This document shows, one piece after another, positions 1 through 64,000 of a DNA stretch of 64,000 bases. Each line of letters starts with the position of its first letter. Within the stretch, counting starts at the first letter, position 1. The DNA is from Nitrincola schmidtii (GTDB lineage Bacteria; Pseudomonadota; Gammaproteobacteria; Pseudomonadales; Balneatricaceae). The notes below the pieces were generated by a model. That model saw only the letters and a list, made by a program, of their open reading frames with translations, was not told where the DNA came from and made no database searches. The stretch covers positions 1 through 64,000 of the forward strand of contig NZ_WBOL01000005.1 of NCBI RefSeq assembly GCF_008973715.1, written 5' to 3'. The position numbers and the translations under genes are program-made.

Positions 1-126
1 ATATCGAAGGTAAGGACGGGTATCTTAGTCCCTGAATTGGGATAGTGGGTAGCATGAGCCGTGTACGAGGCCCGTACGCACGGTTCTGTGAGAGGGATGA
101 GGAGGTAACTCCTCACCCTACTCGAT
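1..126 (+). mobile_element. Group II intron, 3' end (domains V and VI), truncated by window edge
   Basis: Positions 56-86 fold as a domain V-like hairpin: GAGCCGTG pairs with CACGGTTC and TACG with CGTA, with a two-base bulge (CG) on the 3' side and the AGC catalytic triad in the 5' arm. A domain VI-like hairpin follows (about 91-119, stem GAGGAG/CTCCTC with a GTAA loop). The intron probably ends at CTACTCGAT (118-126), since group II introns end in AY. The reverse transcriptase and the 5' part would lie before position 1. The inferred 3' junction is 10 bp past the stop codon of the opposite-strand dctP. The domain V distal loop (AGGCC) is not a GNRA tetraloop and the hairpin is slightly short, so the class is undetermined and the copy might be decayed. 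Confidence 0.72.
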
Positions 127-136
127 TTAGAACTGA

Positions 137-1231
137 TTAATCAAGCTTGAAGTACTTAGCGCGCGCTGCCAAGAAGGCTTGGTCAGTATTCTCAGTACGC
201 GTACGTAGAATGTTTAACGCACTGACAAAGCTTTCCGCAGTCTTCTTAGTTAATGCGTCGCCACCTTCGCGGATCTCAGTTAAGAGTTCCATCGATACTT
301 TAGCGCCGGCTTCTAATATTTCATCAGGGAACTGACGAACACGAACACCATGCTGTTCAACCAGTGTTTTCAGGGCGATCGGGTCATTTGCATAGAACTC
401 AGAAGCGACTTGGTCGTATTCCGCTTGGCATGCAGACTCAACGATCGCTTGAAGATCAGCGGGTAGAGCAGCAAATTTTTCTTTGTTCACAACCAGTTCT
501 GTGGCAAGACCTGGCTCAATGAAGCTTGGGAAGTAGTAATCTTTACAGATTTGGTGGAAACCCAAAGCTAGGTCGTTGTATGGACCGACAAACTCAGCCG
601 CATCTAGCGCACCTGATTGCAAAGCGGCATAGATTTCACCACCCGCCATGTTGACCACTGTCGCGCCCATGCGTTGCCATACTTGTCCACCTAGACCCGG
701 TGTACGGAAGCGAAGACCTTGAATATCACTTAGGCCTGTTAGTTCTTTACGGAACCATCCACCTGCTTGCGTACCTGTATCACCGGATAGGAAGCCTTTA
801 ACACCAAATTGGTCATAGACCTCATCCCAAATCTCTTGACCACCCATATAGCGCATCCACGCCGCGAGTTCACGTGAGGTCATACCGTAAGGGACACCGG
901 TAAAGAAAGAGGTCGCTTGGCTTTTGTTCTGCCAGTAGTATGCAGCACCGTGGCTCATTTCGGCGGAGCCTTCGATAACCGCATCAAATGTTCCAAGTGC
1001 TGGTACGAGTTCGCCAGCAGAAAAGACTTGTACCGTTAAGCGACCTTCAGACATTGCTGTAATGCGGTCAGCAAGACGTTGTGCGCCTGTTCCTAAGCCA
1101 GGGAAGTTACGTGGCCATGTGGTAACCATGCGCCATGTGATGCGTCGTTGCGCTATTGCTGGGGCAGCAATAGTGGTAGCAGCAACACCAGCACCGATGG
1201 CGGCACCTTTAATAAAATTACGACGTTTCAT
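137..1231 (-). CDS. TRAP transporter substrate-binding protein, TakP-like (DctP family)
   Basis: This is a 364-aa periplasmic binding protein of the DctP family. It begins with a twin-arginine signal (KRRNFIKG at 2-9, hydrophobic stretch, cleavage expected near AIAQ at about 28), so it is likely exported folded by Tat. The sequence resembles TakP, the 2-oxo acid binding protein of Rhodobacter: FSAGELVP near 70, GGWFRKEL near 157, then FRTPGLGG and AAEFVGPYND. Family knowledge suggests a sodium-coupled uptake system for 2-oxo acids or similar carboxylates, but the substrate is not proven. A GGAG ribosome site precedes the ATG. Its membrane partners DctQ/DctM lie 2-4 kb away on the other strand, which is unusual for a TRAP operon. 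Confidence 0.88.
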   Translation of the reverse strand: MKRRNFIKGAAIGAGVAATTIAAPAIAQRRITWRMVTTWPRNFPGLGTGAQRLADRITAMSEGRLTVQVFSAGELVPALGTFDAVIEGSAEMSHGAAYYWQNKSQATSFFTGVPYGMTSRELAAWMRYMGGQEIWDEVYDQFGVKGFLSGDTGTQAGGWFRKELTGLSDIQGLRFRTPGLGGQVWQRMGATVVNMAGGEIYAALQSGALDAAEFVGPYNDLALGFHQICKDYYFPSFIEPGLATELVVNKEKFAALPADLQAIVESACQAEYDQVASEFYANDPIALKTLVEQHGVRVRQFPDEILEAGAKVSMELLTEIREGGDALTKKTAESFVSALNILRTRTENTDQAFLAARAKYFKLD

Positions 1232-1340
1232 GCTAAATCTCCGTTAGAGTTATTGTTTTACACAGTTTTATTCAGATGAATACACTAAGAATAGCGACTC
1301 TCTGTTTGAAAGCAACGATTTGTTTATGATGGTTTTACGT

Positions 1341-2267
1341 CTAGCCACTCTTTACTAATGGTTTCTGAAAACGGCCTTTATAACTGGCTAAACCAATGCC
1401 TGAAAAGATAAAGGCGATGCCTAACCAATGGAACCAATACATACGTTCACCCAAGGTTAGACTGGCTAATAAAAGAGCCCATACTGGAATAAGATGAATA
1501 AAGTTTCCGGCACGATTCGCTCCAAGAATCTCGACACCGCGATTCCAGAATAAAAAAGCAAACACTGATGCAAACAGACCCACATAGATAATGCTAAGCA
1601 CTGAATTGAGGTTCCAAGGCATAGTTTGCTCAGTTATCCAGTGTTCATGCAGGTAAAAAGGCGTAATGACGAACCAGCCAAGTAGACAGGTGATGGCGAA
1701 AAATGCTTGTCCGTTAATATCATTACTACGTTTTTTGAGTAACACGGAATAAAGTGACCAGCTAACAACCGCTGCAATAATCCAAAGACTACTCGCAGCA
1801 CCTTGTAAAACAGTACCCAACTTAGAAGGTACGCCACCTGAGATGATGATTAAGACGCCCATCAACGAAATAGCTATACCGATAAGTTGCTGAACACTGA
1901 TCGGAACTGCGAACAATAGCCTTGAAAAGATCAGGATGATTACCGGTGTGGCAGATAACAGTAGCACAGCATCTGTTGCTGTTGAGGTTTGCAGGCCTAA
2001 ATAAACAAAGGTGTTAAAGTTAGTCACACCCAATATTGATACTAATAGTAGATACTTCCAGTGCTTTAGGATGGTTTGGCGTATCGACCATAGCAATGGC
2101 AGGGTAAAAGGAAGGATCACGATCAGCGCAAAAACCCATCGCCACCATGCCAGAGCAATCGGGGGGATTTCAGCAGAAACGGCTTTACCAACAACGAAAT
2201 TTCCACCCCAAAACAGAGTGGTCATACCCAAGAGTAAGAAAGCGAGATGATCAGGTTTTAATCGCAT
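1341..2267 (-). CDS. EamA/DMT-superfamily permease
   Basis: This 308-aa inner-membrane protein has about ten hydrophobic segments arranged as two EamA repeats, typical of drug/metabolite transporters. The motif LFWGGNFVVGKA near the N-terminus is the usual start of the first repeat. The open frame extends upstream to 2369, but the extra 34 residues are polar and have no counterpart in the family, so I place the start at the ATG at 2265-2267. The ribosome site is weak with either start. The substrate cannot be predicted. The gene sits between dctP (same strand) and the divergent TSUP/DctQM genes, so it may be co-expressed with dctP, but no functional link is visible. Confidence 0.8.
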   Translation of the reverse strand: MRLKPDHLAFLLLGMTTLFWGGNFVVGKAVSAEIPPIALAWWRWVFALIVILPFTLPLLWSIRQTILKHWKYLLLVSILGVTNFNTFVYLGLQTSTATDAVLLLSATPVIILIFSRLLFAVPISVQQLIGIAISLMGVLIIISGGVPSKLGTVLQGAASSLWIIAAVVSWSLYSVLLKKRSNDINGQAFFAITCLLGWFVITPFYLHEHWITEQTMPWNLNSVLSIIYVGLFASVFAFLFWNRGVEILGANRAGNFIHLIPVWALLLASLTLGERMYWFHWLGIAFIFSGIGLASYKGRFQKPLVKSG

Positions 2268-2435
2268 TAATTTATCTTTATCGTTATATATTAGAGCATT
2301 TGAACCTTTATTGACGGCTGTTTCAAGATGGTATGACCAGTTTTTTGGGAATCTATTTGACCATTGCAATCGATATCGGTATAAACGCCCGACTTTATCA
2401 GATTTTCATTGATTAATAGAAGTTGGAGCTTTCGC

Positions 2436-3176
2436 ATGATCGAGTGGACTGTATTGTTGCTGGCCGGCTATTTAGCAGGTGTGCTCAATGCTGTTGCTGG
2501 AGGAGGAAGTTTTTTAACCTTTCCTGCACTTGTGTGGGCGGGATATCCCCCAATTGTGTCGAATGCAACCAGTGCGGTTGCCGTTTTACCCGGTTATGCG
2601 GGGGGTGCGCTTGGATTTCGTCAAGAGTTACGTGAGCTAAGTATTCAGCGTCACCTTATATTGTCAGCTGTTGCTCTAGCGGGTGGTTTAGCGGGTGCTT
2701 TGCTGCTCTTAGTGACACCTGCTTCTGTATTTGCCTTTGTTGTTCCTCTATTGCTGTTGTTCGCTACTGCGATGTTTGCACTTGGCCCTAAAATTATGGC
2801 AAAAGTTAGGAAAAGCGGGCTACCTTTACCTTTGTTGCCAGGATTATTCTTGGTAGCAATCTATGGTGGTTATTTTAACGGTGGTTTGGGTATTATGCTG
2901 TTAGCGCTGTTTGCAGCGGCAGGCATGAGTAACTTAAACCTGATGAATGGACTGAAGAACAGTCTGTCTTTTGTACTGTCCTTTATATCGGTTGCTGCAT
3001 TTGCAGTTGCGGGTAAAATTATTTGGTTTGAAGGTATGATGATGATGCTGGCAGCAACCCTTGGAGGTTATCAAGGTGCTGCATTGTCGAGGCGTCTGCC
3101 TGTTATTTGGGTTAAACGATTTGTCATAGTGGTAGGGCTAATCATGACCATGATTTTCACCTATCGATTGATATAA
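2436..3176 (+). CDS. TSUP-family (TauE/SafE) membrane permease
   Basis: A 246-aa integral membrane protein of the TauE/SafE family, whose members export sulfite or organosulfur anions or import related small anions. The diagnostic N-terminal segment is present (LAGVLNAVAGGGSFLTFP, then SNATSAVAVLPG), and about eight hydrophobic helices follow. The start is the ATG at 2436 because GGAG lies seven bases upstream; an in-frame upstream codon at 2409 lacks a ribosome site. The gene ends 30 bp before dctQ and is probably in the same transcript. In sulfonate-degrading bacteria TSUP genes can accompany TRAP carriers, but no desulfonation enzyme is present here. Confidence 0.82.
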   Translation: MIEWTVLLLAGYLAGVLNAVAGGGSFLTFPALVWAGYPPIVSNATSAVAVLPGYAGGALGFRQELRELSIQRHLILSAVALAGGLAGALLLLVTPASVFAFVVPLLLLFATAMFALGPKIMAKVRKSGLPLPLLPGLFLVAIYGGYFNGGLGIMLLALFAAAGMSNLNLMNGLKNSLSFVLSFISVAAFAVAGKIIWFEGMMMMLAATLGGYQGAALSRRLPVIWVKRFVIVVGLIMTMIFTYRLI

Positions 3177-3206
3177 AAACAAAAACATGAAATAGAGAGA
3201 GGTCTT

Positions 3207-3755
3207 ATGCAATTGCTCTCATTGCTAGTTCGGCTTATTTGTCGAATCAATATTATACTGGGTCACTTTTTCTCCTGGTTTTCTCTGGGGATAGTGTTAG
3301 TTTGTTTTACGGTCGTCGTGCTGCGCTATTTTTTCTCAACTGGGTTTGTGTGGATGCAAGATCTATACGTTTGGTTGAACGGCATGATGTTTATGGGGAT
3401 AGCAGGCTTTACTCTGTTTCAAAACGGCCATGTACGAGTCGACGTTTTTTACCGCCCCGCCAGTATTCGACGCAAAGCTTGGGTTGATCTCATTGGTTGT
3501 ATCCTTTTTGTAGCGCCTTTTCTCTATATTTTAACCACTTATAGCCTGCCTTATGTACAGCGTTCCTGGCGGTTTATGGAAGGCTCGGCCAACTTTGGCG
3601 GAATGCCAGGGTTATATGTAGTCAAATCATTCCTCTTGGTCTTTGTGGTAGTCATTGCTTTACAAGCTGTTGCCATGGTGATGCGCAGTATTCTGATACT
3701 GACTAAAAATGAAGAGCTGGTTCCTGAAAACTATCGTTACAAGGTAGGGGGTTGA
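3207..3755 (+). CDS. dctQ: TRAP transporter small permease, DctQ
   Basis: A 182-aa protein with four predicted membrane helices, the architecture of the small DctQ subunit of tripartite ATP-independent periplasmic transporters. The segments VWMQDLYVWLNGMMFM and HVRVDVFYRP are typical of the family. A GAGAGAGG ribosome site precedes the ATG. The stop codon lies 2 bp before the dctM start, so the two are translationally linked. With DctM it should form the transporter that receives ligand from the TakP-like protein encoded on the opposite strand at 137-1231. That pairing is inferred from proximity and from the absence of any other binding protein gene nearby. Confidence 0.88.
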   Translation: MQLLSLLVRLICRINIILGHFFSWFSLGIVLVCFTVVVLRYFFSTGFVWMQDLYVWLNGMMFMGIAGFTLFQNGHVRVDVFYRPASIRRKAWVDLIGCILFVAPFLYILTTYSLPYVQRSWRFMEGSANFGGMPGLYVVKSFLLVFVVVIALQAVAMVMRSILILTKNEELVPENYRYKVGG

Positions 3756-3757
3756 TC

Positions 3758-5152
3758 ATGGATCCAGTGTTATTAGGCGAATTACTCTCCTTGTTGATGT
3801 TTTTTACCATCATCGGCGTTCTGATGATGGGCTTTCCTGTGGCATTTTCCTTAGCCGGAACGTCAGTCATTTTTGCAACCGTCGGTTATATGTTAGGCGT
3901 GTTTGATCTATCTAACTTCTCAAGCTTAGCGCCTCGTTACATGGGTGTCATGCTAAATGAAGTGTTGGTAGCCGTTCCGCTTTTCATATTTATGGGCATG
4001 ATGCTGGAACGATCAGGTATCGCTGAGCAGCTACTGATCACCATGGGTCGTTTGTTTGGGAAGCTTCGAGGTGGTCTAGGCTTATCCGTTATTGTCGTGG
4101 GCGCGCTCTTGGCGGCATCTACCGGCATCGTCGGTGCGACTGTGGTTACCATGGGTTTATTATCCTTGCCAGCAATGCTTCGTGCCGGCTATGACCCTAA
4201 GTTGGCTACAGGTGTTATCTGTGCATCAGGGACGTTGGGGCAAATTATTCCTCCATCAACCGTTCTCATTTTCATGGGTGATATGTTGGCAGGGGTCAAT
4301 CAGCAGGTGCAAATGGCAAAAGGTAACTTTGCACCGACACCCGTATCGGTAGGTGACCTGTTTGCTGGTGCATTTATACCGGGTTTGATTTTAGTTTTTG
4401 TGTACATGCTCTTTATGATTTACAAAGCGGTGACTCAGCCCGAAACCTGTCCTGCGCTAGAAGTGACTGAAGATGAACGTAAGCGTTTACTGCATGATGT
4501 CTTCTTCACCTTAATACCACCATTATTACTGATCATTGCTGTTTTGGGATCTATTTTAGGTGGTGTTGCTACGCCGACAGAATCCGCTTCAGTTGGTGCT
4601 GTGGGTGCGATGTTTTTAGCCGCCATTCGTCGGAAATTGACCTTCTCTAATTTACGTCAAGTTATGTTTGCGACAGCCAACACCACGACGATGATTTTCA
4701 TCATTTTGATCGGTGCGTCTGTGTTTTCACTGGTGTTCCGAATGATGGGTGGAGAAGAGCTTGTCAGTGACTTCTTAAACAGTCTGCCGGGTGGAAAAGT
4801 AGGCGCGATTATTTTCGTAATGCTACTGATGTTCTTACTCGGATTTATTCTGGATACCTTTGAAATCATTTTCTTGGTGATTCCGATTACGGCGCCCATC
4901 TTGTTAATGATGGATGTAGATCCTATCTGGTTAGGTGTCATGGTAGCGGTTAACCTGCAAACTAGTTTCTTAACACCACCTTTTGGATTTGCCCTCTTTT
5001 ATTTAAGGGGTGTTGCACCCGATGCAATTACGACTCGGCATATCTATCAAGGCGCTTTACCATTCGTGGTTCTTCAGGTATCGGTGATAGCGCTATTAAT
5101 TATCTTCCCTGAGATAGTGACTTGGCTGCCTGATAAAATATATGGACGCTAA
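3758..5152 (+). CDS. dctM: TRAP transporter large permease, DctM
   Basis: A 464-aa, roughly twelve-helix membrane protein of the DctM family, the sodium-coupled transport subunit of TRAP systems. Family segments are visible: LAASTGIVGATVVTMGLLSL, SGTLGQIIPPSTVLI, and near the C-terminus NLQTSFLTPPFGFALFYLRG. The frame opens at a TTG at 3752, but the ATG at 3758 follows an AGGTAGGGGG ribosome site and is preferred. It follows dctQ directly and is followed by a strong intrinsic terminator at 5161, so it is the last gene of the TSUP-dctQ-dctM transcript. Confidence 0.92.
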   Translation: MDPVLLGELLSLLMFFTIIGVLMMGFPVAFSLAGTSVIFATVGYMLGVFDLSNFSSLAPRYMGVMLNEVLVAVPLFIFMGMMLERSGIAEQLLITMGRLFGKLRGGLGLSVIVVGALLAASTGIVGATVVTMGLLSLPAMLRAGYDPKLATGVICASGTLGQIIPPSTVLIFMGDMLAGVNQQVQMAKGNFAPTPVSVGDLFAGAFIPGLILVFVYMLFMIYKAVTQPETCPALEVTEDERKRLLHDVFFTLIPPLLLIIAVLGSILGGVATPTESASVGAVGAMFLAAIRRKLTFSNLRQVMFATANTTTMIFIILIGASVFSLVFRMMGGEELVSDFLNSLPGGKVGAIIFVMLLMFLLGFILDTFEIIFLVIPITAPILLMMDVDPIWLGVMVAVNLQTSFLTPPFGFALFYLRGVAPDAITTRHIYQGALPFVVLQVSVIALLIIFPEIVTWLPDKIYGR

Positions 5153-5160
5153 ATCTGCAA

Positions 5161-5196
5161 AAAATAAGAGGGCCTCATGAGCCCTCTTATTTTTTC
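5161..5196. terminator. Intrinsic terminator after dctM
   Basis: The stem AATAAGAGGGC / GCCCTCTTATT with a short TCAT-type loop is followed by TTTTTT. The A-run on the other side makes it potentially bidirectional, ending dctM (plus) and the deacetylase gene (minus, stop at 5227). Confidence 0.9.
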
Positions 5197-5226
5197 GATA
5201 TTTTTTGTAGAGATGAGGTGAGGCGT

Positions 5227-6150
5227 TTAAAATCCTGCCAGTACCTCAAGATGTGCTTGAACGCTGAAGGCTAACGCAACTGGGTTATAGCCGCCCTCAA
5301 GTACTGACACGATACGACCTTTGCTGTGGTTATTCGCCACCTGCATAATCTGCTGTGTGACCCAGCGATAATCTTCTTCATCTAGATTTAAGTCTGCCAT
5401 TGGATCTTCTTTATGTGCATCAAAGCCAGCTGATATGAAAATCATATCGGGCTTATGAGCTTCTAATGCGGGTATCCAATGTTTCTCAATCGCTTCACGA
5501 AAAACAGTATTTTCTGAGTAGGCAGGTATTGGGCAATTGACAATATTAGGGCGTTCAATTGTCGTATAGCGCTCTGGATAATAGGGGTGTTGGAAGGTTG
5601 AGCAAACCAAAACCTCTGGACGATCTTTAAAAATATCCACCGTGCCATTGCAGTGGTGAACATCAAAATCGAGTACCGCTACACGTTCGATGCCTTGTTG
5701 AAGTAACGCGTGGCAAGCACCGATGGCAACGTTGTTAAAAAAACAAAAACCCATAGGTAAGTTATATTCAGCGTGATGTCCGGGTGGTCGAACCGCACAA
5801 AACGCATTGGTCGCTTTACCTGATAACACTCGGTTCGTGGCTAAAATCACACCACCAGCAGCCAGTTGTGCAGCTTCTAACGAGTGAGGGCAAAGGGCTG
5901 TATCCTCATCCGTATAGACAACACCTTCGCTAGGTACTTTCATCTCTAGTTTCTTAAGGTGAAGTTTGGCGTGTGCCAATTGAATCTGCTCGGGAGTCAC
6001 AGGAACAGCGGTTAATTGATCCATGTGATCCATTAAGCCGGTTCTTTCTAGTACCTTACGAATAGCTTGCAGACGAACAGGGCTCTCGGGATGATCGGGT
6101 CCCATATTGTGCAACAGGCAATCTTCGTGGGTGATATAGGCGGTTGTCAT
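5227..6150 (-). CDS. HDAC-like / acetylpolyamine amidohydrolase-family deacetylase
   Basis: This 307-aa protein belongs to the bacterial arginase/deacetylase fold family that includes AcuC, acetylpolyamine amidohydrolases and eukaryotic HDACs. Active-site elements are intact: GPDHPES near 17, the charge-relay histidine pair in RPPGHHAE (H125, H126), zinc ligands D163 and H165 in DFDVHH, and D244 in SAGFDAH. It should hydrolyse an acetyl-amide; protein lysine or acetylated polyamines are both possible. A GAGGAGA ribosome site precedes the ATG. The next gene upstream on the strand encodes a flavin amine oxidase, which makes a polyamine substrate attractive but unproven. Confidence 0.88.
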   Translation of the reverse strand: MTTAYITHEDCLLHNMGPDHPESPVRLQAIRKVLERTGLMDHMDQLTAVPVTPEQIQLAHAKLHLKKLEMKVPSEGVVYTDEDTALCPHSLEAAQLAAGGVILATNRVLSGKATNAFCAVRPPGHHAEYNLPMGFCFFNNVAIGACHALLQQGIERVAVLDFDVHHCNGTVDIFKDRPEVLVCSTFQHPYYPERYTTIERPNIVNCPIPAYSENTVFREAIEKHWIPALEAHKPDMIFISAGFDAHKEDPMADLNLDEEDYRWVTQQIMQVANNHSKGRIVSVLEGGYNPVALAFSVQAHLEVLAGF

Positions 6151-6256
6151 AGATTATTGTTCTCCTCATCTCTTAACCCATTTTAGAGGAAAACCGCAGC
6201 ATTATGCGTTAGGCGAAAGTATTAATTGTGAAAATAATCATCTATGCAAAGGTTCT

Positions 6257-6270
6257 TTGATTTAGATCAA
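6257..6270. promoter_or_regulatory. Perfect FNR/ANR-type operator
   Basis: The sequence TTGATTTAGATCAA matches the FNR consensus TTGAT-N4-ATCAA exactly. Its centre (6263.5) lies about 41.5-42.5 bp before a predicted plus-strand start near 6305-6306, with a plausible -10 element TAGACT at 6294-6299. This is the geometry of a class II FNR-activated promoter. No equally good -10 is placed on the minus strand towards the deacetylase gene. Confidence 0.65.
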
Positions 6271-6304
6271 ATAAAAAAAGCGATGTGTCGAGGTAGACTG
6301 CCTC

Positions 6305-6368
6305 TACAGCATAGAACTGTACTTTTGGCATCTGACGTTTCACCCAGCGTCAGGTGCCTTTCTTTTTT
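6305..6368 (+). ncRNA. Candidate FNR-dependent small RNA (about 64 nt)
   Basis: Between two minus-strand genes there is a plus-strand unit with no coding frame: an FNR-type promoter (6257-6299) followed by a strong intrinsic terminator. The terminator stem pairs 6327-6337 with 6348-6358 (11 bp, one wobble), has a 10-nt loop, and is followed by TTTCTTTTTT (6359-6368). The tail points to the plus strand only. The 3' half is antisense to the last codons of the convergent amine oxidase gene (stop at 6340-6342). The predicted transcript is about 64 nt with a single-stranded 5' part of some 20 nt. It could act in trans, like other FNR-induced sRNAs, or on the oxidase mRNA. I do not recognise the sequence as a known family. 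Confidence 0.5.
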
Positions 6369-7446
6369 GATCAGTTGAGGATCGTATCAGAGACTTTTCG
6401 ACCGCATCAATTGAGCCGGCTAAATAGCCAGGAAATTGGTTAGACCACTCACTTCCTATACCCAAAAGACGATCCTTCCAATCACCTTGATGAACCATAA
6501 ATGATGGTGCTGGGCTATGTGCGTGCGATGGATTTAAATCTGCTGGGGTTGCAGTAAGGGCTTCCTGAGACCAGTCTTTAAGAAAATCTGCTTTAATTTG
6601 CTTTGCGTCATCTCCAAATAATCTCACTAGCTGATCACGACAAAGATCAGTGAGTTGATCTTTGCCTAGTGTTTTTCGTGTTTTTGCATCGAGGCCAATA
6701 AAGCCAAATAGGGCTGCTTTTTCTTCTGGCATACTGGCATCATGTATTTCAACCATCGGGCCGATTCGACTTTGTGCGCTACCCGATAGGCCTGATTCTC
6801 GCCAAAAGGGTTGATCATAGATAGCTACATACTTCGCATGAGAAGCCATCCATGTACCAGTTTGATGCCATTGGTTAGAAAGCTCTTGCGGTAAAGCGGG
6901 TGAAAATTTTAATGTGTCGATTACAAGTCGCGGTGGCAAAGCTAACAAAACCTGTTCTGCTGAAATGAGTGAATGCTGTTGGTTGTTAGTGGATTCGCAG
7001 CTAACGATGATTTGGCAATCATCTATTGCGATACTGTTAGCCAAGCTGTTCAGCAGGATTTTGTCAGGCGTGATCTGGTTAGCTAAGGTTGAAACCAGTT
7101 GACTAACTCCACCTATAAATCGTTTCGACTGAGGAGATGAGTGATATCCATTTGTTCTTCTGGGGGGGATGTGAGGATCTATCTCAAACAGCATATTCCC
7201 CGTGTCATATTGATCAAATGTCTCTAGATCGAGTGTGTCTATTAATCTTGAAAGGGCAGGTTGCATCTCAGGCCAAAACCAAGTGGGGCCTAAATCGAAG
7301 CTGTTATTGAAGGTTTCAATGCGACCGCCGATTCGATCTCGAGCTTCAAGAATGATGAAATCATCATCCCCCTTTTTTGTCAGCAAGTATCCCGCATAAA
7401 TACCGCTCAGACCTGCTCCTACAATAACGGTCTTAACTCGCTTCAT
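6340..7446 (-). CDS. Flavin-containing amine oxidase
   Basis: A 368-aa flavoprotein of the monoamine/polyamine oxidase superfamily. The N-terminal FAD-binding motif VGAGLSGIYAG (9-19) is followed by the glutamate-ending strand ILEARDRIGGR, and the C-terminus carries the FAD-contacting GSEWSNQFPGYLAGSIDA. It should oxidise an amine or amino acid with release of peroxide, but the substrate is unknown. At 368 residues it is shorter than many family members (430-500). The start ATG overlaps the stop of the upstream cupin gene by four bases (ATGA), so the two are translationally coupled. The 3' end overlaps the terminator of the candidate antisense RNA. Confidence 0.85.
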   Translation of the reverse strand: MKRVKTVIVGAGLSGIYAGYLLTKKGDDDFIILEARDRIGGRIETFNNSFDLGPTWFWPEMQPALSRLIDTLDLETFDQYDTGNMLFEIDPHIPPRRTNGYHSSPQSKRFIGGVSQLVSTLANQITPDKILLNSLANSIAIDDCQIIVSCESTNNQQHSLISAEQVLLALPPRLVIDTLKFSPALPQELSNQWHQTGTWMASHAKYVAIYDQPFWRESGLSGSAQSRIGPMVEIHDASMPEEKAALFGFIGLDAKTRKTLGKDQLTDLCRDQLVRLFGDDAKQIKADFLKDWSQEALTATPADLNPSHAHSPAPSFMVHQGDWKDRLLGIGSEWSNQFPGYLAGSIDAVEKSLIRSSTDQKRKAPDAG

Positions 7447-8165
7447 GGAGTTAACTCAAACAGGGTGTTCTTAAACGATCCTTCTTTGATAAAAACACGG
7501 GTGTCAGGCTGAAGTGCGATGAGCTCAATAGAAAAGTTTTCGGGTAAGCGCATCCAGCTGCCTTTAGGAAAGACCTTGCTTTCTACACCGCAACTGTCAA
7601 TAAGCCTTGATGACCTTAACTCCGAAATTGTTAGTTCGCCTGCTAATACTAGAATTTCTGTAGCTTTGTTTGAGCTGATAAGCTGCTCATCAAGTTCAAG
7701 ACACTGTAGATACACTTTTTCATTGAATCCATCATAAAGTGAGCAGATCCGTTTGCCATTCTCGATTTTCCAGTTCGTTTCATCCTCAGTGTTTACCGTG
7801 ATAAAGACATCATCCTGAGCGTCCATTTGCCAAAGCTTAACAAAAATAAGCGTACCTTCATGGCTCTTAGGAGTATGAGAAGAACCAACAGGGTTGCGAA
7901 GGTAATAGCCTTTGGGATAATCGCCGCTTTCATCAGAAAAGGTACCCGATAAAACGAAAATTTCCTCTCCGCCAGGGTGAGCATGAGCAGGAAAACTAGC
8001 TTTTTTTTGGTAGTGAACAAGGCTAGTGGCACGAGCTTTTTCCGCTCCAATGCGATCTAGCATCATTCGTGTGACACCTGACTGAGTTGATTCAACCCAG
8101 TCATAGTGGGAGGGTAAAATAAAAACAGGTTTTTCAAAGTTTGCATTAATTTGCATAACGGTCAC
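7443..8165 (-). CDS. ChrR-like double cupin protein
   Basis: This 240-aa protein has a clear cupin motif in its first half (FPAHAHPGGEEIFVLSG, then YLRNPVGSSHTP), resembling the C-terminal cupin of the anti-sigma factor ChrR. The second half looks like a degenerate second cupin repeat. The zinc-binding anti-sigma N-terminus of ChrR is absent, so it is unlikely to be an anti-sigma factor itself. It may bind a metal and act as a small-molecule enzyme or sensor. The stop overlaps the amine oxidase start, implying a joint role. The start is GTG (8165) or, nine bases later, ATG (8156); neither has a strong ribosome site. Confidence 0.7.
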   Translation of the reverse strand: MTVMQINANFEKPVFILPSHYDWVESTQSGVTRMMLDRIGAEKARATSLVHYQKKASFPAHAHPGGEEIFVLSGTFSDESGDYPKGYYLRNPVGSSHTPKSHEGTLIFVKLWQMDAQDDVFITVNTEDETNWKIENGKRICSLYDGFNEKVYLQCLELDEQLISSNKATEILVLAGELTISELRSSRLIDSCGVESKVFPKGSWMRLPENFSIELIALQPDTRVFIKEGSFKNTLFELTP

Positions 8166-8233
8166 ATTGTCTTAGGTTTTGCTAATCTACGTACATGTTT
8201 ACCGTTAAGATCAAGTGCCTTACTTCGCAGCCT

Positions 8234-9574
8234 TTATTCTGTGGTTTTTTTCTTAAAGGGCGCGAAACCATGATCGACTGTGGCGTTTGCAGCAGCTTGT
8301 GGTTGTCGGCGTTTGCCAATCGCTTTTTGGTCTCTTAAACGTTTTTTAACCTTAGGTTTTTCGGGTTCTTTCTTCTTCGAATCAAGGCGCTTTTTCTTCC
8401 CAACTGATTTACCCGATGACTTGGTGTGGGTAGGGCCTTTGAAGCTACCTTCTAATCCTGCGATCTGTTTTCGTTCAAACTTGACTCTAAGGTAGCGCTC
8501 GATGCTGCACATCAAGTTCCATTCTGCCGCAGAAATAAAAGAAACAGCCGTACCTGCTTGTCCAGCACGCCCGGTTCTTCCGATACGATGCACATAGTCA
8601 TCGCCGCTGCGTGCCATCATGAAGTTGACGACTAAATCCACACCTTCAATATCTAAGCCGCGTGCCGCTACATCGGTTGCGACCAATATACTGACGGATT
8701 TATCTCTAAAGCGTTGCAGCACCAGGCGGCGTTGCGGCTGATCCATATCTCCATGCAACACGGCGGTACGGTGTTTGTGATAACGAAGAATATTGCCTAA
8801 TTGGTCAGCAGCAGCTCGTGTATTAGTAAAAATTAGCGCTCGATCAAAGGGCGTATCGCTTAGTAATTTGTCCAGTAAGCGTTCTTTGTGCTTTAGATCA
8901 TCAGCAAGAATGATTTGCTGCGAAATGGCCTTGACCTGTGTTTTTGCATCACTGAGAAGCAAGGACTCAGGCTCTTTCATTACCTGTTTAGTTAAATGAC
9001 CAATTTCACCGGTATCCAGTGTTGCTGAAAAGAGTAGCGTTTGACGTTCTGCACGGCACTCTGCCGCAATTTTAAGAACATCATCACTAAAACCCATATC
9101 CAGCATTCGATCGGCTTCGTCCAGCACAAGCACTTCTAGATCACTCAGATCAACGGTACGCTTTTCCAGATGTTCAATTAAGCGGCCTGGGGTGGCGACA
9201 AGAATTTCGGGATTCTTTCTTAAGCGCGCAGCCTGTTCTTTGAAACCTACGCCACCAAAGACACTAGAGGATTTAATGTGAGTGAAAGCCGCTAGTTGAT
9301 CACAGCTTTTGCTAACTTGTTCAGCCAGTTCACGTGTTGGCACTAGAATCAGTGCTCGAGTACCTGATTTAGGCGCTGGAGTGTCGATAAAACGTTGAAG
9401 CATAGGCAAAAGAAAAGCGTAAGTTTTACCACTTCCTGTCACGGCACTAATCATTAAATCTTTGCCTGCCAGTGCGGGCGCTAGGGTTGCTGCTTGCACG
9501 GGTGTCGGCGTTGTGATGCCCTGAGCGTCAAGCGCCTTTTGTAGTCGCTCGTTCAGTTGGATGTCAGTAAACAC
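8234..9574 (-). CDS. DEAD-box ATP-dependent RNA helicase (SrmB/RhlE type)
   Basis: This 446-aa RNA helicase has all core motifs in order: Q motif (TTPTPVQAATL), Walker A AVTGSGKT (44-51), PTRELAEQ, TPGR, DEAD (152-155), SAT, and HRIGRTGRAG in the second RecA domain. The last 80 or so residues are a lysine/arginine-rich tail typical of ribosome-assembly helicases such as SrmB and RhlE. It probably remodels rRNA during large-subunit assembly, especially in the cold. The exact orthologue cannot be assigned by eye. The start is GTG with AGGAG some 11 bases upstream. Confidence 0.9.
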   Translation of the reverse strand: MFTDIQLNERLQKALDAQGITTPTPVQAATLAPALAGKDLMISAVTGSGKTYAFLLPMLQRFIDTPAPKSGTRALILVPTRELAEQVSKSCDQLAAFTHIKSSSVFGGVGFKEQAARLRKNPEILVATPGRLIEHLEKRTVDLSDLEVLVLDEADRMLDMGFSDDVLKIAAECRAERQTLLFSATLDTGEIGHLTKQVMKEPESLLLSDAKTQVKAISQQIILADDLKHKERLLDKLLSDTPFDRALIFTNTRAAADQLGNILRYHKHRTAVLHGDMDQPQRRLVLQRFRDKSVSILVATDVAARGLDIEGVDLVVNFMMARSGDDYVHRIGRTGRAGQAGTAVSFISAAEWNLMCSIERYLRVKFERKQIAGLEGSFKGPTHTKSSGKSVGKKKRLDSKKKEPEKPKVKKRLRDQKAIGKRRQPQAAANATVDHGFAPFKKKTTE

Positions 9575-9681
9575 TTAAGCTAAATCTCCTGCTAAAAATT
9601 ACGTTTATCCTACCAGAAATTTGTTCTTCTGTCGGATAAATGCATGTTGTCACTCTGATAAATCAGAATATACACGATCAG

Positions 9682-9697
9682 AGTGATAAAAATCACT
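9682..9697. promoter_or_regulatory. Possible CRP/Vfr-like palindrome
   Basis: AGTGATAAAAATCACT is a perfect palindrome apart from its centre and contains GTGA-N6-TCAC, the core of a CRP-family site. It lies between the divergently transcribed helicase and NlpC/P60 genes, about 55-60 bp before the latter's start. A second small palindrome (CTGATAAATCAG) lies just upstream. Binding is inferred. Confidence 0.3.
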
Positions 9698-9751
9698 TGT
9701 GATTGATGTAGATATGGGTTAATTTTGACGATTATTTTTTATACTAATCTG

Positions 9752-10264
9752 ATGCTTATGCGAATTATCTTACTTGTTTCTTTATCATTGTTGTTAACGG
9801 GTTGTTTTTCAACGGGTCGTCACGCTACTCAGCCTTTGGTAGCCATACCTCAACCGATTACTGCTCCAGCTCAAAACGACATTCGTTTAGTGCTTGAGGA
9901 AAAGTACGAAGTATGGGCCGGAACCCCCTACCGATTGGGCGGAAGTGACAAATCAGGGATCGACTGTTCTGGCTTTGTACAAACCATTTTCACCGAAGCC
10001 TTCGATGTCAAATTACCTCGCACGACATCTGAACAAGTATCTTTAGGTGTTCCCGTTCAGCGTCAAGCGTTAGAGCCATTAGATTTAGTTTTCTTTAAAA
10101 CCGGTAGAACCCAGCATGTGGGTATTTATTTAGGTCATGGTGAGTTTCTTCATGCTTCAACCAGTCGCGGTGTGATAATTTCGAAAATGGATAATCCTTA
10201 CTGGAAACGAAATTATTGGACAGCAAGAAGACCATTAGATGCTATTCAACTAGCAAGCATGTAA
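9752..10264 (+). CDS. NlpC/P60-family lipoprotein endopeptidase (Spr/MepS-like)
   Basis: A lipoprotein of about 170 aa with a signal peptide ending in the lipobox LLTGC, so it should be anchored in the outer membrane. The rest is an NlpC/P60 cysteine peptidase domain: catalytic cysteine in GIDCSGFVQ, histidine in TQHVGIYLGHGEFLHAS. The family cleaves peptidoglycan stem-peptide cross-links, and its size resembles MepS (Spr). The frame opens at a TTG at 9725, but the ATG at 9752 (or 9758) gives a proper signal peptide. No good ribosome site is visible at either. Confidence 0.85.
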   Translation: MLMRIILLVSLSLLLTGCFSTGRHATQPLVAIPQPITAPAQNDIRLVLEEKYEVWAGTPYRLGGSDKSGIDCSGFVQTIFTEAFDVKLPRTTSEQVSLGVPVQRQALEPLDLVFFKTGRTQHVGIYLGHGEFLHASTSRGVIISKMDNPYWKRNYWTARRPLDAIQLASM

Positions 10265-10287
10265 CAGTCTAATTAAAAGTTTTAGTT

Positions 10288-10320
10288 AAAAAAATGCCCG
10301 CAGTTAGCGGGCATTTTTTT
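10288..10320. terminator. Intrinsic terminator after NlpC/P60 gene
   Basis: The stem ATGCCCGC / GCGGGCAT with loop AGTTA is flanked by A-run and T-run, so it can end the NlpC gene (plus) and the DUF1329 gene (minus, stop at 10351). Confidence 0.9.
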
Positions 10321-10350
10321 GTCTTGAGTTAGGTGAATCAGTATTAATAC

Positions 10351-11691
10351 TTATCGACCTGCACGACGAATCGCTTGTGGCGTAAAGTCACGGAAGTTGA
10401 AGCGTTGAGTAAAGTCGTAACCCACTCTCTCTTCATTGGTTAAACCACCTACTAAGTAACGTCCTGACTGAAGATCATAGAAGGTTTCAGCAGCAGAGCC
10501 AGGAACAAGAACGTCTCGTGACATGACTTTATGCATTTCGCCTACACGCCAAAGTTCGCCACGACCGTCATAGTGATCAACCGTAGCAATCTGCCAGGTA
10601 TCTTCATCTATATAAAAGGTACGTTTAGCGTAAACATGACGTTGACCGTCTTTCAGTGTTGCTTCGACTTTCCAGACACGATGCAGCTCATAGCGAGTCA
10701 AGTCAGGATTTAAGTGACCTGCTTGAATAATATCGCTATAGGATAGGTTACGGTCAGCCAGTTTCCAGCTGTTATAAGGGATGTAGATCTCTTTTTTGCC
10801 AACTAACTCCCAGTTATAACGATCCGGCGCACCATTGAACATATCAAGGTTATCCGTTGTACGCATACCATCTGTCGCCGTGCCTGGAGCATCGTAAGCG
10901 ATGTTAGGTGCTAGACGAACACGACGCTGACCGGAATTGTAAGTCCAAGCCTGACGTGGCTGCTGGACTTGGTTCATGGTTTCATGAACCAGCAGGATAG
11001 TACCGGTTAAACGTGCTGGCGCAGTCACCTCTTGAACGAAGTAGAAGAGAATATTGTCATGGCGCTCTTCACCACTGTTAGCGTCCAATAAGTAGCTAGG
11101 CCAAGAGAGCTTCTCATTGATGCGCACAGGAGTGAAAGTGCCGTTGGCTTGAACAGGAACTTGTACGAAGGTCCTTTCCAGTGCGCCACCACGATAGCGT
11201 GTCATGTGGTTCCAAATGACTTGTAAGCCATTTTCTGGAATAGGGAAGGCTAGGGCTTCTTTAAGATTCAACAGGCCGTTACCGTCTTCGGTTAGACGTG
11301 CATTTCTTGCATTCTCTTTGCCTGCATCATAGATATGCTGAGGTAAGGCTGCGGTACGATGAGTGGTATAAACCGGCATGCGGAAGGTATCCGGGTAGCG
11401 CTGGAACATTGCCACCTGCCCATCGGTTAATTGCTCGCGGTGCTCCTGATAATTGGCGGCGGTAATCACAAACAGCGGTTGCTCGCCAGCAAAGGGGTTG
11501 GTGTAACGATCATCACTTTGTGAAATGCCACCGGTCCATTCAGGAATAGTGCCAGCAGCATTACCAGCACGCTCAGCGCCTACGGGTGTTAAATCCTGAC
11601 CTAGTCGGTCAGGATTTGCCTGCGCGCCACCAGCGAGGGTTAGCAGCAGCGCCGTACAGAGAAGTTTCTTCGGAAGACTCATTTGTATCAT
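10351..11691 (-). CDS. DUF1329 family periplasmic/outer-membrane protein
   Basis: This 446-aa exported protein has a signal peptide (cleavage near AQA-NP at about 25-27) and a long DUF1329 domain rich in YxxxR and tryptophan motifs, including the conserved WTYNSGQRRVRLAPN. The fold is thought to resemble lipoprotein-carrier (LolA/LolB-like) proteins. The molecular role is unknown. A GGAG ribosome site precedes the ATG. It lies 15 bp downstream of the DUF1302 gene, its usual partner. In many proteobacteria the pair sits with an RND/MMPL exporter and a BNR/YCF48-repeat protein; neither is present here. Confidence 0.85.
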   Translation of the reverse strand: MIQMSLPKKLLCTALLLTLAGGAQANPDRLGQDLTPVGAERAGNAAGTIPEWTGGISQSDDRYTNPFAGEQPLFVITAANYQEHREQLTDGQVAMFQRYPDTFRMPVYTTHRTAALPQHIYDAGKENARNARLTEDGNGLLNLKEALAFPIPENGLQVIWNHMTRYRGGALERTFVQVPVQANGTFTPVRINEKLSWPSYLLDANSGEERHDNILFYFVQEVTAPARLTGTILLVHETMNQVQQPRQAWTYNSGQRRVRLAPNIAYDAPGTATDGMRTTDNLDMFNGAPDRYNWELVGKKEIYIPYNSWKLADRNLSYSDIIQAGHLNPDLTRYELHRVWKVEATLKDGQRHVYAKRTFYIDEDTWQIATVDHYDGRGELWRVGEMHKVMSRDVLVPGSAAETFYDLQSGRYLVGGLTNEERVGYDFTQRFNFRDFTPQAIRRAGR

Positions 11692-11706
11692 TATTATTCT
11701 CCAACC

Positions 11707-13659
11707 TTAGAAGGCGATTGATGCATTCAGTGAAATATAGTCGCGGTCTTTTTCAGCATTGAAAGAGCCACCAAAGAAAGTGGTGTAAGACGCGCCAAAA
11801 CGATAACGATTCATATAGTCTGCAGTCAGACCGATATTGACCGATTTTTCATTCTCACGGAAAGCAGCGCCTGGTTCAGGTCCATTACCTTTTACGCCAT
11901 GACGGAAGTTCAGTTCAGGGATCAATGTGACTCCGGCGAAGGCGTTGGGATATTCCAGTGCTCCACGTAGGACATAACCGTATGAGTTTTTGGTAACGAA
12001 ACCGCTGGTGTCGCCTGGTTGATACCCAAATATACCGGAGCGTCCAAACTTAAGTGCGTTTGCGCTTTCATCTAGACCGTGAACATGTGTCCAGCCAAGC
12101 TCACCTATAGTGGTCAGACGGCTCGCACCTAGAACATTATCAAAGAATTTAATAAATGTAGTCTGAGTTTGTGTGACGTCAAAGGTACCATATCCTCTTA
12201 TGACTCCTCCTGGGCCAGCATTGGCAACTAGTTGATCAGCACCTGCATTACCCGAACCTCCCAGTAAGGGATTTTGTCTAAGAATCGCAGATACTAAAAG
12301 AGGTCCATTGACTTGAATTGGTACATTTTTTTTATGGCTAATTTCACCAGACCAGGCAATATCACCAATATTAGTACTGAAGCTTAAGCCAGCCATTTTG
12401 ATGTTATCGGGATAGTCAACAAAGTATTCTGAATCAAAAGCTGATATTAAGGGGAAAAGAGCTAATGTTTCAGGTGGTAATATTCCTGCGCCAACCAACC
12501 CTGTAACTGTTGCTTGGTCTGCAAGTCCTACACCAGGGATGAATATGCGAGTATTACTTGGATTTGCGTTCGTGTTGATGCCGCTGATTAAGGGTAACCT
12601 ACTGTTGTATCTAGCAAAATAGAGACCAAATTCAGTATTGTTTAAATTCTCAGCGAAGTATCTAAATCCTAGTCCAAATTGATTATCATCGGAACCTTCA
12701 CGTCGACCATTGATGTTTCGTTCAACAATAGGGTTAATTCCGTTAACTGCCCATTGACCTCCAGAGGCAAGATTTAAATAATCCTGATCGTTAACTGTCA
12801 AATCAATTAAGGGTTGTCCGAGTTCAGTAAAGACTCGAATCCCATCACAGCCTTGAGAGGTAAAATCATTTGTCGAAAAATAAGTACCACACCCATCAAC
12901 AACCGTTGGTTCCCACTTGTATTGATAAAAGCCTTCGACCGTCAAGTTATCAGTTAAACCAAGTGAAGCGAATACACTGCCGAAGGGTAGCAAACCTTCT
13001 TTAAGTTCTGCACCTGGACGACGGAAAGCGGTCACGTCAACAGGGTTAAAGGAGTTGATACCGCCTTGGATAAAGGTACTTTCACCCCAGTTAATCACTT
13101 GACGACCCACGCGGATATCAAGTGGCATGGTGCCAAGGTCAAAACCACCGTAGAAATAAGCATCCAGTAATTCAATACCACTAAATTTAGCGAAGTCGTT
13201 AAATCCGCTATCATTCAAGCGAGTATTAGGTGCATAACCGTTAGGGATATGACCATGGGGGCGATTCCCTTTTTCTAGTTCGTAGTCGTACCAGTACTTA
13301 CCACGACCAAAGAAACCAACATTTTCATAACTTAGCTCTAGATCATGAACACCTTTAACAACCGTCGAAAAGGGTTTCCCTTTTTTGAAGTTTTGTGTGC
13401 CATCATCGTAACTACCAGATCCAGCACTGCTGCCGCTATTGGGCTGAGATATCAGCGATCTATCCGGGTTATCCAGTCGGATACTGGTACCAATAGAAAT
13501 GTTAGATTGGAAGCGTCCTTGTATTTCGCCAAGCTCAAACTCCACGGCTTGTACATGTGCAGTGAAACCTGCGGCAAGCAATGAGGTCAGAAAAACAGGA
13601 GTTAATTTGGGACGGCGCTGGGGTATGTTTCGCGTGAGATACGAATGATTAGTTGCCAT
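11707..13659 (-). CDS. DUF1302 family outer-membrane beta-barrel protein
   Basis: A 650-aa exported protein of the DUF1302 family: signal peptide (cleavage near VQA-VEFEL), then alternating aromatic strands ending in the C-terminal phenylalanine (SLNASIAF) usual for outer-membrane barrels. VGRQVINWGESTF and NPVDVTAFRRPG are family hallmarks. It may be a channel for hydrophobic compounds; the substrate is unknown. I prefer the ATG at 13659, ten bases after an AAGGTGG site, over the TTG at 13668. The middle part (about 12200-12900) is visibly more AT-rich than the ends. The divergent AraC-type gene is the likely regulator. Confidence 0.85.
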   Translation of the reverse strand: MATNHSYLTRNIPQRRPKLTPVFLTSLLAAGFTAHVQAVEFELGEIQGRFQSNISIGTSIRLDNPDRSLISQPNSGSSAGSGSYDDGTQNFKKGKPFSTVVKGVHDLELSYENVGFFGRGKYWYDYELEKGNRPHGHIPNGYAPNTRLNDSGFNDFAKFSGIELLDAYFYGGFDLGTMPLDIRVGRQVINWGESTFIQGGINSFNPVDVTAFRRPGAELKEGLLPFGSVFASLGLTDNLTVEGFYQYKWEPTVVDGCGTYFSTNDFTSQGCDGIRVFTELGQPLIDLTVNDQDYLNLASGGQWAVNGINPIVERNINGRREGSDDNQFGLGFRYFAENLNNTEFGLYFARYNSRLPLISGINTNANPSNTRIFIPGVGLADQATVTGLVGAGILPPETLALFPLISAFDSEYFVDYPDNIKMAGLSFSTNIGDIAWSGEISHKKNVPIQVNGPLLVSAILRQNPLLGGSGNAGADQLVANAGPGGVIRGYGTFDVTQTQTTFIKFFDNVLGASRLTTIGELGWTHVHGLDESANALKFGRSGIFGYQPGDTSGFVTKNSYGYVLRGALEYPNAFAGVTLIPELNFRHGVKGNGPEPGAAFRENEKSVNIGLTADYMNRYRFGASYTTFFGGSFNAEKDRDYISLNASIAF

Positions 13660-13725
13660 TTCGTTCAATCCACCTTGTTATTATTGTCTTACTGAGGTTT
13701 ATTATTAAGCTAGGCTGTTGTTTAG

Positions 13726-13742
13726 AGGTATTAACATTACCT
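13726..13742. promoter_or_regulatory. Inverted repeat in the DUF1302/araC-type divergent promoter region
   Basis: AGGTA-N7-TACCT lies about 70 bp before the DUF1302 start and 150 bp before the regulator start. It is the only clear symmetric element in this 230-bp divergent region and may be an operator. AraC proteins usually bind direct repeats, so the assignment is weak. Confidence 0.25.
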
Positions 13743-13888
13743 AATACGCAGCTTAGATTGGAACTTTACTCTTTGCCAGTCTTATGTAAATTGGACAAGC
13801 GAACAATAACATTAGAGTTCAATCCGGCTGACATTTTAGTGCGCTGGATCAAATCTATGCTGATTTCTGAAACCCACAGGAGGAAACA

Positions 13889-14947
13889 GTGGAGAAAACC
13901 ATCACGGTGCCAACCGGATATGTGCGCCATTTGTTGTCGATGGCTGAATCTCAGGGGTTCGATATAGAGGATCTGCTTCGCCATATTGATATTTCACAGT
14001 CTGAGTTAGACGAACATAACGCCATTCCAGCCTTCAAGTTTGGCTTGTTGTATCAGCATATCATGTGGATTGCACAAGATGAGTCCTTTGGGATGCTCAG
14101 CGGCGGCCGTGTTCCTAATGGAACATTTCGCATGATGTGCCACGCCATTATTCACTGCAGCACCTTAGAGCGCGCCCTAAGACGCTGCAGTGACTTCTAC
14201 GAAATCTGCCGTGGATCTATGGTGAAACCGATTCTGATACGCCGAGGCCGTTATGCAAAAGTCTCGTTTGCACCGACAGAAGTGCTTGATGAATCTGAGT
14301 TTAGGGCCTTAATGGATCAAGAGTCACCACTCCAGATTCGTACCTCTTTATCCATGTGGCATCACTTTATGAGTTGGCTTATCGGTCGGCGATTAGAGTT
14401 GAAAGCCGCTTATTTTAGACATGCACATCATGGAGACGCTGATCAGTACATCAAACTGTTTCAGTCGGAAGTTAAATTCAATCAACATGAAGATGCGATC
14501 GTTTTTCCAGCACAGTTTTTAGATCAGCCCTTAGCGCAAAATGAAGAGTCTTTAAGAGGGTTCTTAAAAACCGCACCCTATCAGTTGATTGTGATGGTGG
14601 ATGATGACAAGAGCTTAAAGGCTAGAGTGATCTCCATGCTGGGTAAAGATTTTAGTCGTGAGATGCCTTCTGCGGATGAAGTCGCCAGAGCGTTGCACAT
14701 GTCAGTATCGACACTTAGGCGTCGTTTATTGGAGGAGGGAACCTCGTATCAAAAAATAAAGGATGATGAGCGTAAAGCCGCTGCAGTGAACTATATGAAC
14801 TCACCACAATTATCGATCAATGATGTGGCAGGTTTGATGGGATTTGATGAACCCTCTGCTTTTTTTAGATCCTTTAAAAAATGGACAGGAATGACGCCAG
14901 GCGAGTATCGGCGCAGTGCGGAGTACACGGATCTCTATCGTAAATAA
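13889..14947 (+). CDS. AraC-family transcriptional regulator (OruR/ArgR-like N-domain)
   Basis: This 352-aa regulator has an N-terminal arabinose-binding-like domain of the type seen in OruR and related activators (about 1-210). It ends with two helix-turn-helix units: ADEVARALHMSVSTLRRRLLEEG, then SINDVAGLMGFDEPSAFFRSFKKWTGMTPGEYR split over the second unit. GTG start with a strong AGGAGGAAA ribosome site. It is divergent from the DUF1302-DUF1329 pair and probably controls it in response to a small hydrophobic effector; the effector is unknown. The downstream tRNA cluster begins 83 bp later. Confidence 0.88.
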   Translation: MEKTITVPTGYVRHLLSMAESQGFDIEDLLRHIDISQSELDEHNAIPAFKFGLLYQHIMWIAQDESFGMLSGGRVPNGTFRMMCHAIIHCSTLERALRRCSDFYEICRGSMVKPILIRRGRYAKVSFAPTEVLDESEFRALMDQESPLQIRTSLSMWHHFMSWLIGRRLELKAAYFRHAHHGDADQYIKLFQSEVKFNQHEDAIVFPAQFLDQPLAQNEESLRGFLKTAPYQLIVMVDDDKSLKARVISMLGKDFSREMPSADEVARALHMSVSTLRRRLLEEGTSYQKIKDDERKAAAVNYMNSPQLSINDVAGLMGFDEPSAFFRSFKKWTGMTPGEYRRSAEYTDLYRK

Positions 14948-15030
14948 ACTTTTTCGCGATTGTTTTAGTAAGTTTTTCAATTAACTGTTGACATGTTCGG
15001 CTAAGACTGTAAAATTTGCGCTCATCCTTT

Positions 15031-15118
15031 GGAGGGATGGCTGAGTGGTCGAAAGCACCGGTCTTGAAAACCGACGAGTCGAGAGGCTCCCAGGGTTCGA
15101 ATCCCTGTCCCTCCGCCA
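15031..15118 (+). tRNA. tRNA-Ser (anticodon TGA)
   Basis: An 88-nt class II tRNA with acceptor GGAGGGA/TCCCTCC, a long variable arm, T-loop GGTTCGAATCC, encoded CCA, and anticodon TGA in loop CTTGAAA. The outermost anticodon-stem pair is C-A mismatched, which is unusual but not disabling. Confidence 0.96.
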
Positions 15119-15155
15119 AAGGATGAAATGTGTGAAGCGTTAGTTGTTAAAATGT

Positions 15156-15231
15156 TCCCTGATAGCTCAGTTGGTAGAGCAGTAGACTGTTAATCTATTG
15201 GTCGCTGGTTCGAGTCCAGCTCGGGGAGCCA
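15156..15231 (+). tRNA. tRNA-Asn (anticodon GTT)
   Basis: A 76-nt tRNA, acceptor TCCCTGA/TCGGGGA (one wobble), anticodon GTT in loop CTGTTAA, T-loop GGTTCGAGTCC, encoded CCA. Confidence 0.96.
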
Positions 15232-15260
15232 ACAACTTAACAAGCGCTAGGCAAATGAGC

Positions 15261-15336
15261 GGGTCGTTAGCTCAGTTGGTAGAGCAGTTGGCTTTTAACC
15301 AATTGGTCATAGGTTCGAATCCTATACGACCCACCA
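15261..15336 (+). tRNA. tRNA-Lys (anticodon TTT), copy 1
   Basis: A 76-nt tRNA, acceptor GGGTCGT/ACGACCC, anticodon TTT in loop CTTTTAA, encoded CCA. Identical in sequence to the next tRNA. Confidence 0.97.
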
Positions 15337-15353
15337 CTCATATTCGCCATCTT

Positions 15354-15429
15354 GGGTCGTTAGCTCAGTTGGTAGAGCAGTTGGCTTTTAACCAATTGGT
15401 CATAGGTTCGAATCCTATACGACCCACCA
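15354..15429 (+). tRNA. tRNA-Lys (anticodon TTT), copy 2
   Basis: A second 76-nt tRNA-Lys, identical base for base to the first and separated from it by 17 bp, indicating a recent tandem duplication or gene conversion. Confidence 0.97.
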
Positions 15430-15441
15430 TTTATACCTCAA

Positions 15442-15924
15442 TTAATCCTGTGTATTCTCATATTCTATAGACAGAATAGTCCAGCACACTTTTCCTGTGG
15501 GTGTTTCAACCCAAGCTTCATCGTCAACTTCTTTTTTCAAAAGTGCTCTCGCCATGGGCGATTCAATCGATATATAGTCTTTACGGTCAAAAATCTCATC
15601 ATAGCCCGCAATGCGAAAACGCCGCTGTTCGCCATCATCATTTTCGACAGTGACCCATGCACCAAAAAATGCCTTTCCTTCCTGTTGAGGCGAGTAGTCG
15701 ACGATTTCTATTTCTTCTAGCGTTTTTAGCAGGTAACGAACGCGACGATCGATTTCACGCAATCTTTTTTTGTTGTATTGGTAATCCGCATTTTCCGATC
15801 GATCACCAAGGCTAGCGGCCCAGGTCACTTTGCGCGTGACTTCTGGACGTTCTTCTTTCCATAGGGTGTCAAACTCTTGCTTTAAGTTGTTATATCCTGC
15901 TCGTGTAATGAGTTTGCGTTTCAT
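15442..15924 (-). CDS. greB: Transcription elongation factor GreB
   Basis: A 160-aa Gre factor that rescues backtracked RNA polymerase by stimulating transcript cleavage. The N-terminal coiled coil carries the acidic tip SLGDRSENADYQYNKKRLREI, and the C-terminal domain has ARALLKKEVDDEAWVETP. Arg/Lys-rich spacing and the TRKVTWAASLGDRSENADY stretch match GreB better than GreA. The frame can open at TTG 15942, but the ATG at 15924 gives the canonical MKRKLITRAGY start. It is convergent with the tRNA cluster, ending 13 bp past tRNA-Lys. Confidence 0.93.
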   Translation of the reverse strand: MKRKLITRAGYNNLKQEFDTLWKEERPEVTRKVTWAASLGDRSENADYQYNKKRLREIDRRVRYLLKTLEEIEIVDYSPQQEGKAFFGAWVTVENDDGEQRRFRIAGYDEIFDRKDYISIESPMARALLKKEVDDEAWVETPTGKVCWTILSIEYENTQD

Positions 15925-16045
15925 GAGGTCGTTAGGTTCCAAAAAACAAAGAATAAGAAAGTGTCATGATAATAGATTGGAAAAATAAACAACTAAAGTT
16001 TATCTGACATTGGCCGCTAAGTTTATGATACTAGTGGAGTAGCGT

Positions 16046-16492
16046 ATGGCTGTCGATCAAACAAACACTGATCTGATGTTACGTAGGGTAGAGGGATATA
16101 CCTCTGGCCTGCCTCAGGCTGTGCGTGCGCCCAGTAGTGCAGAGTTTGGTATGTTGCTTAGCCTAATTGCATCTACCTATGAAAAAGGTCCTACGGGCGC
16201 CGCTCAGCCGAATCAGAGTGGTGGGGAGTTTAAGCTTCCTGCGAAGTTAGAGTACATTAATCCTGATAGCTTGTTTAATACCGATCTGGTTAAGCGACTT
16301 AACCATTCTGTTACTGAGCAGCAGCGTGGTGAGTTTGCCTATCTGGTCAGCTACCTAAAGGTTAAAGCTGAAACTCCGATCGATCGCCCCATTCGTAATG
16401 ATCGTTTCGCGCAACTCTCTTTAGCCTCCTTAGGCGGTCAAATGCTAGAGCAAATAACGGCTGCACGAGAAGGCTTTCAAGCGGTCGCTTAA
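16046..16492 (+). CDS. Hypothetical protein (148 aa)
   Basis: I do not recognise this protein with confidence. It is soluble, has no signal peptide, and has a helical C-terminal half. The stretch LVKRLNHSVTEQQRGEFAYL is faintly reminiscent of the VC2046/SO_2500 family, but this is from memory and weak. A GGAG ribosome site precedes the ATG, and codon use resembles the neighbours. The stop lies 1 bp from the stop of the convergent 126-aa gene. Confidence 0.72.
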   Translation: MAVDQTNTDLMLRRVEGYTSGLPQAVRAPSSAEFGMLLSLIASTYEKGPTGAAQPNQSGGEFKLPAKLEYINPDSLFNTDLVKRLNHSVTEQQRGEFAYLVSYLKVKAETPIDRPIRNDRFAQLSLASLGGQMLEQITAAREGFQAVA

Positions 16493-16493
16493 A

Positions 16494-16874
16494 TTAATCT
16501 GTTGCCCACTGAATCTTTTCTTCTTGTCCCTGTTCAACTTTCCACCATTCATCAGGATCATCTCCCTCTTGCCAGCCTGAAGCGATGCAGCGAACTTGTG
16601 CATTGAGTTCAATAGAGGCTTCACGAGCACAGTCTAAGTCAACTTCCCAAGGGGTTTGGTCTGACTGAAACCAGACACTCAACCAGCCTTTACCTAACGC
16701 ACGCTCGTGGATAATTACCTCGAAAGTGTGTTGTTGATATTCACCTGTAAAGTGATGCAATAAGCCTTTATTGCCTAACGCGTGTATTTTATCCAGTCGT
16801 TGTGAAAGCCAGGCTGTAATCTTTTCTACAGAGGTGTTTTTGATATAAATCTCAATATCAGGGTGTCTTGTCAT
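16494..16874 (-). CDS. Conserved hypothetical protein (126 aa)
   Basis: A small soluble acidic protein of unknown function, with no signal or membrane segment and with many tryptophans towards the C-terminus (WLSVWFQSDQTPWEVDLDCA, DPDEWWKVEQ). The layout (DIEIYIKN near the N-terminus) suggests an alpha/beta fold, but I cannot name a family. It overlaps the upstream 96-aa gene by 17 bp and is therefore probably co-translated with it, downstream of rlmA. Confidence 0.75.
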   Translation of the reverse strand: MTRHPDIEIYIKNTSVEKITAWLSQRLDKIHALGNKGLLHHFTGEYQQHTFEVIIHERALGKGWLSVWFQSDQTPWEVDLDCAREASIELNAQVRCIASGWQEGDDPDEWWKVEQGQEEKIQWATD

Positions 16875-17148
16875 CGTCGGAATCCAAAAAACGAAAAATT
16901 CTTAAAATACTCAGGCTGAGATAGCCGATCAGAGCTAATACTCCACCCATGATCATCAGGATTAACCCCAGCAGTGCAATTATCTCTGCAGTCATCGAGT
17001 CCATCATGGCAAACTGCGCGATGCTAATGGCCATCAGACCTAACATAAATATCGTAAAGCCAGTGACTAGCCAGATGAAGTTCTGTCTAGGATTGTCGGC
17101 TCGTTTATGTAAAACAGTGCGCAGTCGTTGCAGCTTAGATTTCATCAT
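16858..17148 (-). CDS. Small two-helix membrane protein (96 aa)
   Basis: This small inner-membrane protein has two hydrophobic helices (about 24-45 and 53-78) between a basic N-terminus and an acidic C-terminus (DSDDDKTP). Function is unknown. It begins 3 bp after the rlmA stop and overlaps the next gene, so it belongs to the dapE-rlmA transcription unit. The ATG is doubled (ATGATG). Confidence 0.75.
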   Translation of the reverse strand: MMKSKLQRLRTVLHKRADNPRQNFIWLVTGFTIFMLGLMAISIAQFAMMDSMTAEIIALLGLILMIMGGVLALIGYLSLSILRIFRFLDSDDDKTP

Positions 17149-17150
17149 TA

Positions 17151-19183
<2,033 letters not shown>

Positions 19184-19206
19184 CTAGTGTTAAATCAAAT
19201 TTGTGA

Positions 19207-20235
19207 TCAGTTGTGCTTATGCAATTCAGCATTGAGTTCAATGGCTGACTGATTGGTTTTCACTTCAATCTGACCGGTTTGCGAGTTGCGACGGAAAAGT
19301 AAGTCAGACTTACCTGCCAGTTCTCCAGCTTTAACCACCGACACCGTTTTGTTTTCATCCAGCAGGGTGACTTTAGAGCTGCCAGTGACATACAGACCTG
19401 CTTCAATGGTGCAGCGATCGCCTAATGGCAAGCCTAGTCCAGCATTAGCGCCGATCAAGCAGTTTTCACCAACAGAGATGACCACATTATTACCACCGGA
19501 GAGCGTACCCATGGTAGAGCAACCACCACCTAGGTCAGAGCCATTGCCAACCACAACACCTGCCGAGATACGGCCTTCTACCATGCTGACACCCAGAGTG
19601 CCGGCATTGAAGTTGATGAAGCCTTCATGCATAACAGTAGTGCCTTCACCTACATAAGCGCCTAAACGAATGCGTGACGCATCGCCAATACGAATACCTT
19701 CGGGTACGGCATAATTTGCCATTTTCGGGAATTTATCGACGCTATAAACTTCTAAAATGCGCCCTTGAGCACGAGCCAATAGCTGGCGCTTAGCCAGTTC
19801 GTTTACGGCAATGGCACCTTCTGAAGTCCAAGCGATATTCGGCAGTAAACCAAACATGCCGTTCAAGTTAAGGCCATGTGGCTTAGCTAAGCGATGCGAC
19901 AGCAAACTAAGTTTTAAGTAAACTTCAGCCGTGGTTTCAGGTTGTGCATCATTTTCTAAAATGCACAGTACCAATGGTTGCGGTGTGCCTTCAAGAATTT
20001 CAGTCAGTTCCGCTTGGTCTTCAGCATCGACTGACAAAAACGCCACTTCAAGTGCTTTAAGCTGGTTTTCCGCTAATTCAATAGTGCGATTTCCACCTTC
20101 ATATCCCACCTCTTTAGCAATGGCCTGAATAAGATTTTCAGGAGCATTCATTAACGGAGCGTGGTAGTAGACCTCTAACCATTGACCTGCTGCAGAGCGA
20201 GTGCCAATACCTAAACCAAATGCAAAATTACTCAT
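19207..20235 (-). CDS. dapD: Tetrahydrodipicolinate N-succinyltransferase DapD (long form)
   Basis: This 342-aa enzyme transfers succinate from succinyl-CoA to tetrahydrodipicolinate in the lysine/DAP pathway. The C-terminal half is a left-handed beta-helix of hexapeptide repeats (MVEGRISAGVVVGNGSDLGG and following). The length is that of the Pseudomonas-type long DapD, not the 274-aa enterobacterial form. Its start overlaps the end of the yffB gene by 8 bp. Confidence 0.95.
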   Translation of the reverse strand: MSNFAFGLGIGTRSAAGQWLEVYYHAPLMNAPENLIQAIAKEVGYEGGNRTIELAENQLKALEVAFLSVDAEDQAELTEILEGTPQPLVLCILENDAQPETTAEVYLKLSLLSHRLAKPHGLNLNGMFGLLPNIAWTSEGAIAVNELAKRQLLARAQGRILEVYSVDKFPKMANYAVPEGIRIGDASRIRLGAYVGEGTTVMHEGFINFNAGTLGVSMVEGRISAGVVVGNGSDLGGGCSTMGTLSGGNNVVISVGENCLIGANAGLGLPLGDRCTIEAGLYVTGSSKVTLLDENKTVSVVKAGELAGKSDLLFRRNSQTGQIEVKTNQSAIELNAELHKHN

Positions 20236-20608
20236 GGGTGACTCCGTTAATTAAATCGTTGTAAAGTGTTTCGTTGAAGCCCACCTCGCAAATGGAAGAT
20301 CCTTCTGGTAAAGAACCTTCTAATAGGGGGCGCTTGATAAGGGCAGGATACTGCAAAAGCAGTTCAGTTGCTTGAGAGTTAGGATTTTCTGCCATTTCAC
20401 GTTCTGCGTTCGATAATTGGCGCCACGTCGTGCCACGCTTGTTGATTAGCTTTTCTAATCCTAACTGCGATTGCCAACTTTCAATATCTGCCGCAGTCAG
20501 ACCATCTTTGCGAAAGTCATGAAAACGATAGTCAACCTGATGTGCATCCAGCCATTTTTTTGCTTTACGAACGGTGTCGCAATTACTGATACCGTAAAGT
20601 GTTAACAT
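20228..20608 (-). CDS. yffB: ArsC/Spx-family protein YffB
   Basis: This 126-aa thioredoxin-fold protein of the ArsC/Spx family begins with YGISNCDTVRKAKKWL, in which only one cysteine of the usual redox motif is present. In gammaproteobacteria this family member is very often encoded just before dapD or dapE, as here, but its biochemical role is unsettled. It overlaps dapD by 8 bp and follows dapC by 17 bp, so it is translated as part of the lysine operon. Confidence 0.88.
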   Translation of the reverse strand: MLTLYGISNCDTVRKAKKWLDAHQVDYRFHDFRKDGLTAADIESWQSQLGLEKLINKRGTTWRQLSNAEREMAENPNSQATELLLQYPALIKRPLLEGSLPEGSSICEVGFNETLYNDLINGVTHE

Positions 20609-20625
20609 GCTGCTTAGTAACCTGA

Positions 20626-21822
20626 TTAAAGAGATTCAATATAGGTGCGAATACGCTGAGCGGCTTCAACACATTCTTCTACGGTAGCCACTAAGGCCAT
20701 GCGGATATAGCCTGCTCCTGGCTGTTCTCCAGCCACTTCTCGTGCCAGATAACGACCGGGTAAAACCGTAAGGTTTTGTTGCGCTAACAGGCCGCGTGTA
20801 AAGGCTTCATCATCAATCGGAGTTTTGGCCCAAAGGTAGAAACTGGCTTCGGGTAAGTTAATCTGCATGACCGGTGATAAAATCTCGCTGACCGCCGCAA
20901 ACTTCTCTCGATAGAGATCGCGATTTTCCAGAACATGTGCTTCATCTTGCCATGCAGCGGTGGATGCAATCTGGTGTTGAACCGGCATAGAGCAACCGTG
21001 ATAGGTGCGGTATTTCAGGAAAGGCTGGATAAGTTTCGCATCTCCTGCGATAAAGCCTGAACGCATTCCAGGTAGGTTGGAACGCTTCGACAAGCTATGG
21101 AACACGACACAGTTGTGATAATCATGACGACCTATCGAGGCGCAGACTTCCAGCAAACCAACCGGTGGTTTAGATTCGTCTAAATAAATCTCGGAATAAC
21201 ATTCATCACTGGCAAGCACAAAGTCATATTGATCGGCTAAGGCAATCAACTTTTGGATGGTTGCGGCGTCGTGAACAGCTCCCGTAGGGTTGCCTGGCGA
21301 ACAGATAAAAAGTAACTGACATTTTTCCCAAACTTCTGAAGGTACGGCATCGTAGTCAGGGATAAAGCCATTTTCTTCAGTGCAATTTAGGTAGTAAGGT
21401 GTTGCACCGGCCAGGTAGGCAGCGCCTTCATAAATTTGATAGAAAGGGTTAGGCGATACGACTAGGGCATCGTCAGAACGGTTCACCAGTGCTTGAGTAA
21501 ACGCAAAAATAGCTTCTCGTGTTCCATTCACAGGCAATAGGTGTTGCTCAGGATCTAGACTTCCGACTTTCAGGTCAAAACGGCGTGTTGCCCAATCTGC
21601 TATGGCTTGACGTAACGTCAGGATGCCTTTCGTGGTCGGATAGTTAGATAATCCAGCAAGATTGTTGCGAACGGCATCGACGACCAGGGCAGGAGAGGCA
21701 TGTTTTGGCTCTCCGATACCGAGTGATATCGCATTAAGATGTTCAGCAGGTTTGATATCTCGCGTGAGTTCAGCAAGCTTTTCAAATGGGTAAGGGTGCA
21801 GCTTGTTTAGATCGTTGTTCAT
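20626..21822 (-). CDS. dapC: Succinyl-diaminopimelate aminotransferase DapC
   Basis: A 398-aa fold-type I PLP aminotransferase. The PLP lysine is in FHSLSKRSNLPGMRSG, and LFICSPGNPTGAV and ASDECYSEIY form the cofactor pocket. The context (yffB-dapD-dapE follow on the same strand) identifies it as the transaminase step of the succinylase lysine branch. A hairpin lies between it and upstream fumC, so dapC probably starts its own transcript. Confidence 0.93.
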   Translation of the reverse strand: MNNDLNKLHPYPFEKLAELTRDIKPAEHLNAISLGIGEPKHASPALVVDAVRNNLAGLSNYPTTKGILTLRQAIADWATRRFDLKVGSLDPEQHLLPVNGTREAIFAFTQALVNRSDDALVVSPNPFYQIYEGAAYLAGATPYYLNCTEENGFIPDYDAVPSEVWEKCQLLFICSPGNPTGAVHDAATIQKLIALADQYDFVLASDECYSEIYLDESKPPVGLLEVCASIGRHDYHNCVVFHSLSKRSNLPGMRSGFIAGDAKLIQPFLKYRTYHGCSMPVQHQIASTAAWQDEAHVLENRDLYREKFAAVSEILSPVMQINLPEASFYLWAKTPIDDEAFTRGLLAQQNLTVLPGRYLAREVAGEQPGAGYIRMALVATVEECVEAAQRIRTYIESL

Positions 21823-21838
21823 GCCGGTATCCTGTAAT

Positions 21839-21863
21839 AACCCCTGATAGATTCAGGGTTTGA
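21839..21863 (-). terminator. Hairpin between fumC and dapC
   Basis: On the minus strand, AACCCTGA and TCAGGGGTT pair around a short loop, with ATTAC following. The U-tract is poor, so it may be a weak terminator or attenuator between fumC and the dap operon. Confidence 0.45.
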
Positions 21864-21945
21864 CCTCTGCCAAATAGGGCAAGCAGTATACCCAATGCAG
21901 CGAGTTCAGCCAAATTCTGTTGTGGTTAAATGATAGGTGTCATGG

Positions 21946-23319
21946 CTAGTACGGCTGTGCCATGTGAGCCGGATTCATGAGTTCTTCAAGCTGCTCTCTG
22001 GGTATATCGGTCATTTCTACGGCAACATCAATAAGAATTCGACCGCTGGCATAGGCTTCTTTGGCAATTGCCGCGGCAGCATCATAGCCAATTAAGGGAT
22101 TGAGTGCGGTTACCAAAATAGGATTTTTGAGTAGTGCATCATGGATCCGTTGTTCATTAACGGTAAATCCTGCAATGGCTTTATCTGCTAAGGATGTTGC
22201 AGCATTCGCAAGTAATTGAAGGCTTTGTAATAGGTTGTAAGCGATTAAGGGCAGGGCTGTGTTCAATTGGAAGTTACCCCGTTGAGCACAGAAGGTGATG
22301 CTTGCGTCATTTCCTGTTATTTGAGCCACTGCCATAATGACCGCTTCAGGTATCACTGGATTCACCTTGCCAGGCATGATGGATGATCCTGGCTGAAGAA
22401 CAGGAAGGGTGATCTCGCCAATACCTGCATAAGGACCAGAGTTCATCCAGCGTAAATCTTCAGCAATTTTTAACAAAGCGGTTGCGGTTGTTTTTATTTC
22501 AGCAGACAGCGCCAAAGCGGTATCTTGACTAGCTTGGGCGGCGAAAGCACTCTCGGGCGAAGAGACATGATAAGTGGTCATGTTGCTGAGATGAGTACAA
22601 AAGCGCCGAGAAAAGCCCTTTGGAGCATTTAAGCCTGAACCTATCGCTGTGCCACCCTGGGGAAGTTTCATCAATTCAGGACGAATAAACTCAATGCGCT
22701 TTTTGGCTTGCTTGATCTGCACACCCCAAGCCATTATCTCATCTTCCATGCGCATGGGAACGGCATCCATCAGGTGTGTTCTACCTGTTTTAATAACTTC
22801 TGATACTTCAGCCGCCTTTCGGGTGCAGCAAGTGTGGAGATGTTGTAAAGCAGGAAGTAACTGGGTATCTAATTGGTGTAATGCACTTAAATGAATTGCG
22901 GTGGGAATAACATCGTTCGAACTTTGACTCAGGTTGATATGATCATTAGGGTGTAATTCCATACCTGTTTGTTGTTTGACAAGGGAAGCTAGCACCTCAT
23001 TGATATTCATATTCGTACTGGTGCCAGAGCCTGTCTGAAATACATCTACTGGAAATGCATCGCTTTCATAGTGGCTCTGTATTTGTTGGGCAGCACTGAT
23101 AATGGCATTCGCTTGTGCTGTGTTGAGCATACCGAGTTCAGCATTCGTTTGTGCTGCTGCAGACTTAATCTGAGCCAACGCGATAATGAAACTTTTCGGC
23201 ATCCTAAGATCACTTAGGGTAAAGTTTTCAACAGCACGTTGTGTTTGAGCACCATAAAGAGCCTTTTCAGGAACGCGAATTTCACCCAAGGTATCTTTTT
23301 CAGTGCGATAAGCTTTCAT
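21946..23319 (-). CDS. fumC: Class II fumarate hydratase FumC
   Basis: This 457-aa oxygen-stable fumarase of the aspartase/fumarase superfamily interconverts fumarate and malate in the citric acid cycle. It shows GSGTSTNMNINEV, the TGRTHLMDA motif and the superfamily signature GSSIMPGKVNPVIPE. Length and motifs fit FumC, not aspartase or argininosuccinate lyase. It is the upstream neighbour of dapC on the same strand, separated by about 120 bp that holds a hairpin. Confidence 0.94.
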   Translation of the reverse strand: MKAYRTEKDTLGEIRVPEKALYGAQTQRAVENFTLSDLRMPKSFIIALAQIKSAAAQTNAELGMLNTAQANAIISAAQQIQSHYESDAFPVDVFQTGSGTSTNMNINEVLASLVKQQTGMELHPNDHINLSQSSNDVIPTAIHLSALHQLDTQLLPALQHLHTCCTRKAAEVSEVIKTGRTHLMDAVPMRMEDEIMAWGVQIKQAKKRIEFIRPELMKLPQGGTAIGSGLNAPKGFSRRFCTHLSNMTTYHVSSPESAFAAQASQDTALALSAEIKTTATALLKIAEDLRWMNSGPYAGIGEITLPVLQPGSSIMPGKVNPVIPEAVIMAVAQITGNDASITFCAQRGNFQLNTALPLIAYNLLQSLQLLANAATSLADKAIAGFTVNEQRIHDALLKNPILVTALNPLIGYDAAAAIAKEAYASGRILIDVAVEMTDIPREQLEELMNPAHMAQPY

Positions 23320-23428
23320 AATCCAGTTCCTTAATCTCAGTCGACCTAAGTATACTAGTGGTTATGACAAGTTCCAGAAAAACCGGAATACAATTGTCTT
23401 TAAATAGATATGTTTTAAGGATTCGACG

Positions 23429-24412
23429 ATGAGTGTGCTTGCTAGCTGGCCTTCCTCCCACTTGTGCTTAACTGAAACTGAGCGTCAAACAGCTGTGTCA
23501 GCAGTTGCTGCTGCGTTTAGCTCTGCTCTGGAAAATCTGCAGGTGGATATAGGCTTTAAAGAAATGGTAGAGCAGATCTATGTCCCGATGGGAGCATGGA
23601 TAGCCCAGCATCAAAATCAAAAGCAGCAGCCTCTGGTATTAGGTATTAACGGAGCGCAGGGAGCGGGTAAATCGACCCTGTTTAACTTGCTTGAGGTTAC
23701 CCTAACCGAAGGTTTTGGCTTAAATGTTGTCGGTTTCTCAATCGATGATCTGTATAAGACACGTGCGGATCGAGCAAAGCTAGCAGAGCAAATACATCCC
23801 TTATTACTCACACGTGGCGTGCCTGGAACTCATGATATTGAGCTGGGGATTGATATCATTGATTCATTGCTTAAGGCTGATCAGCACAGCGTTACGTCGA
23901 TTCCGATCTTTGATAAATCGATCGATGATCGCTGCCCTGAGCATACTTGGCAAGAATGGGTTGGTAGACCTGATGTGATTGTTTTCGAAGGTTGGTGCGT
24001 AGGTGCAAACCCTCAGTTGGACGAGGCCTTGATCGAGCCTGTGAATGAACTTGAGAGAGTCGAAGACCCAGAAGGTGTTTGGCGTCAATACGCAAATCAA
24101 CAACTTAAAGAGAAATATGCAGAGTTGTTTGCTCGTTTAGATCTGTTACTCATGCTGCAAGTGCCGAGTATGCAGGCTGTTTTTGAGTGGCGATCACTGC
24201 AAGAAAAAAAGCTAGCTGAACGTATGCTGTATATTCACGATACCAAGCAGCCTAGCGATCATTTGCGCATCATGAATGAACAGCAAATCGTAAGGTTTAT
24301 ACAGCACTACGAGCGACTGACACGAGCCATGTTAGAGCAGATGCCTGATCAAGCGGATTTAGTATTAAGATTGAACGAAAACCACAAAATTGAAGAGATA
24401 CGTATTAACTAA
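23429..24412 (+). CDS. P-loop kinase, D-glycerate 3-kinase-like
   Basis: This 327-aa P-loop kinase is related to plant-type D-glycerate 3-kinase (GLYK) and yeast Tda10. It has the Walker A GINGAQGAGKSTLFN near 73, FSIDDLYKTRADR after it, and VFEGWCVG, all diagnostic of this family. The likely reaction is phosphorylation of D-glycerate to 3-phosphoglycerate, but substrates of bacterial members are rarely tested. An AAGGA ribosome site precedes the ATG. It is transcribed divergently from fumC and convergently to the lipoprotein gene. Confidence 0.82.
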   Translation: MSVLASWPSSHLCLTETERQTAVSAVAAAFSSALENLQVDIGFKEMVEQIYVPMGAWIAQHQNQKQQPLVLGINGAQGAGKSTLFNLLEVTLTEGFGLNVVGFSIDDLYKTRADRAKLAEQIHPLLLTRGVPGTHDIELGIDIIDSLLKADQHSVTSIPIFDKSIDDRCPEHTWQEWVGRPDVIVFEGWCVGANPQLDEALIEPVNELERVEDPEGVWRQYANQQLKEKYAELFARLDLLLMLQVPSMQAVFEWRSLQEKKLAERMLYIHDTKQPSDHLRIMNEQQIVRFIQHYERLTRAMLEQMPDQADLVLRLNENHKIEEIRIN

Positions 24413-24438
24413 GAATTTGAATTAACAGGTAAATTAGT

Positions 24439-25179
24439 TTAGATCGGAAACAGTGTTGCCGTTGCGACACTGATAACAACTTTGTTAATACTGCGGTTAT
24501 TTTTATCCGATACGATTCTTGCCATCATATCTTGATGTGCAATCAGTTTACCAAAGAGGCGTTCAAAGCTTAAGTTTTGTACGCCTCTGTCTGTTACGCC
24601 ATTACTGAGCAGGAAGAGTTGGCCACGGCTGTCTTTACGATTACTTAATCGCCAAACGATGATCTCTATATTTCTAGCACTGTTGTACAGGCGTTGTTGA
24701 TTTAGATCATTCAACATAAAAAATTCATCACGGTATTCGTAAGAAGCGTGGATCATTCCAGCGACGCCTATCATAAAAGCAAATACTCTATCTCCTTGAA
24801 ATGTTTCATCAAAGGCTAGAGGAATCGCATCAACACCGTATCGATAATAAACTTCTGAATGGCTTAATTGTCTTGGTGAATCAAAGATCTGCTGCAAACG
24901 CATCTCGATGGTGGTGCCAGCTGGCGCTTTGCTTAACTCACGTGGGTTGCGATGGTAGAGTTTAGTGGTCAATTCTTTAAGTAACTCTGTGGTGATTTCA
25001 ACATGGGCATCTGCGACTAAATCCACATCGCTCTTAGCCAAATTTTTAATGCGAAAAGGACGATCACTGGAGGATTGGGATAGGCAACCCATCAATAAGC
25101 TTGTGATCAAAATTAGCACAAATAACCTGATACATTGCAGGTGTTTATCCTTAATAAGCCGGATGAGTAATCCAAACAC
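24439..25179 (-). CDS. Putative lipoprotein of unknown function
   Basis: A protein of about 246 aa whose N-terminus is a signal peptide ending in the lipobox LLMGC, so it should be lipid-anchored. The remainder is a soluble domain (HSEVYYRYGVDAIPLAFDET, FMIGVAGMIHASYEYRDEF) that I do not recognise. The start is uncertain: TTG at 25185 or GTG at 25179. I favour the GTG because AGGA lies nine bases upstream. The 65-bp gap to pdxH holds both divergent promoters. Confidence 0.75.
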   Translation of the reverse strand: MFGLLIRLIKDKHLQCIRLFVLILITSLLMGCLSQSSSDRPFRIKNLAKSDVDLVADAHVEITTELLKELTTKLYHRNPRELSKAPAGTTIEMRLQQIFDSPRQLSHSEVYYRYGVDAIPLAFDETFQGDRVFAFMIGVAGMIHASYEYRDEFFMLNDLNQQRLYNSARNIEIIVWRLSNRKDSRGQLFLLSNGVTDRGVQNLSFERLFGKLIAHQDMMARIVSDKNNRSINKVVISVATATLFPI

Positions 25180-25250
25180 GGGCAAGAGTCCTATCTTAAG
25201 AGATCATTTTTTCGATATAGTAGCTGCATTATAACAACTGGAGACAGTCC

Positions 25251-25901
25251 ATGAGTCAAGATAAAGTCGATCTCAAGTCATTAAGACGCGAGTATGTGGT
25301 AGGCGATTTGAACCGTGAAGATTTAAAAGCTGATCCCATTGAACAATTTGGTGTGTGGTTTAATCAAGCGTTAGAAGCCTATGCGGATGAAGCAACCGCG
25401 ATGACTTTAGCCACTGCTGACTCCGAAGGTATGCCCTCTGCTCGTGTTGTGCTGTTAAAGCAGTATGATGCAGATGGGTTTAGCTGGTTCACTGACTATC
25501 GCAGTGAAAAAGGTCAGCAACTTGAACACAACCCGAAAGCGGAATTGTTATTTTATTGGCCTGATTTTTCCCGTCAGATACGTATTCGGGGTTTGGTCGA
25601 AAAACTTCCGGCTGAAGAAGGTCAGCTATATTTCAGCCAGCGTCCTGTCGGTAGTCGTTTGAGTGCTGCGTCCTCTTGTCAAAGTCATCCAGTTGAGTCG
25701 CGAGAAGTGCTGGAAAAAACCATTGAATCATTAAAAGCTCAATATCCCGATGGCAATATCGAATGTCCCCCTAATTGGGGTGGCTATCGTTTAATACCTC
25801 AGCGTTTTGAGTTTTGGCAAGGGCGTCCAAGTCGATTACATGACCGCTTTGTATTTCAGCTTTCGGATGGTCAGTGGACCATTCAGCGATTACAGCCTTA
25901 A
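25251..25901 (+). CDS. pdxH: Pyridoxamine 5'-phosphate oxidase PdxH
   Basis: This 216-aa FMN flavoprotein oxidises pyridoxine/pyridoxamine 5'-phosphate to PLP, the last step of vitamin B6 synthesis and salvage. Family motifs: RVVLLKQYDADGFSWFTDY, then QIRIRGLVEKL, and the C-terminal PNWGGYRLIPQRFEFWQGR and LHDRFVF. A GGAG ribosome site precedes the ATG. The length is typical. Confidence 0.96.
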   Translation: MSQDKVDLKSLRREYVVGDLNREDLKADPIEQFGVWFNQALEAYADEATAMTLATADSEGMPSARVVLLKQYDADGFSWFTDYRSEKGQQLEHNPKAELLFYWPDFSRQIRIRGLVEKLPAEEGQLYFSQRPVGSRLSAASSCQSHPVESREVLEKTIESLKAQYPDGNIECPPNWGGYRLIPQRFEFWQGRPSRLHDRFVFQLSDGQWTIQRLQP

Positions 25902-25934
25902 CCCTCACGTAGAATCCGCTCAACGCGTTTAGCT

Positions 25935-25986
25935 AAGGTTTCCTACGCTCGATATTGACGATCATATCCAGTGCTTAGGAAACCTT
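25935..25986. repeat. Inverted repeat between pdxH and the convergent small gene
   Basis: An 11-bp perfect inverted repeat (AAGGTTTCCTA at 25935-25945; TAGGAAACCTT at 25976-25986) encloses an inner GATAT/ATATC hairpin. The right arm includes the stop codon of the 95-aa gene. It is followed by TTTT on the plus strand, so it may terminate pdxH transcription. Confidence 0.5.
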
Positions 25987-26235
25987 TTCGCGCCATTGCA
26001 ACTCACCTATCTGCACATTTAACCAATCAAAACCTATGCGTTTAGCTACCGCTGCTGCGCCATCCAAACTTTTGAACTCTCTTTCTGTATTTGAACGTTG
26101 AAGATTCAGCGTTAGCACCTCTTTGTCTCGGGTAATGAACTTCAACGTCCATCCACGTGACATGGCGATTGGAGTTGCCTGGCAAGACTCGAATACACCC
26201 GCTTTAAAAAGCAGCCTTATTTCCTTCTCTTGCAT
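25975..26235 (-). CDS. Small hypothetical protein (86 aa)
   Basis: A small soluble protein with no recognised family. Features seen: RLLFKAGVFESCQATPI and FKSLDGAAAVAKRIGFDWL, the latter resembling a short helical wing. The frame opens at 26262, but the ATG at 26235 lies eight bases after an AGG of a GAGGAA site and is preferred (the ATG at 26241 touches that site). The upstream region is markedly AT-rich, unlike the surrounding genes. Confidence 0.65.
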   Translation of the reverse strand: MQEKEIRLLFKAGVFESCQATPIAMSRGWTLKFITRDKEVLTLNLQRSNTEREFKSLDGAAAVAKRIGFDWLNVQIGELQWREKVS

Positions 26236-26586
26236 CTTCATTTCCTCATTTAGATTAATCATTTATTTGTTATGATAATTATAAAATAGAAAATGATATA
26301 TCGCAAATAAATATTGCAATTTTTAGTTGTGTAAGTTATTGAAATTTATGGATTTTATAAATATTTTTTCAGTTCATGGGTTTTTTCTGAGATGGTATGT
26401 AAGCTATTGATATATATGTATTTAAATGAATATCGAGGAATTGGCTTTTTAGAAGAAATTGCTATAAAAAGACGATAAGGAGTAATCAAAAAGCACTTTT
26501 TGAATGATTCAAAAGTTATTTTTGATTTTTCTAAAAGATTTGCTGAAAAAGTGCGGTCTAGGGTGAGGATTTGATGGAAGGAAGAA
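26236..26586. other. AT-rich non-coding block with nested inverted repeats
   Basis: About 350 bp without a convincing gene and far richer in A/T than its surroundings. It holds a 9-bp inverted repeat (GCACTTTTT at 26493-26501, AAAAAGTGC at 26546-26554) and, inside it, a TTTTGAAT-G-ATTCAAAA palindrome (about 26498-26514). Two 20-codon frames (26417, 26503) lack properly placed ribosome sites. The block may be regulatory, an sRNA locus, or remnant DNA. Confidence 0.5.
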
Positions 26587-26613
26587 AGGGCATCAAGTCA
26601 ATGATGCCCTGGG
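26587..26613 (-). terminator. Terminator after the 66-aa gene
   Basis: GGGCATCA/TGATGCCC with a six-base loop; on the minus strand it is followed by TTTCTTCC. It lies just downstream of the stop of the small gene at 26624. Confidence 0.7.
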
Positions 26614-26623
26614 TTTAGCGTGA

Positions 26624-26824
26624 TTAGTTTGACTTGGCTGCGTTGATGCGTGCTTCTAAAGCCTGTTCGATCGCTTCAAGTTTCTTCTTGGTGAGCGCGA
26701 CTGCTTGATCAGTTTCATCTAACTCAGGTGAGAACTTGATCATGTCCAAGACTTCTACCATGAAGGTTTCTTCGTTCATCTTAATGACTTCTTCAGCTGT
26801 CCAACGTTTAAATCGATTGGCCAT
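26624..26824 (-). CDS. Small conserved-looking hypothetical protein (66 aa)
   Basis: This 66-aa soluble protein is predicted to be almost entirely helical, with two charged helices (RWTAEEVIKMNEETFMVEVL and the C-terminal KKKLEAIEQALEARINA). A very strong AAGGAG ribosome site precedes the ATG and an intrinsic terminator follows, so it is a real monocistronic gene. I do not recognise a family. The C-terminal coiled-coil character suggests a protein-binding role. Confidence 0.75.
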   Translation of the reverse strand: MANRFKRWTAEEVIKMNEETFMVEVLDMIKFSPELDETDQAVALTKKKLEAIEQALEARINAAKSN

Positions 26825-26938
26825 GTGGATCTCCTTAGGCTAAAACTAATGGGGTCACTTTAAGTTTAGTGTTACATGGCCTAGGTTTACCAGTAACCTT
26901 TGTATTAATTCCATTGCTTGATCTGACCGACATAAAAG

Positions 26939-26980
26939 TTGAGCTACATCAATATTCCGCAATACATATGCGGGTAATCT
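26939..26980 (+). promoter_or_regulatory. FNR/ANR-type promoter for the 44-aa membrane protein
   Basis: TTGAGCTACATCAA (26939-26952) matches the FNR consensus at nine of ten specified bases. Its centre is 29.5 bp before the first base of TAATCT (26975-26980), exactly the spacing of class II FNR promoters (operator at -41.5). The predicted start is near 26987, giving a short leader before the ATG at 27010. Confidence 0.5.
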
Positions 26981-27009
26981 AGACTCACTAATTTAGGGGG
27001 AGAAACAAG

Positions 27010-27144
27010 ATGTTTGGTATAGATACTCACAGTATGGAAGTATTGCTTCCAAGTATGATTGGCATCATCGCTATTACTGCGGTAATGGTATGGACTGGGT
27101 TTAAGCTACGTTCGCTGATGAACGAAGATCCAAAAAAGAAGTAA
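27010..27144 (+). CDS. Small single-pass membrane protein (44 aa)
   Basis: A 44-codon gene starting MFGIDTHSMEVLLPSMIG, with one hydrophobic helix (about 11-30) and a polar, basic C-terminus ending in PKKK. GGGGGAG lies seven bases before the ATG. A candidate FNR-type promoter precedes it and an intrinsic terminator follows, so it forms a complete small transcription unit. No family is recognised; size and topology resemble small accessory subunits of membrane complexes such as terminal oxidases, but no such genes are nearby. Confidence 0.7.
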   Translation: MFGIDTHSMEVLLPSMIGIIAITAVMVWTGFKLRSLMNEDPKKK

Positions 27145-27194
27145 ATTGGATAAAGCCATATCTGGTTCGTTCGATCTATGTTCTAACACCATGT

Positions 27195-27236
27195 AAAACC
27201 TGCTAATAGTAATACTATCAGCAGGTTTTGTTTTTT
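27195..27236. terminator. Bidirectional intrinsic terminator
   Basis: The stem AAAACCTGCT / AGCAGGTTTT with an inner AATAGTAATACTATC loop is followed by GTTTTTT. It separates the 44-aa gene (plus) from valS (minus, stop at 27235). Confidence 0.88.
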
Positions 27237-30072
27237 ACATGCTAGCAATACGTTGTTGTTGATCCCTTAGACGTAAAGCAGACGATTGCATTTCGCTTAG
27301 CTTAGCGCGTTCTTTCTCGACCACATCAGCAGGGGCTTTGCTAACAAATCCTGGATTTGATAGTTTTCCATCCAAACGAGTAATCTCTTTGTCCAGCTTA
27401 TCCAGCTCTTTTTGTAAGCGAGCCAATTCTGCATCTTTATCTATGATGCCAGCCATCGGAACAAGAATTTCCATCTGACTCACCAGGCCAGTGGCTGACA
27501 TAGGTGCTTCTTCACCTTCAGCTAGCAGATCGATTTGTTCTAGCTTAGCCAGCTTGTTCAGAAGAATACGTGTTTCTTCTAAGCGGCGCTGATCTTCACT
27601 GCTGGCGTTGCGCAGCAATACCTTGATCTCTTTGGCAGGTGACAGATTCATTTCACCGCGAATATTTCGAATCGCCAGCATCACAGCTTTTAGCCATTCG
27701 ATATCAGCATTGGCTTGAGCATCGATTTTATCGACCTCTGCTTGAGGATAGGCGTGCAGCATGATGGTATCACCTTGCTTGCCAGCTAAAGGTGCTACTT
27801 TTTGCCAGATCTCTTCGGTGATGTAAGGCATTAATGGATGTGCTAGACGCAAGATCGCTTCTAACACTCTGACGAGTGTGCGACGAGTTCCACGCAGGCG
27901 CTCAGGTGATGCGTGATCATCCCAGAGTACGGGCTTTGACAGTTCCAGATACCAGTCACAATATTCATTCCAGACGAATTCATAAAGTGTATTGGCTAAC
28001 AGGTCAAAGCGATACTCGGCAAAGTGTTTGTCGATTTGAGCTTCCGTCTCTTGCAAGCGAGAAATGATCCAGCGATCAGCGAGCGTCAAATCAACCGCTT
28101 CACCATGAATACCACAGTCTTGCTCTTCTGTGTTCATCAACACATAGCGGGCTGCGTTCCAGAGTTTGTTGCAGAAGTTGCGATAGCCCTCCATGCGATT
28201 CATGTCGAATTTAATATCACGACCGGTGGAAGCCAGCGACAAGAAAGTAAAACGTAACGCATCGGTACCGTAGGCATCGATACCTTCAGGGAAGTGTTTA
28301 CGAGTTTGGTTTTCAATTTTCTTGGCCAGTTGCGGCTGCATCATATTGCCGGTGCGTTTATTCACCAGCGTTTCCAGATCAATGCCGTCAATCAGATCGA
28401 GTGGATCAAGAACGTTACCTTTGGATTTAGACATTTTCTGCCCATCCTGATCACGCACGAGTCCATGGACATAGACTTTCTTGAAAGGCACTTGATCGGT
28501 AAATTTCAAGGTGAACATAATCATTCTGGCAACCCAGAAGAAAATGATATCAAACCCTGTCACTAGCACACTGCTAGGATGGAAGGTTTTTAGTTCCGGC
28601 GTGTCTTCAGGCCAGCCCAAGGTGCCAAAGGTCCAAAGCGCAGATGAGAACCACGTATCGAGTACATCATTATCCTGAGTTAACGGCAGGTCATGACTGA
28701 GTTTATACTTTTCGCGTGCTTCTGCTTCGGTGCGAGCAACATAAACATTGCCACAATCATCATACCAAGCAGGAATCCGGTGACCCCACCAGAGTTGACG
28801 CGAAATGCACCAGTCCTGAAGATCGCGCATCCACGCGAAATACATATTTTCATACTGCTTGGGTACGAACTGAATATCGCCATTTTCAACGGCTTCAATA
28901 GCCGGTTTCGCTAGGTCAGCGACTGCCACAAACCACTGGTCTGTTAATAAAGGTTCGATGACAACACCGGATCTATCGCCATAAGGCACTTTTAAGGCGT
29001 GATCTTCAATTTTTTCAAGCAGGCCGTTAGCTTCAAACTCGGCAACAATTTGTTTGCGCGCATCAAAGCGATCCAGACTCAGATAATTTTCCGGTAAACG
29101 GTCATCCAGTTCCGCATTGGCTGAGCCATCGGTATTGTAGATTTCGGCACGAGTTAAAATAGCACCGTTAGGATCGAGGATATTGATCATCGGCAGCTGG
29201 TGGCGTTTGCCTACTTCATAGTCATTGAAGTCATGGGCCGGGGTGATTTTTACACAGCCACTGCCAAAGTCTGCCTCTACATAGTCATCAGCAATAATCG
29301 GAATGCGACGACCGACCAGTGGTAATTCAATGAATTTGCCAACCAAGTGAGTGTATCGGCTGTCTGTTGGATTAACCGCAACTGCGGTATCACCGAGCAT
29401 GGTTTCTGGGCGCGTCGTGGCAACAACGATATAGTCTTTACCATCAGCTGTTTTTGCGCCATCGGCTAGGGGATAGCGGAAGTGCCATAGGTATCCGCTT
29501 TGGTCTTTATTTTCAACTTCCAGATCAGAGATCGCGGTATGGAGCTTGCAATCCCAGTTAACCAGACGCTTGCCGCGATAAATTAGCTTGTCATCGTAAA
29601 GACGGATAAACACTTCTTGAACGGCTTTATAGAAACCATCATCCATGGTGAAGCGCTCACGGCTCCAGTCGATCGATGATCCCATGCGTCTAAGTTGGCG
29701 AGTAATCGTACCGCCGGATTCTTCTTTCCATTCCCAGATCTTTTCGATAAACGCATCGCGTCCTAAATCATGACGCGTTTTACCTTCTTCAGCGGCTACT
29801 TTTCGTTCAACCAGCATCTGCGTTGCGATACCGGCATGATCCGTTCCCGCTTGCCACAGGGTATTTTTGCCGAGCATACGCTGGTGACGGATTAAACTAT
29901 CCATGATGGTATCTTGGAAAGCGTGGCCCATGTGTAAGCTGCCGGTGACATTGGGGGGTGGAATCATGATGCTATAGGCATCGCCCTGTCCTGACGGCTT
30001 GAAGTATCCGCTTTGTTCCCATTTGTCGTACCAAGTACGTTCGATTTCATGTGGCTGATAGGTTTTATCCAT
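27235..30072 (-). CDS. valS: Valyl-tRNA synthetase
   Basis: This 945-aa class I aminoacyl-tRNA synthetase charges tRNA-Val. HIGH-type motif [12 protein letters not shown] near 43, KMSKSKGN near 555, the editing domain with [10 protein letters not shown], and a C-terminal coiled-coil arm ([18 protein letters not shown]). The frame opens at a TTG (30087), but the ATG at 30072 gives the usual [11 protein letters not shown] start. holC and pepA lie upstream on the same strand, the common pepA-holC-valS order of gammaproteobacteria. Confidence 0.97.
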
Positions 30073-30198
30073 GCTTATCTCGGTCAATGTGATTTGGGAC
30101 TGGGAAGTGATTGCTCTGCGTGAAATCGCAAGGCTTCCAGAAAACCCGATATTATAACGGTTGAAGTCAGGAGGGTGTAGGGTTGTCGTAAATTAGAT

Positions 30199-30636
30199 TT
30201 ACCGAGATCGCTGGCGCATATCCGTTCGGTGCATTTCATAGCCTAACTCTCGACACCTTGCATAGTTCTGTCTTGAAACTTGCAGCAATTCGGGTTCTTG
30301 AATCACTACCTCAGCAATGCGAGTAAACTCAAATGCAACCTCAGGTAATTTGTTGGCAGCATTAATGATTAGCTCTCGATGACTTGGTAGCTGGTCAGCA
30401 TAACCAATACTGATCGGTGCTACGGGTTCAGTGCCAATCAAATAATGCGGTAAGAAGCTTTCCTCAGGGAAACTCCAAAGAAGTCGATCTAGGCGTTCAG
30501 CTTGAGCGGGGTGCTCAGTGAAAATGAATACACTGAGCTGTTGCTGCAGAGCCTTTTCACAGACTCTGCAGATAAACCGCATTCGGCTGTCATCATCTGC
30601 TTGCGGCAGAATGTAATAATCAGCTCGACGAGACAT
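30199..30636 (-). CDS. holC: DNA polymerase III chi subunit HolC
   Basis: A 145-aa chi subunit, which links the clamp loader to single-strand binding protein at the replication fork. Features match HolC: ADYYILPQ at the start, FICRVCEKALQQQLSVFIFTE, DRLLWSFPEESFLPHYL. Its ATG overlaps the pepA stop codon by one base (TGATG), so it is translationally coupled to pepA. Confidence 0.9.
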   Translation of the reverse strand: MSRRADYYILPQADDDSRMRFICRVCEKALQQQLSVFIFTEHPAQAERLDRLLWSFPEESFLPHYLIGTEPVAPISIGYADQLPSHRELIINAANKLPEVAFEFTRIAEVVIQEPELLQVSRQNYARCRELGYEMHRTDMRQRSR

Positions 30637-32159
30637 CAGTGGTGATGATGTTCAGCTTCAGATGTTTCAACCAGCTCTGCTTGATCGATCAGATATTGAC
30701 AGAGTAACGAAACGCAGCGACCAGTGGCGCCTTTCTCTTTTCCAGCACTGTTCCATGCCGTACCGGCAATATCCAAGTGTGCCCAAGGGTATTGTTTGGT
30801 AAAGCGCGATAGGAAACAAGCCGCAGTAATGGTTCCAGCCGAGCGACCCCCAATGTTGCCCATGTCGGCAAAATTACTATCAAGCAATTCTTGGTATTCA
30901 TCCCACAACGGCAGTGGCCATGCACGATCGGATGCGTAGTCACCTGCTTTCAATAAAGATTCTGCCAATGATTCATTATTTGAAAGTAGGCCGCTGGCGT
31001 GATGTCCCAGTGCAATAATGCATGCACCAGTTAGGGTGGCAACATCGATAACGCTGGCAGGCTTGAAGCGTTCAACATAGGTCAGCGCATCGCACAAGAC
31101 TAAACGACCTTCAGCATCGGTATTCAAAATTTCCACGGTTTGACCTGACATGGTAGTCACCACATCACCGGGTTTAGTCGCTTGGCTACCGGGCATGTTT
31201 TCAGCGGCAGCAACGACAGCCGTGACATTGATCGGTAACTGCATTTCCGCAACTGATTCAATCGCGCCAATTACGCTAGCGGCGCCACACATATCGAACT
31301 TCATTTCGTCCATGCCAGCACCTGGCTTTAAGCTGATGCCACCCGTATCAAAGGTGATACCTTTGCCGACGAGTACGTGAGGCGCTTCATCTTTTTTGCC
31401 ACCACGATATTCGATGATAATAAGCTTTGAAGGTTGAGCACTGCCACGACCCACAGATAAAAGGCTGTGCATGCCGAGCTTTTCCATTTTTTCTTCATCA
31501 AGTACTTTGACTTTTAACGAATCAAACTCTTCAGCGAGTGCTTTAGCTTTATCCGCAAGATAGGTTGGTGTGCAAATGTTGCCGGGCAGATTGCCAAGCT
31601 CTCTTGCAGCATTAACACCGTTCGCAATGGCAACACCATCAAGTAAAGCACTTTCACCTAGTTCTATCTCTTCATCATTCAGAACAATGGCATATTGCTC
31701 TAATGCAAGAGGGTCGGCTTTTTTACTTTTAGTGGTGTCATATTGATAAAAGTCGGCCGATGTCCACTCAGTTAATAAGCGTGTTTGACGATAAGGGTCA
31801 GAGTGGTCACTGGCTAAACCATCCAACGCTACCGCAACACTTTTCAGTTTTAATTTGCTGATGGTTTGATTGATGCCCTTGACCAGTTTGCGGTAATGAC
31901 GATCTTTACGTTCATCCGGCTTTCCAAGACCCACCACTAATAAACGAGGTGAGGTGAGTCCGGGTAAATTGCGCAGAAGATGTTGATCTCCGGCTGCACC
32001 TGAAAAATCTCCTGAATTGATCAGCCCTTTGATAGCACCCTGAGTTACTTCATCCAATTTTGCGGCGGTTGGGCTAAGTTTTCCTTCCGCTTCAACACCC
32101 ACTACTAAGCATTCAGTGGTAATTTTTTCTGCTGCGTCACCGAGAATTTCAAAAAACAT
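30636..32159 (-). CDS. pepA: Leucyl aminopeptidase PepA
   Basis: A 507-aa M17 dimetal aminopeptidase, also known in E. coli as a DNA-binding recombination and regulatory factor. The active-site stretch is intact: VGKGITFDTGGISLKPG, then NTDAEGRLVLCDAL. The frame opens at 32183, but the ATG at 32159 has GGAG just upstream and gives the canonical MFFEILGDAA start. The natural C-terminus ends in four histidines (AEHHHH). It is divergent from lptF. Confidence 0.95.
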   Translation of the reverse strand: MFFEILGDAAEKITTECLVVGVEAEGKLSPTAAKLDEVTQGAIKGLINSGDFSGAAGDQHLLRNLPGLTSPRLLVVGLGKPDERKDRHYRKLVKGINQTISKLKLKSVAVALDGLASDHSDPYRQTRLLTEWTSADFYQYDTTKSKKADPLALEQYAIVLNDEEIELGESALLDGVAIANGVNAARELGNLPGNICTPTYLADKAKALAEEFDSLKVKVLDEEKMEKLGMHSLLSVGRGSAQPSKLIIIEYRGGKKDEAPHVLVGKGITFDTGGISLKPGAGMDEMKFDMCGAASVIGAIESVAEMQLPINVTAVVAAAENMPGSQATKPGDVVTTMSGQTVEILNTDAEGRLVLCDALTYVERFKPASVIDVATLTGACIIALGHHASGLLSNNESLAESLLKAGDYASDRAWPLPLWDEYQELLDSNFADMGNIGGRSAGTITAACFLSRFTKQYPWAHLDIAGTAWNSAGKEKGATGRCVSLLCQYLIDQAELVETSEAEHHHH

Positions 32160-32256
32160 GAGCACTCCAAAGAAGACTTTCAATAGCGATTAGGTAATAA
32201 TGACACTATAAACCATTTTCATCCTTCGAAACCATGTTGGTGACTAGGATTCTGCG

Positions 32257-33363
32257 TTGATTATATTTCGTTACATTACTCGTGAAGTGCTAGCAAGCAC
32301 CTTAGCTGTCACCGCGGTACTGATGTTAATCATCACTAGCGCCAGACTGATTAAGTATTTATCTGATGCTGCTGCTGGAAAGCTAGAGGCAGGCGCTGTG
32401 TTGCTGGTGCTATTCTACCGTATGCCAGGATTTCTTGAATTGTTGCTTCCGTTAGGGCTTTTTTTAGGAATATTGCTCGCTTATGGTCGTTTATGTTTAG
32501 ACAGTGAAATGGTGGTGCTAAGAGCAACTGGCTTTAGTGATCATCGTTTGCTGCGATACGCTTACGGGCCAAGCGTGTTTATTGGTCTTTTGGTGATGTT
32601 GCTCAGTCTTTGGCTGACGCCTTTGGGATTGCAAAAAGCAGAGCAGCTTTTAGCCGCACAAGATGCTAGAAGTGAGTTAGAACTGGTAACGCCTGGGCGT
32701 TTTTTATCTCAATCTTCTGGTCAAGTGACCTATGCCGAAGCGGTAGCGGGTGATCAATTAAAGCAGGTTTTTTTATCGCGACGCGGCGATGATGGTCGAC
32801 CCAATATTTTGATTGCTGAAGCCGCTGAACGACGACTCTTTCCAGAAGCTCAGCAACGTTTTTTAGTGCTCTTAAATGGCTATCGTTATGATGGACGTCC
32901 TGGCGAGAAAGAGATCACTCGTATTCGCTATAGCGAATACGGTGTTCAACTAGAAGAGCCTGAATTAGCTGCTGAAATACGTGAAATCGATGCTAAACCA
33001 ACCGCTATGCTGTTAGCGTCAGATAATGTTCGTGATAGAGCAGCGTTGCATTGGCGTTTTGCATTACCGGCTTTGGTTTTGGTGGTTGCGCTCTTAGCTG
33101 TGCCTTTGAGTTATACCAATCCTCGTCAAGGACGTTTCGCAAAGTTGATTCCCTCTATTTTGCTTTATTTGCTCTATATGGCTTTCCTAACCACTGCTCG
33201 TTCCAACGTTGAATCGGGTGCTTCGCCGTTGCAGCTTTGGTCGGTTCATCTTCTGTTCTTAGGGGTGGCTGTTAATCTGCTTTATTTAGGTGATTATTGG
33301 CGACGAGCATATGGTTTTCTAATATCCCTCTGGCGCAGAGTGTTTAACAAGGCAATTGCATGA
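32257..33363 (+). CDS. lptF: LPS export permease LptF
   Basis: This 368-aa inner-membrane subunit of the LptB2FG ABC transporter extracts lipopolysaccharide and passes it to the Lpt bridge. The N-terminal MIIFRYITREVLAS-type sequence is typical, followed by six helices with a periplasmic beta-jellyroll domain between helices 3 and 4. The start is TTG (32257), because no in-frame ATG gives the conserved N-terminus; the ribosome site is weak. The stop overlaps lptG by four bases. Confidence 0.94.
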   Translation: MIIFRYITREVLASTLAVTAVLMLIITSARLIKYLSDAAAGKLEAGAVLLVLFYRMPGFLELLLPLGLFLGILLAYGRLCLDSEMVVLRATGFSDHRLLRYAYGPSVFIGLLVMLLSLWLTPLGLQKAEQLLAAQDARSELELVTPGRFLSQSSGQVTYAEAVAGDQLKQVFLSRRGDDGRPNILIAEAAERRLFPEAQQRFLVLLNGYRYDGRPGEKEITRIRYSEYGVQLEEPELAAEIREIDAKPTAMLLASDNVRDRAALHWRFALPALVLVVALLAVPLSYTNPRQGRFAKLIPSILLYLLYMAFLTTARSNVESGASPLQLWSVHLLFLGVAVNLLYLGDYWRRAYGFLISLWRRVFNKAIA

Positions 33364-34418
33364 CAGTCTTAGAGCGATATATCTTTCGTCAAGTATTTCA
33401 GTCAGTAATGGTCGTGTTGCTGGTCATTTTGGGTCTTGATGTACTGATCGCCTTTCTTGATCAAATGAGTAACCTTAACGATCACTACACCCTAGCGGGT
33501 GCGGTTCATTATGTTACTTGGACCATGCCTCGTCGTCTTTACGAATATGTGCCGTTAGGTACCTTGGTGGGTGTGATGATTGGTCTTGGGATGATGGCGT
33601 CGCAAAGCGAGTTAACCGTGATGCGAGCGGCTGGCGTCTCGACAGGTCGTATATTGATGACGGTTTTTAAGCCAGTAATGTTAATGGCTGTTTTAGGTCT
33701 CGTCTTAGGACAATTTATTGCGCCGGTCACTGAGCAGCGAGCTCAAAGCGTCAGAGCGATTGCGATGGCAGGTGGTGGAAGTTACTCCGCTAGCGGCGTT
33801 TGGCATAAAGAAGGTAACACCTTTATTTTTATTAACGCCGTTGAAAGCGGTGAAAAAATTCACGGTGTCACTCGCTATGAGTTTGCCGATGATTTACAGA
33901 TGGTGCGCAGTAGCTTTGCACGTTTAGGTGAATATCATGATGGCGCCTGGACGTTACAAAATGTAACGGAAACGCGAATTTTGGATGAGCAAACGCAGAC
34001 ACAGCGTTTGTCTGAAGAGCGCTGGAGCAGTGGTCTAACACCGGAGCTTTTGTCAATTGTGGTGGTGGAGCCTGTAGATCTGTCGATCACTGGGCTGTGG
34101 GATTATTCTGCGTATCTAAAGCAGCAAGGGGTTAGTGCAGATGTTTACCTACAAGCTTTTTGGGCTAAACTGTTGCAGCCATTATCAATTGCAGCATTAG
34201 TACTGGTCGGTATCTCTTTCGTATTTGGGCCACTGAGAAGTGTGCCTATTGGGCAGCGAATTGTGACCGGTGTTATTTTAGGTGTGGTGTTTAAGTTTGC
34301 TCAGGATCTGTTAGGGCCAGCAAGTAGTGTTTATGGTTTTCCACCACTGTTAGCAACATTGTTGCCAATTTTGTTTTGTGCCTTGGGTGGCATCTATCTA
34401 TTGAAACGTGCCGGTTAA
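33360..34418 (+). CDS. lptG: LPS export permease LptG
   Basis: The 352-aa partner of LptF in LptB2FG: six membrane helices with a periplasmic domain, conserved LERYIFRQVFQSV at the N-terminus and QSELTVMRAAGVS in the coupling region. It starts inside lptF (ATGA overlap), as expected for a heterodimer made in equal amounts. It is convergent with the RDD gene, only 3 bp apart, with no visible terminator. Confidence 0.95.
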   Translation: MTVLERYIFRQVFQSVMVVLLVILGLDVLIAFLDQMSNLNDHYTLAGAVHYVTWTMPRRLYEYVPLGTLVGVMIGLGMMASQSELTVMRAAGVSTGRILMTVFKPVMLMAVLGLVLGQFIAPVTEQRAQSVRAIAMAGGGSYSASGVWHKEGNTFIFINAVESGEKIHGVTRYEFADDLQMVRSSFARLGEYHDGAWTLQNVTETRILDEQTQTQRLSEERWSSGLTPELLSIVVVEPVDLSITGLWDYSAYLKQQGVSADVYLQAFWAKLLQPLSIAALVLVGISFVFGPLRSVPIGQRIVTGVILGVVFKFAQDLLGPASSVYGFPPLLATLLPILFCALGGIYLLKRAG

Positions 34419-34421
34419 CGA

Positions 34422-34877
34422 TTAATCGTCAACTGGCTTGGTTTTCGGCAATTGAACCACACAGGTTTCAGACCATTTATCGTGCCATGCTAGACGTTCA
34501 TCACTAAAAAGAACCCAGATATATCCTAATCCGAATGGAATCCAAGACAATATCGACAGCATGAAGCGCATTAAAGATCGACTCCAGCTAAGTTTATAGC
34601 CATCCAGTGTTTGAACTCGGATCCGCCAAGCCTGCATTCCTAATGTTTGACCATTTCGTGTCCAGAAGAAACCAAAAAATAGAAAGGTAATGATAAACAG
34701 GCTGGTGTTGAATAAAGGGCCTTCAACCGCCTCACCATCATTCAGCGCAACGGCAGCGAAACCGGTAATCATCCAAATGGCAACAATCAGCATCAGATCA
34801 TAGGTCATGGCTAAAATCCGTTTACCAAAAGATGCTGGACGAGTATCTGGGATTTCTGTTCGAAAGGCGCGCTTCAT
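34422..34877 (-). CDS. RDD-family membrane protein
   Basis: A 151-aa inner-membrane protein of the RDD family with three or four hydrophobic segments. The name-giving residues are present as KRILAMTYDLMLI and FWTRNGQTLGMQAWRIRVQ. Function is unknown; some family members transport ions or compatible solutes. The ATG at 34877 has an AGG nine bases upstream and is preferred over the TTG at 34880. Confidence 0.85.
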   Translation of the reverse strand: MKRAFRTEIPDTRPASFGKRILAMTYDLMLIVAIWMITGFAAVALNDGEAVEGPLFNTSLFIITFLFFGFFWTRNGQTLGMQAWRIRVQTLDGYKLSWSRSLMRFMLSILSWIPFGLGYIWVLFSDERLAWHDKWSETCVVQLPKTKPVDD

Positions 34878-34922
34878 CAAATCATACCTGAATAACTTAA
34901 TGGAATTGGAAATAGAGAGCGT

Positions 34923-34945
34923 GACCCCTCAGCCTTGCTGAGGGG
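34923..34945 (-). terminator. Hairpin downstream of the SEL1 gene
   Basis: CCCCTCAGC/GCTGAGGGG with a short loop lies between the SEL1 stop and the RDD start on the minus strand. The following sequence is only moderately T-rich, so termination may be partial. Confidence 0.5.
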
Positions 34946-34957
34946 AAGGTCACTGAT

Positions 34958-35758
34958 TTACTGTGAAATATAACGCTCTTTATAGCGTTCAGCTAAGGAT
35001 TTGGCTGTTTCGATTTCTTCTTCATTTAACTTAAGAAGTAATCTGTCAGCGATGGGTCTTGCCGTTTGATCACCCAGGTCAGCCGCGTTTTTCAACCAGG
35101 CATAAGCAATGATATCAGTGTTATAACTATCGTCTTGACCGTGAGCAGTTGCATAAAGTGTACCCAAGAAGAACAGTGATTGTGTGTATCCACGTTCGGC
35201 TGCTTTACGATACCATTCTTCGGCAATAGCGTAATCCTGTTCTACACCGCTACCAAAATTGTAGCTGCGACCTAAGTTATGCCAAGCAGACAGTTCGCCT
35301 TGTTCGGCAGCACGTTGGAACCATTGGTAAGCAGCGTCTTTATCTCGCTCAACACCTTGACCAAACTCCAACATTTCACCGATACGGTTCTGCGCTTCGG
35401 CATTGCCAGCTTTAGCGATCGGCATAAGGCGCGAAAACTCTTGAGCAAAGGCTTTGTTTTGTAATGCACGAAGACTGGTAATGCTGTCTAAGTGTCCTTG
35501 GTTAGCACCTTGGCGATATAGGCGAGCAGCCTCTTCTTCATCTGCATTAACACCTAAGCCTTGCTCGTACATTTGTCCGAGTAAGTTACTGGCATCTGCA
35601 TTACCTTCTCGCGCGAGGGGGCGAAGCTGATCTAATGCGACTGCGTAGTTTTGTGATTCAATTGCGCTTCTTGCGTCCTGCACCGTGTTTGCAGAAACAG
35701 CTCCCATTTGCAGTGTCAGCAGGAGGCCTGCTGTTGCTAGGAATGTTGATTTTTTCAT
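34958..35758 (-). CDS. SEL1-like repeat protein, exported
   Basis: A 266-aa periplasmic protein: signal peptide (MKKSTFLATAGLLLTLQMG, cleavage near VSA) followed by about six SEL1/TPR-like helical repeats, for example ASNLLGQMYEQGLGVNADEEEAARLYRQGA and its copies in shorter form. Such proteins act as adaptors for protein contacts. The start is the ATG at 35758, nine bases after AGAAGG; the frame's earlier codon at 35779 lacks a ribosome site. Specific function is unknown. Confidence 0.85.
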   Translation of the reverse strand: MKKSTFLATAGLLLTLQMGAVSANTVQDARSAIESQNYAVALDQLRPLAREGNADASNLLGQMYEQGLGVNADEEEAARLYRQGANQGHLDSITSLRALQNKAFAQEFSRLMPIAKAGNAEAQNRIGEMLEFGQGVERDKDAAYQWFQRAAEQGELSAWHNLGRSYNFGSGVEQDYAIAEEWYRKAAERGYTQSLFFLGTLYATAHGQDDSYNTDIIAYAWLKNAADLGDQTARPIADRLLLKLNEEEIETAKSLAERYKERYISQ

Positions 35759-35985
35759 TAAAACTAACCTTCTATTCATAACTGGATTATGAGCTGTGTT
35801 AAGTTGTTTTGGAACAATTTAACGTCTTTGTAGCAGCGAAGCTCTGCCGGTACTGACGCAGAGAAGAGTGTTTTTATTAGTTAAAATGAATAGTACCAAA
35901 AAAAGCGATCTACGACACCGTGCAAGTTTACGCAATATGCATCGAGTTAGAGCTGATTTGTGTCATGACTTGCATGAAAAAAGTC

Positions 35986-35991
35986 TATAAT
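35986..35991 (+). promoter_or_regulatory. -10 element upstream of phasin gene
   Basis: A perfect TATAAT lies 52 bp before the phasin start. No good -35 hexamer is found at the usual spacing (best is TGTCAT, 19 bp away). The remainder of this 280-bp intergenic region shows only a weak CTCTGC/GCAGAG hairpin near 35850. Confidence 0.4.
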
Positions 35992-36043
35992 GACGTTACA
36001 CTTAGTATTATTGTGGAAAAAATTATCTGCTAAGGAGTAGACA

Positions 36044-36373
36044 ATGTTTCAGGATATGACCAAACACATGACCGATTCAATGGAGCCTTTCAAAGACTTC
36101 GTTAACATTCAAACCCGTATGTTGGAAGACCTAACTCGCCATCAAATGGACTGTACTAAGGCTTGTTTAGAAGCAACCATGCAGCAAACCAAGCAACTGC
36201 AGCAATGTAAAACTCCTGTTGATCTAATGGAGTTGCAGCAGGCATACGCAAAAGAGTTAGAAAAAACGTTGCGTTCAGCTAATGAACAAAATATGAAAGC
36301 CTTAAGCGATGCTCGTGAGGCAATGGAAAAATTGGCTAAAGGTTCTTTAGATAAGGCGACTGGTAAAAAGTAA
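36044..36373 (+). CDS. Phasin-family protein
   Basis: A 109-aa, wholly helical protein of the phasin family (FQDMTKHMTDSMEPFKDFVN, then LQQAYAKELEKTLRSANEQNM), which coats polyhydroxyalkanoate granules or acts as a small chaperone-like protein. AAGGAG precedes the ATG. No PHA synthase is in the window. Its stop overlaps the flavodoxin start (TAATG), an unusual pairing. Confidence 0.82.
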   Translation: MFQDMTKHMTDSMEPFKDFVNIQTRMLEDLTRHQMDCTKACLEATMQQTKQLQQCKTPVDLMELQQAYAKELEKTLRSANEQNMKALSDAREAMEKLAKGSLDKATGKK

Positions 36374-36903
36374 TGATGTTAACGCAGGATCTGGACGTAG
36401 GAGTTTTTTATGCGAGCACGACAGGTAATACGGAACAGATTGCAGAAAAAATAGCACTGTTGCTAGGTCCTCAAGCTAGGTGTCACGATATTTCCAGTGA
36501 AGGGTTTTCAGAGCTTGAAAACTATTCTTGTGTGATCATGGGGATTCCCACATGGGATTTCGGTGAGTTGCAAGAAGACTGGGCGATGCATTGGGATGAT
36601 TTAAAAAAACATTCATTTAACGATGTTAAAGTCGCATTGTTTGGCCTTGGTGATCAAATTGGTTATGGCGAATGGTTTCAAGATGCCATGGGGCAGTTGC
36701 ATGATCAGCTTGCTACTTTAGGTGCGCAAATGATTGGTTACTGGCCTGTTGAAGGCTATGACTTCGAAGCCTCTAAGGCCTTAACTGAAGATGGTCAATG
36801 GTTTGTTGGATTGGCGCTTGACGAAGACGGTCAATCCAGTTTAACTGATGACAGAATTGAGAAATGGCTAAAAGAAGTTTGCAATGCGTTTGAAGCTGAG
36901 TAG
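36373..36903 (+). CDS. fldB: Flavodoxin FldB-type
   Basis: A 176-aa long-chain flavodoxin, a low-potential FMN electron carrier. The phosphate loop is YASTTGNTEQIAEKI. The stretches GIPTWDFGELQEDW, GLGDQIGYGEWFQDA and GYWPVEGYDFEASK resemble E. coli FldB more than FldA. It likely donates electrons to radical enzymes or in oxidative stress. The start overlaps the phasin stop by one base, so it is translated with phasin. Confidence 0.9.
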   Translation: MMLTQDLDVGVFYASTTGNTEQIAEKIALLLGPQARCHDISSEGFSELENYSCVIMGIPTWDFGELQEDWAMHWDDLKKHSFNDVKVALFGLGDQIGYGEWFQDAMGQLHDQLATLGAQMIGYWPVEGYDFEASKALTEDGQWFVGLALDEDGQSSLTDDRIEKWLKEVCNAFEAE

Positions 36904-36975
36904 ACTAGAAATTGATAAATTAGTCAGCACTGATATTTTGAGTGCGGTCTGTCAACGAAAAATAAGGATATAAAT

Positions 36976-37410
36976 ATGAAAAAACTAGCGCTTACTTGTT
37001 TAACGGCATCGTTACTGTTTGGTACTGGTATGGTGTTGGCTGATGCTGATGCTTCCATTGAGTATCGTCAATCCGTTTACAAAGTTGTTAAGTGGCATAT
37101 GGACTCGCTGGGTGCGATGGCTCGCGGTGATGCTGAGTTTGATGCTGATGCTGCACTTCATCACTCACGTCAAGTTCATGCCTTAAGCTTCATGGCGAAA
37201 GAGGGTTTTGGTGAAGGTACACAAGGTGGTGACGCTAAGCCAGAAATTTGGGCGAACTGGGATCAGTTCTCCGGTGGTATGGAAAAGTTTCAAGAAGTGA
37301 GTGGTGCCATGGTTGCTGCTGCTGAAGAGGGAACTCTGCAAGCTTTGCGTCCAGCCGTCGGACAAATGGGTCAAACTTGCCGTACCTGTCACGATAACTT
37401 CCGCAACTGA
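36976..37410 (+). CDS. Cytochrome c'
   Basis: A 144-aa periplasmic cytochrome of the class II (c') type: signal peptide ending near VLA-DADA, a four-helix bundle, and a single haem site CRTCH close to the C-terminus (about 136-140), as the family requires. Cytochromes c' bind NO and may protect against nitrosative stress. AAGGA lies before the ATG. A weak hairpin at 37439-37462 follows the gene. Confidence 0.92.
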   Translation: MKKLALTCLTASLLFGTGMVLADADASIEYRQSVYKVVKWHMDSLGAMARGDAEFDADAALHHSRQVHALSFMAKEGFGEGTQGGDAKPEIWANWDQFSGGMEKFQEVSGAMVAAAEEGTLQALRPAVGQMGQTCRTCHDNFRN

Positions 37411-37438
37411 TTTTCAAGATCAGCTTAAGTTAGAGAGT

Positions 37439-37462
37439 TTGAGGTCGCAATTGCGGCCTCAA
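37439..37462 (+). terminator. Hairpin after the cytochrome c' gene
   Basis: TTGAGGTCGC and GCGGCCTCAA pair (one wobble) around AATT. The U-tract behind it is short, so it may be a weak terminator. Confidence 0.45.
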
Positions 37463-37485
37463 TTGTTTAATCCCTGCTCAGAACA

Positions 37486-37514
37486 TTCAATCCCTTTCGC
37501 ATATCGGTTAGAAT
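37486..37514 (+). promoter_or_regulatory. Candidate promoter of prfB
   Basis: TTCAAT (37486-37491), 17-bp spacer, TAGAAT (37509-37514): a reasonable sigma-70 promoter about 65 bp before the prfB start. A perfect 14-bp tandem repeat follows in the leader. Confidence 0.5.
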
Positions 37515-37522
37515 AGTGCTCT

Positions 37523-37550
37523 TTTTTTGATAGCCCTTTTTTGATAGCCC
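37523..37550. repeat. 14-bp tandem repeat in the prfB leader
   Basis: TTTTTTGATAGCCC occurs twice, back to back (37523-37536 and 37537-37550), in the predicted prfB 5' leader. This looks like slippage-prone or recently duplicated sequence. Confidence 0.9.
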
Positions 37551-37580
37551 TTTTCCACAGCCGGAGTTCTAAGTTCTAAA

Positions 37581-38675
37581 ATGGAAATCAATCCAATTCT
37601 TCTCAGTCTCAAAGATTACGCTGAGCGCACCAATACTCTTAAGCGTTATATGGATTACGACGGCAAACGTGAGCGTTTGGAAGAGGTCGAGCGAGAGCTT
37701 GAAAACCCCGATGTGTGGAATAATCCTGAAAATGCTCAGCAACTAGGTCGTGAGCGCAATAACCTAAGTAATACCGTCACTACATTAGACGATTTAACTT
37801 CCGGTGTTGCAGATGCCCGTGAACTACTCGATCTTGCCGTTGAAGAAGATGACGAAGACACCGTTGCTGAAGTGGTCAAAGAGCTGGAAGGTCTGGGTAA
37901 ACGCTTAGAAGACCTTGAGTTTCGCCGAATGTTCTCGGGTGAAGCCGACCCTAACAATGCTTTCCTTGATATTCAGTCAGGTTCCGGCGGCACCGAAGCG
38001 CAGGATTGGGCGAATATGATGCTGAGAATGTATCTGCGCTGGGGGGAAGACAAAGGCTTCAAAACCGAGTTGATTGAAGTCTCGGATGGCGATGTGGCTG
38101 GTATTAAAAGTGCGACGATACGCTTTGAAGGTGAATACGCCTTTGGTTGGTTACGCACAGAAATCGGTGTGCATCGCCTTGTACGTAAATCACCCTTTGA
38201 CTCGGGTGGTCGACGTCATACCTCCTTTGCCTCGGTATTCGTGTCGCCAGAAATCGATGATAACATTGATATAGAGATTAACCCTGCCGATCTTCGTGTT
38301 GATGTGTATCGTGCATCGGGTGCCGGTGGTCAGCACGTTAACCGAACCGAATCTGCTGTGCGTATTACTCACGAACCCTCTGGTATTGTGGTGCAAAGTC
38401 AGTCAGCACGTTCGCAGCATCAAAACCGTGATGTATGTATGAAGCAACTGCGCTCAAAACTTTATGAGATGGAAATGCTGAAGCGTAATGCCGCAGCACA
38501 AGAACTGGAGGACTCCAAAGCCGACATCGGCTGGGGTAGTCAAATTCGTTCTTATGTTTTAGATGATCAGCGTATCAAAGATCTTCGCACCGGTGTACAA
38601 ACCTCTAACTGTGATCGCGTGTTAGATGGTGAACTGGATCAGTTTATTGTTGCCAGCTTAAAAGCCGGCCTTTGA
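37581..38675 (+). CDS. prfB: Peptide chain release factor 2 (no programmed frameshift)
   Basis: The 364-aa release factor 2 recognises UGA and UAA stop codons: tripeptide SPF at 204-206 and the catalytic GGQ at 249-251. In many bacteria expression depends on a +1 frameshift at an in-frame UGA near codon 26. Here that region reads TAT-ATG-GAT-TAC without UGA, and the upstream AGGGGG-like stimulator is replaced by AAGCGT, so the gene is one uninterrupted frame. lysS follows with a short gap, the usual order. Confidence 0.96.
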
Positions 38676-38710
38676 TTAATCGACAACCGACAGAATTAGG
38701 AAACAACTTC

Positions 38711-40216
38711 ATGTCCGAAGTGAATCAACCCCAAGATGAAAACCGCCTTATTGCCGAGCGTCGAGAAAAACTGCGCCAGATACGTGCTGAAGGCAAAGCC
38801 TTTCCAAACACTTTCCGTCGTGACAGTTATGCGGCGGATATTCAAGCTGCTCATGCTGATAAAACTAAGGAAGAATTAGAAGCTGAAGGATTACAGATGA
38901 GTGTCGCTGGACGGGTGATGCTGAATCGCGGTGCTTTTATGGTACTGCAAGATATGACCGGCCGTATTCAGTTATATGTGAATAAAGAAGCGCGTGCTTT
39001 CGCTAAATCACTGGATTTAGGTGATATCATCGGTGTGAAGGGTGTGCTGCATAAGTCTGGCAAAGGTGATTTGTATGTCGATATGGCTGAGTTTGAGCTG
39101 CTGACCAAAAACCTGCGCCCACTGCCTGAAAAACATAAAGGTCTGCAAGATACTGAAATGCGTTACCGTCAGCGTTATGTTGACTTGATTACCAATGAAA
39201 GCTCAAGACGAGTCTTCGAAGTACGTTCAAAAATTGTTTCCGGTATTCGTCAGTATTTATCGGCTCGTCGCTTTATTGAAGCTGAAACGCCGATGCTGCA
39301 TGGCATTCCTGGTGGTGCAACGGCGCGTCCATTCGTGACGCATCACAATGCCTTAGACCTTGATATGTATCTACGTATCGCACCCGAGTTGTACTTGAAG
39401 CGTTTAGTCGTGGGTGGTTTTGAGCGAGTGTTTGAGATCAACCGTAACTTCCGTAATGAAGGATTATCGACTCGTCATAACCCTGAATTTACCATGATCG
39501 AATTCTATCAGGCCTACGCCGATTACCACGACCTGATGGATTTGACCGAAGATATGTTGCGCACCTTGGCGAAAGATATCCTTGGCACCACCACCATCGT
39601 GAATACCGTGCGTAATGAAGATGGCGAGGTGTTAGAAAGCTTTGAGTATGACTTAAGCAAGCCTTTCCGTCGCATCAGTGTATTTGACTCTATTCTGCAT
39701 TATAACCCTGACATTAAGCCGGAAGCGCTTGCTGATGATCATGCTGCTCGTCAAATTGCTGAGCGTTTGCATATCGACTTGATGGATAATTGGGGCTTAG
39801 GTCGCGTACAGATGGAGATCTTTGATAAAACTGTTGAGCATCATCTGGATCAACCAACCTTTATCACCGAATACCCAACCGAGGTGAGTCCTCTGGCGCG
39901 TCAAAATGATAGCAACCCTCATGTCACTGATCGTTTTGAGTTCTTTGTCGGTGGACGTGAGTTGGCCAATGGCTTCTCGGAGTTAAATGACCCTGAAGAT
40001 CAAGCAGCACGTTTCCGTGCTCAGGTTGAAGAAAAGGATGCTGGCGATGATGAAGCGATGCACTACGATGCAGACTACATCAACGCATTGGAGTATGGTT
40101 TACCACCTACTGCAGGTGAAGGTATCGGTATCGATCGATTAGTGATGTTGTTTACCGACTCACCTTCAATTCGTGACGTCATCCTGTTCCCTGCCATGCG
40201 CCCGCGCAGTCAGTAG
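38711..40216 (+). CDS. lysS: Lysyl-tRNA synthetase (class II)
   Basis: A 501-aa class II synthetase that charges tRNA-Lys: N-terminal OB-fold anticodon domain ([20 protein letters not shown] and following), then catalytic motifs 2 ([15 protein letters not shown]) and 3 ([13 protein letters not shown]). The frame opens at 38672, but the ATG at 38711 has AGGAAA nine bases upstream and gives the family's usual length. It follows prfB by 35 bp. Confidence 0.97.
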
Positions 40217-40238
40217 ACGCTGAAGAGGTTTTTTGATC

Positions 40239-40922
40239 ATGGCATTAGAGAACGCACCCAGTTGGAAGCCGTTTCTTGATCCAGAGTTTGAAAAGCCTTA
40301 TATGCAGGCGTTGAAGCAGTTTTTAAGAAGCGAGAAAGATCAGCATAAAGTGATCTTTCCGCCTTCTTCCGACTGGTTTCACGCGTTAGAAGTAACTCCT
40401 CTCGATCAAGTCAACGTCGTGATTTTGGGTCAAGACCCTTATCATCAACCGGGACAGGCGCATGGCTTGTGCTTTTCTGTGAAACCCGGTGTACGCATTC
40501 CTCCCTCGTTGCAAAATATTTACAAAGAATTGAAAACCGATTTAGGTATTGATCAGCCCGGCCATGGGTTTTTAGATCCTTGGGCAACTCAGGGTGTGTT
40601 ATTGATCAATGCTGTGTTGACGGTTGAGCAAAGCAATGCCAATGCTCATCAAGGAAAAGGTTGGGAAATCTTTACTGACCGCATTATTGAGTTGGTTAAT
40701 GAACAGTGTGATCATGCGGTGTTTATGCTTTGGGGGAGTTACGCGCAGAAGAAAGGTTCAGGTATCGATAACCAAAAGCACCTTGTTCTGAAGGCTCCTC
40801 ATCCATCACCTCTCTCTGCTCATCGGGGGTTTTTAGGCTGTCAGCATTTTAGTCAGGCGAATGAGTGGTTGATCAGTCAAGGAAAAACGCCGATCAACTG
40901 GCAGTTGCCGGCATTAGATTGA
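40239..40922 (+). CDS. ung: Uracil-DNA glycosylase
   Basis: This 227-aa family 1 UDG removes uracil from DNA to start base-excision repair. The water-activating loop [17 protein letters not shown] and the DNA-intercalation motif [13 protein letters not shown] are intact. The ATG at 40239 has GAAGAGG upstream; a TTG two codons earlier is less likely. It sits 22 bp after lysS and is probably co-transcribed. Confidence 0.96.
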
Positions 40923-40932
40923 ACCTTGCTAT

Positions 40933-41886
40933 TCAGCGTTTACTTTCAAATAAACGATCATCTAAAGTGTAGGGTAAATCCAACAGCTTAATAGCAACAT
41001 GATCTGCAAACCATAATGCATCTTGCTCTGCTCTATCTTTGACAATAACGGCTAGCATTTCGTAAACACCTGATTCTTCTGTTTCGGCTACCAACACGAT
41101 CTGACCAACACCTTCTTTGTCATCACAGTGGATCATGCTGCCGATCTGAGGTGTTTCAGACGCTTTACAGGTCACGCGATACATTGGACGTTTAAGTATG
41201 CCGCGATGTTGTAAGCGGGTAATGATTTCTTGCCCAGTGTAGCAACCTTTTTTGAAGTTTATGCCCTCAAATACCTGAAGATTAAGCATTTGCGGAATAA
41301 AAAGCTCTGAGGTTTCTTCTCGAAGATCTGCAATACCCTCACGTATCTCATGCAGTATCCATTGTTCCAGCGTCATCTCTTCAGTCGTTTGTGCAAGTGA
41401 TTCTAGTAAGGACTTGGCAGTGGCCTCTGTTGTCCAAAATTCATATCGATTGGCTTGAATACAGCAAAGAATACCGGTTTCAGTCACTAAGGTATGAGAC
41501 GGGGTTGTTGGCAACTTCTCCGCTGCTATATCCAATAAACTAGGTAATGTTTGAGTCAGATCCGTGCCGTAAAAGCCTATCCCTCTGGCTTTTGTTTCTA
41601 TATTCGCGGTGGCTTTAGAAAAAATGATATATTTTTTTAGCTGGGCAAGCGCTTTTTCAGCCAAAGAGGTATGAGATCTAAGCAGAAAACACGCATCACT
41701 GTTTGCCATCACTCTAAAAAGCGAGATCATATGGCCCTTAATATTGCAGTGTGCTCCTAAGCGGCTTCCTTCTTTAACCACATCACGAAGATCACAGCTG
41801 AGCTGCCCTTGTAAAAAGGTAAATGCATCCTTTCCCTCAACTTGAATCAGTTGTTGATGACTCAGTGGTGTGTAAAAGCAGTTCAT
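40933..41886 (-). CDS. ygfZ: tRNA-modifying protein YgfZ (folate-binding)
   Basis: A 317-aa folate-dependent protein of the GcvT-like fold that supports Fe-S cluster enzymes such as MiaB. The signature with its essential cysteine, KKGCYTGQEIITRLQHRG, is present near 226-243. I chose the ATG at 41886 because GGAT precedes it at seven bases and it matches the family's MNCFYTPLSHQQ-type start; the ATG at 41898 remains possible. It is convergent with ung, 10 bp apart. Confidence 0.88.
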   Translation of the reverse strand: MNCFYTPLSHQQLIQVEGKDAFTFLQGQLSCDLRDVVKEGSRLGAHCNIKGHMISLFRVMANSDACFLLRSHTSLAEKALAQLKKYIIFSKATANIETKARGIGFYGTDLTQTLPSLLDIAAEKLPTTPSHTLVTETGILCCIQANRYEFWTTEATAKSLLESLAQTTEEMTLEQWILHEIREGIADLREETSELFIPQMLNLQVFEGINFKKGCYTGQEIITRLQHRGILKRPMYRVTCKASETPQIGSMIHCDDKEGVGQIVLVAETEESGVYEMLAVIVKDRAEQDALWFADHVAIKLLDLPYTLDDRLFESKR

Positions 41887-41973
41887 AGTGAGATCCATAC
41901 AACCTATTTATAGTAATGATTGAGTGCAGTTCTTTGCAGCTATTCTGCCGTCGTTCTATTTTTATCTATAGAG

Positions 41974-42834
41974 CTATTGAGTTGTGGCTAGCTTGGCTAT
42001 ACCGCGGCCTAATTTGACGCCACTTCCTGCGCTAAGTTCACTATTCCACTGCAAGGCATTTTCACCAAAGAGAAGAATGACCGTAGAACCTAGTTTAAAG
42101 CGTCCCATCTCTTCACCTCGTGTTAGCGTAATGAGATCTTCATAGCGTTTACCGAGCACTAAGGGTGTTTTCAGTACCGGTGCAACATGCCCTTGCCAAA
42201 CAACTTCAATGCCGGCCACGATCATAGCGCCGACAAGCACCATCGCCATAGGTCCAATTTCCGTATCAAAGATAGCCACTAACCGTTCGTTACGTGCAAA
42301 CAGCTGGTCTACACCTTCTGCAGTAACCTGATTCACCGACCATAAATCACCCGGTACATAAACGGTTTCACGAAGTACGCCACTGATCGGCATGTGCACT
42401 CGATGGTAATCCTTAGGTGATAGGTAAATAGTGGCAAATTCACCATTTATAAAAGGTTCAGCGCGTTTTAGATCACCCCCCAGTAGCGTGGTTAAACCGT
42501 AATCACGTCCTTTCGCTTGGAAAATTCTGCCATGCTCTATCTTACCCAATTGACTAATGGCACCATCAGCAGGCGAGATCAGTACATCAGGATCACTGTC
42601 AATAGGTCTTGCTTCTGGTTTTAACGCACGGGTAAAAAAGGCATTGAAGCTTGGGTAGGCGAGGGGGTTCTCTTCAGCCGCTTCGGTCATATTGATTTGG
42701 TATTGGCGATTAAACCAACGGATGAAGCCGTTTTTAACCCACGCTGTTTTGCAGTCTGCTAATCGACCCACAAGGCGGGATAAAAGATGTTGAGGAACGA
42801 GGTATTGAAAAAAAATAAAGAGACGATTTTTCAC
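41974..42834 (-). CDS. psd: Phosphatidylserine decarboxylase
   Basis: A 286-aa inner-membrane proenzyme that makes phosphatidylethanolamine. It cleaves itself at the LGST motif, here FKLGSTVILLFG near 254, to create the pyruvoyl group. YLSPKDYHRVHMP and the N-terminal SFNAFFTRALKPEARP are conserved. The start is GTG, overlapping the HDOD gene stop by four bases (GTGA), so translation is coupled to that gene. Confidence 0.94.
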   Translation of the reverse strand: MKNRLFIFFQYLVPQHLLSRLVGRLADCKTAWVKNGFIRWFNRQYQINMTEAAEENPLAYPSFNAFFTRALKPEARPIDSDPDVLISPADGAISQLGKIEHGRIFQAKGRDYGLTTLLGGDLKRAEPFINGEFATIYLSPKDYHRVHMPISGVLRETVYVPGDLWSVNQVTAEGVDQLFARNERLVAIFDTEIGPMAMVLVGAMIVAGIEVVWQGHVAPVLKTPLVLGKRYEDLITLTRGEEMGRFKLGSTVILLFGENALQWNSELSAGSGVKLGRGIAKLATTQ

Positions 42835-44483
42835 TGTTTTTCCTGTGGTAAGTTTTTTAAAGCTTGGTTAGCCGCAGTGCATAAGAAGCGAAAGCGATCG
42901 GCAAGAAATTTGTTTAAGGGTGGGGCATCCTGTCCATGATCAGCATAAACCATCACTAAGGGGCCCTTCGGGTCAAATAACGACATTAATAACCAGTCAT
43001 TATTAGGCATGATTTGTTCTAGTTGAGCAGGAATGAGTGGCAGCAAGCGTTGGCTCGTGTCACTGGAAAACCAGACAAAGGTGGCTTTAGTCAATGCACG
43101 CTTGAAAATGCTAGGGATTTTGAGATCCGCAGAGAAGCTTTTCAACGGATCATCAGGATTAAATCCACTATTTAACAGTGGCTTCAAGCGAGCTTCTTTT
43201 TGAGAAACTTGAAAAATTAATACACGTTTAATGCCAAGCCCTTCAGCTAGACCTTTGTGAAGCTGCTTAATAATATGCCCTGCTTTAATAAAATGTTTCG
43301 CTTCTGCAAGTGATTGAAATTCGGCGCTGATGGCGTCGAATCTCTGCTTATCTAAGAAGTCACTGGGTATCGCAGCGGGTTTAATTTCTGCAGCTGATCT
43401 TGGTGTTGTAGTAGCAGGTTTGTCAGTCTTTACAACAACTTTAGGTGTTTGTTCAGATAGCTTTTGTCTTTCTTTCTCGCCGATCATGCCGATAAAATGA
43501 GCGGATTTTCGAGTATCTGGAAGTAATAAAATTTCAGCTGCCGGAGAAAGTACACCTGGCTGATGATATTCTCGAGCGGATTGCGCGCATTGACTGTGCA
43601 GATGAGCTAGGGCGAGATCTTTATCCATTGCAAGGTAGTCGCTGATAATCTCGTAAAGTCTTTTGGCTTTAGGTGTATTCCAGCCACGTGTTGCGGTTAG
43701 GGCCAGCCAATTAGCCAGTTTGACTGGAAACAAAGGCTGTTGGAAAAAGTGATTAATTTCTCTAAGTGCTTCACCCTCAAGGCGAGGGTCACCCATCGCC
43801 TTCATATGTAACTTACTCAGTAGGTCAGAAGAGGGTGAGGTGTCATGACTCAGAGCAGTGACTGTTAACTCCGGTAGGTTCAAGTGTTTAGCTAGATGAT
43901 GACCGACTGACTGAAGGGTGCAGCCAAAAACATCATATTCAGCCAAGGCAACATCAACGCCCTCAACGAGAACTTTTCGTTGATAAGCTTCCTTATGAAG
44001 AGGGGCGTACAGCCAAGCAAACCAATGAACACAACCATAAAGGAGTGCCGCTAATTTAATCTCCTCCGCTTGTGCAAGATGTTTAAGGCGAGCAAACTCA
44101 GCTGCTTGAGTGGATGCATGGTGACTATCAGCGACAGCGCGCATAAACAATGTATGCACTGTACTTAGCGGGTTTAATTTAAATCCCTGTGAGCTTTTTA
44201 GTAATTCTTCAATTTTGTCGAAACCAAGAGATTGTACAGCGTGGTCGATGCTGGCAACTCGGGTTCCTTTGGGTGTCAACAATGCCTGCGCAGCTCTGGT
44301 AACTTGAAACACCATCATGGGATCAGTGCGAATAATCGGCGCAAGGCTTAGCAGGTTGCTACTGGGTGAATCAATGGTTTTACGCAATCGCACCAGCGTA
44401 CTTGCCCTAACTGGTAATGGCTTGTCAATAAAGAAGTCTAGCCACTCATCTAAATTGGTCGGTGATTGCGATTTACGTGACAT
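42831..44483 (-). CDS. HDOD-domain protein with C-terminal GAF-like region
   Basis: This 550-aa cytoplasmic protein has an N-terminal HDOD domain (about 15-280: LPVRASTLVRLRKTI, APIIRTDPMMVFQVTRAAQAL, IDHAVQSLGFDKIEELL), a catalytically silent HD-like domain used in signalling. A proline/threonine-rich linker (about 345-375) follows, then a C-terminal region that looks like a GAF or similar sensory domain (IKRVLIFQVSQKEARLKPLL). The role is unknown. Its stop overlaps psd by four bases, and its start lies 34 bp after rsgA, an order also seen in relatives of pseudomonads. Confidence 0.8.
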   Translation of the reverse strand: MSRKSQSPTNLDEWLDFFIDKPLPVRASTLVRLRKTIDSPSSNLLSLAPIIRTDPMMVFQVTRAAQALLTPKGTRVASIDHAVQSLGFDKIEELLKSSQGFKLNPLSTVHTLFMRAVADSHHASTQAAEFARLKHLAQAEEIKLAALLYGCVHWFAWLYAPLHKEAYQRKVLVEGVDVALAEYDVFGCTLQSVGHHLAKHLNLPELTVTALSHDTSPSSDLLSKLHMKAMGDPRLEGEALREINHFFQQPLFPVKLANWLALTATRGWNTPKAKRLYEIISDYLAMDKDLALAHLHSQCAQSAREYHQPGVLSPAAEILLLPDTRKSAHFIGMIGEKERQKLSEQTPKVVVKTDKPATTTPRSAAEIKPAAIPSDFLDKQRFDAISAEFQSLAEAKHFIKAGHIIKQLHKGLAEGLGIKRVLIFQVSQKEARLKPLLNSGFNPDDPLKSFSADLKIPSIFKRALTKATFVWFSSDTSQRLLPLIPAQLEQIMPNNDWLLMSLFDPKGPLVMVYADHGQDAPPLNKFLADRFRFLCTAANQALKNLPQEKQ

Positions 44484-44517
44484 CCGGTTAACTCGACTGG
44501 CCAGAGATAAGTTAAGT

Positions 44518-45543
44518 TTACAGCGTTTCCTGCATAGAGTTAAGAATCATGCGGTAACTACGAAAACGTTGCTCCGTGATTTCACCCTGTTCTACTGCCT
44601 GCAAAAGTGCGCAGCCTGGCTCTTGAAGGTGCTTACAGTCTCTGAAGCGGCAGTGACCAATAAAGGGTCTGAATTCAATAAATCCATCTAACACTTGCTC
44701 CTCATCCATATGCCATAAACCAAACTCACGGATGCCCGGCGAGTCGATAAGATCACCACCATCGGGCATGTGGAATAAACGAGCAGTTGTCGTGGTGTGA
44801 CGCCCTTTACCACTTTGCTCAGACAGTTCACCTACTTTCAGATCTATGCCAGGTAGCAGCGCATTAATGAGTGATGATTTTCCTACACCCGATTGGCCGA
44901 CAAAAACACTGATACGATGATTCAATTGAGCCTTCAGTTCATCTAAGGTTTCATCACGACCTGCGGAAGTATGAATAATTTTGTAACCAATATTCTGATA
45001 AATTTCTAGCATTGGCATCAGCCATTGAGCGTTTTCGTCGTTAATGAGATCGGTTTTATTCAGCAGTAAAATGGGCTCGATTTCAGATCGCTCGCAGGCG
45101 ATAAGATAACGATCAATTAAATTGGCATGCGCTCTGGGTTCAGGTGCTAGAGTAATAATAATTTGATCAATATTTGCAGCAACGGGTTTTAGCTCACCAT
45201 GGTTGTTGGGGCGTTGTAGTTGAGTTTTACGAGGGTTAACGGCCACCACAACGCCGCCGTCCGGTGAGCGACACCAAATCACTTGATCGCCAGTGACTAA
45301 TTGCCCAAGGTGAGTTCGTAAATGACAGCGAACAATCTCTCCTTGCTGGCTTCCTACCAGTACTTCAACATCGACCTGTTTACCATAGTGAGAGATAATC
45401 AGTCCTTGCTGTTCAGGTCCTAGCTCACCACCAGAAAGTTGTTTTTCAATCTGTGAGTCACGTTTTAAAGCACGATTGGCACGTTCTTCCTGAATTTTAT
45501 CGATGCGCCATGACTGGCGACGCGTTACTTTACGTTTGCTCAT
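44518..45543 (-). CDS. rsgA: Ribosome small-subunit GTPase RsgA
   Basis: This 341-aa circularly permuted GTPase acts late in 30S subunit maturation. An N-terminal OB-fold is followed by G4 (LLNKTDL), G1 ([14 protein letters not shown]), G3 (DSPGIREFG) and a C-terminal zinc-binding segment ([18 protein letters not shown]). The basic N-terminus ([13 protein letters not shown]) is typical. It is divergent from orn, the usual arrangement. Confidence 0.95.
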
Positions 45544-45641
45544 TGGTGATTGACTATTCCTGCTCTCAAGGTTTTTTTGCGGGTGTTGTTAAGCTTCGCA
45601 CTTTGGTGTCAATAAGGTACTCTATAGTCAGAAATTAATAC

Positions 45642-45659
45642 AGTCAGACTTTGCTGACT
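45642..45659. promoter_or_regulatory. Inverted repeat before orn
   Basis: AGTCAG-N6-CTGACT lies about 20 bp before the orn start, just before its ribosome site. It could form a small leader hairpin or bind a regulator; nothing further supports either. Confidence 0.25.
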
Positions 45660-45679
45660 TGAGTAGGGGAGAAAGGTGA

Positions 45680-46222
45680 ATGCCGCGCGAAAGTGCATTG
45701 CTATGGATTGATCTGGAGATGACCGGTCTTGATCCAGAAAAAGATCGAATTATTGAAATGGCCGCTATCGTGACCGATGCAGATTTAAACCCCCTAGCAG
45801 AAAGTCCAGTGATTACCGTGAATCAACCTGATTCATTATTAGCACAAATGGATGAATGGTGTACCAAGCAGCATGGTCAGTCGGGTTTAACTGCCAGAGT
45901 GCGCGAAAGCAAAACGACAGAAGCTGAAGCCGAAAAGATCATGTTAACGTTTATGCGCCAATTTACCGATAAAGGTGTGTCGCCGATGTGTGGTAATAGC
46001 ATCGGTCAGGATCGTCGTTTTTTAGTGAAATATATGCCCGAACTTGAAGCACACTTTCACTATCGAAATATTGATGTCAGCACCATCAAAGAGTTGGCCA
46101 AACGTTGGAAGCCTTCCATCATGAATGGATTCAAAAAGAAGGGAGCACATTTGGCGCTGGATGATATTCGAGACTCTATCGAAGAGTTACGTCATTATCG
46201 CCGTCACCTGTTTCGTTTGTAA
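45680..46222 (+). CDS. orn: Oligoribonuclease
   Basis: This 180-aa DEDDh 3'-5' exoribonuclease degrades di- and short oligoribonucleotides (including pGpG) to mononucleotides. It has [31 protein letters not shown] and [14 protein letters not shown]. Ribosome site GAAAGGTGA. Its last 47 bp overlap the end of queG on the opposite strand. Confidence 0.97.
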
Positions 46223-47312
46223 GCTGTTGAATAGCCCAATGGATATGTTCAGCTAATAGCGCTGAACAATCTGGTTGTTGCAGTCGACGTATCAAGGTGT
46301 CAATAACCTCTGTGCCGCCAGCACTGTTGCCTAAAGCGATTGCTATATTGCGCTGCCAGCCTTCAAAACCGGTTCGGCGAATCGCTGAACCTTCGGTTCG
46401 TTTCAAAAAAGTCGCCTCATCCCACTGGAATAACGAAATTAGATCAGCGTCATCAAGGTGGTGACGTGGTTTAAAATCATCTTCATGACTGTGCTGTGCA
46501 AAACGATTCCAAGGACAAAAAAGCTGACAGTCGTCGCAACCAAAAATACGGTTACCCATAGGTTTGCGAAACTCTTCAGGAATGGATCCTTTGTGCTCAA
46601 TGGTTAAATAGGAAATGCAGCGGCGTGCATCTAGCACATAGGGTTGAGGAAACGCCTTGGTTGGGCATACATCCAGACAAGCGGTGCATTTTCCACAATG
46701 GCCCTTTTCTTCAGGCGGATCGATGGGTAAGGGTAAGTTGATAAATAACTCACCCAAAAAGAACCATGAGCCAGCCTCTCGATTCAGTAACAGTGTGTGT
46801 TTACCAATCCAGCCTAAGCCCGCATTTCTTGCAATAGGACGTTCTAGAACCGGAGCACTGTCGACAAAGGGGCGAAATAGGGTTTCTTGCTGCAGGTGCA
46901 GCTCAATCCTTTGACCCAGTTGTTTGAGCTTTTTTCTCATCAGTTTGTGGTAATCACGGCCCAGAGTATAGCGTGCTATATAGGCTTTATTGGGATTGTC
47001 TAGTATGGATAAGGTTTCTACACCTGCAGGTAGGTAATCCATCCGCACACTGATAATACGTTGAGTGTTTGGGTGCAATTGACTTGCATCTAAGCGCTTA
47101 TCGCGATGATCTCCAAGCCACCTCATCTCCCCTTGCATCCCTTCATTTAGCCATTTATCAAGTGGTTCAGCTTCAGCAGACAGGTCTGTTCCAGTAATAC
47201 CGCATTGGGCAAAACCTAGCTCGCTAGCCCACTGTTTGATTAACTCAGCAAGGTGCTGAATTTCGAATGTTCCTGTGAGAGGATGATTTTGCTTGCTCTG
47301 TTCGTTGTGCAT
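46176..47312 (-). CDS. queG: Epoxyqueuosine reductase QueG
   Basis: This 378-aa cobalamin- and Fe-S-dependent enzyme reduces epoxyqueuosine to queuosine in tRNA. Two 4Fe-4S motifs are visible ([15 protein letters not shown], and [15 protein letters not shown]), with RSVRPL-type region [16 protein letters not shown] and a C-terminal HEAT-like part. The frame opens at 47396, inside nnr; I place the start at the ATG at 47312, which gives the normal length and a 36-bp gap to divergent nnr. Confidence 0.93.
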
Positions 47313-47348
47313 GCCAGAATAGCTATCAAAGGTTAAGGAGAAAGCGGC

Positions 47349-48866
47349 ATGATGACTCGAACCACACTGCCAGCCACAGTATACACGGCTGAACAAACCC
47401 GTGCTCTAGATGCGTTAGCCACAGAAGTATTTGGCATTCCTGGTTTTCGTTTGATGCAGCGCGCAGGTCATGCGCTTTTTGCGTTGATCATGCATCAATG
47501 GCCTGAGGTACGCAGTCTCAGCATTTTTTGCGGCACGGGAAATAATGGTGGAGATGGATTGATTGTCGCAGCCCTTGCTCAACAACAAGGAATACAGGTT
47601 CAAGTGTTAACTTTTGGACACCTTCCTTTTGAAGATCAATTGGTGGGTGAAGCCTTAGAAGCCTGCCGTTGGGCAGAGAGTTTGGGCGTCAGTTGGCAAG
47701 CCTGGCAGCCACATATTGAGATACAAGGAGAGGTCATTGTTGATGCCATGCTCGGGACGGGATTAGCCGGTGATGTCAGAGGTGATGTTCGAGATGCGAT
47801 TATTAAGTTGAATCAGCAGCACCGGCCTGTCGTGGCTGTGGATATTCCATCAGGTCTATGCAGTGATACCGGAGAGGTAATGGGTGTTGCTGTTCGAGCT
47901 GAATTCACCCTAACTTTTATTGGTGTTAAACAGGGATTGCTGACGAATGCTGGTGTTGATTATTCAGGTCAGGTTTTATTTGATAATTTACGTGTTCCGG
48001 ATGAACTCTATGAGCGTGTACCGGTCAGTATTTTTCGGACAGAGCAGCAAGACCTGATCGAACTCTTGCCGAAACGTAAGCGCTCTTCACATAAGGGTAT
48101 TTATGGTCATCTTCTGGTCGTGGGTGGTGGCCATGGGTTGGGTGGTGCTGCATTGATGGCAGCTCAGAGCTCAGCAAGAAGTGGTTCGGGGTTAACTTCT
48201 CTAGCGACACTTCCAGAACATGTCATGGCAGCACTGACGCGCCAACCTGAGCTGATGGTTCAAGGTGTCTTGGATAGTCAAACGTTAGTCTCAATGATAA
48301 CGAAAGCGACTGTTTTGGTGGTAGGGCCTGGTCTTGGAGACAGTGCTTGGAGTGATATGGTCATGCAACAAGTGCTAAATAGTCGTTTGCCCCAAGTACT
48401 TGATGCCGATGCGTTACATTATTTGAAGCTTAATCCTGTCGTTAATTCAAAACGCATTATTACACCGCATCCGGGTGAGGCTGCCAGTTTGCTAGGGTGG
48501 GATGTCGCAGAAGTTCAGCAAGATCGTTTTGCCGCAGTTAGGGCGCTTCAGCATCGCTATGGCGGCGTAGTGGTTCTTAAGGGGGCTGGAACCCTGACAT
48601 TCGATGGTGACGTCATTCATCTGTGCAGTGACGGTAATCCAGGTATGGCCAGTGGCGGTATGGGGGATGTCTTAGCAGGGATTATCGGAGCCTTAATGGC
48701 TCAAGGTTTGAAGCCGATTGATGCCGCTCGTTTAGGTGTCTATGCGCATGCTCAAGCGGCAGATCTGTGTGCTGCTAAGCAAGGAGAAATAGGGCTGTTA
48801 GCAACGGATTTGATTACAAGATTACCCTATATTTTGAATGCTAAAGAGGAGTTTTTCGTTGAGTAA
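47349..48866 (+). CDS. nnr: Bifunctional NAD(P)H-hydrate epimerase/dehydratase
   Basis: A 505-aa repair enzyme fusing an N-terminal epimerase (FCGTGNNGGDGLIVA) with a C-terminal ADP-dependent dehydratase (GHLLVVGGGHGLGGAALM, then GNPGMASGGMGDVLAG). It restores NAD(P)H damaged by hydration. AAGGAG stands seven bases before the ATG. It begins a long co-directional gene run that continues through tsaE, amiB, mutL, miaA, hfq, hflX and hflKC. Confidence 0.95.
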   Translation: MMTRTTLPATVYTAEQTRALDALATEVFGIPGFRLMQRAGHALFALIMHQWPEVRSLSIFCGTGNNGGDGLIVAALAQQQGIQVQVLTFGHLPFEDQLVGEALEACRWAESLGVSWQAWQPHIEIQGEVIVDAMLGTGLAGDVRGDVRDAIIKLNQQHRPVVAVDIPSGLCSDTGEVMGVAVRAEFTLTFIGVKQGLLTNAGVDYSGQVLFDNLRVPDELYERVPVSIFRTEQQDLIELLPKRKRSSHKGIYGHLLVVGGGHGLGGAALMAAQSSARSGSGLTSLATLPEHVMAALTRQPELMVQGVLDSQTLVSMITKATVLVVGPGLGDSAWSDMVMQQVLNSRLPQVLDADALHYLKLNPVVNSKRIITPHPGEAASLLGWDVAEVQQDRFAAVRALQHRYGGVVVLKGAGTLTFDGDVIHLCSDGNPGMASGGMGDVLAGIIGALMAQGLKPIDAARLGVYAHAQAADLCAAKQGEIGLLATDLITRLPYILNAKEEFFVE

Positions 48867-49332
48867 TTCGTTTTTTTTGGCTGATGATCAAGCAACGGTT
48901 CAGTTCGGTCGAGTTTTGGCTGAAGCTGTTGGCATAGAAGGTGCTGTGGTTTTTCTCAGAGGTAACTTGGGTATGGGGAAAACAACCTTATGTCGCGGTG
49001 TCATGGGTTTTTGGGGGCATACAGGTGCGGTTAAAAGTCCTACCTATACCCTCGTTGAACCCTATGAATTTGATACCACAAAAGTCTATCATTTTGATCT
49101 TTATCGATTAGGTGATCCTGAAGAGTTGGAGTTTCTTGGCATTCGTGATTATTTTGATGAAACTTCCTTGTGCTTAATTGAGTGGCCAGAAAAAGGGCAG
49201 GGGATGCTACCTGTTGCAGATTTGGAACTCTCCTTGAGTGAAAAAAATCAAGGAAGAGAGATAAAATGGTCAAAAAACACTCAAAAAGGGTGTATCATTG
49301 CCGATAGAATAGTAAACAAATTGAATGGGTAA
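48859..49332 (+). CDS. tsaE: tRNA threonylcarbamoyladenosine synthesis ATPase TsaE
   Basis: A P-loop ATPase of about 157 aa needed for t6A formation at A37 of ANN-decoding tRNAs, in complex with TsaB and TsaD. Walker A is LRGNLGMGKTTLCRG, and SPTYTLVEPYE and HFDLYRLGDPEELEFLG are conserved. I take the TTG at 48859 as start, because GAGGAG lies eight bases upstream; it overlaps the end of nnr by 8 bp. An ATG at 48838 is the alternative. Confidence 0.93.
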   Translation: MSNSFFLADDQATVQFGRVLAEAVGIEGAVVFLRGNLGMGKTTLCRGVMGFWGHTGAVKSPTYTLVEPYEFDTTKVYHFDLYRLGDPEELEFLGIRDYFDETSLCLIEWPEKGQGMLPVADLELSLSEKNQGREIKWSKNTQKGCIIADRIVNKLNG

Positions 49333-49341
49333 GCGCACATT

Positions 49342-50775
49342 GTGAAAGTAAATACTCGCACAATCGCCATATTTATAATACTGCTGATGGTCACTCTGGT
49401 GCCAGGCTTTGCTACGGCAAATGTCGATGTACAGAATGTGCGAGCGTGGCTGGCTCCTGACAATACGCGCTTAGTCTTTGATATTAGTGCACCTGTAGAG
49501 CATCGTATCTTTATGCTCGAAAGTCCTGATCGTGTTGTTATCGATGTGCGCAACGCTCGATTAAAAACGGAATTTGATCATTTGGCGCTTGCTGACAGTC
49601 CAGTTTCTAGTATTAGGCATAGTCACAGCGATGGCACCCTTCGCATCGTGCTGGATCTAAAAGCCAATGTGAATCCAAAAAGTTTTGACCTGCCGCCCAA
49701 TGATCAATTTGGTCATCGTTTGGTCATCGATCTTGAAACGCCGGCGAATAGTCTTGCTGCTTCAACCTCTGTGGTAACTCCAGTAAACACAGTGGCAACG
49801 TCGACTACCACTAATTCAGCCAATGAAGTATCGACTCCCGTTGCGACAGCCACACCTCCGGCAAATGGAAAGGGAAATTTACGCGATATCATTGTTGCGA
49901 TTGATGCGGGTCACGGTGGTGAAGATCCAGGTGCTATTGGTCCAAACGGTACGCGTGAAAAAGATGTTGTATTGGCGATAGCTAGAGAATTGAAAAGATT
50001 GATCGATGCCGAACAGGGTTACCAAGCGGTCTTGATCCGAAATGGCGATTATTTTGTCAGTCTTAGAAATCGTGTGCTGAGGGCTCGTCAGGCGAATGCA
50101 GATCTTTTTGTGTCCATTCATGCGGATGGTTGGAAAACACCAACGGCAAGAGGTGCTTCAATTTGGGTGCTATCTGAACGGGGTGCCAGTAGTGAAATGG
50201 GTCGATGGCTTGCCAGTCGTGAAAATAGCGCTGACTTGATCGGAGGAGTGGGCAACGTCAGTCTTGAAGACAAAGATGAAGTGCTAGCAAGTGTGCTGCT
50301 AGATATGTCCATGACTGCCAGTAGAACAGGTAGTCGTGAGGTTGCCAACATCATTCACAGTAATGTCAGTCAGTTTGCTAGAATGCACAAGCCTAATGTT
50401 GAAATGGCTAATTTTGCCGTTCTACGAGCGCCTGATGTTCCGTCTATTCTCATAGAGACAGGGTTTATTACGAATCCTCAAGAGGAAGCTCAGTTACGTA
50501 CCTCGGCTTATCAGCAACGCATGGCTAGAGCCATACTGCAAGGTATCCAAGACTATTTTTGGCAGAAACCGCCGGATATGACCTGGATAGCTTGGCGAAA
50601 AACTCAAGGTGGTGCCGTGGCTGGTGGTAATCGTACGCATCGAGTACAACCGGGTGATACCTTGTCAGTGATAGCCGTCAGAAATGGCGTATCCGTATCA
50701 GCATTGCGTGCGGCAAATCAAATTAATGGAGATCAGATTCGAGTCGGTCAGGTCTTAAGGATTCCTGCTGGTTAA
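49342..50775 (+). CDS. amiB: N-acetylmuramoyl-L-alanine amidase (AmiB/AmiC type) with LysM
   Basis: A 477-aa periplasmic cell-division amidase: signal peptide (cleavage near ATA-NVDV), an AMIN septum-targeting domain (about 28-125), a low-complexity Thr/Ala linker, an Amidase_3 catalytic domain (about 185-405; zinc ligands in [13 protein letters not shown] and SIHADGW), and a C-terminal LysM ([20 protein letters not shown]). GTG start, 9 bp after tsaE. The LysM-bearing form matches AmiB. The stop overlaps mutL (TAATG). Confidence 0.93.
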
Positions 50776-52649
50776 TGCAAACAAAACAGAGCGTCAAATT
50801 TAACCCTATCAGACTCTTATCTCCGCAACTGGCCAACCAGATAGCTGCCGGTGAGGTGGTTGAGCGCCCTGCTTCAGTCGTTAAAGAGTTGTTAGAAAAT
50901 AGTCTTGACGCTGGCGCGCGCGCTGTCTCTCTTGAGGTGGAGCAGGGTGGGGTTCGACTGATTCGTATTAGAGATGATGGTGTTGGGGTTAATAGAGATC
51001 AGCTACCCTTGGCTCTTAGTCGTCATGCAACCTCTAAAATCAGTGCTTTGGAAGATTTAGAAGCGGTTCTTAGTCTTGGGTTTCGTGGAGAAGCACTGGC
51101 TAGTATCAGTTCAGTTTCTCGGCTGACCTTAACATCCAGAACGGCTGAGCAATCAGAGGCTTGGGCGGTCGCTGTTGAAGGCCGTGATATGGAGCCTAAC
51201 TTATCGCCTGCTGCGCATCCAACGGGTACCACCGTAGAGGTACGAGACCTTTTTTTTAACACACCTGCTCGACGCAAATTCTTGCGAACTGAAAAAACAG
51301 AGTTTAATCACCTCGAAGAGGTGGTTCGTCGACTTGCGCTAAGTCGATTTGATGTCAGCTTTACGCTTGCTCATAATGCTAAAACGCTTTATCAGTTGAA
51401 GCCTGCTCAATCAGACATAGAGCAGGAGAGGCGTTTGTCTTTATTACTAGGGCAGCCATTTATTGAGCATGCGTTGGTCGTTGATATGCATGCTGAAGCA
51501 TCCGGTTTACGACTTTATGGCTGGATAACACAGCCCACTCATTCTCGCAGCCAAGCTGATCAGCAATATTTCTTTGTTAATGGCCGAATTATTAAAGACA
51601 AAGTGGTCAGTCATGCGGTGCGTCAAGCCTATCAAGACGTTCTCTATAATGGTCGACACCCCGCGTTTGTGCTGTATCTGGAGTTAGATCCGGCTTTGGT
51701 TGATGTCAATGTACACCCGACTAAGCATGAAGTGCGCTTTCGTGAAAGTCGCTTAGTGCATGATTTTATCTATCGCTCTTTGCATCGTGTGATTGCACAG
51801 ATGACCCCTGCTAGCGTGATAGAGTCAACAGCACAAACAGCACAGCAGCCTGTTCATGTGTCGCCTAATCAAACGTTTGATCAAAGTCGTTTTCATTTAC
51901 CACCCCAAGCGGCAGCATCACCATCGGCTAGGGCGGTTGAGCGACAAATTCACCACTATGGTCAGTTATACCCTCAAACCTCTGTAGATACCGTGATTGC
52001 TCAAAAAAACAGCAGTCTTGATGGACATGCTATCGCAGGTGTTGCGGAACAAAGTGCGGATGGAACACCGCCGTTAGGTTTCGCTCTGGCTCAGTTGCAT
52101 GGTGTTTATATCTTGTCGCAATCATCAACGGGTCTTATTTTGGTTGATATGCATGCGGCACATGAACGTATTGTTTATGAACGTATGAAGCTGGCACTGA
52201 CTGAAGATCGTCTTCGAAGTCAGCCATTATTGGTTCCTGTCAGTATGGCGGTAAGCCGTCGTGAGGCAGAAACCGCTGAGGTTAATACGGAATTATTTGA
52301 GCGTTTAGGCTTTCTTGTGCAGCGCTTGGGTGATGAAACGCTCGTGATTCGAGAAGTACCGGTTTACCTTGCTAAATCGGATGTATCTCAGTTAGTCAGG
52401 GATGTGTTGGCTGACGTGCAAGAGCTAGGTGGAAGTCAGCGTATTGAAAATCAGATTAATGAATTGCTAGGAACGATGGCCTGTCATGGTGCCGTCCGAG
52501 CCAATCGTCAATTAACCTTAACCGAAATGAATGCGCTTCTGCGCGATATGGAACAGACCGAACGCAGTGGTCAGTGTAATCATGGGCGTCCAACTTGGAT
52601 AAGCCTAAGTATGTCTGAATTGGATAAGTTGTTTCTTCGTGGCCAATAA
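50775..52649 (+). CDS. mutL: DNA mismatch repair protein MutL
   Basis: This 624-aa GHKL ATPase couples MutS mismatch recognition to strand incision. N-terminal motifs: [24 protein letters not shown] and GFRGEAL. The C-terminal dimerisation domain ends with [11 protein letters not shown] and CNHGRPTWI. The ATG overlaps the amiB stop by one base, so translation is coupled. Confidence 0.96.
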
Positions 52650-53580
52650 TTCAAAACCGCTTGTGGTATGTCTGATGGGGCCTACTGCTTCGGGTAAAAC
52701 CGACTTAGCGATGCAGATAGCAGATCATTTGCCGGTGGAGTTGATCAGTGTCGATTCAGCGCTTATTTACAGGGGAATGAATCTGGGTACTGCTAAACCG
52801 GATAGCGACACACTTCAGCGCTATCCTCATCACTTAGTTGATATTAAAGATCCATCGGAAAGCTATTCGGCAGCTGAATTTAGAGAAGATGCACTCAGTT
52901 TAATTCAACAGGCACAGTTAAATGGCAAGCTACCCTTGTTAGTCGGTGGCACCATGATGTATTTCAATGCATTGATAAAGGGAATGGCAGAGCTGCCTGT
53001 CTCAGACCCAGTGTTACGAGCAGAGTTGGATAAACGAATTCAGGCTGATGGAATAGAACAGTTGCACGCCCAGTTGAAAGTGTTAGATCCAGAATCAGCC
53101 CAGCGTTTACATCCCACGGACACTCAGCGAGTTCAGCGTGCTTTGGAGGTGTTTTTGTTAACTGGTAAGTCTTTAACTCAGCACTGGCAAGCGCAGCAAG
53201 AAGTTGAGCTGCCGTTTGAGCCTTTATCTATTGGTTTACTGCCAGCAGATCGTGCTTGGCTACATAAAAGAATAGCCTTACGCTTCCAGATGATGTTGGC
53301 AGCCGGATTTGAGCAAGAAGTGGCTTCCTTATATCAAAGAGGTGATCTTCATGAAGGCTTGCCTGCTATTCGCTGCGTTGGTTACCGGCAGATGTGGCAA
53401 TATTTTAAGGGCGAATTAAACTATCAGCAAATGACTGAAAAATCAGTCGTCGCCACACGGCAGTTGGCTAAACGACAGTATACATGGTTACGAAGTTGGA
53501 AGAATTTGCATCCGTTATCGCAACATAAGCAGAATAACCTACAAGATTGCTTGAAGTTGATAGAGGGTAGCGTTATATAA
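52639..53580 (+). CDS. miaA: tRNA dimethylallyltransferase MiaA
   Basis: This 313-aa enzyme adds the isopentenyl group to A37 of UNN-decoding tRNAs. P-loop [31 protein letters not shown], and [14 protein letters not shown] are canonical. GTG start inside the last 11 bp of mutL. hfq follows after 116 bp. Confidence 0.95.
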
Positions 53581-53672
53581 TGCTATTCTTTTGTGCATTG
53601 CAGCTAACTAATGGGGTGACCGAGTCAGTTGTAATCACCAAGAATTATAACTAAACGTAAATTTATGACTGA

Positions 53673-53936
<264 letters not shown>

Positions 53937-53945
53937 GTAATTTGA

Positions 53946-55250
53946 TTGTTTTTTGAGCGTCCGCAGTCTGGAGAACGCGCCATTCTGGTGCATATTGATT
54001 TAGCGTCAGAGGCAGAGGCAGAAGACCCAAGAGAGTTAGAAGAGCTTGCTTTATCTGCAGGTGCCGACCCTATTTGCTTTTTGCAAGGGACTCGCTCCGA
54101 TCCCAGTCCTCGTTTTTTCCTTGGTAAAGGAAAAGTCCAAGAGTTGGCAGAGTTGGTCACCCTGCACGAAGCAGATTTGGTGATTTTTAACCACTCGCTG
54201 AGTCCTGCCCAAGAACGTAATATCGAGCGTGAGATAAAATGTCGTGTATTGGATCGAACCGGTCTAATACTGGACATCTTTGCTCAACGAGCTCGAACTC
54301 ATGAAGGTAAGCTTCAGGTTGAGTTAGCTCAGCTTGAGCATATGTCGACTCGTTTAATTCGAGGCTGGACTCACCTTGAGCGTCAGAAAGGTGGTATTGG
54401 TCTTAGAGGGCCGGGTGAAACTCAGCTGGAAACCGATAGACGTTTATTGCGTGCCCGAATTAAGGCGATTTTGAAACGTCTCGATAAAGTACGTAAGCAG
54501 CGAGATCAAGGTCGACGAGCAAGGGTTAGAGCTGAAATACCAACGGTTTCATTGGTAGGCTATACCAATGCCGGAAAATCAACACTCTTTAATAGTATTA
54601 CCTCAGCCAATGTTTATGCGGCTGATCAGCTCTTTGCTACCTTGGATCCTACTTTACGAAAAGTGCAGTTACCTGACGCTGGACCCATGATTTTGGCTGA
54701 TACGGTTGGTTTTATTCGACATTTACCGCATAAGTTAGTGGAAGCGTTTAGAGCAACGCTGCAGGAAACGGCTGAAGCGGATTTGCTTTTGCATGTCATA
54801 GACTGTCATGATGAAGACCGACAGGTTCATATTGAGCAGGTCAACGATGTGCTTCATGAAATTGGCGCCGATGATCGACCAGTGCTACTGGTATACAATA
54901 AAATAGATCTTCTGGAAGATTTTGCGCCTCGCATAGATGTAGATGAAGATGGCATGCCCGTTAGGGTGTGGTTGTCTGCTGAAAAAAATAGCGGCATTGA
55001 TCTGCTATTGGAAGCAGTTAACGAGCGCTTATCTGGATCTATGTTTGAGGGGACTCTAGAACTAACGCCAGCAGAAGGGCAGTTTCGTTCATTGCTGTAT
55101 GCAAAAGAAGCCGTATTAGATGAACGGATTGATGATGATGGGCGTATCAATTTACGAGTCCGTTTACAGCAAAAAGACTTTCGACAAATGTTAAGTCGAT
55201 TACAGATACCAGCGGAACGATATTTGCCGGTTGTTGTCGATAATGATTAG
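53946..55250 (+). CDS. hflX: Ribosome-associated GTPase HflX
   Basis: A 434-aa GTPase that splits stalled ribosomes after stress. The N-domain is followed by LVRGWTHLERQKGG-like RLIRGWTHLERQKGGIG, GPGETQLETDRR, G1 GYTNAGKSTLFN and G3 ADTVGFIRHLP. The start is TTG at 53946, nine bp after hfq; no ATG gives the conserved FFERPQSGERAILVHID-type beginning. Confidence 0.95.
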   Translation: MFFERPQSGERAILVHIDLASEAEAEDPRELEELALSAGADPICFLQGTRSDPSPRFFLGKGKVQELAELVTLHEADLVIFNHSLSPAQERNIEREIKCRVLDRTGLILDIFAQRARTHEGKLQVELAQLEHMSTRLIRGWTHLERQKGGIGLRGPGETQLETDRRLLRARIKAILKRLDKVRKQRDQGRRARVRAEIPTVSLVGYTNAGKSTLFNSITSANVYAADQLFATLDPTLRKVQLPDAGPMILADTVGFIRHLPHKLVEAFRATLQETAEADLLLHVIDCHDEDRQVHIEQVNDVLHEIGADDRPVLLVYNKIDLLEDFAPRIDVDEDGMPVRVWLSAEKNSGIDLLLEAVNERLSGSMFEGTLELTPAEGQFRSLLYAKEAVLDERIDDDGRINLRVRLQQKDFRQMLSRLQIPAERYLPVVVDND

Positions 55251-55319
55251 CGGTTGCATCTGAGTGCTGCGGTCCATAAAATTTTACCCTTTAAATTTTG
55301 TTTTATAACGGAGAACACT

Positions 55320-56549
55320 ATGGCCTGGAATGAGCCTGGCGGAAATGGCAAAAACCATGACCCCTGGAGTGGCGGCGGTGATAAAAATACCGGCGGTGGA
55401 AATCGCAACAGCGGTGGCGGCGGTGGCGGTAACAATAATCAAGGTCCACCTGATCTTGATGAAGCGCTGCAAAAGCTACAAGATCGCTTAAATGGCCTTT
55501 TCGGTGGTAACAAAGGCGGTTCTGGTAGTGGTGCCTCCGGTTCGACTGGTGGCTCGGGAGGCAGTTTCAAGCTTCTAGGGATTGTTGCTATTCTTGCTTT
55601 GGTTGTTTGGGCAGGTATGGGTTTCTATACCGTTGACCAACAAGAGCGGGGTGTCGTGCTTCGACTTGGTAAATTCCATACAGTGGTTAATCCAGGTCTG
55701 CAATGGAACCCACCATTAGTTGATGATGTTAACCTCGTTAACGTTACCCGTGTTCGTATCCATGACCACCGTGCGTTGATGTTAACGGAAGATGAAAACA
55801 TCGTTGATGTCGATATCAGTGTTCAGTACATTGCTGAGAATCCCGAGTTTTTCACTCTTCGTGTTCGTAGTCCTGAAGACAGCTTAGCGCAAGCTGCTGA
55901 ATCAGCTCTGCGTCAGGTTGTGGGTAGTTCTGATTTGAACTCTATCTTGACTGAAGGTCGTCAAATCATGGCGGTGTCGGTTCAAGAGCGTTTACAGCGT
56001 CACATGGACACCTATGAAACAGGTATTCGTATCGCAGGTGTTAACGTACGAAATGCTCAAGCGCCAACACAGGTTCAAGATGCATTTGACGATGTGATCA
56101 AGGCACGTGAGGATGAGCAGCGTTCTATCAACGAAGCTCAGGCTTATGCCAACTCTGTTGTTCCAGAAGCACGTGGTATCGCGCAGCGTATGCTAGAAGA
56201 AGCCAGCGCTTACCGTGAAGAAGTGGTAGCTAGATCGAACGGTGAAACTCAACGTTTCTTAGCCTTGCTAACCGAATACCGTGCAGCACCTGATGTACTG
56301 CGTGAGCGTCTGTATATCGATACCATGCAAGCGGTTATGAGTAACAATCCAAAAGTGTTAATGGATCTTGAAAATGGCGGTAACAATGTCATGTTCTTGC
56401 CATTAGATAAATTGATGGATCAGCGCGGTTCAGGTACAACAACACGCTCTTCTACAGGTAGTGCAGAGATGAATCTTCGTCAGTTAAATGACCAGATTAC
56501 TGAGCAGGCACGCAATCGACAAGCCGGCAATCTGAGGGAGGGTCGATAA
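55320..56549 (+). CDS. hflK: FtsH protease regulator subunit HflK
   Basis: This 409-aa SPFH-domain protein forms, with HflC, a large periplasmic cage around FtsH. The N-terminus is glycine/asparagine-rich (WNEPGGNGKNHDPWSGGG), then one membrane helix (about 80-100) and the SPFH domain. The frame opens at 55254, but the ATG at 55320 has GGAG seven bases before and is the standard start. hflC begins immediately after the stop. Confidence 0.96.
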   Translation: MAWNEPGGNGKNHDPWSGGGDKNTGGGNRNSGGGGGGNNNQGPPDLDEALQKLQDRLNGLFGGNKGGSGSGASGSTGGSGGSFKLLGIVAILALVVWAGMGFYTVDQQERGVVLRLGKFHTVVNPGLQWNPPLVDDVNLVNVTRVRIHDHRALMLTEDENIVDVDISVQYIAENPEFFTLRVRSPEDSLAQAAESALRQVVGSSDLNSILTEGRQIMAVSVQERLQRHMDTYETGIRIAGVNVRNAQAPTQVQDAFDDVIKAREDEQRSINEAQAYANSVVPEARGIAQRMLEEASAYREEVVARSNGETQRFLALLTEYRAAPDVLRERLYIDTMQAVMSNNPKVLMDLENGGNNVMFLPLDKLMDQRGSGTTTRSSTGSAEMNLRQLNDQITEQARNRQAGNLREGR

Positions 56550-57431
56550 ATGAAATCCAATTCAGTATTTGTTCTGGTTGTTGCACTCGTAGCGGTATGG
56601 TTGGTTTCTGAATCAGTTTATATCGTAAAAGAAACAGAACGTGCGGTTAAGTTACGCTTTGGTGAGATCGTTCAGCCTGATATTCCACCTGGCTTGCATT
56701 TCAAAATACCGTTCGTCAACACGGTGAAAAAGTTTGAAGCGCGTTTGGTCACCTTAGACTCACGTCCTCAATCTTTCTTGACCTTGGAAGCTAAGCGTTT
56801 GATCGTCGATTCTTTCATCAAATGGCGTATTAAGGATGTAGAAACATACTACACCGCGACCTCTGGTGACGAAAACCGTGCAAACAGTCTTCTCTCCAGT
56901 CGTATCGAAACGAACCTGCGTAATCAGTTTGGTGAGCGTACACTTAATCAAGTGGTTTCAGGTGAACGTGAAGATCTAATGGATGAAGTGAATCGTGCTC
57001 TAAGCACAGTAGCAGAGCGTGAGTTAGGGATAGAGATTCTTGATATACGTATCAAGCGTATCGATTTGCCTACTGAAGTATCTGCATCGGTTTACGATCG
57101 TATGCGTTCAGAGCGTCTTCGTTTGGCTCGTGAGCTACGTGCTCGTGGTCTTGAGTTAGCAGAAGGTATTCGTGCCGATGCGGATCGTCAGCGCACGGTA
57201 ATTACTGCCAATGCATTCAGTGCAGCAGAGATTATCCGAGGTGAGGGTGACGCAGAAGCTGCCAATATTTATGCTAACGCTTTCAATCAAGATCAAGAGT
57301 TTTACTCTTTCGTTCGTAGCTTGAATGCTTACCGTGAGTCCTTTAGTGGTGGCGGCGATATCCTGGTAATGGAGCCGAATAGCGAATTCTTCCGCTTCTT
57401 CCAAAACCCGATGGTTCGTCCAACGAACTAG
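56550..57431 (+). CDS. hflC: FtsH protease regulator subunit HflC
   Basis: The 293-aa SPFH-domain partner of HflK: N-terminal signal anchor (NSVFVLVVALVAVWLVSESV), then the band-7 domain (YIVKETERAVKLRFGEI) and a helical C-terminus. AGGGAGG ribosome site within the end of hflK. A terminator at 57492 follows, separating the operon from hisZ. Confidence 0.96.
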   Translation: MKSNSVFVLVVALVAVWLVSESVYIVKETERAVKLRFGEIVQPDIPPGLHFKIPFVNTVKKFEARLVTLDSRPQSFLTLEAKRLIVDSFIKWRIKDVETYYTATSGDENRANSLLSSRIETNLRNQFGERTLNQVVSGEREDLMDEVNRALSTVAERELGIEILDIRIKRIDLPTEVSASVYDRMRSERLRLARELRARGLELAEGIRADADRQRTVITANAFSAAEIIRGEGDAEAANIYANAFNQDQEFYSFVRSLNAYRESFSGGGDILVMEPNSEFFRFFQNPMVRPTN

Positions 57432-57491
57432 ACTATAAAGCAGACTAAAAAGCGGGTGCCAATGGCATCCGTTTTTATGTTAGAATTAATC

Positions 57492-57515
57492 AACCGGGTA
57501 GCTCCCGGTTTTTTT
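57492..57515 (+). terminator. Intrinsic terminator after hflC
   Basis: AACCGGG / CCCGGTT around a TAGCT loop, followed by TTTTTT. It ends the nnr-to-hflC run. Confidence 0.9.
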
Positions 57516-57581
57516 ATGTACAGGAAGTACAGTATGCCACGGGCGCATGGATGCGCAGGAGTGGCGATGTACAGGAAGTAC
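57516..57581. repeat. Palindromic repeat element upstream of hisZ
   Basis: ATGTACAGGAAGTAC occurs twice (57516-57530 and 57567-57581); each copy contains the palindrome GTAC-AGGAA-GTAC. Between them lies another inverted repeat (GCCAC at 57536-57540, GTGGC at 57561-57565) with an inner CGCAT/ATGCG hairpin. The mosaic resembles REP-like extragenic elements. I saw no second copy in the window. Confidence 0.75.
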
Positions 57582-57617
57582 GGGCAGAAAAATTTCGAAT
57601 CACACGAGGAATCATGC

Positions 57618-58790
57618 ATGGCATTGGCAGATAGATGGTTGCTGCCTGAAGGCATCAAAGAGTTGTTGCCGCCGCAAGCGCGACAAGCAGAGTTAATGCG
57701 TAGACGCTTGTTAGATCTTTTTAATACCTGGGGCTATGAATTAGTGATGCCACCGTTGGTTGAGCATTTAGAATCATTGCTCACGGGTACGGGAAGAGAT
57801 CTTGATCTGAATACCTTTAAAGTCACGGATAGCCTAAGTGGTCATGCCTTAGGTATACGTGCAGATATTACTCCTCAAGTGGCACGCATCGATGCTCATC
57901 GTCTGCGGACTGAAGGGGTTAGTCGTCTTTGTTATTGTGGTTCTATTGTGCATACTCAGCCTTCGCATATGTTGGCAAGTCGTAACCCACTGCAAGCGGG
58001 TGCTGAGCTTTATGGTCATGCGGGTATTGATAGTGACTTTGAAGTGATTGCGCTAATGCTTGAAACCTTGCATGCTGCAGGTTTGAATCACTCCTTGACG
58101 TTAGATTTAGGTCATGTTGGACCTTTTAGGGCCCTGGTGCGAGAAGCTCAATTAAGCCAGCAGCAAAAAGATCAATTTATTGAGCTGCTTCAGCGTAAAG
58201 CAATGCCAGAAATTGATAGTTTTGTTGCAGCGCTAGACGTTGATGAGGCATTACGTCTTCAGCTCTTAGTCTTACCAAGATTGCATGGTACTTTAAGTGT
58301 CTTGGATCAGGCGATTGAAAAATTAACGCAGCCAGAAGCTCATCAAGCGGTTGAATACCTTAAACAGTTAGCGGCTCGTGTTCAACAGCATTACCCGAAT
58401 GTACGTTGCTATGTCGATTTGGCAGAGCTGCGGGGTTATCATTACCATACGGGTGTTGTATTTGCTGCCTATACCCCAAGTTTTGGACAAGCGCTGGCGA
58501 AAGGCGGGCGTTATGATGAAATCGGCCAAGATTTTGGTCGAGCTAGGCCCGCGACCGGGTTTAGTACCGATTTAAGTACCCTGATTGACCTGTCTGGTAT
58601 GTCGGCTCAATCAGAAAAAGCAGTTTTAGCCCCTGCACACCACCATGATGCATCGTTACAGCGTACGATAGGCGAGTTACGATCTCAGGGTGTGCGTGTG
58701 ATTCACGCACTGAGTGGCGCTTTAACGCCAAGCAATTGCGATAGAGTACTTGAAAAGCAGGGTGACGAGTGGCTGGTAAAGTCGCTGTAA
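57618..58790 (+). CDS. hisZ: ATP phosphoribosyltransferase regulatory subunit HisZ
   Basis: A 390-aa paralogue of histidyl-tRNA synthetase that forms a complex with short HisG for the first step of histidine synthesis. FKVTDSLSGHALGIRADITPQVARI (split here as FKVTDSLSGHALGIRADI and TPQVARI) and GGRYDEIGQDFGRARPATGF are class II synthetase-like. The frame extends back to 57456, but the ATG at 57618 has CGAGGA seven bases before and matches the usual MALADRWLLPEG start. It sits before purA, as in pseudomonads and relatives. Confidence 0.93.
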   Translation: MALADRWLLPEGIKELLPPQARQAELMRRRLLDLFNTWGYELVMPPLVEHLESLLTGTGRDLDLNTFKVTDSLSGHALGIRADITPQVARIDAHRLRTEGVSRLCYCGSIVHTQPSHMLASRNPLQAGAELYGHAGIDSDFEVIALMLETLHAAGLNHSLTLDLGHVGPFRALVREAQLSQQQKDQFIELLQRKAMPEIDSFVAALDVDEALRLQLLVLPRLHGTLSVLDQAIEKLTQPEAHQAVEYLKQLAARVQQHYPNVRCYVDLAELRGYHYHTGVVFAAYTPSFGQALAKGGRYDEIGQDFGRARPATGFSTDLSTLIDLSGMSAQSEKAVLAPAHHHDASLQRTIGELRSQGVRVIHALSGALTPSNCDRVLEKQGDEWLVKSL

Positions 58791-58807
58791 TTTTTAACTT
58801 TAAATGA

Positions 58808-60115
<1,308 letters not shown>

Positions 60116-60130
60116 TCGTCCCAATTAACT

Positions 60131-60170
60131 AAAAACGGCCTGATCGGATATTCGATTCAGGCCGTTTTTG
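60131..60170. terminator. Intrinsic terminator after purA
   Basis: AAAAACGGCCTGA / TCAGGCCGTTTTT, a 13-bp perfect stem with a 12-base loop; symmetric A and T tracts allow it to work in both directions (purA and suhB). Confidence 0.93.
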
Positions 60171-60263
60171 TATCTAGAGTATTTTGCGCTTAGAGCTGTA
60201 TTAACCTGTTCAACTGAAGCAAGTCGATCGACTAGGTGAGTTAGATTGACTTAGCTATGCAAA

Positions 60264-61064
60264 TTAATCAGCGTTTTGTAGGTTCTTAACCAGCAGCTTA
60301 AACATTTTCGGATTGGCGGCGACAAGGCTGCCAGATTGGCGATGAGCGTTTCCGCCTTTGAAGTCGCCGACTAATCCACCCGCTTCTTGCAATAATAAAA
60401 TACCAGCATCCATATCTGTTTCACTTAGATCAGCTTGAAAGAAACCATCTAAACGACCCGCAGCGGTGTAGGCCAAATTGAGTAGCGCTGATCCGCCGTT
60501 AAAAAACTGCGCACCCGCCACACTGAAGCGATAAAGTTGTTTTTGGTGCTCTGCAAACGCTTCCTCACGGTTACCGCCTAAAGCAAAACCACAACCTAGC
60601 AGGGCTTGATGGAGTTGTTTAGTGCCGCTGACACGAAGACGTCGACCATTCAGTTGGGCGCCATTACCGCGACTGGCGGTAAATTCTTCACCCGTGACCG
60701 GGTTGATCACAACGCAGTGTTCTATTTTGCCATTCATGCGCGCTGTCATGCTTAGCGCATAAACTGGTAAGCCATTGGAGAAGTTGATTAGGCTATCAAC
60801 GGGATTGATCTGCCAATCGCAAGCGGTTGGACCTTCCCCAATCGCTTTATAAGCACCACTAAAAGCGCCTTTAAGCGTATGATGAGGGTACGCTTTTTGA
60901 ATTGACTGAGCGATGGTGCGCTCAACCTGTGAGCAAGTTTCAGTAATAAATTCAGCCGCACTGGACTGTTCGGATTTAATCAGGTCTAGGCGTTCTGCCG
61001 CACGGGCAATCTGTTCTCCGCCAAGGCGGGCAGCACGAAGTGCGATATTAACTATCGGTTGCAT
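60264..61064 (-). CDS. suhB: SuhB homologue with degenerate catalytic site
   Basis: This 266-aa protein is clearly the inositol-monophosphatase-like SuhB (MQPIVNIALRAARLGGEQ, LAYTAAGRLDGFFQADLS, and the usual position before trmJ). But the metal site is broken. The GEExG motif reads GAFSG (66-70), the IDPLDGTTNF motif reads INPVDSLINF (86-95; only D90 of the two aspartates kept, GT replaced by SL), and VDxxAE near 43 reads TCSQVE. D217 in SETD remains. It is unlikely to hydrolyse phosphate. In E. coli, SuhB also acts with Nus factors in rRNA antitermination, and that role does not need catalysis, so the protein may keep that role only. Confidence 0.85.
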   Translation of the reverse strand: MQPIVNIALRAARLGGEQIARAAERLDLIKSEQSSAAEFITETCSQVERTIAQSIQKAYPHHTLKGAFSGAYKAIGEGPTACDWQINPVDSLINFSNGLPVYALSMTARMNGKIEHCVVINPVTGEEFTASRGNGAQLNGRRLRVSGTKQLHQALLGCGFALGGNREEAFAEHQKQLYRFSVAGAQFFNGGSALLNLAYTAAGRLDGFFQADLSETDMDAGILLLQEAGGLVGDFKGGNAHRQSGSLVAANPKMFKLLVKNLQNAD

Positions 61065-61290
61065 CAGGTTAAGCGTCCAAAAATGTTCAAGAGCAAAAAA
61101 ATCATTATACGTTAGCGGCGCTCTGTTATCTATTGATGCAGGCCTTTTTCCTTCGTATCTGTTACTATATCGGGCTTATTTTTTCTGGGTTAGTTGTTTA
61201 ACTTTTGATTTTTTGGCCATTTGTTATTCATTTACTAGATGTTTCTTAAGCGATTTGTTTTTTAACTAGGTTGTCAGGAAGAGTTCAATC

Positions 61291-62091
61291 ATGTTGGATC
61301 AGATACGTATCGTCATGATTCAAACCACTCATCCGGGTAATATCGGGGCGGTGGCGCGGGCAATGAAAAATATGGGTCTTAACGATCTATGCATTGTATC
61401 ACCCAAGCGGTTTCCCGATCCTGAAGCGGATGCTCGTGCTTCAGGCGCTACGGATATTCTCGAGTCTGCTAGAGTTGTTGCCTCATTAGATGAAGCGCTT
61501 GAGGATTGTCATTTTGTTGTCGGTACCAGTGCGCGCGGTCGTCATATTCCCTGGCCAATAACCTCACCCAGAGAAATGGCCTCAGTAGCGGCAAGCTTGC
61601 AGCCAGGAAAAAGAATGGCGATTCTTTTTGGTCGTGAAGATCGTGGCTTAACCAATGATGAATTACATCGATGCCATCATCACGTACATATCCCGACTAA
61701 TCCAGATTTTAGTTCGTTAAATGTAGCCGCGGCTGTGCAGGTGATTGCCTATGAGTTGCGTGTCGCCAGTATAGAGAGTGCTTCAGTCACAGCGCCTCAG
61801 TGGGGTACTGATTGGGATATTGACCTAGCGGATGCTCGTGAGGTTGAGCTGATGTTTGAGCATCTTGAAAAAACTCTCGTTCAGGTTGAATTTTTAGATC
61901 CTAATAATCCAAGGCAGTTAATGACCCGTTTGAGGCGTCTTTTCTTAAGATCAGTGCCTGATAAAGTAGAAATTAACGTGATGCGTGGTTTTTTGACTGC
62001 CATTAATAAAACTGTGGCTTCTTTCAGTAGTAAACAAACCCTCTCTAATGATCAACACCCGCCATCCGATAAGGAGAAACCGCATGTTTGA
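61291..62091 (+). CDS. trmJ: tRNA (cytidine/uridine-32) 2'-O-methyltransferase TrmJ
   Basis: This 266-aa SPOUT-class methyltransferase modifies position 32 of several tRNAs. [22 protein letters not shown] and the knot residues [15 protein letters not shown] and [17 protein letters not shown] are diagnostic. GGAAGAG precedes the ATG. Its stop lies within the start of cysE (8-bp overlap). Confidence 0.95.
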
Positions 62092-62863
62092 TCGAATTCG
62101 TGAAGATGTACGCTCTGTTTTTGATCGCGATCCTGCTGCGCGTAATTTTTTGGAAGTGATCACTAACTACCCAGGGTTGCATGCCATTTGGTGGCATCGC
62201 TTGGCGCATGCGCTGTGGAAGCGGAACTTTAAATGGTTAGCGAGGGTGATCTCCAATTTTGCGCGCTGGATGACCGGTATCGAAATTCACCCAGGTGCTC
62301 AGTTGGGCCGGCGCTTTTTTATCGATCACGGTATGGGAGTGGTGATCGGTGAAACAGCGGAGGTGGGAGATGATGTCACCATCTATCAAGGTGTGACCTT
62401 AGGGGGAACCAGTTGGAACAAGGGTAAGCGCCATCCGACCTTGGAAAATAATGTCATTGTGGGTGCTGGGGCCAAAATACTGGGTCCGTTTACGGTGGGA
62501 GCTGGGGCGAAGGTCGGCTCCAATGCTGTCGTTACCAAAGCAGTACCCGCTGGTGCAACGGTTGTTGGTATTCCGGGACGTATTGTTCGCAAAGCGGAAG
62601 ATGATCCCGAGTTTAGTGACGCACAGCGTCGAGAAATGGCGGATAAAGTTGGCTTCGATGCTTACGGTGTGAGTAGTGAAGTATCCGACCCAGTTGCTCA
62701 CGCAATAGGTTGCATGTTAGATCATCTACAGGCGATGGATAAGCGTATGGATAAAATGGGCAGTGTATTGTGTGAGCTTCGTCCAGAATATTGTGATGAG
62801 CAGTTGCCAGAATTGAAAAAAGAAGACTTTGAAGGTGCCGTAGAAGAGGATCTTCCGCGGTAA
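62084..62863 (+). CDS. cysE: Serine O-acetyltransferase CysE
   Basis: A 259-aa acetyltransferase for the first committed step of cysteine synthesis. N-terminal helical domain, then left-handed beta-helix: [39 protein letters not shown]. The frame opens at 62048, but the ATG at 62084 has AAGGAG nine bases upstream. It overlaps trmJ and precedes the Fe-S operon, supplying cysteine for IscS. Confidence 0.95.
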
Positions 62864-62891
62864 CTAAAAAGCACGCTTTTCGAGTGATCTA

Positions 62892-62949
62892 AAGGCTGAC
62901 TAATTTAGTAGGATAAATAGTTGACTAAAACTGTTGGTTTTAGCATAAT
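62892..62949 (+). promoter_or_regulatory. iscR promoter with two tandem IscR type 1 sites
   Basis: The -35 TTGACT (62921-62926) and -10 CATAAT (62944-62949) are 17 bp apart. Two adjacent 25-bp stretches match the type 1 IscR consensus: 62892-62916 (GACTAATTTAGT core) and 62917-62941 (ATAGTTGACTAAAAC half), the second covering the -35. This is the layout of autorepressed iscR in E. coli. Confidence 0.75.
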
Positions 62950-62983
62950 CCTTACAGAAAGTAAGCTAAGAGAGAGGTCGATT

Positions 62984-63469
62984 ATGCGGTTAACAACGAA
63001 AGGACGTTATGCAGTGACAGCGATGTTGGATTTGGCGCTGCATGAAGGGAAAGGCCCAATAAGTTTGGCGGATATCTCTGAAAGACAGGGAATATCACTA
63101 TCCTACTTAGAACAATTATTTGCAAAATTACGTCGTAATCAGCTTGTTGGTAGCGTTCGTGGTCCAGGTGGTGGTTATCAATTAAACCGCCCGAAGGCTG
63201 AAATTGATGTTGCCGAAGTGATTGATGCGGTTAACGAGAATGTTGATGCGACAGGATGTAATCGACGCGGAGACTGCCAGTCAGGTGAAGTGTGCTTAAC
63301 GCATCATCTTTGGTGTGATTTGAGCGATCAGATCCACACGTTTTTAAGTGGCATTACACTCGCTGATTTAGTCGAACGCAAAGACGTAAAAGAAGTATCC
63401 ATTCGTCAAGAATCGCGTCAATCAGAAAAAATGATTGCAACCGATATTCGCGCAGCGAGTGGCCTTTAA
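62984..63469 (+). CDS. iscR: Fe-S cluster regulator IscR
   Basis: A 161-aa Rrf2-family regulator that binds a 2Fe-2S cluster and controls Fe-S biogenesis genes. The N-terminal winged helix ([19 protein letters not shown]) is followed by the cluster ligands in [16 protein letters not shown]: three cysteines spaced C-x5-C-x5-C plus a histidine. The frame opens at 62921, but the ATG at 62984 has GAGAGAGG before it. iscS follows 18 bp later, so feedback control of the operon is expected. Confidence 0.97.
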
Positions 63470-63487
63470 GTAACTAATGGCGGTGTG

Positions 63488-64000
63488 ATGAGAAAACCAA
63501 TTTATTTAGATTATGCAGCGTCAACGCCAGTTGATCCGCGTGTAGCTGAAAAAATGATGGCTTGTTTGACGATGGACGGTAACTTTGCCAATCCAGCGTC
63601 GCGATCACACCTCTATGGCTGGAAAGCAGAAGAAGCGGTAGAAACAGCTCGGCAGCAAGTTGCGGAACTGGTGAATGCAGACCCACGGGAAATAGTCTGG
63701 ACCTCTGGTGCGACTGAGTCGAATAACCTAGCGCTAAAGGGTGCGGCTCATCAGTATCGTCGTAAAGGCCTGCATTTGATCAGTTCGATGATCGAACACA
63801 AAGCGGTGATTGATACGCTTAAGCAACTTGAGTTAGAGGGTTTTGAGATCACCTGGTTAAAGCCTAATGCTGATGGATTGATTGAGCCCTCTCAGGTTGC
63901 TGATGCCATTCGTGAAGATACCTTGCTGGTGAGCTTAATGCAGGTCAATAACGAAATCGGCACGATCAACGCCATTCAGCAAATCGGTGAAATTTGTCGT
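63488..64000 (+). CDS. iscS: Cysteine desulfurase IscS, N-terminal part
   Basis: The first 171 codons of a class V PLP desulfurase that supplies sulfur for Fe-S clusters and tRNA thiolation. It starts [19 protein letters not shown], and [15 protein letters not shown] and SSMIEHKAV (PLP-histidine) are typical. The gene continues beyond the window, so the active-site loop is not seen. It is second in the isc operon after iscR. Confidence 0.96.

Follow-up and report, generated by a model that had tools for sequence, protein, structure and literature searches.

Background

In Escherichia coli, SuhB acts both as a Nus factor and as an inositol monophosphatase (IMPase). The wild-type protein binds the AR2 repeat of NusA with a Kd of 94 nM, and simultaneous mutation of K251 and L254 weakens this binding more than a thousandfold (PMC6614801). 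Expression of suhB is in turn kept down by the Nus complex, which acts on a boxA within the suhB 5' UTR (PMC5725501). According to two papers that draw on earlier studies, the IMPase activity is dispensable for relieving the effects of suhB mutations in E. coli (PMC6614801, PMC4807359), and the paper that named SuhB a Nus factor left open whether the phosphatase activity is at all linked to the rRNA role (PMC4807359). In Mycobacterium tuberculosis, SuhB dimerises upon Mg2+ binding (PMC2080633).

Here we analyze the suhB locus in a 64,000-nucleotide stretch of the Nitrincola schmidtii genome (hereafter, the window; Table 1). The original prediction for this locus, made from the DNA alone, was that the metal site of SuhB was lost at an intact gene, separating the structural role of the protein in antitermination from its enzymatic activity. 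Our analysis leads to a similar but broader picture, in which the window protein is, with high probability, the true SuhB of this bacterium that has become a pseudophosphatase and is retained as a Nus factor.

The suhB locus

The entire window protein matches the Pfam domain Inositol_P (PF00459), scoring 134 bits against a cut-off of 27. The CysQ model reaches only 24 bits. The top-scoring NCBIfam model is the SuhB equivalog PRK10757, with 200 bits, which is below the 332-bit cut-off set for the enzyme-type SuhB equivalog. The nearest solved relatives are the SuhB proteins of Pseudomonas aeruginosa (236 bits) and E. coli (183 bits), which are also, in this order, the top Foldseek matches of an AlphaFold2 model built from nine sequences (TM-score 0.81-0.88); these matches include the SuhB-NusA AR2 and rrn antitermination complexes. 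The model has a mean pLDDT of 83 and a pTM of 0.83, is weakest at residues 91-100 (the altered loop, pLDDT about 50) and 21-40, and predicts that the IMPase fold is preserved. Thus, full-length similarity, a modeled fold closest to SuhB structures and the trmJ neighborhood all place the protein in the SuhB orthologue group. Beyond trmJ, there are cysE-like and iscR-like genes, named from their translations. Among named species, those closest to this genome are N. lacisaponensis, N. tapanii, N. alkalisediminis and N. tibetensis, with Neptuniibacter more distant.

Table 1. Features of the window and their positions
Feature	Coordinates	Strand	Remark
suhB orthologue	60264..61064	(-)	266 aa, ATG start; IMPase fold, degenerate metal site
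GAFSG, residues 66-70	60855..60869	(-)	replaces GEE(S/G)G; E. coli E67->A, E68->F
INPVDSLINF, residues 86-95	60780..60809	(-)	replaces IDPxDGTTNF; E. coli D84->N, G88->S, T89->L; D87 kept
C44, within TETC	60933..60935	(-)	replaces conserved Asp (E. coli D44, human D47)
S34	60963..60965	(-)	replaces active-site-loop Lys (E. coli K34, human K36)
D217	60414..60416	(-)	human D220, E. coli D212; retained in this protein, predominantly Glu in its relatives
K256	60297..60299	(-)	E. coli K251, which contacts NusA AR2; invariant Lys in the family (110/110)
boxA-like element TGCTCTTGAACA	61084..61095	(-)	19 nt upstream of suhB ATG; candidate NusB/E site for autoregulation
TATAAT, candidate -10	61104..61109	(-)	just upstream of the boxA-like element; suggested by the sequence
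trmJ	61291..62091	(+)	divergent neighbor of suhB; adjacency conserved
purA-like gene	58823-60115		other flank of suhB; named from translation
Cluster of four tRNA genes	15031-15429		Ser, Asn, Lys, Lys

The two unusual motifs pointed out originally were reproduced from the open reading frame translation at 60780-60869 and lie exactly where SuhB proteins have GEEGG or TEESG and IDPLDGTTNF; the altered VD motif noted near residue 43 corresponds to the Cys in TETC. Relative to human IMPA1, the window protein carries the replacements K36S, D47C, E70A, E71F, D90N, G94S and T95L, so that the IMPase ligand set (E70, D90, D93, D220 and T95, human numbering) is incomplete. Two of the four acidic metal ligands are retained, namely, human D93 (residue 90 here, E. 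coli D87) and D220. The claim that the metal site was lost therefore holds for E70, D90 and T95, along with E71, D47 and K36, but not for D93 and D220.

An intact IMPase gene elsewhere in the genome, the search for which had been proposed originally, was not found among the PF00459 matches: there is no second SuhB, and the only other gene with this domain encodes the CysQ-like protein L001. This protein retains intact SEEG and DPLDGT motifs and is encoded away from trmJ, in contrast to the window SuhB, which lacks these motifs and adjoins trmJ. In another genome of the same family (G013, 2.2 Mb), the degenerate SuhB was the sole PF00459 match, and no canonical PF00459 phosphatase was detected. 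We also considered inositol synthesis as a source of the need for an IMPase and dropped this explanation: inositol-1-phosphate synthase is absent from all 23 relatives searched, including those with a canonical SuhB, and thus, inositol synthesis does not separate the canonical and degenerate groups.

Loss of the catalytic residues across the family and selection on suhB

The family to which the window belongs (“Nitrincola and relatives”) is presumably Nitrincolaceae. Almost all genomes of this family (115 of 117) encode SuhB, and not one of the 111 SuhB sequences, which represent 16 genera, retains all of the catalytic residues, that is, no close relatives with canonical motifs were found. The single canonical row among the 112 in our motif table was taken to be L001, with the motifs SEEG and LDPLDGT. 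The loss, initially described for a single locus, is thus real and extends to the entire family (and, as shown below, to other families). The usual family motifs are G(E/D/A)(Y/F)(S/T)G and (N/S/T)P(I/V)D(S/N/G)(L/I/V). The synteny with trmJ is seen at 106 of the 112 family loci, including that in the window.

We compared the 42 positions that are at least 95% conserved among 66 canonical SuhB proteins with the corresponding positions in 110 family sequences (E. coli numbering). Ten of these positions, K34, V40, D44, E68, D84, T89, D118, R183, D212 and A214, are retained in less than 20% of the family, and retention of E67 is down to 60%; most known active-site residues are among these ten. 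Both R183 and R184 are altered, which is a point against the reading as a retained Nus factor. The glycines and other structural residues are mostly unchanged, in agreement with the original view of a conserved scaffold, and D87 is kept in all 110 sequences, perhaps for structural reasons. One sequence (L024 in G022, genus g13) differs from nearly all others in the family in that it keeps the Asp at the first position of the second motif (VDPIDGI), the other catalytic positions being gone; this state may be a stage of the loss or a reversion.

Because dS is saturated between most Nitrincola species, dN/dS was estimated from close pairs only. In these pairs, the suhB values do not exceed 0.09, and in 4 of the 6 pairs in which both genes could be measured, suhB dN/dS is no higher than that of trmJ. 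The gene is kept under strong purifying selection in the family. Together with the uninterrupted frame in the window and the family-wide conservation, these values bear out the earlier suggestion that this is not simple decay. In the draft genome of Nitrincola sp. A-D6 (G002; L020/L137), suhB is frameshifted and contains stop codons, which could reflect either an assembly error or a pseudogene.

Distribution of degenerate SuhB in the order

Within the order, SuhB is canonical in f2, f4, f5, f9, f10, f11, f13, f14 and f36 as well as in most of f39, f44 and f8. A degenerate, trmJ-linked SuhB is present in every sampled member of six families other than that of the window (f6, f7, f20, f26, f37, f38). 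Three further families contain it in part of their members only, namely, f39 (genus g87), f44 (g59 and g74) and f8 (a single genome, G413). The replacements vary by family, for instance, RET and CVIDD in f38, RY and EIFHGY or EPFHGY in f37, FPLLG in f20, and DAIQG in f26. The f8 sequence (L156) is truncated where its contig stops and might stem from a binning error; G428, from the same genus, has a canonical SuhB. Among 40 representatives of families outside the order, chosen non-randomly as 20 weaker and 20 stronger matches, 39 are canonical. The lone exception (L170 in G509, family f63) is a trmJ-linked degenerate SuhB with the motifs EGEP and IQGIDPLANY.

To count the changes, we used a tree of the neighboring protein, TrmJ, which is blind to the alterations in SuhB. 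On this tree, the canonical/degenerate label requires 8 changes, of which 2 are forced by well-supported branches; f1 (the family of the window), f6, f7, f37 and f38 cluster together with weak support (SH-aLRT 83, drawn open). Two state changes are therefore firm, and several more are likely, as also indicated by the mixed states within f39 and f44. Change counts by themselves cannot tell loss from gain, but the rest of the class and the human IMPase show the canonical state, which indicates that the direction is loss, so the catalytic site of SuhB was probably lost repeatedly.

Predicted contacts with the Nus complex and possible control by boxA

Apart from the invariant Lys that corresponds to K251, the NusA-AR2 contact includes L254, which is conservatively replaced by Val in the window protein and is Leu in 89 of 110 family sequences. 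The NusA of the same genome (496 aa) has both C-terminal acidic repeats. A test of 26 genomes, in 22 of which SuhB is degenerate and in 4 canonical, showed these repeats in every case, in two copies except for G210, which has one. A boxA, CGCTCTTTAACA, follows the 16S rRNA gene in the spacer of the rrn operon, where the contig ends upstream of the 16S gene, before the leader.

The element upstream of the window suhB, or a close variant, precedes suhB in all 9 Nitrincola species that could be tested and is one position off the published consensus. The candidate -10 would place the transcription start just before this element. We scanned the 50 nt upstream of each gene for the published motif GYTCTTTAANA, allowing at most one mismatch, and found it for 43 of 145 degenerate suhB, 2 of 73 canonical suhB and 0 of 166 trmJ controls, compared to about 0.8 expected from shuffles, these counts being inflated by related sequences. 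Many genera of the family have no recognizable boxA-like element before suhB.

With its IMPase fold and the residue that contacts NusA AR2 both retained, the window SuhB most likely remains a member of the Nus complex (NusA, NusB, S10, NusG and boxA) on nascent rRNA, where it would aid rRNA transcription and folding. The gene itself may be autoregulated through its 5' boxA-like element, and inositol phosphates would no longer be hydrolyzed by the protein. Such a loss of the enzyme appears tolerable in view of the dispensability of the E. coli activity. By analogy with the Mg2+-induced dimerization of M. tuberculosis SuhB, the loss of the metal site may free the degenerate SuhB from Mg2+, plausibly abolishing any such dependence of the fold or the dimer, and plausibly lets the acidic cluster be neutralized (Asp->Asn/Ser, Glu->Tyr/Phe). 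Overall, the absence of the catalytic set throughout the family, the invariance of K251, and the presence of two-repeat NusA and boxA elements support the predicted split between the Nus role and the enzyme. That this SuhB persists as a non-catalytic Nus factor is, in our assessment, likely. At the level of the order, evolution seems to have separated the role of SuhB as a helper of rRNA transcription from its enzymatic role more than once; whether repeated losses produced a class of dedicated Nus factors free of metal, such that boxA regulation of the gene was maintained or reinforced alongside the loss of the enzyme, we consider evenly balanced.

Possible alternative roles of the altered protein

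The site could have been remodeled rather than lost, binding a small ligand or acting on another substrate through new conserved residues, for which C44, Y/F68, N/S84, D87, S88, N118 and E212 (E. coli numbering) are the candidates. Indeed, several replacements are conserved within the family: in the 112 family rows, C replaces D47 in 85, D93 is present in all and E replaces D220 in 74 (human numbering), and N occupies D118 (E. coli numbering) in a fraction of 0.90. Other families, however, have different replacements at the same positions and, to our knowledge, the metal-dependent phosphatases of the IMPase fold use the ligands lost here, which makes remodeling improbable. The retained role might instead be a different interaction of SuhB, with the RNA polymerase holoenzyme or the ribosome; such associations have been reported for the E. 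coli or P. aeruginosa protein, as cited in PMC6614801. The invariant K251 and the boxA elements before suhB point to the Nus complex, with which such a role is compatible, and we regard an exclusively non-Nus function as very unlikely.

Weak IMPase activity that would persist through D93 and D220, the two acidic ligands left in the window protein, complemented by alternative ligands, appears highly unlikely: E70, D90 and the catalytic-site T95 are replaced, and hardly any family member retains D90. Some ion binding is nevertheless possible, given that D93 is present in every family sequence and Glu70 is retained in 68 of the 112 rows. Drift of suhB to a pseudogene, or motifs created by assembly errors, as the broken frame in G002 might suggest, can practically be dismissed, considering the open frames in other genomes of the family, the same loss in 16 genera and the low dN/dS.

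Implications and comparison with characterized SuhB proteins

Returning to the reading that the window SuhB is a non-catalytic Nus factor, we found no prior report of natural SuhB or IMPase pseudoenzymes in the open-access literature, which is weak evidence of novelty because subscription papers were mostly outside this search. The family of the window and the further lineages that discarded the active site of a protein under strong selection can be considered natural separation-of-function mutants, which implies that the enzymatic activity of SuhB is dispensable over long times. The degenerate proteins show which surfaces are required for the remaining role and could be used directly to test complementation in E. 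coli. As a caution, these suhB genes should not be annotated as inositol monophosphatases.

The closest solved relative of the window protein, P. aeruginosa SuhB (PDB 8WDQ, 8WIP; about 46% identity, TM-score about 0.88), has canonical GEEGG and DPLDGT motifs and was crystallized with inositol-1-phosphate (8WDQ), whereas both motifs are degenerate in the window SuhB. E. coli SuhB (PDB 2QFL, 6IB7, 6IB8, 6TQN) has the same fold and aligns from start to end, but keeps the metal ligands and IMPase activity, whereas the window protein is devoid of E67, E68, D84, T89, D44 and K34. What the E. coli and window proteins have in common is the K251 contact, a NusA partner with two repeats and a boxA element before the gene.
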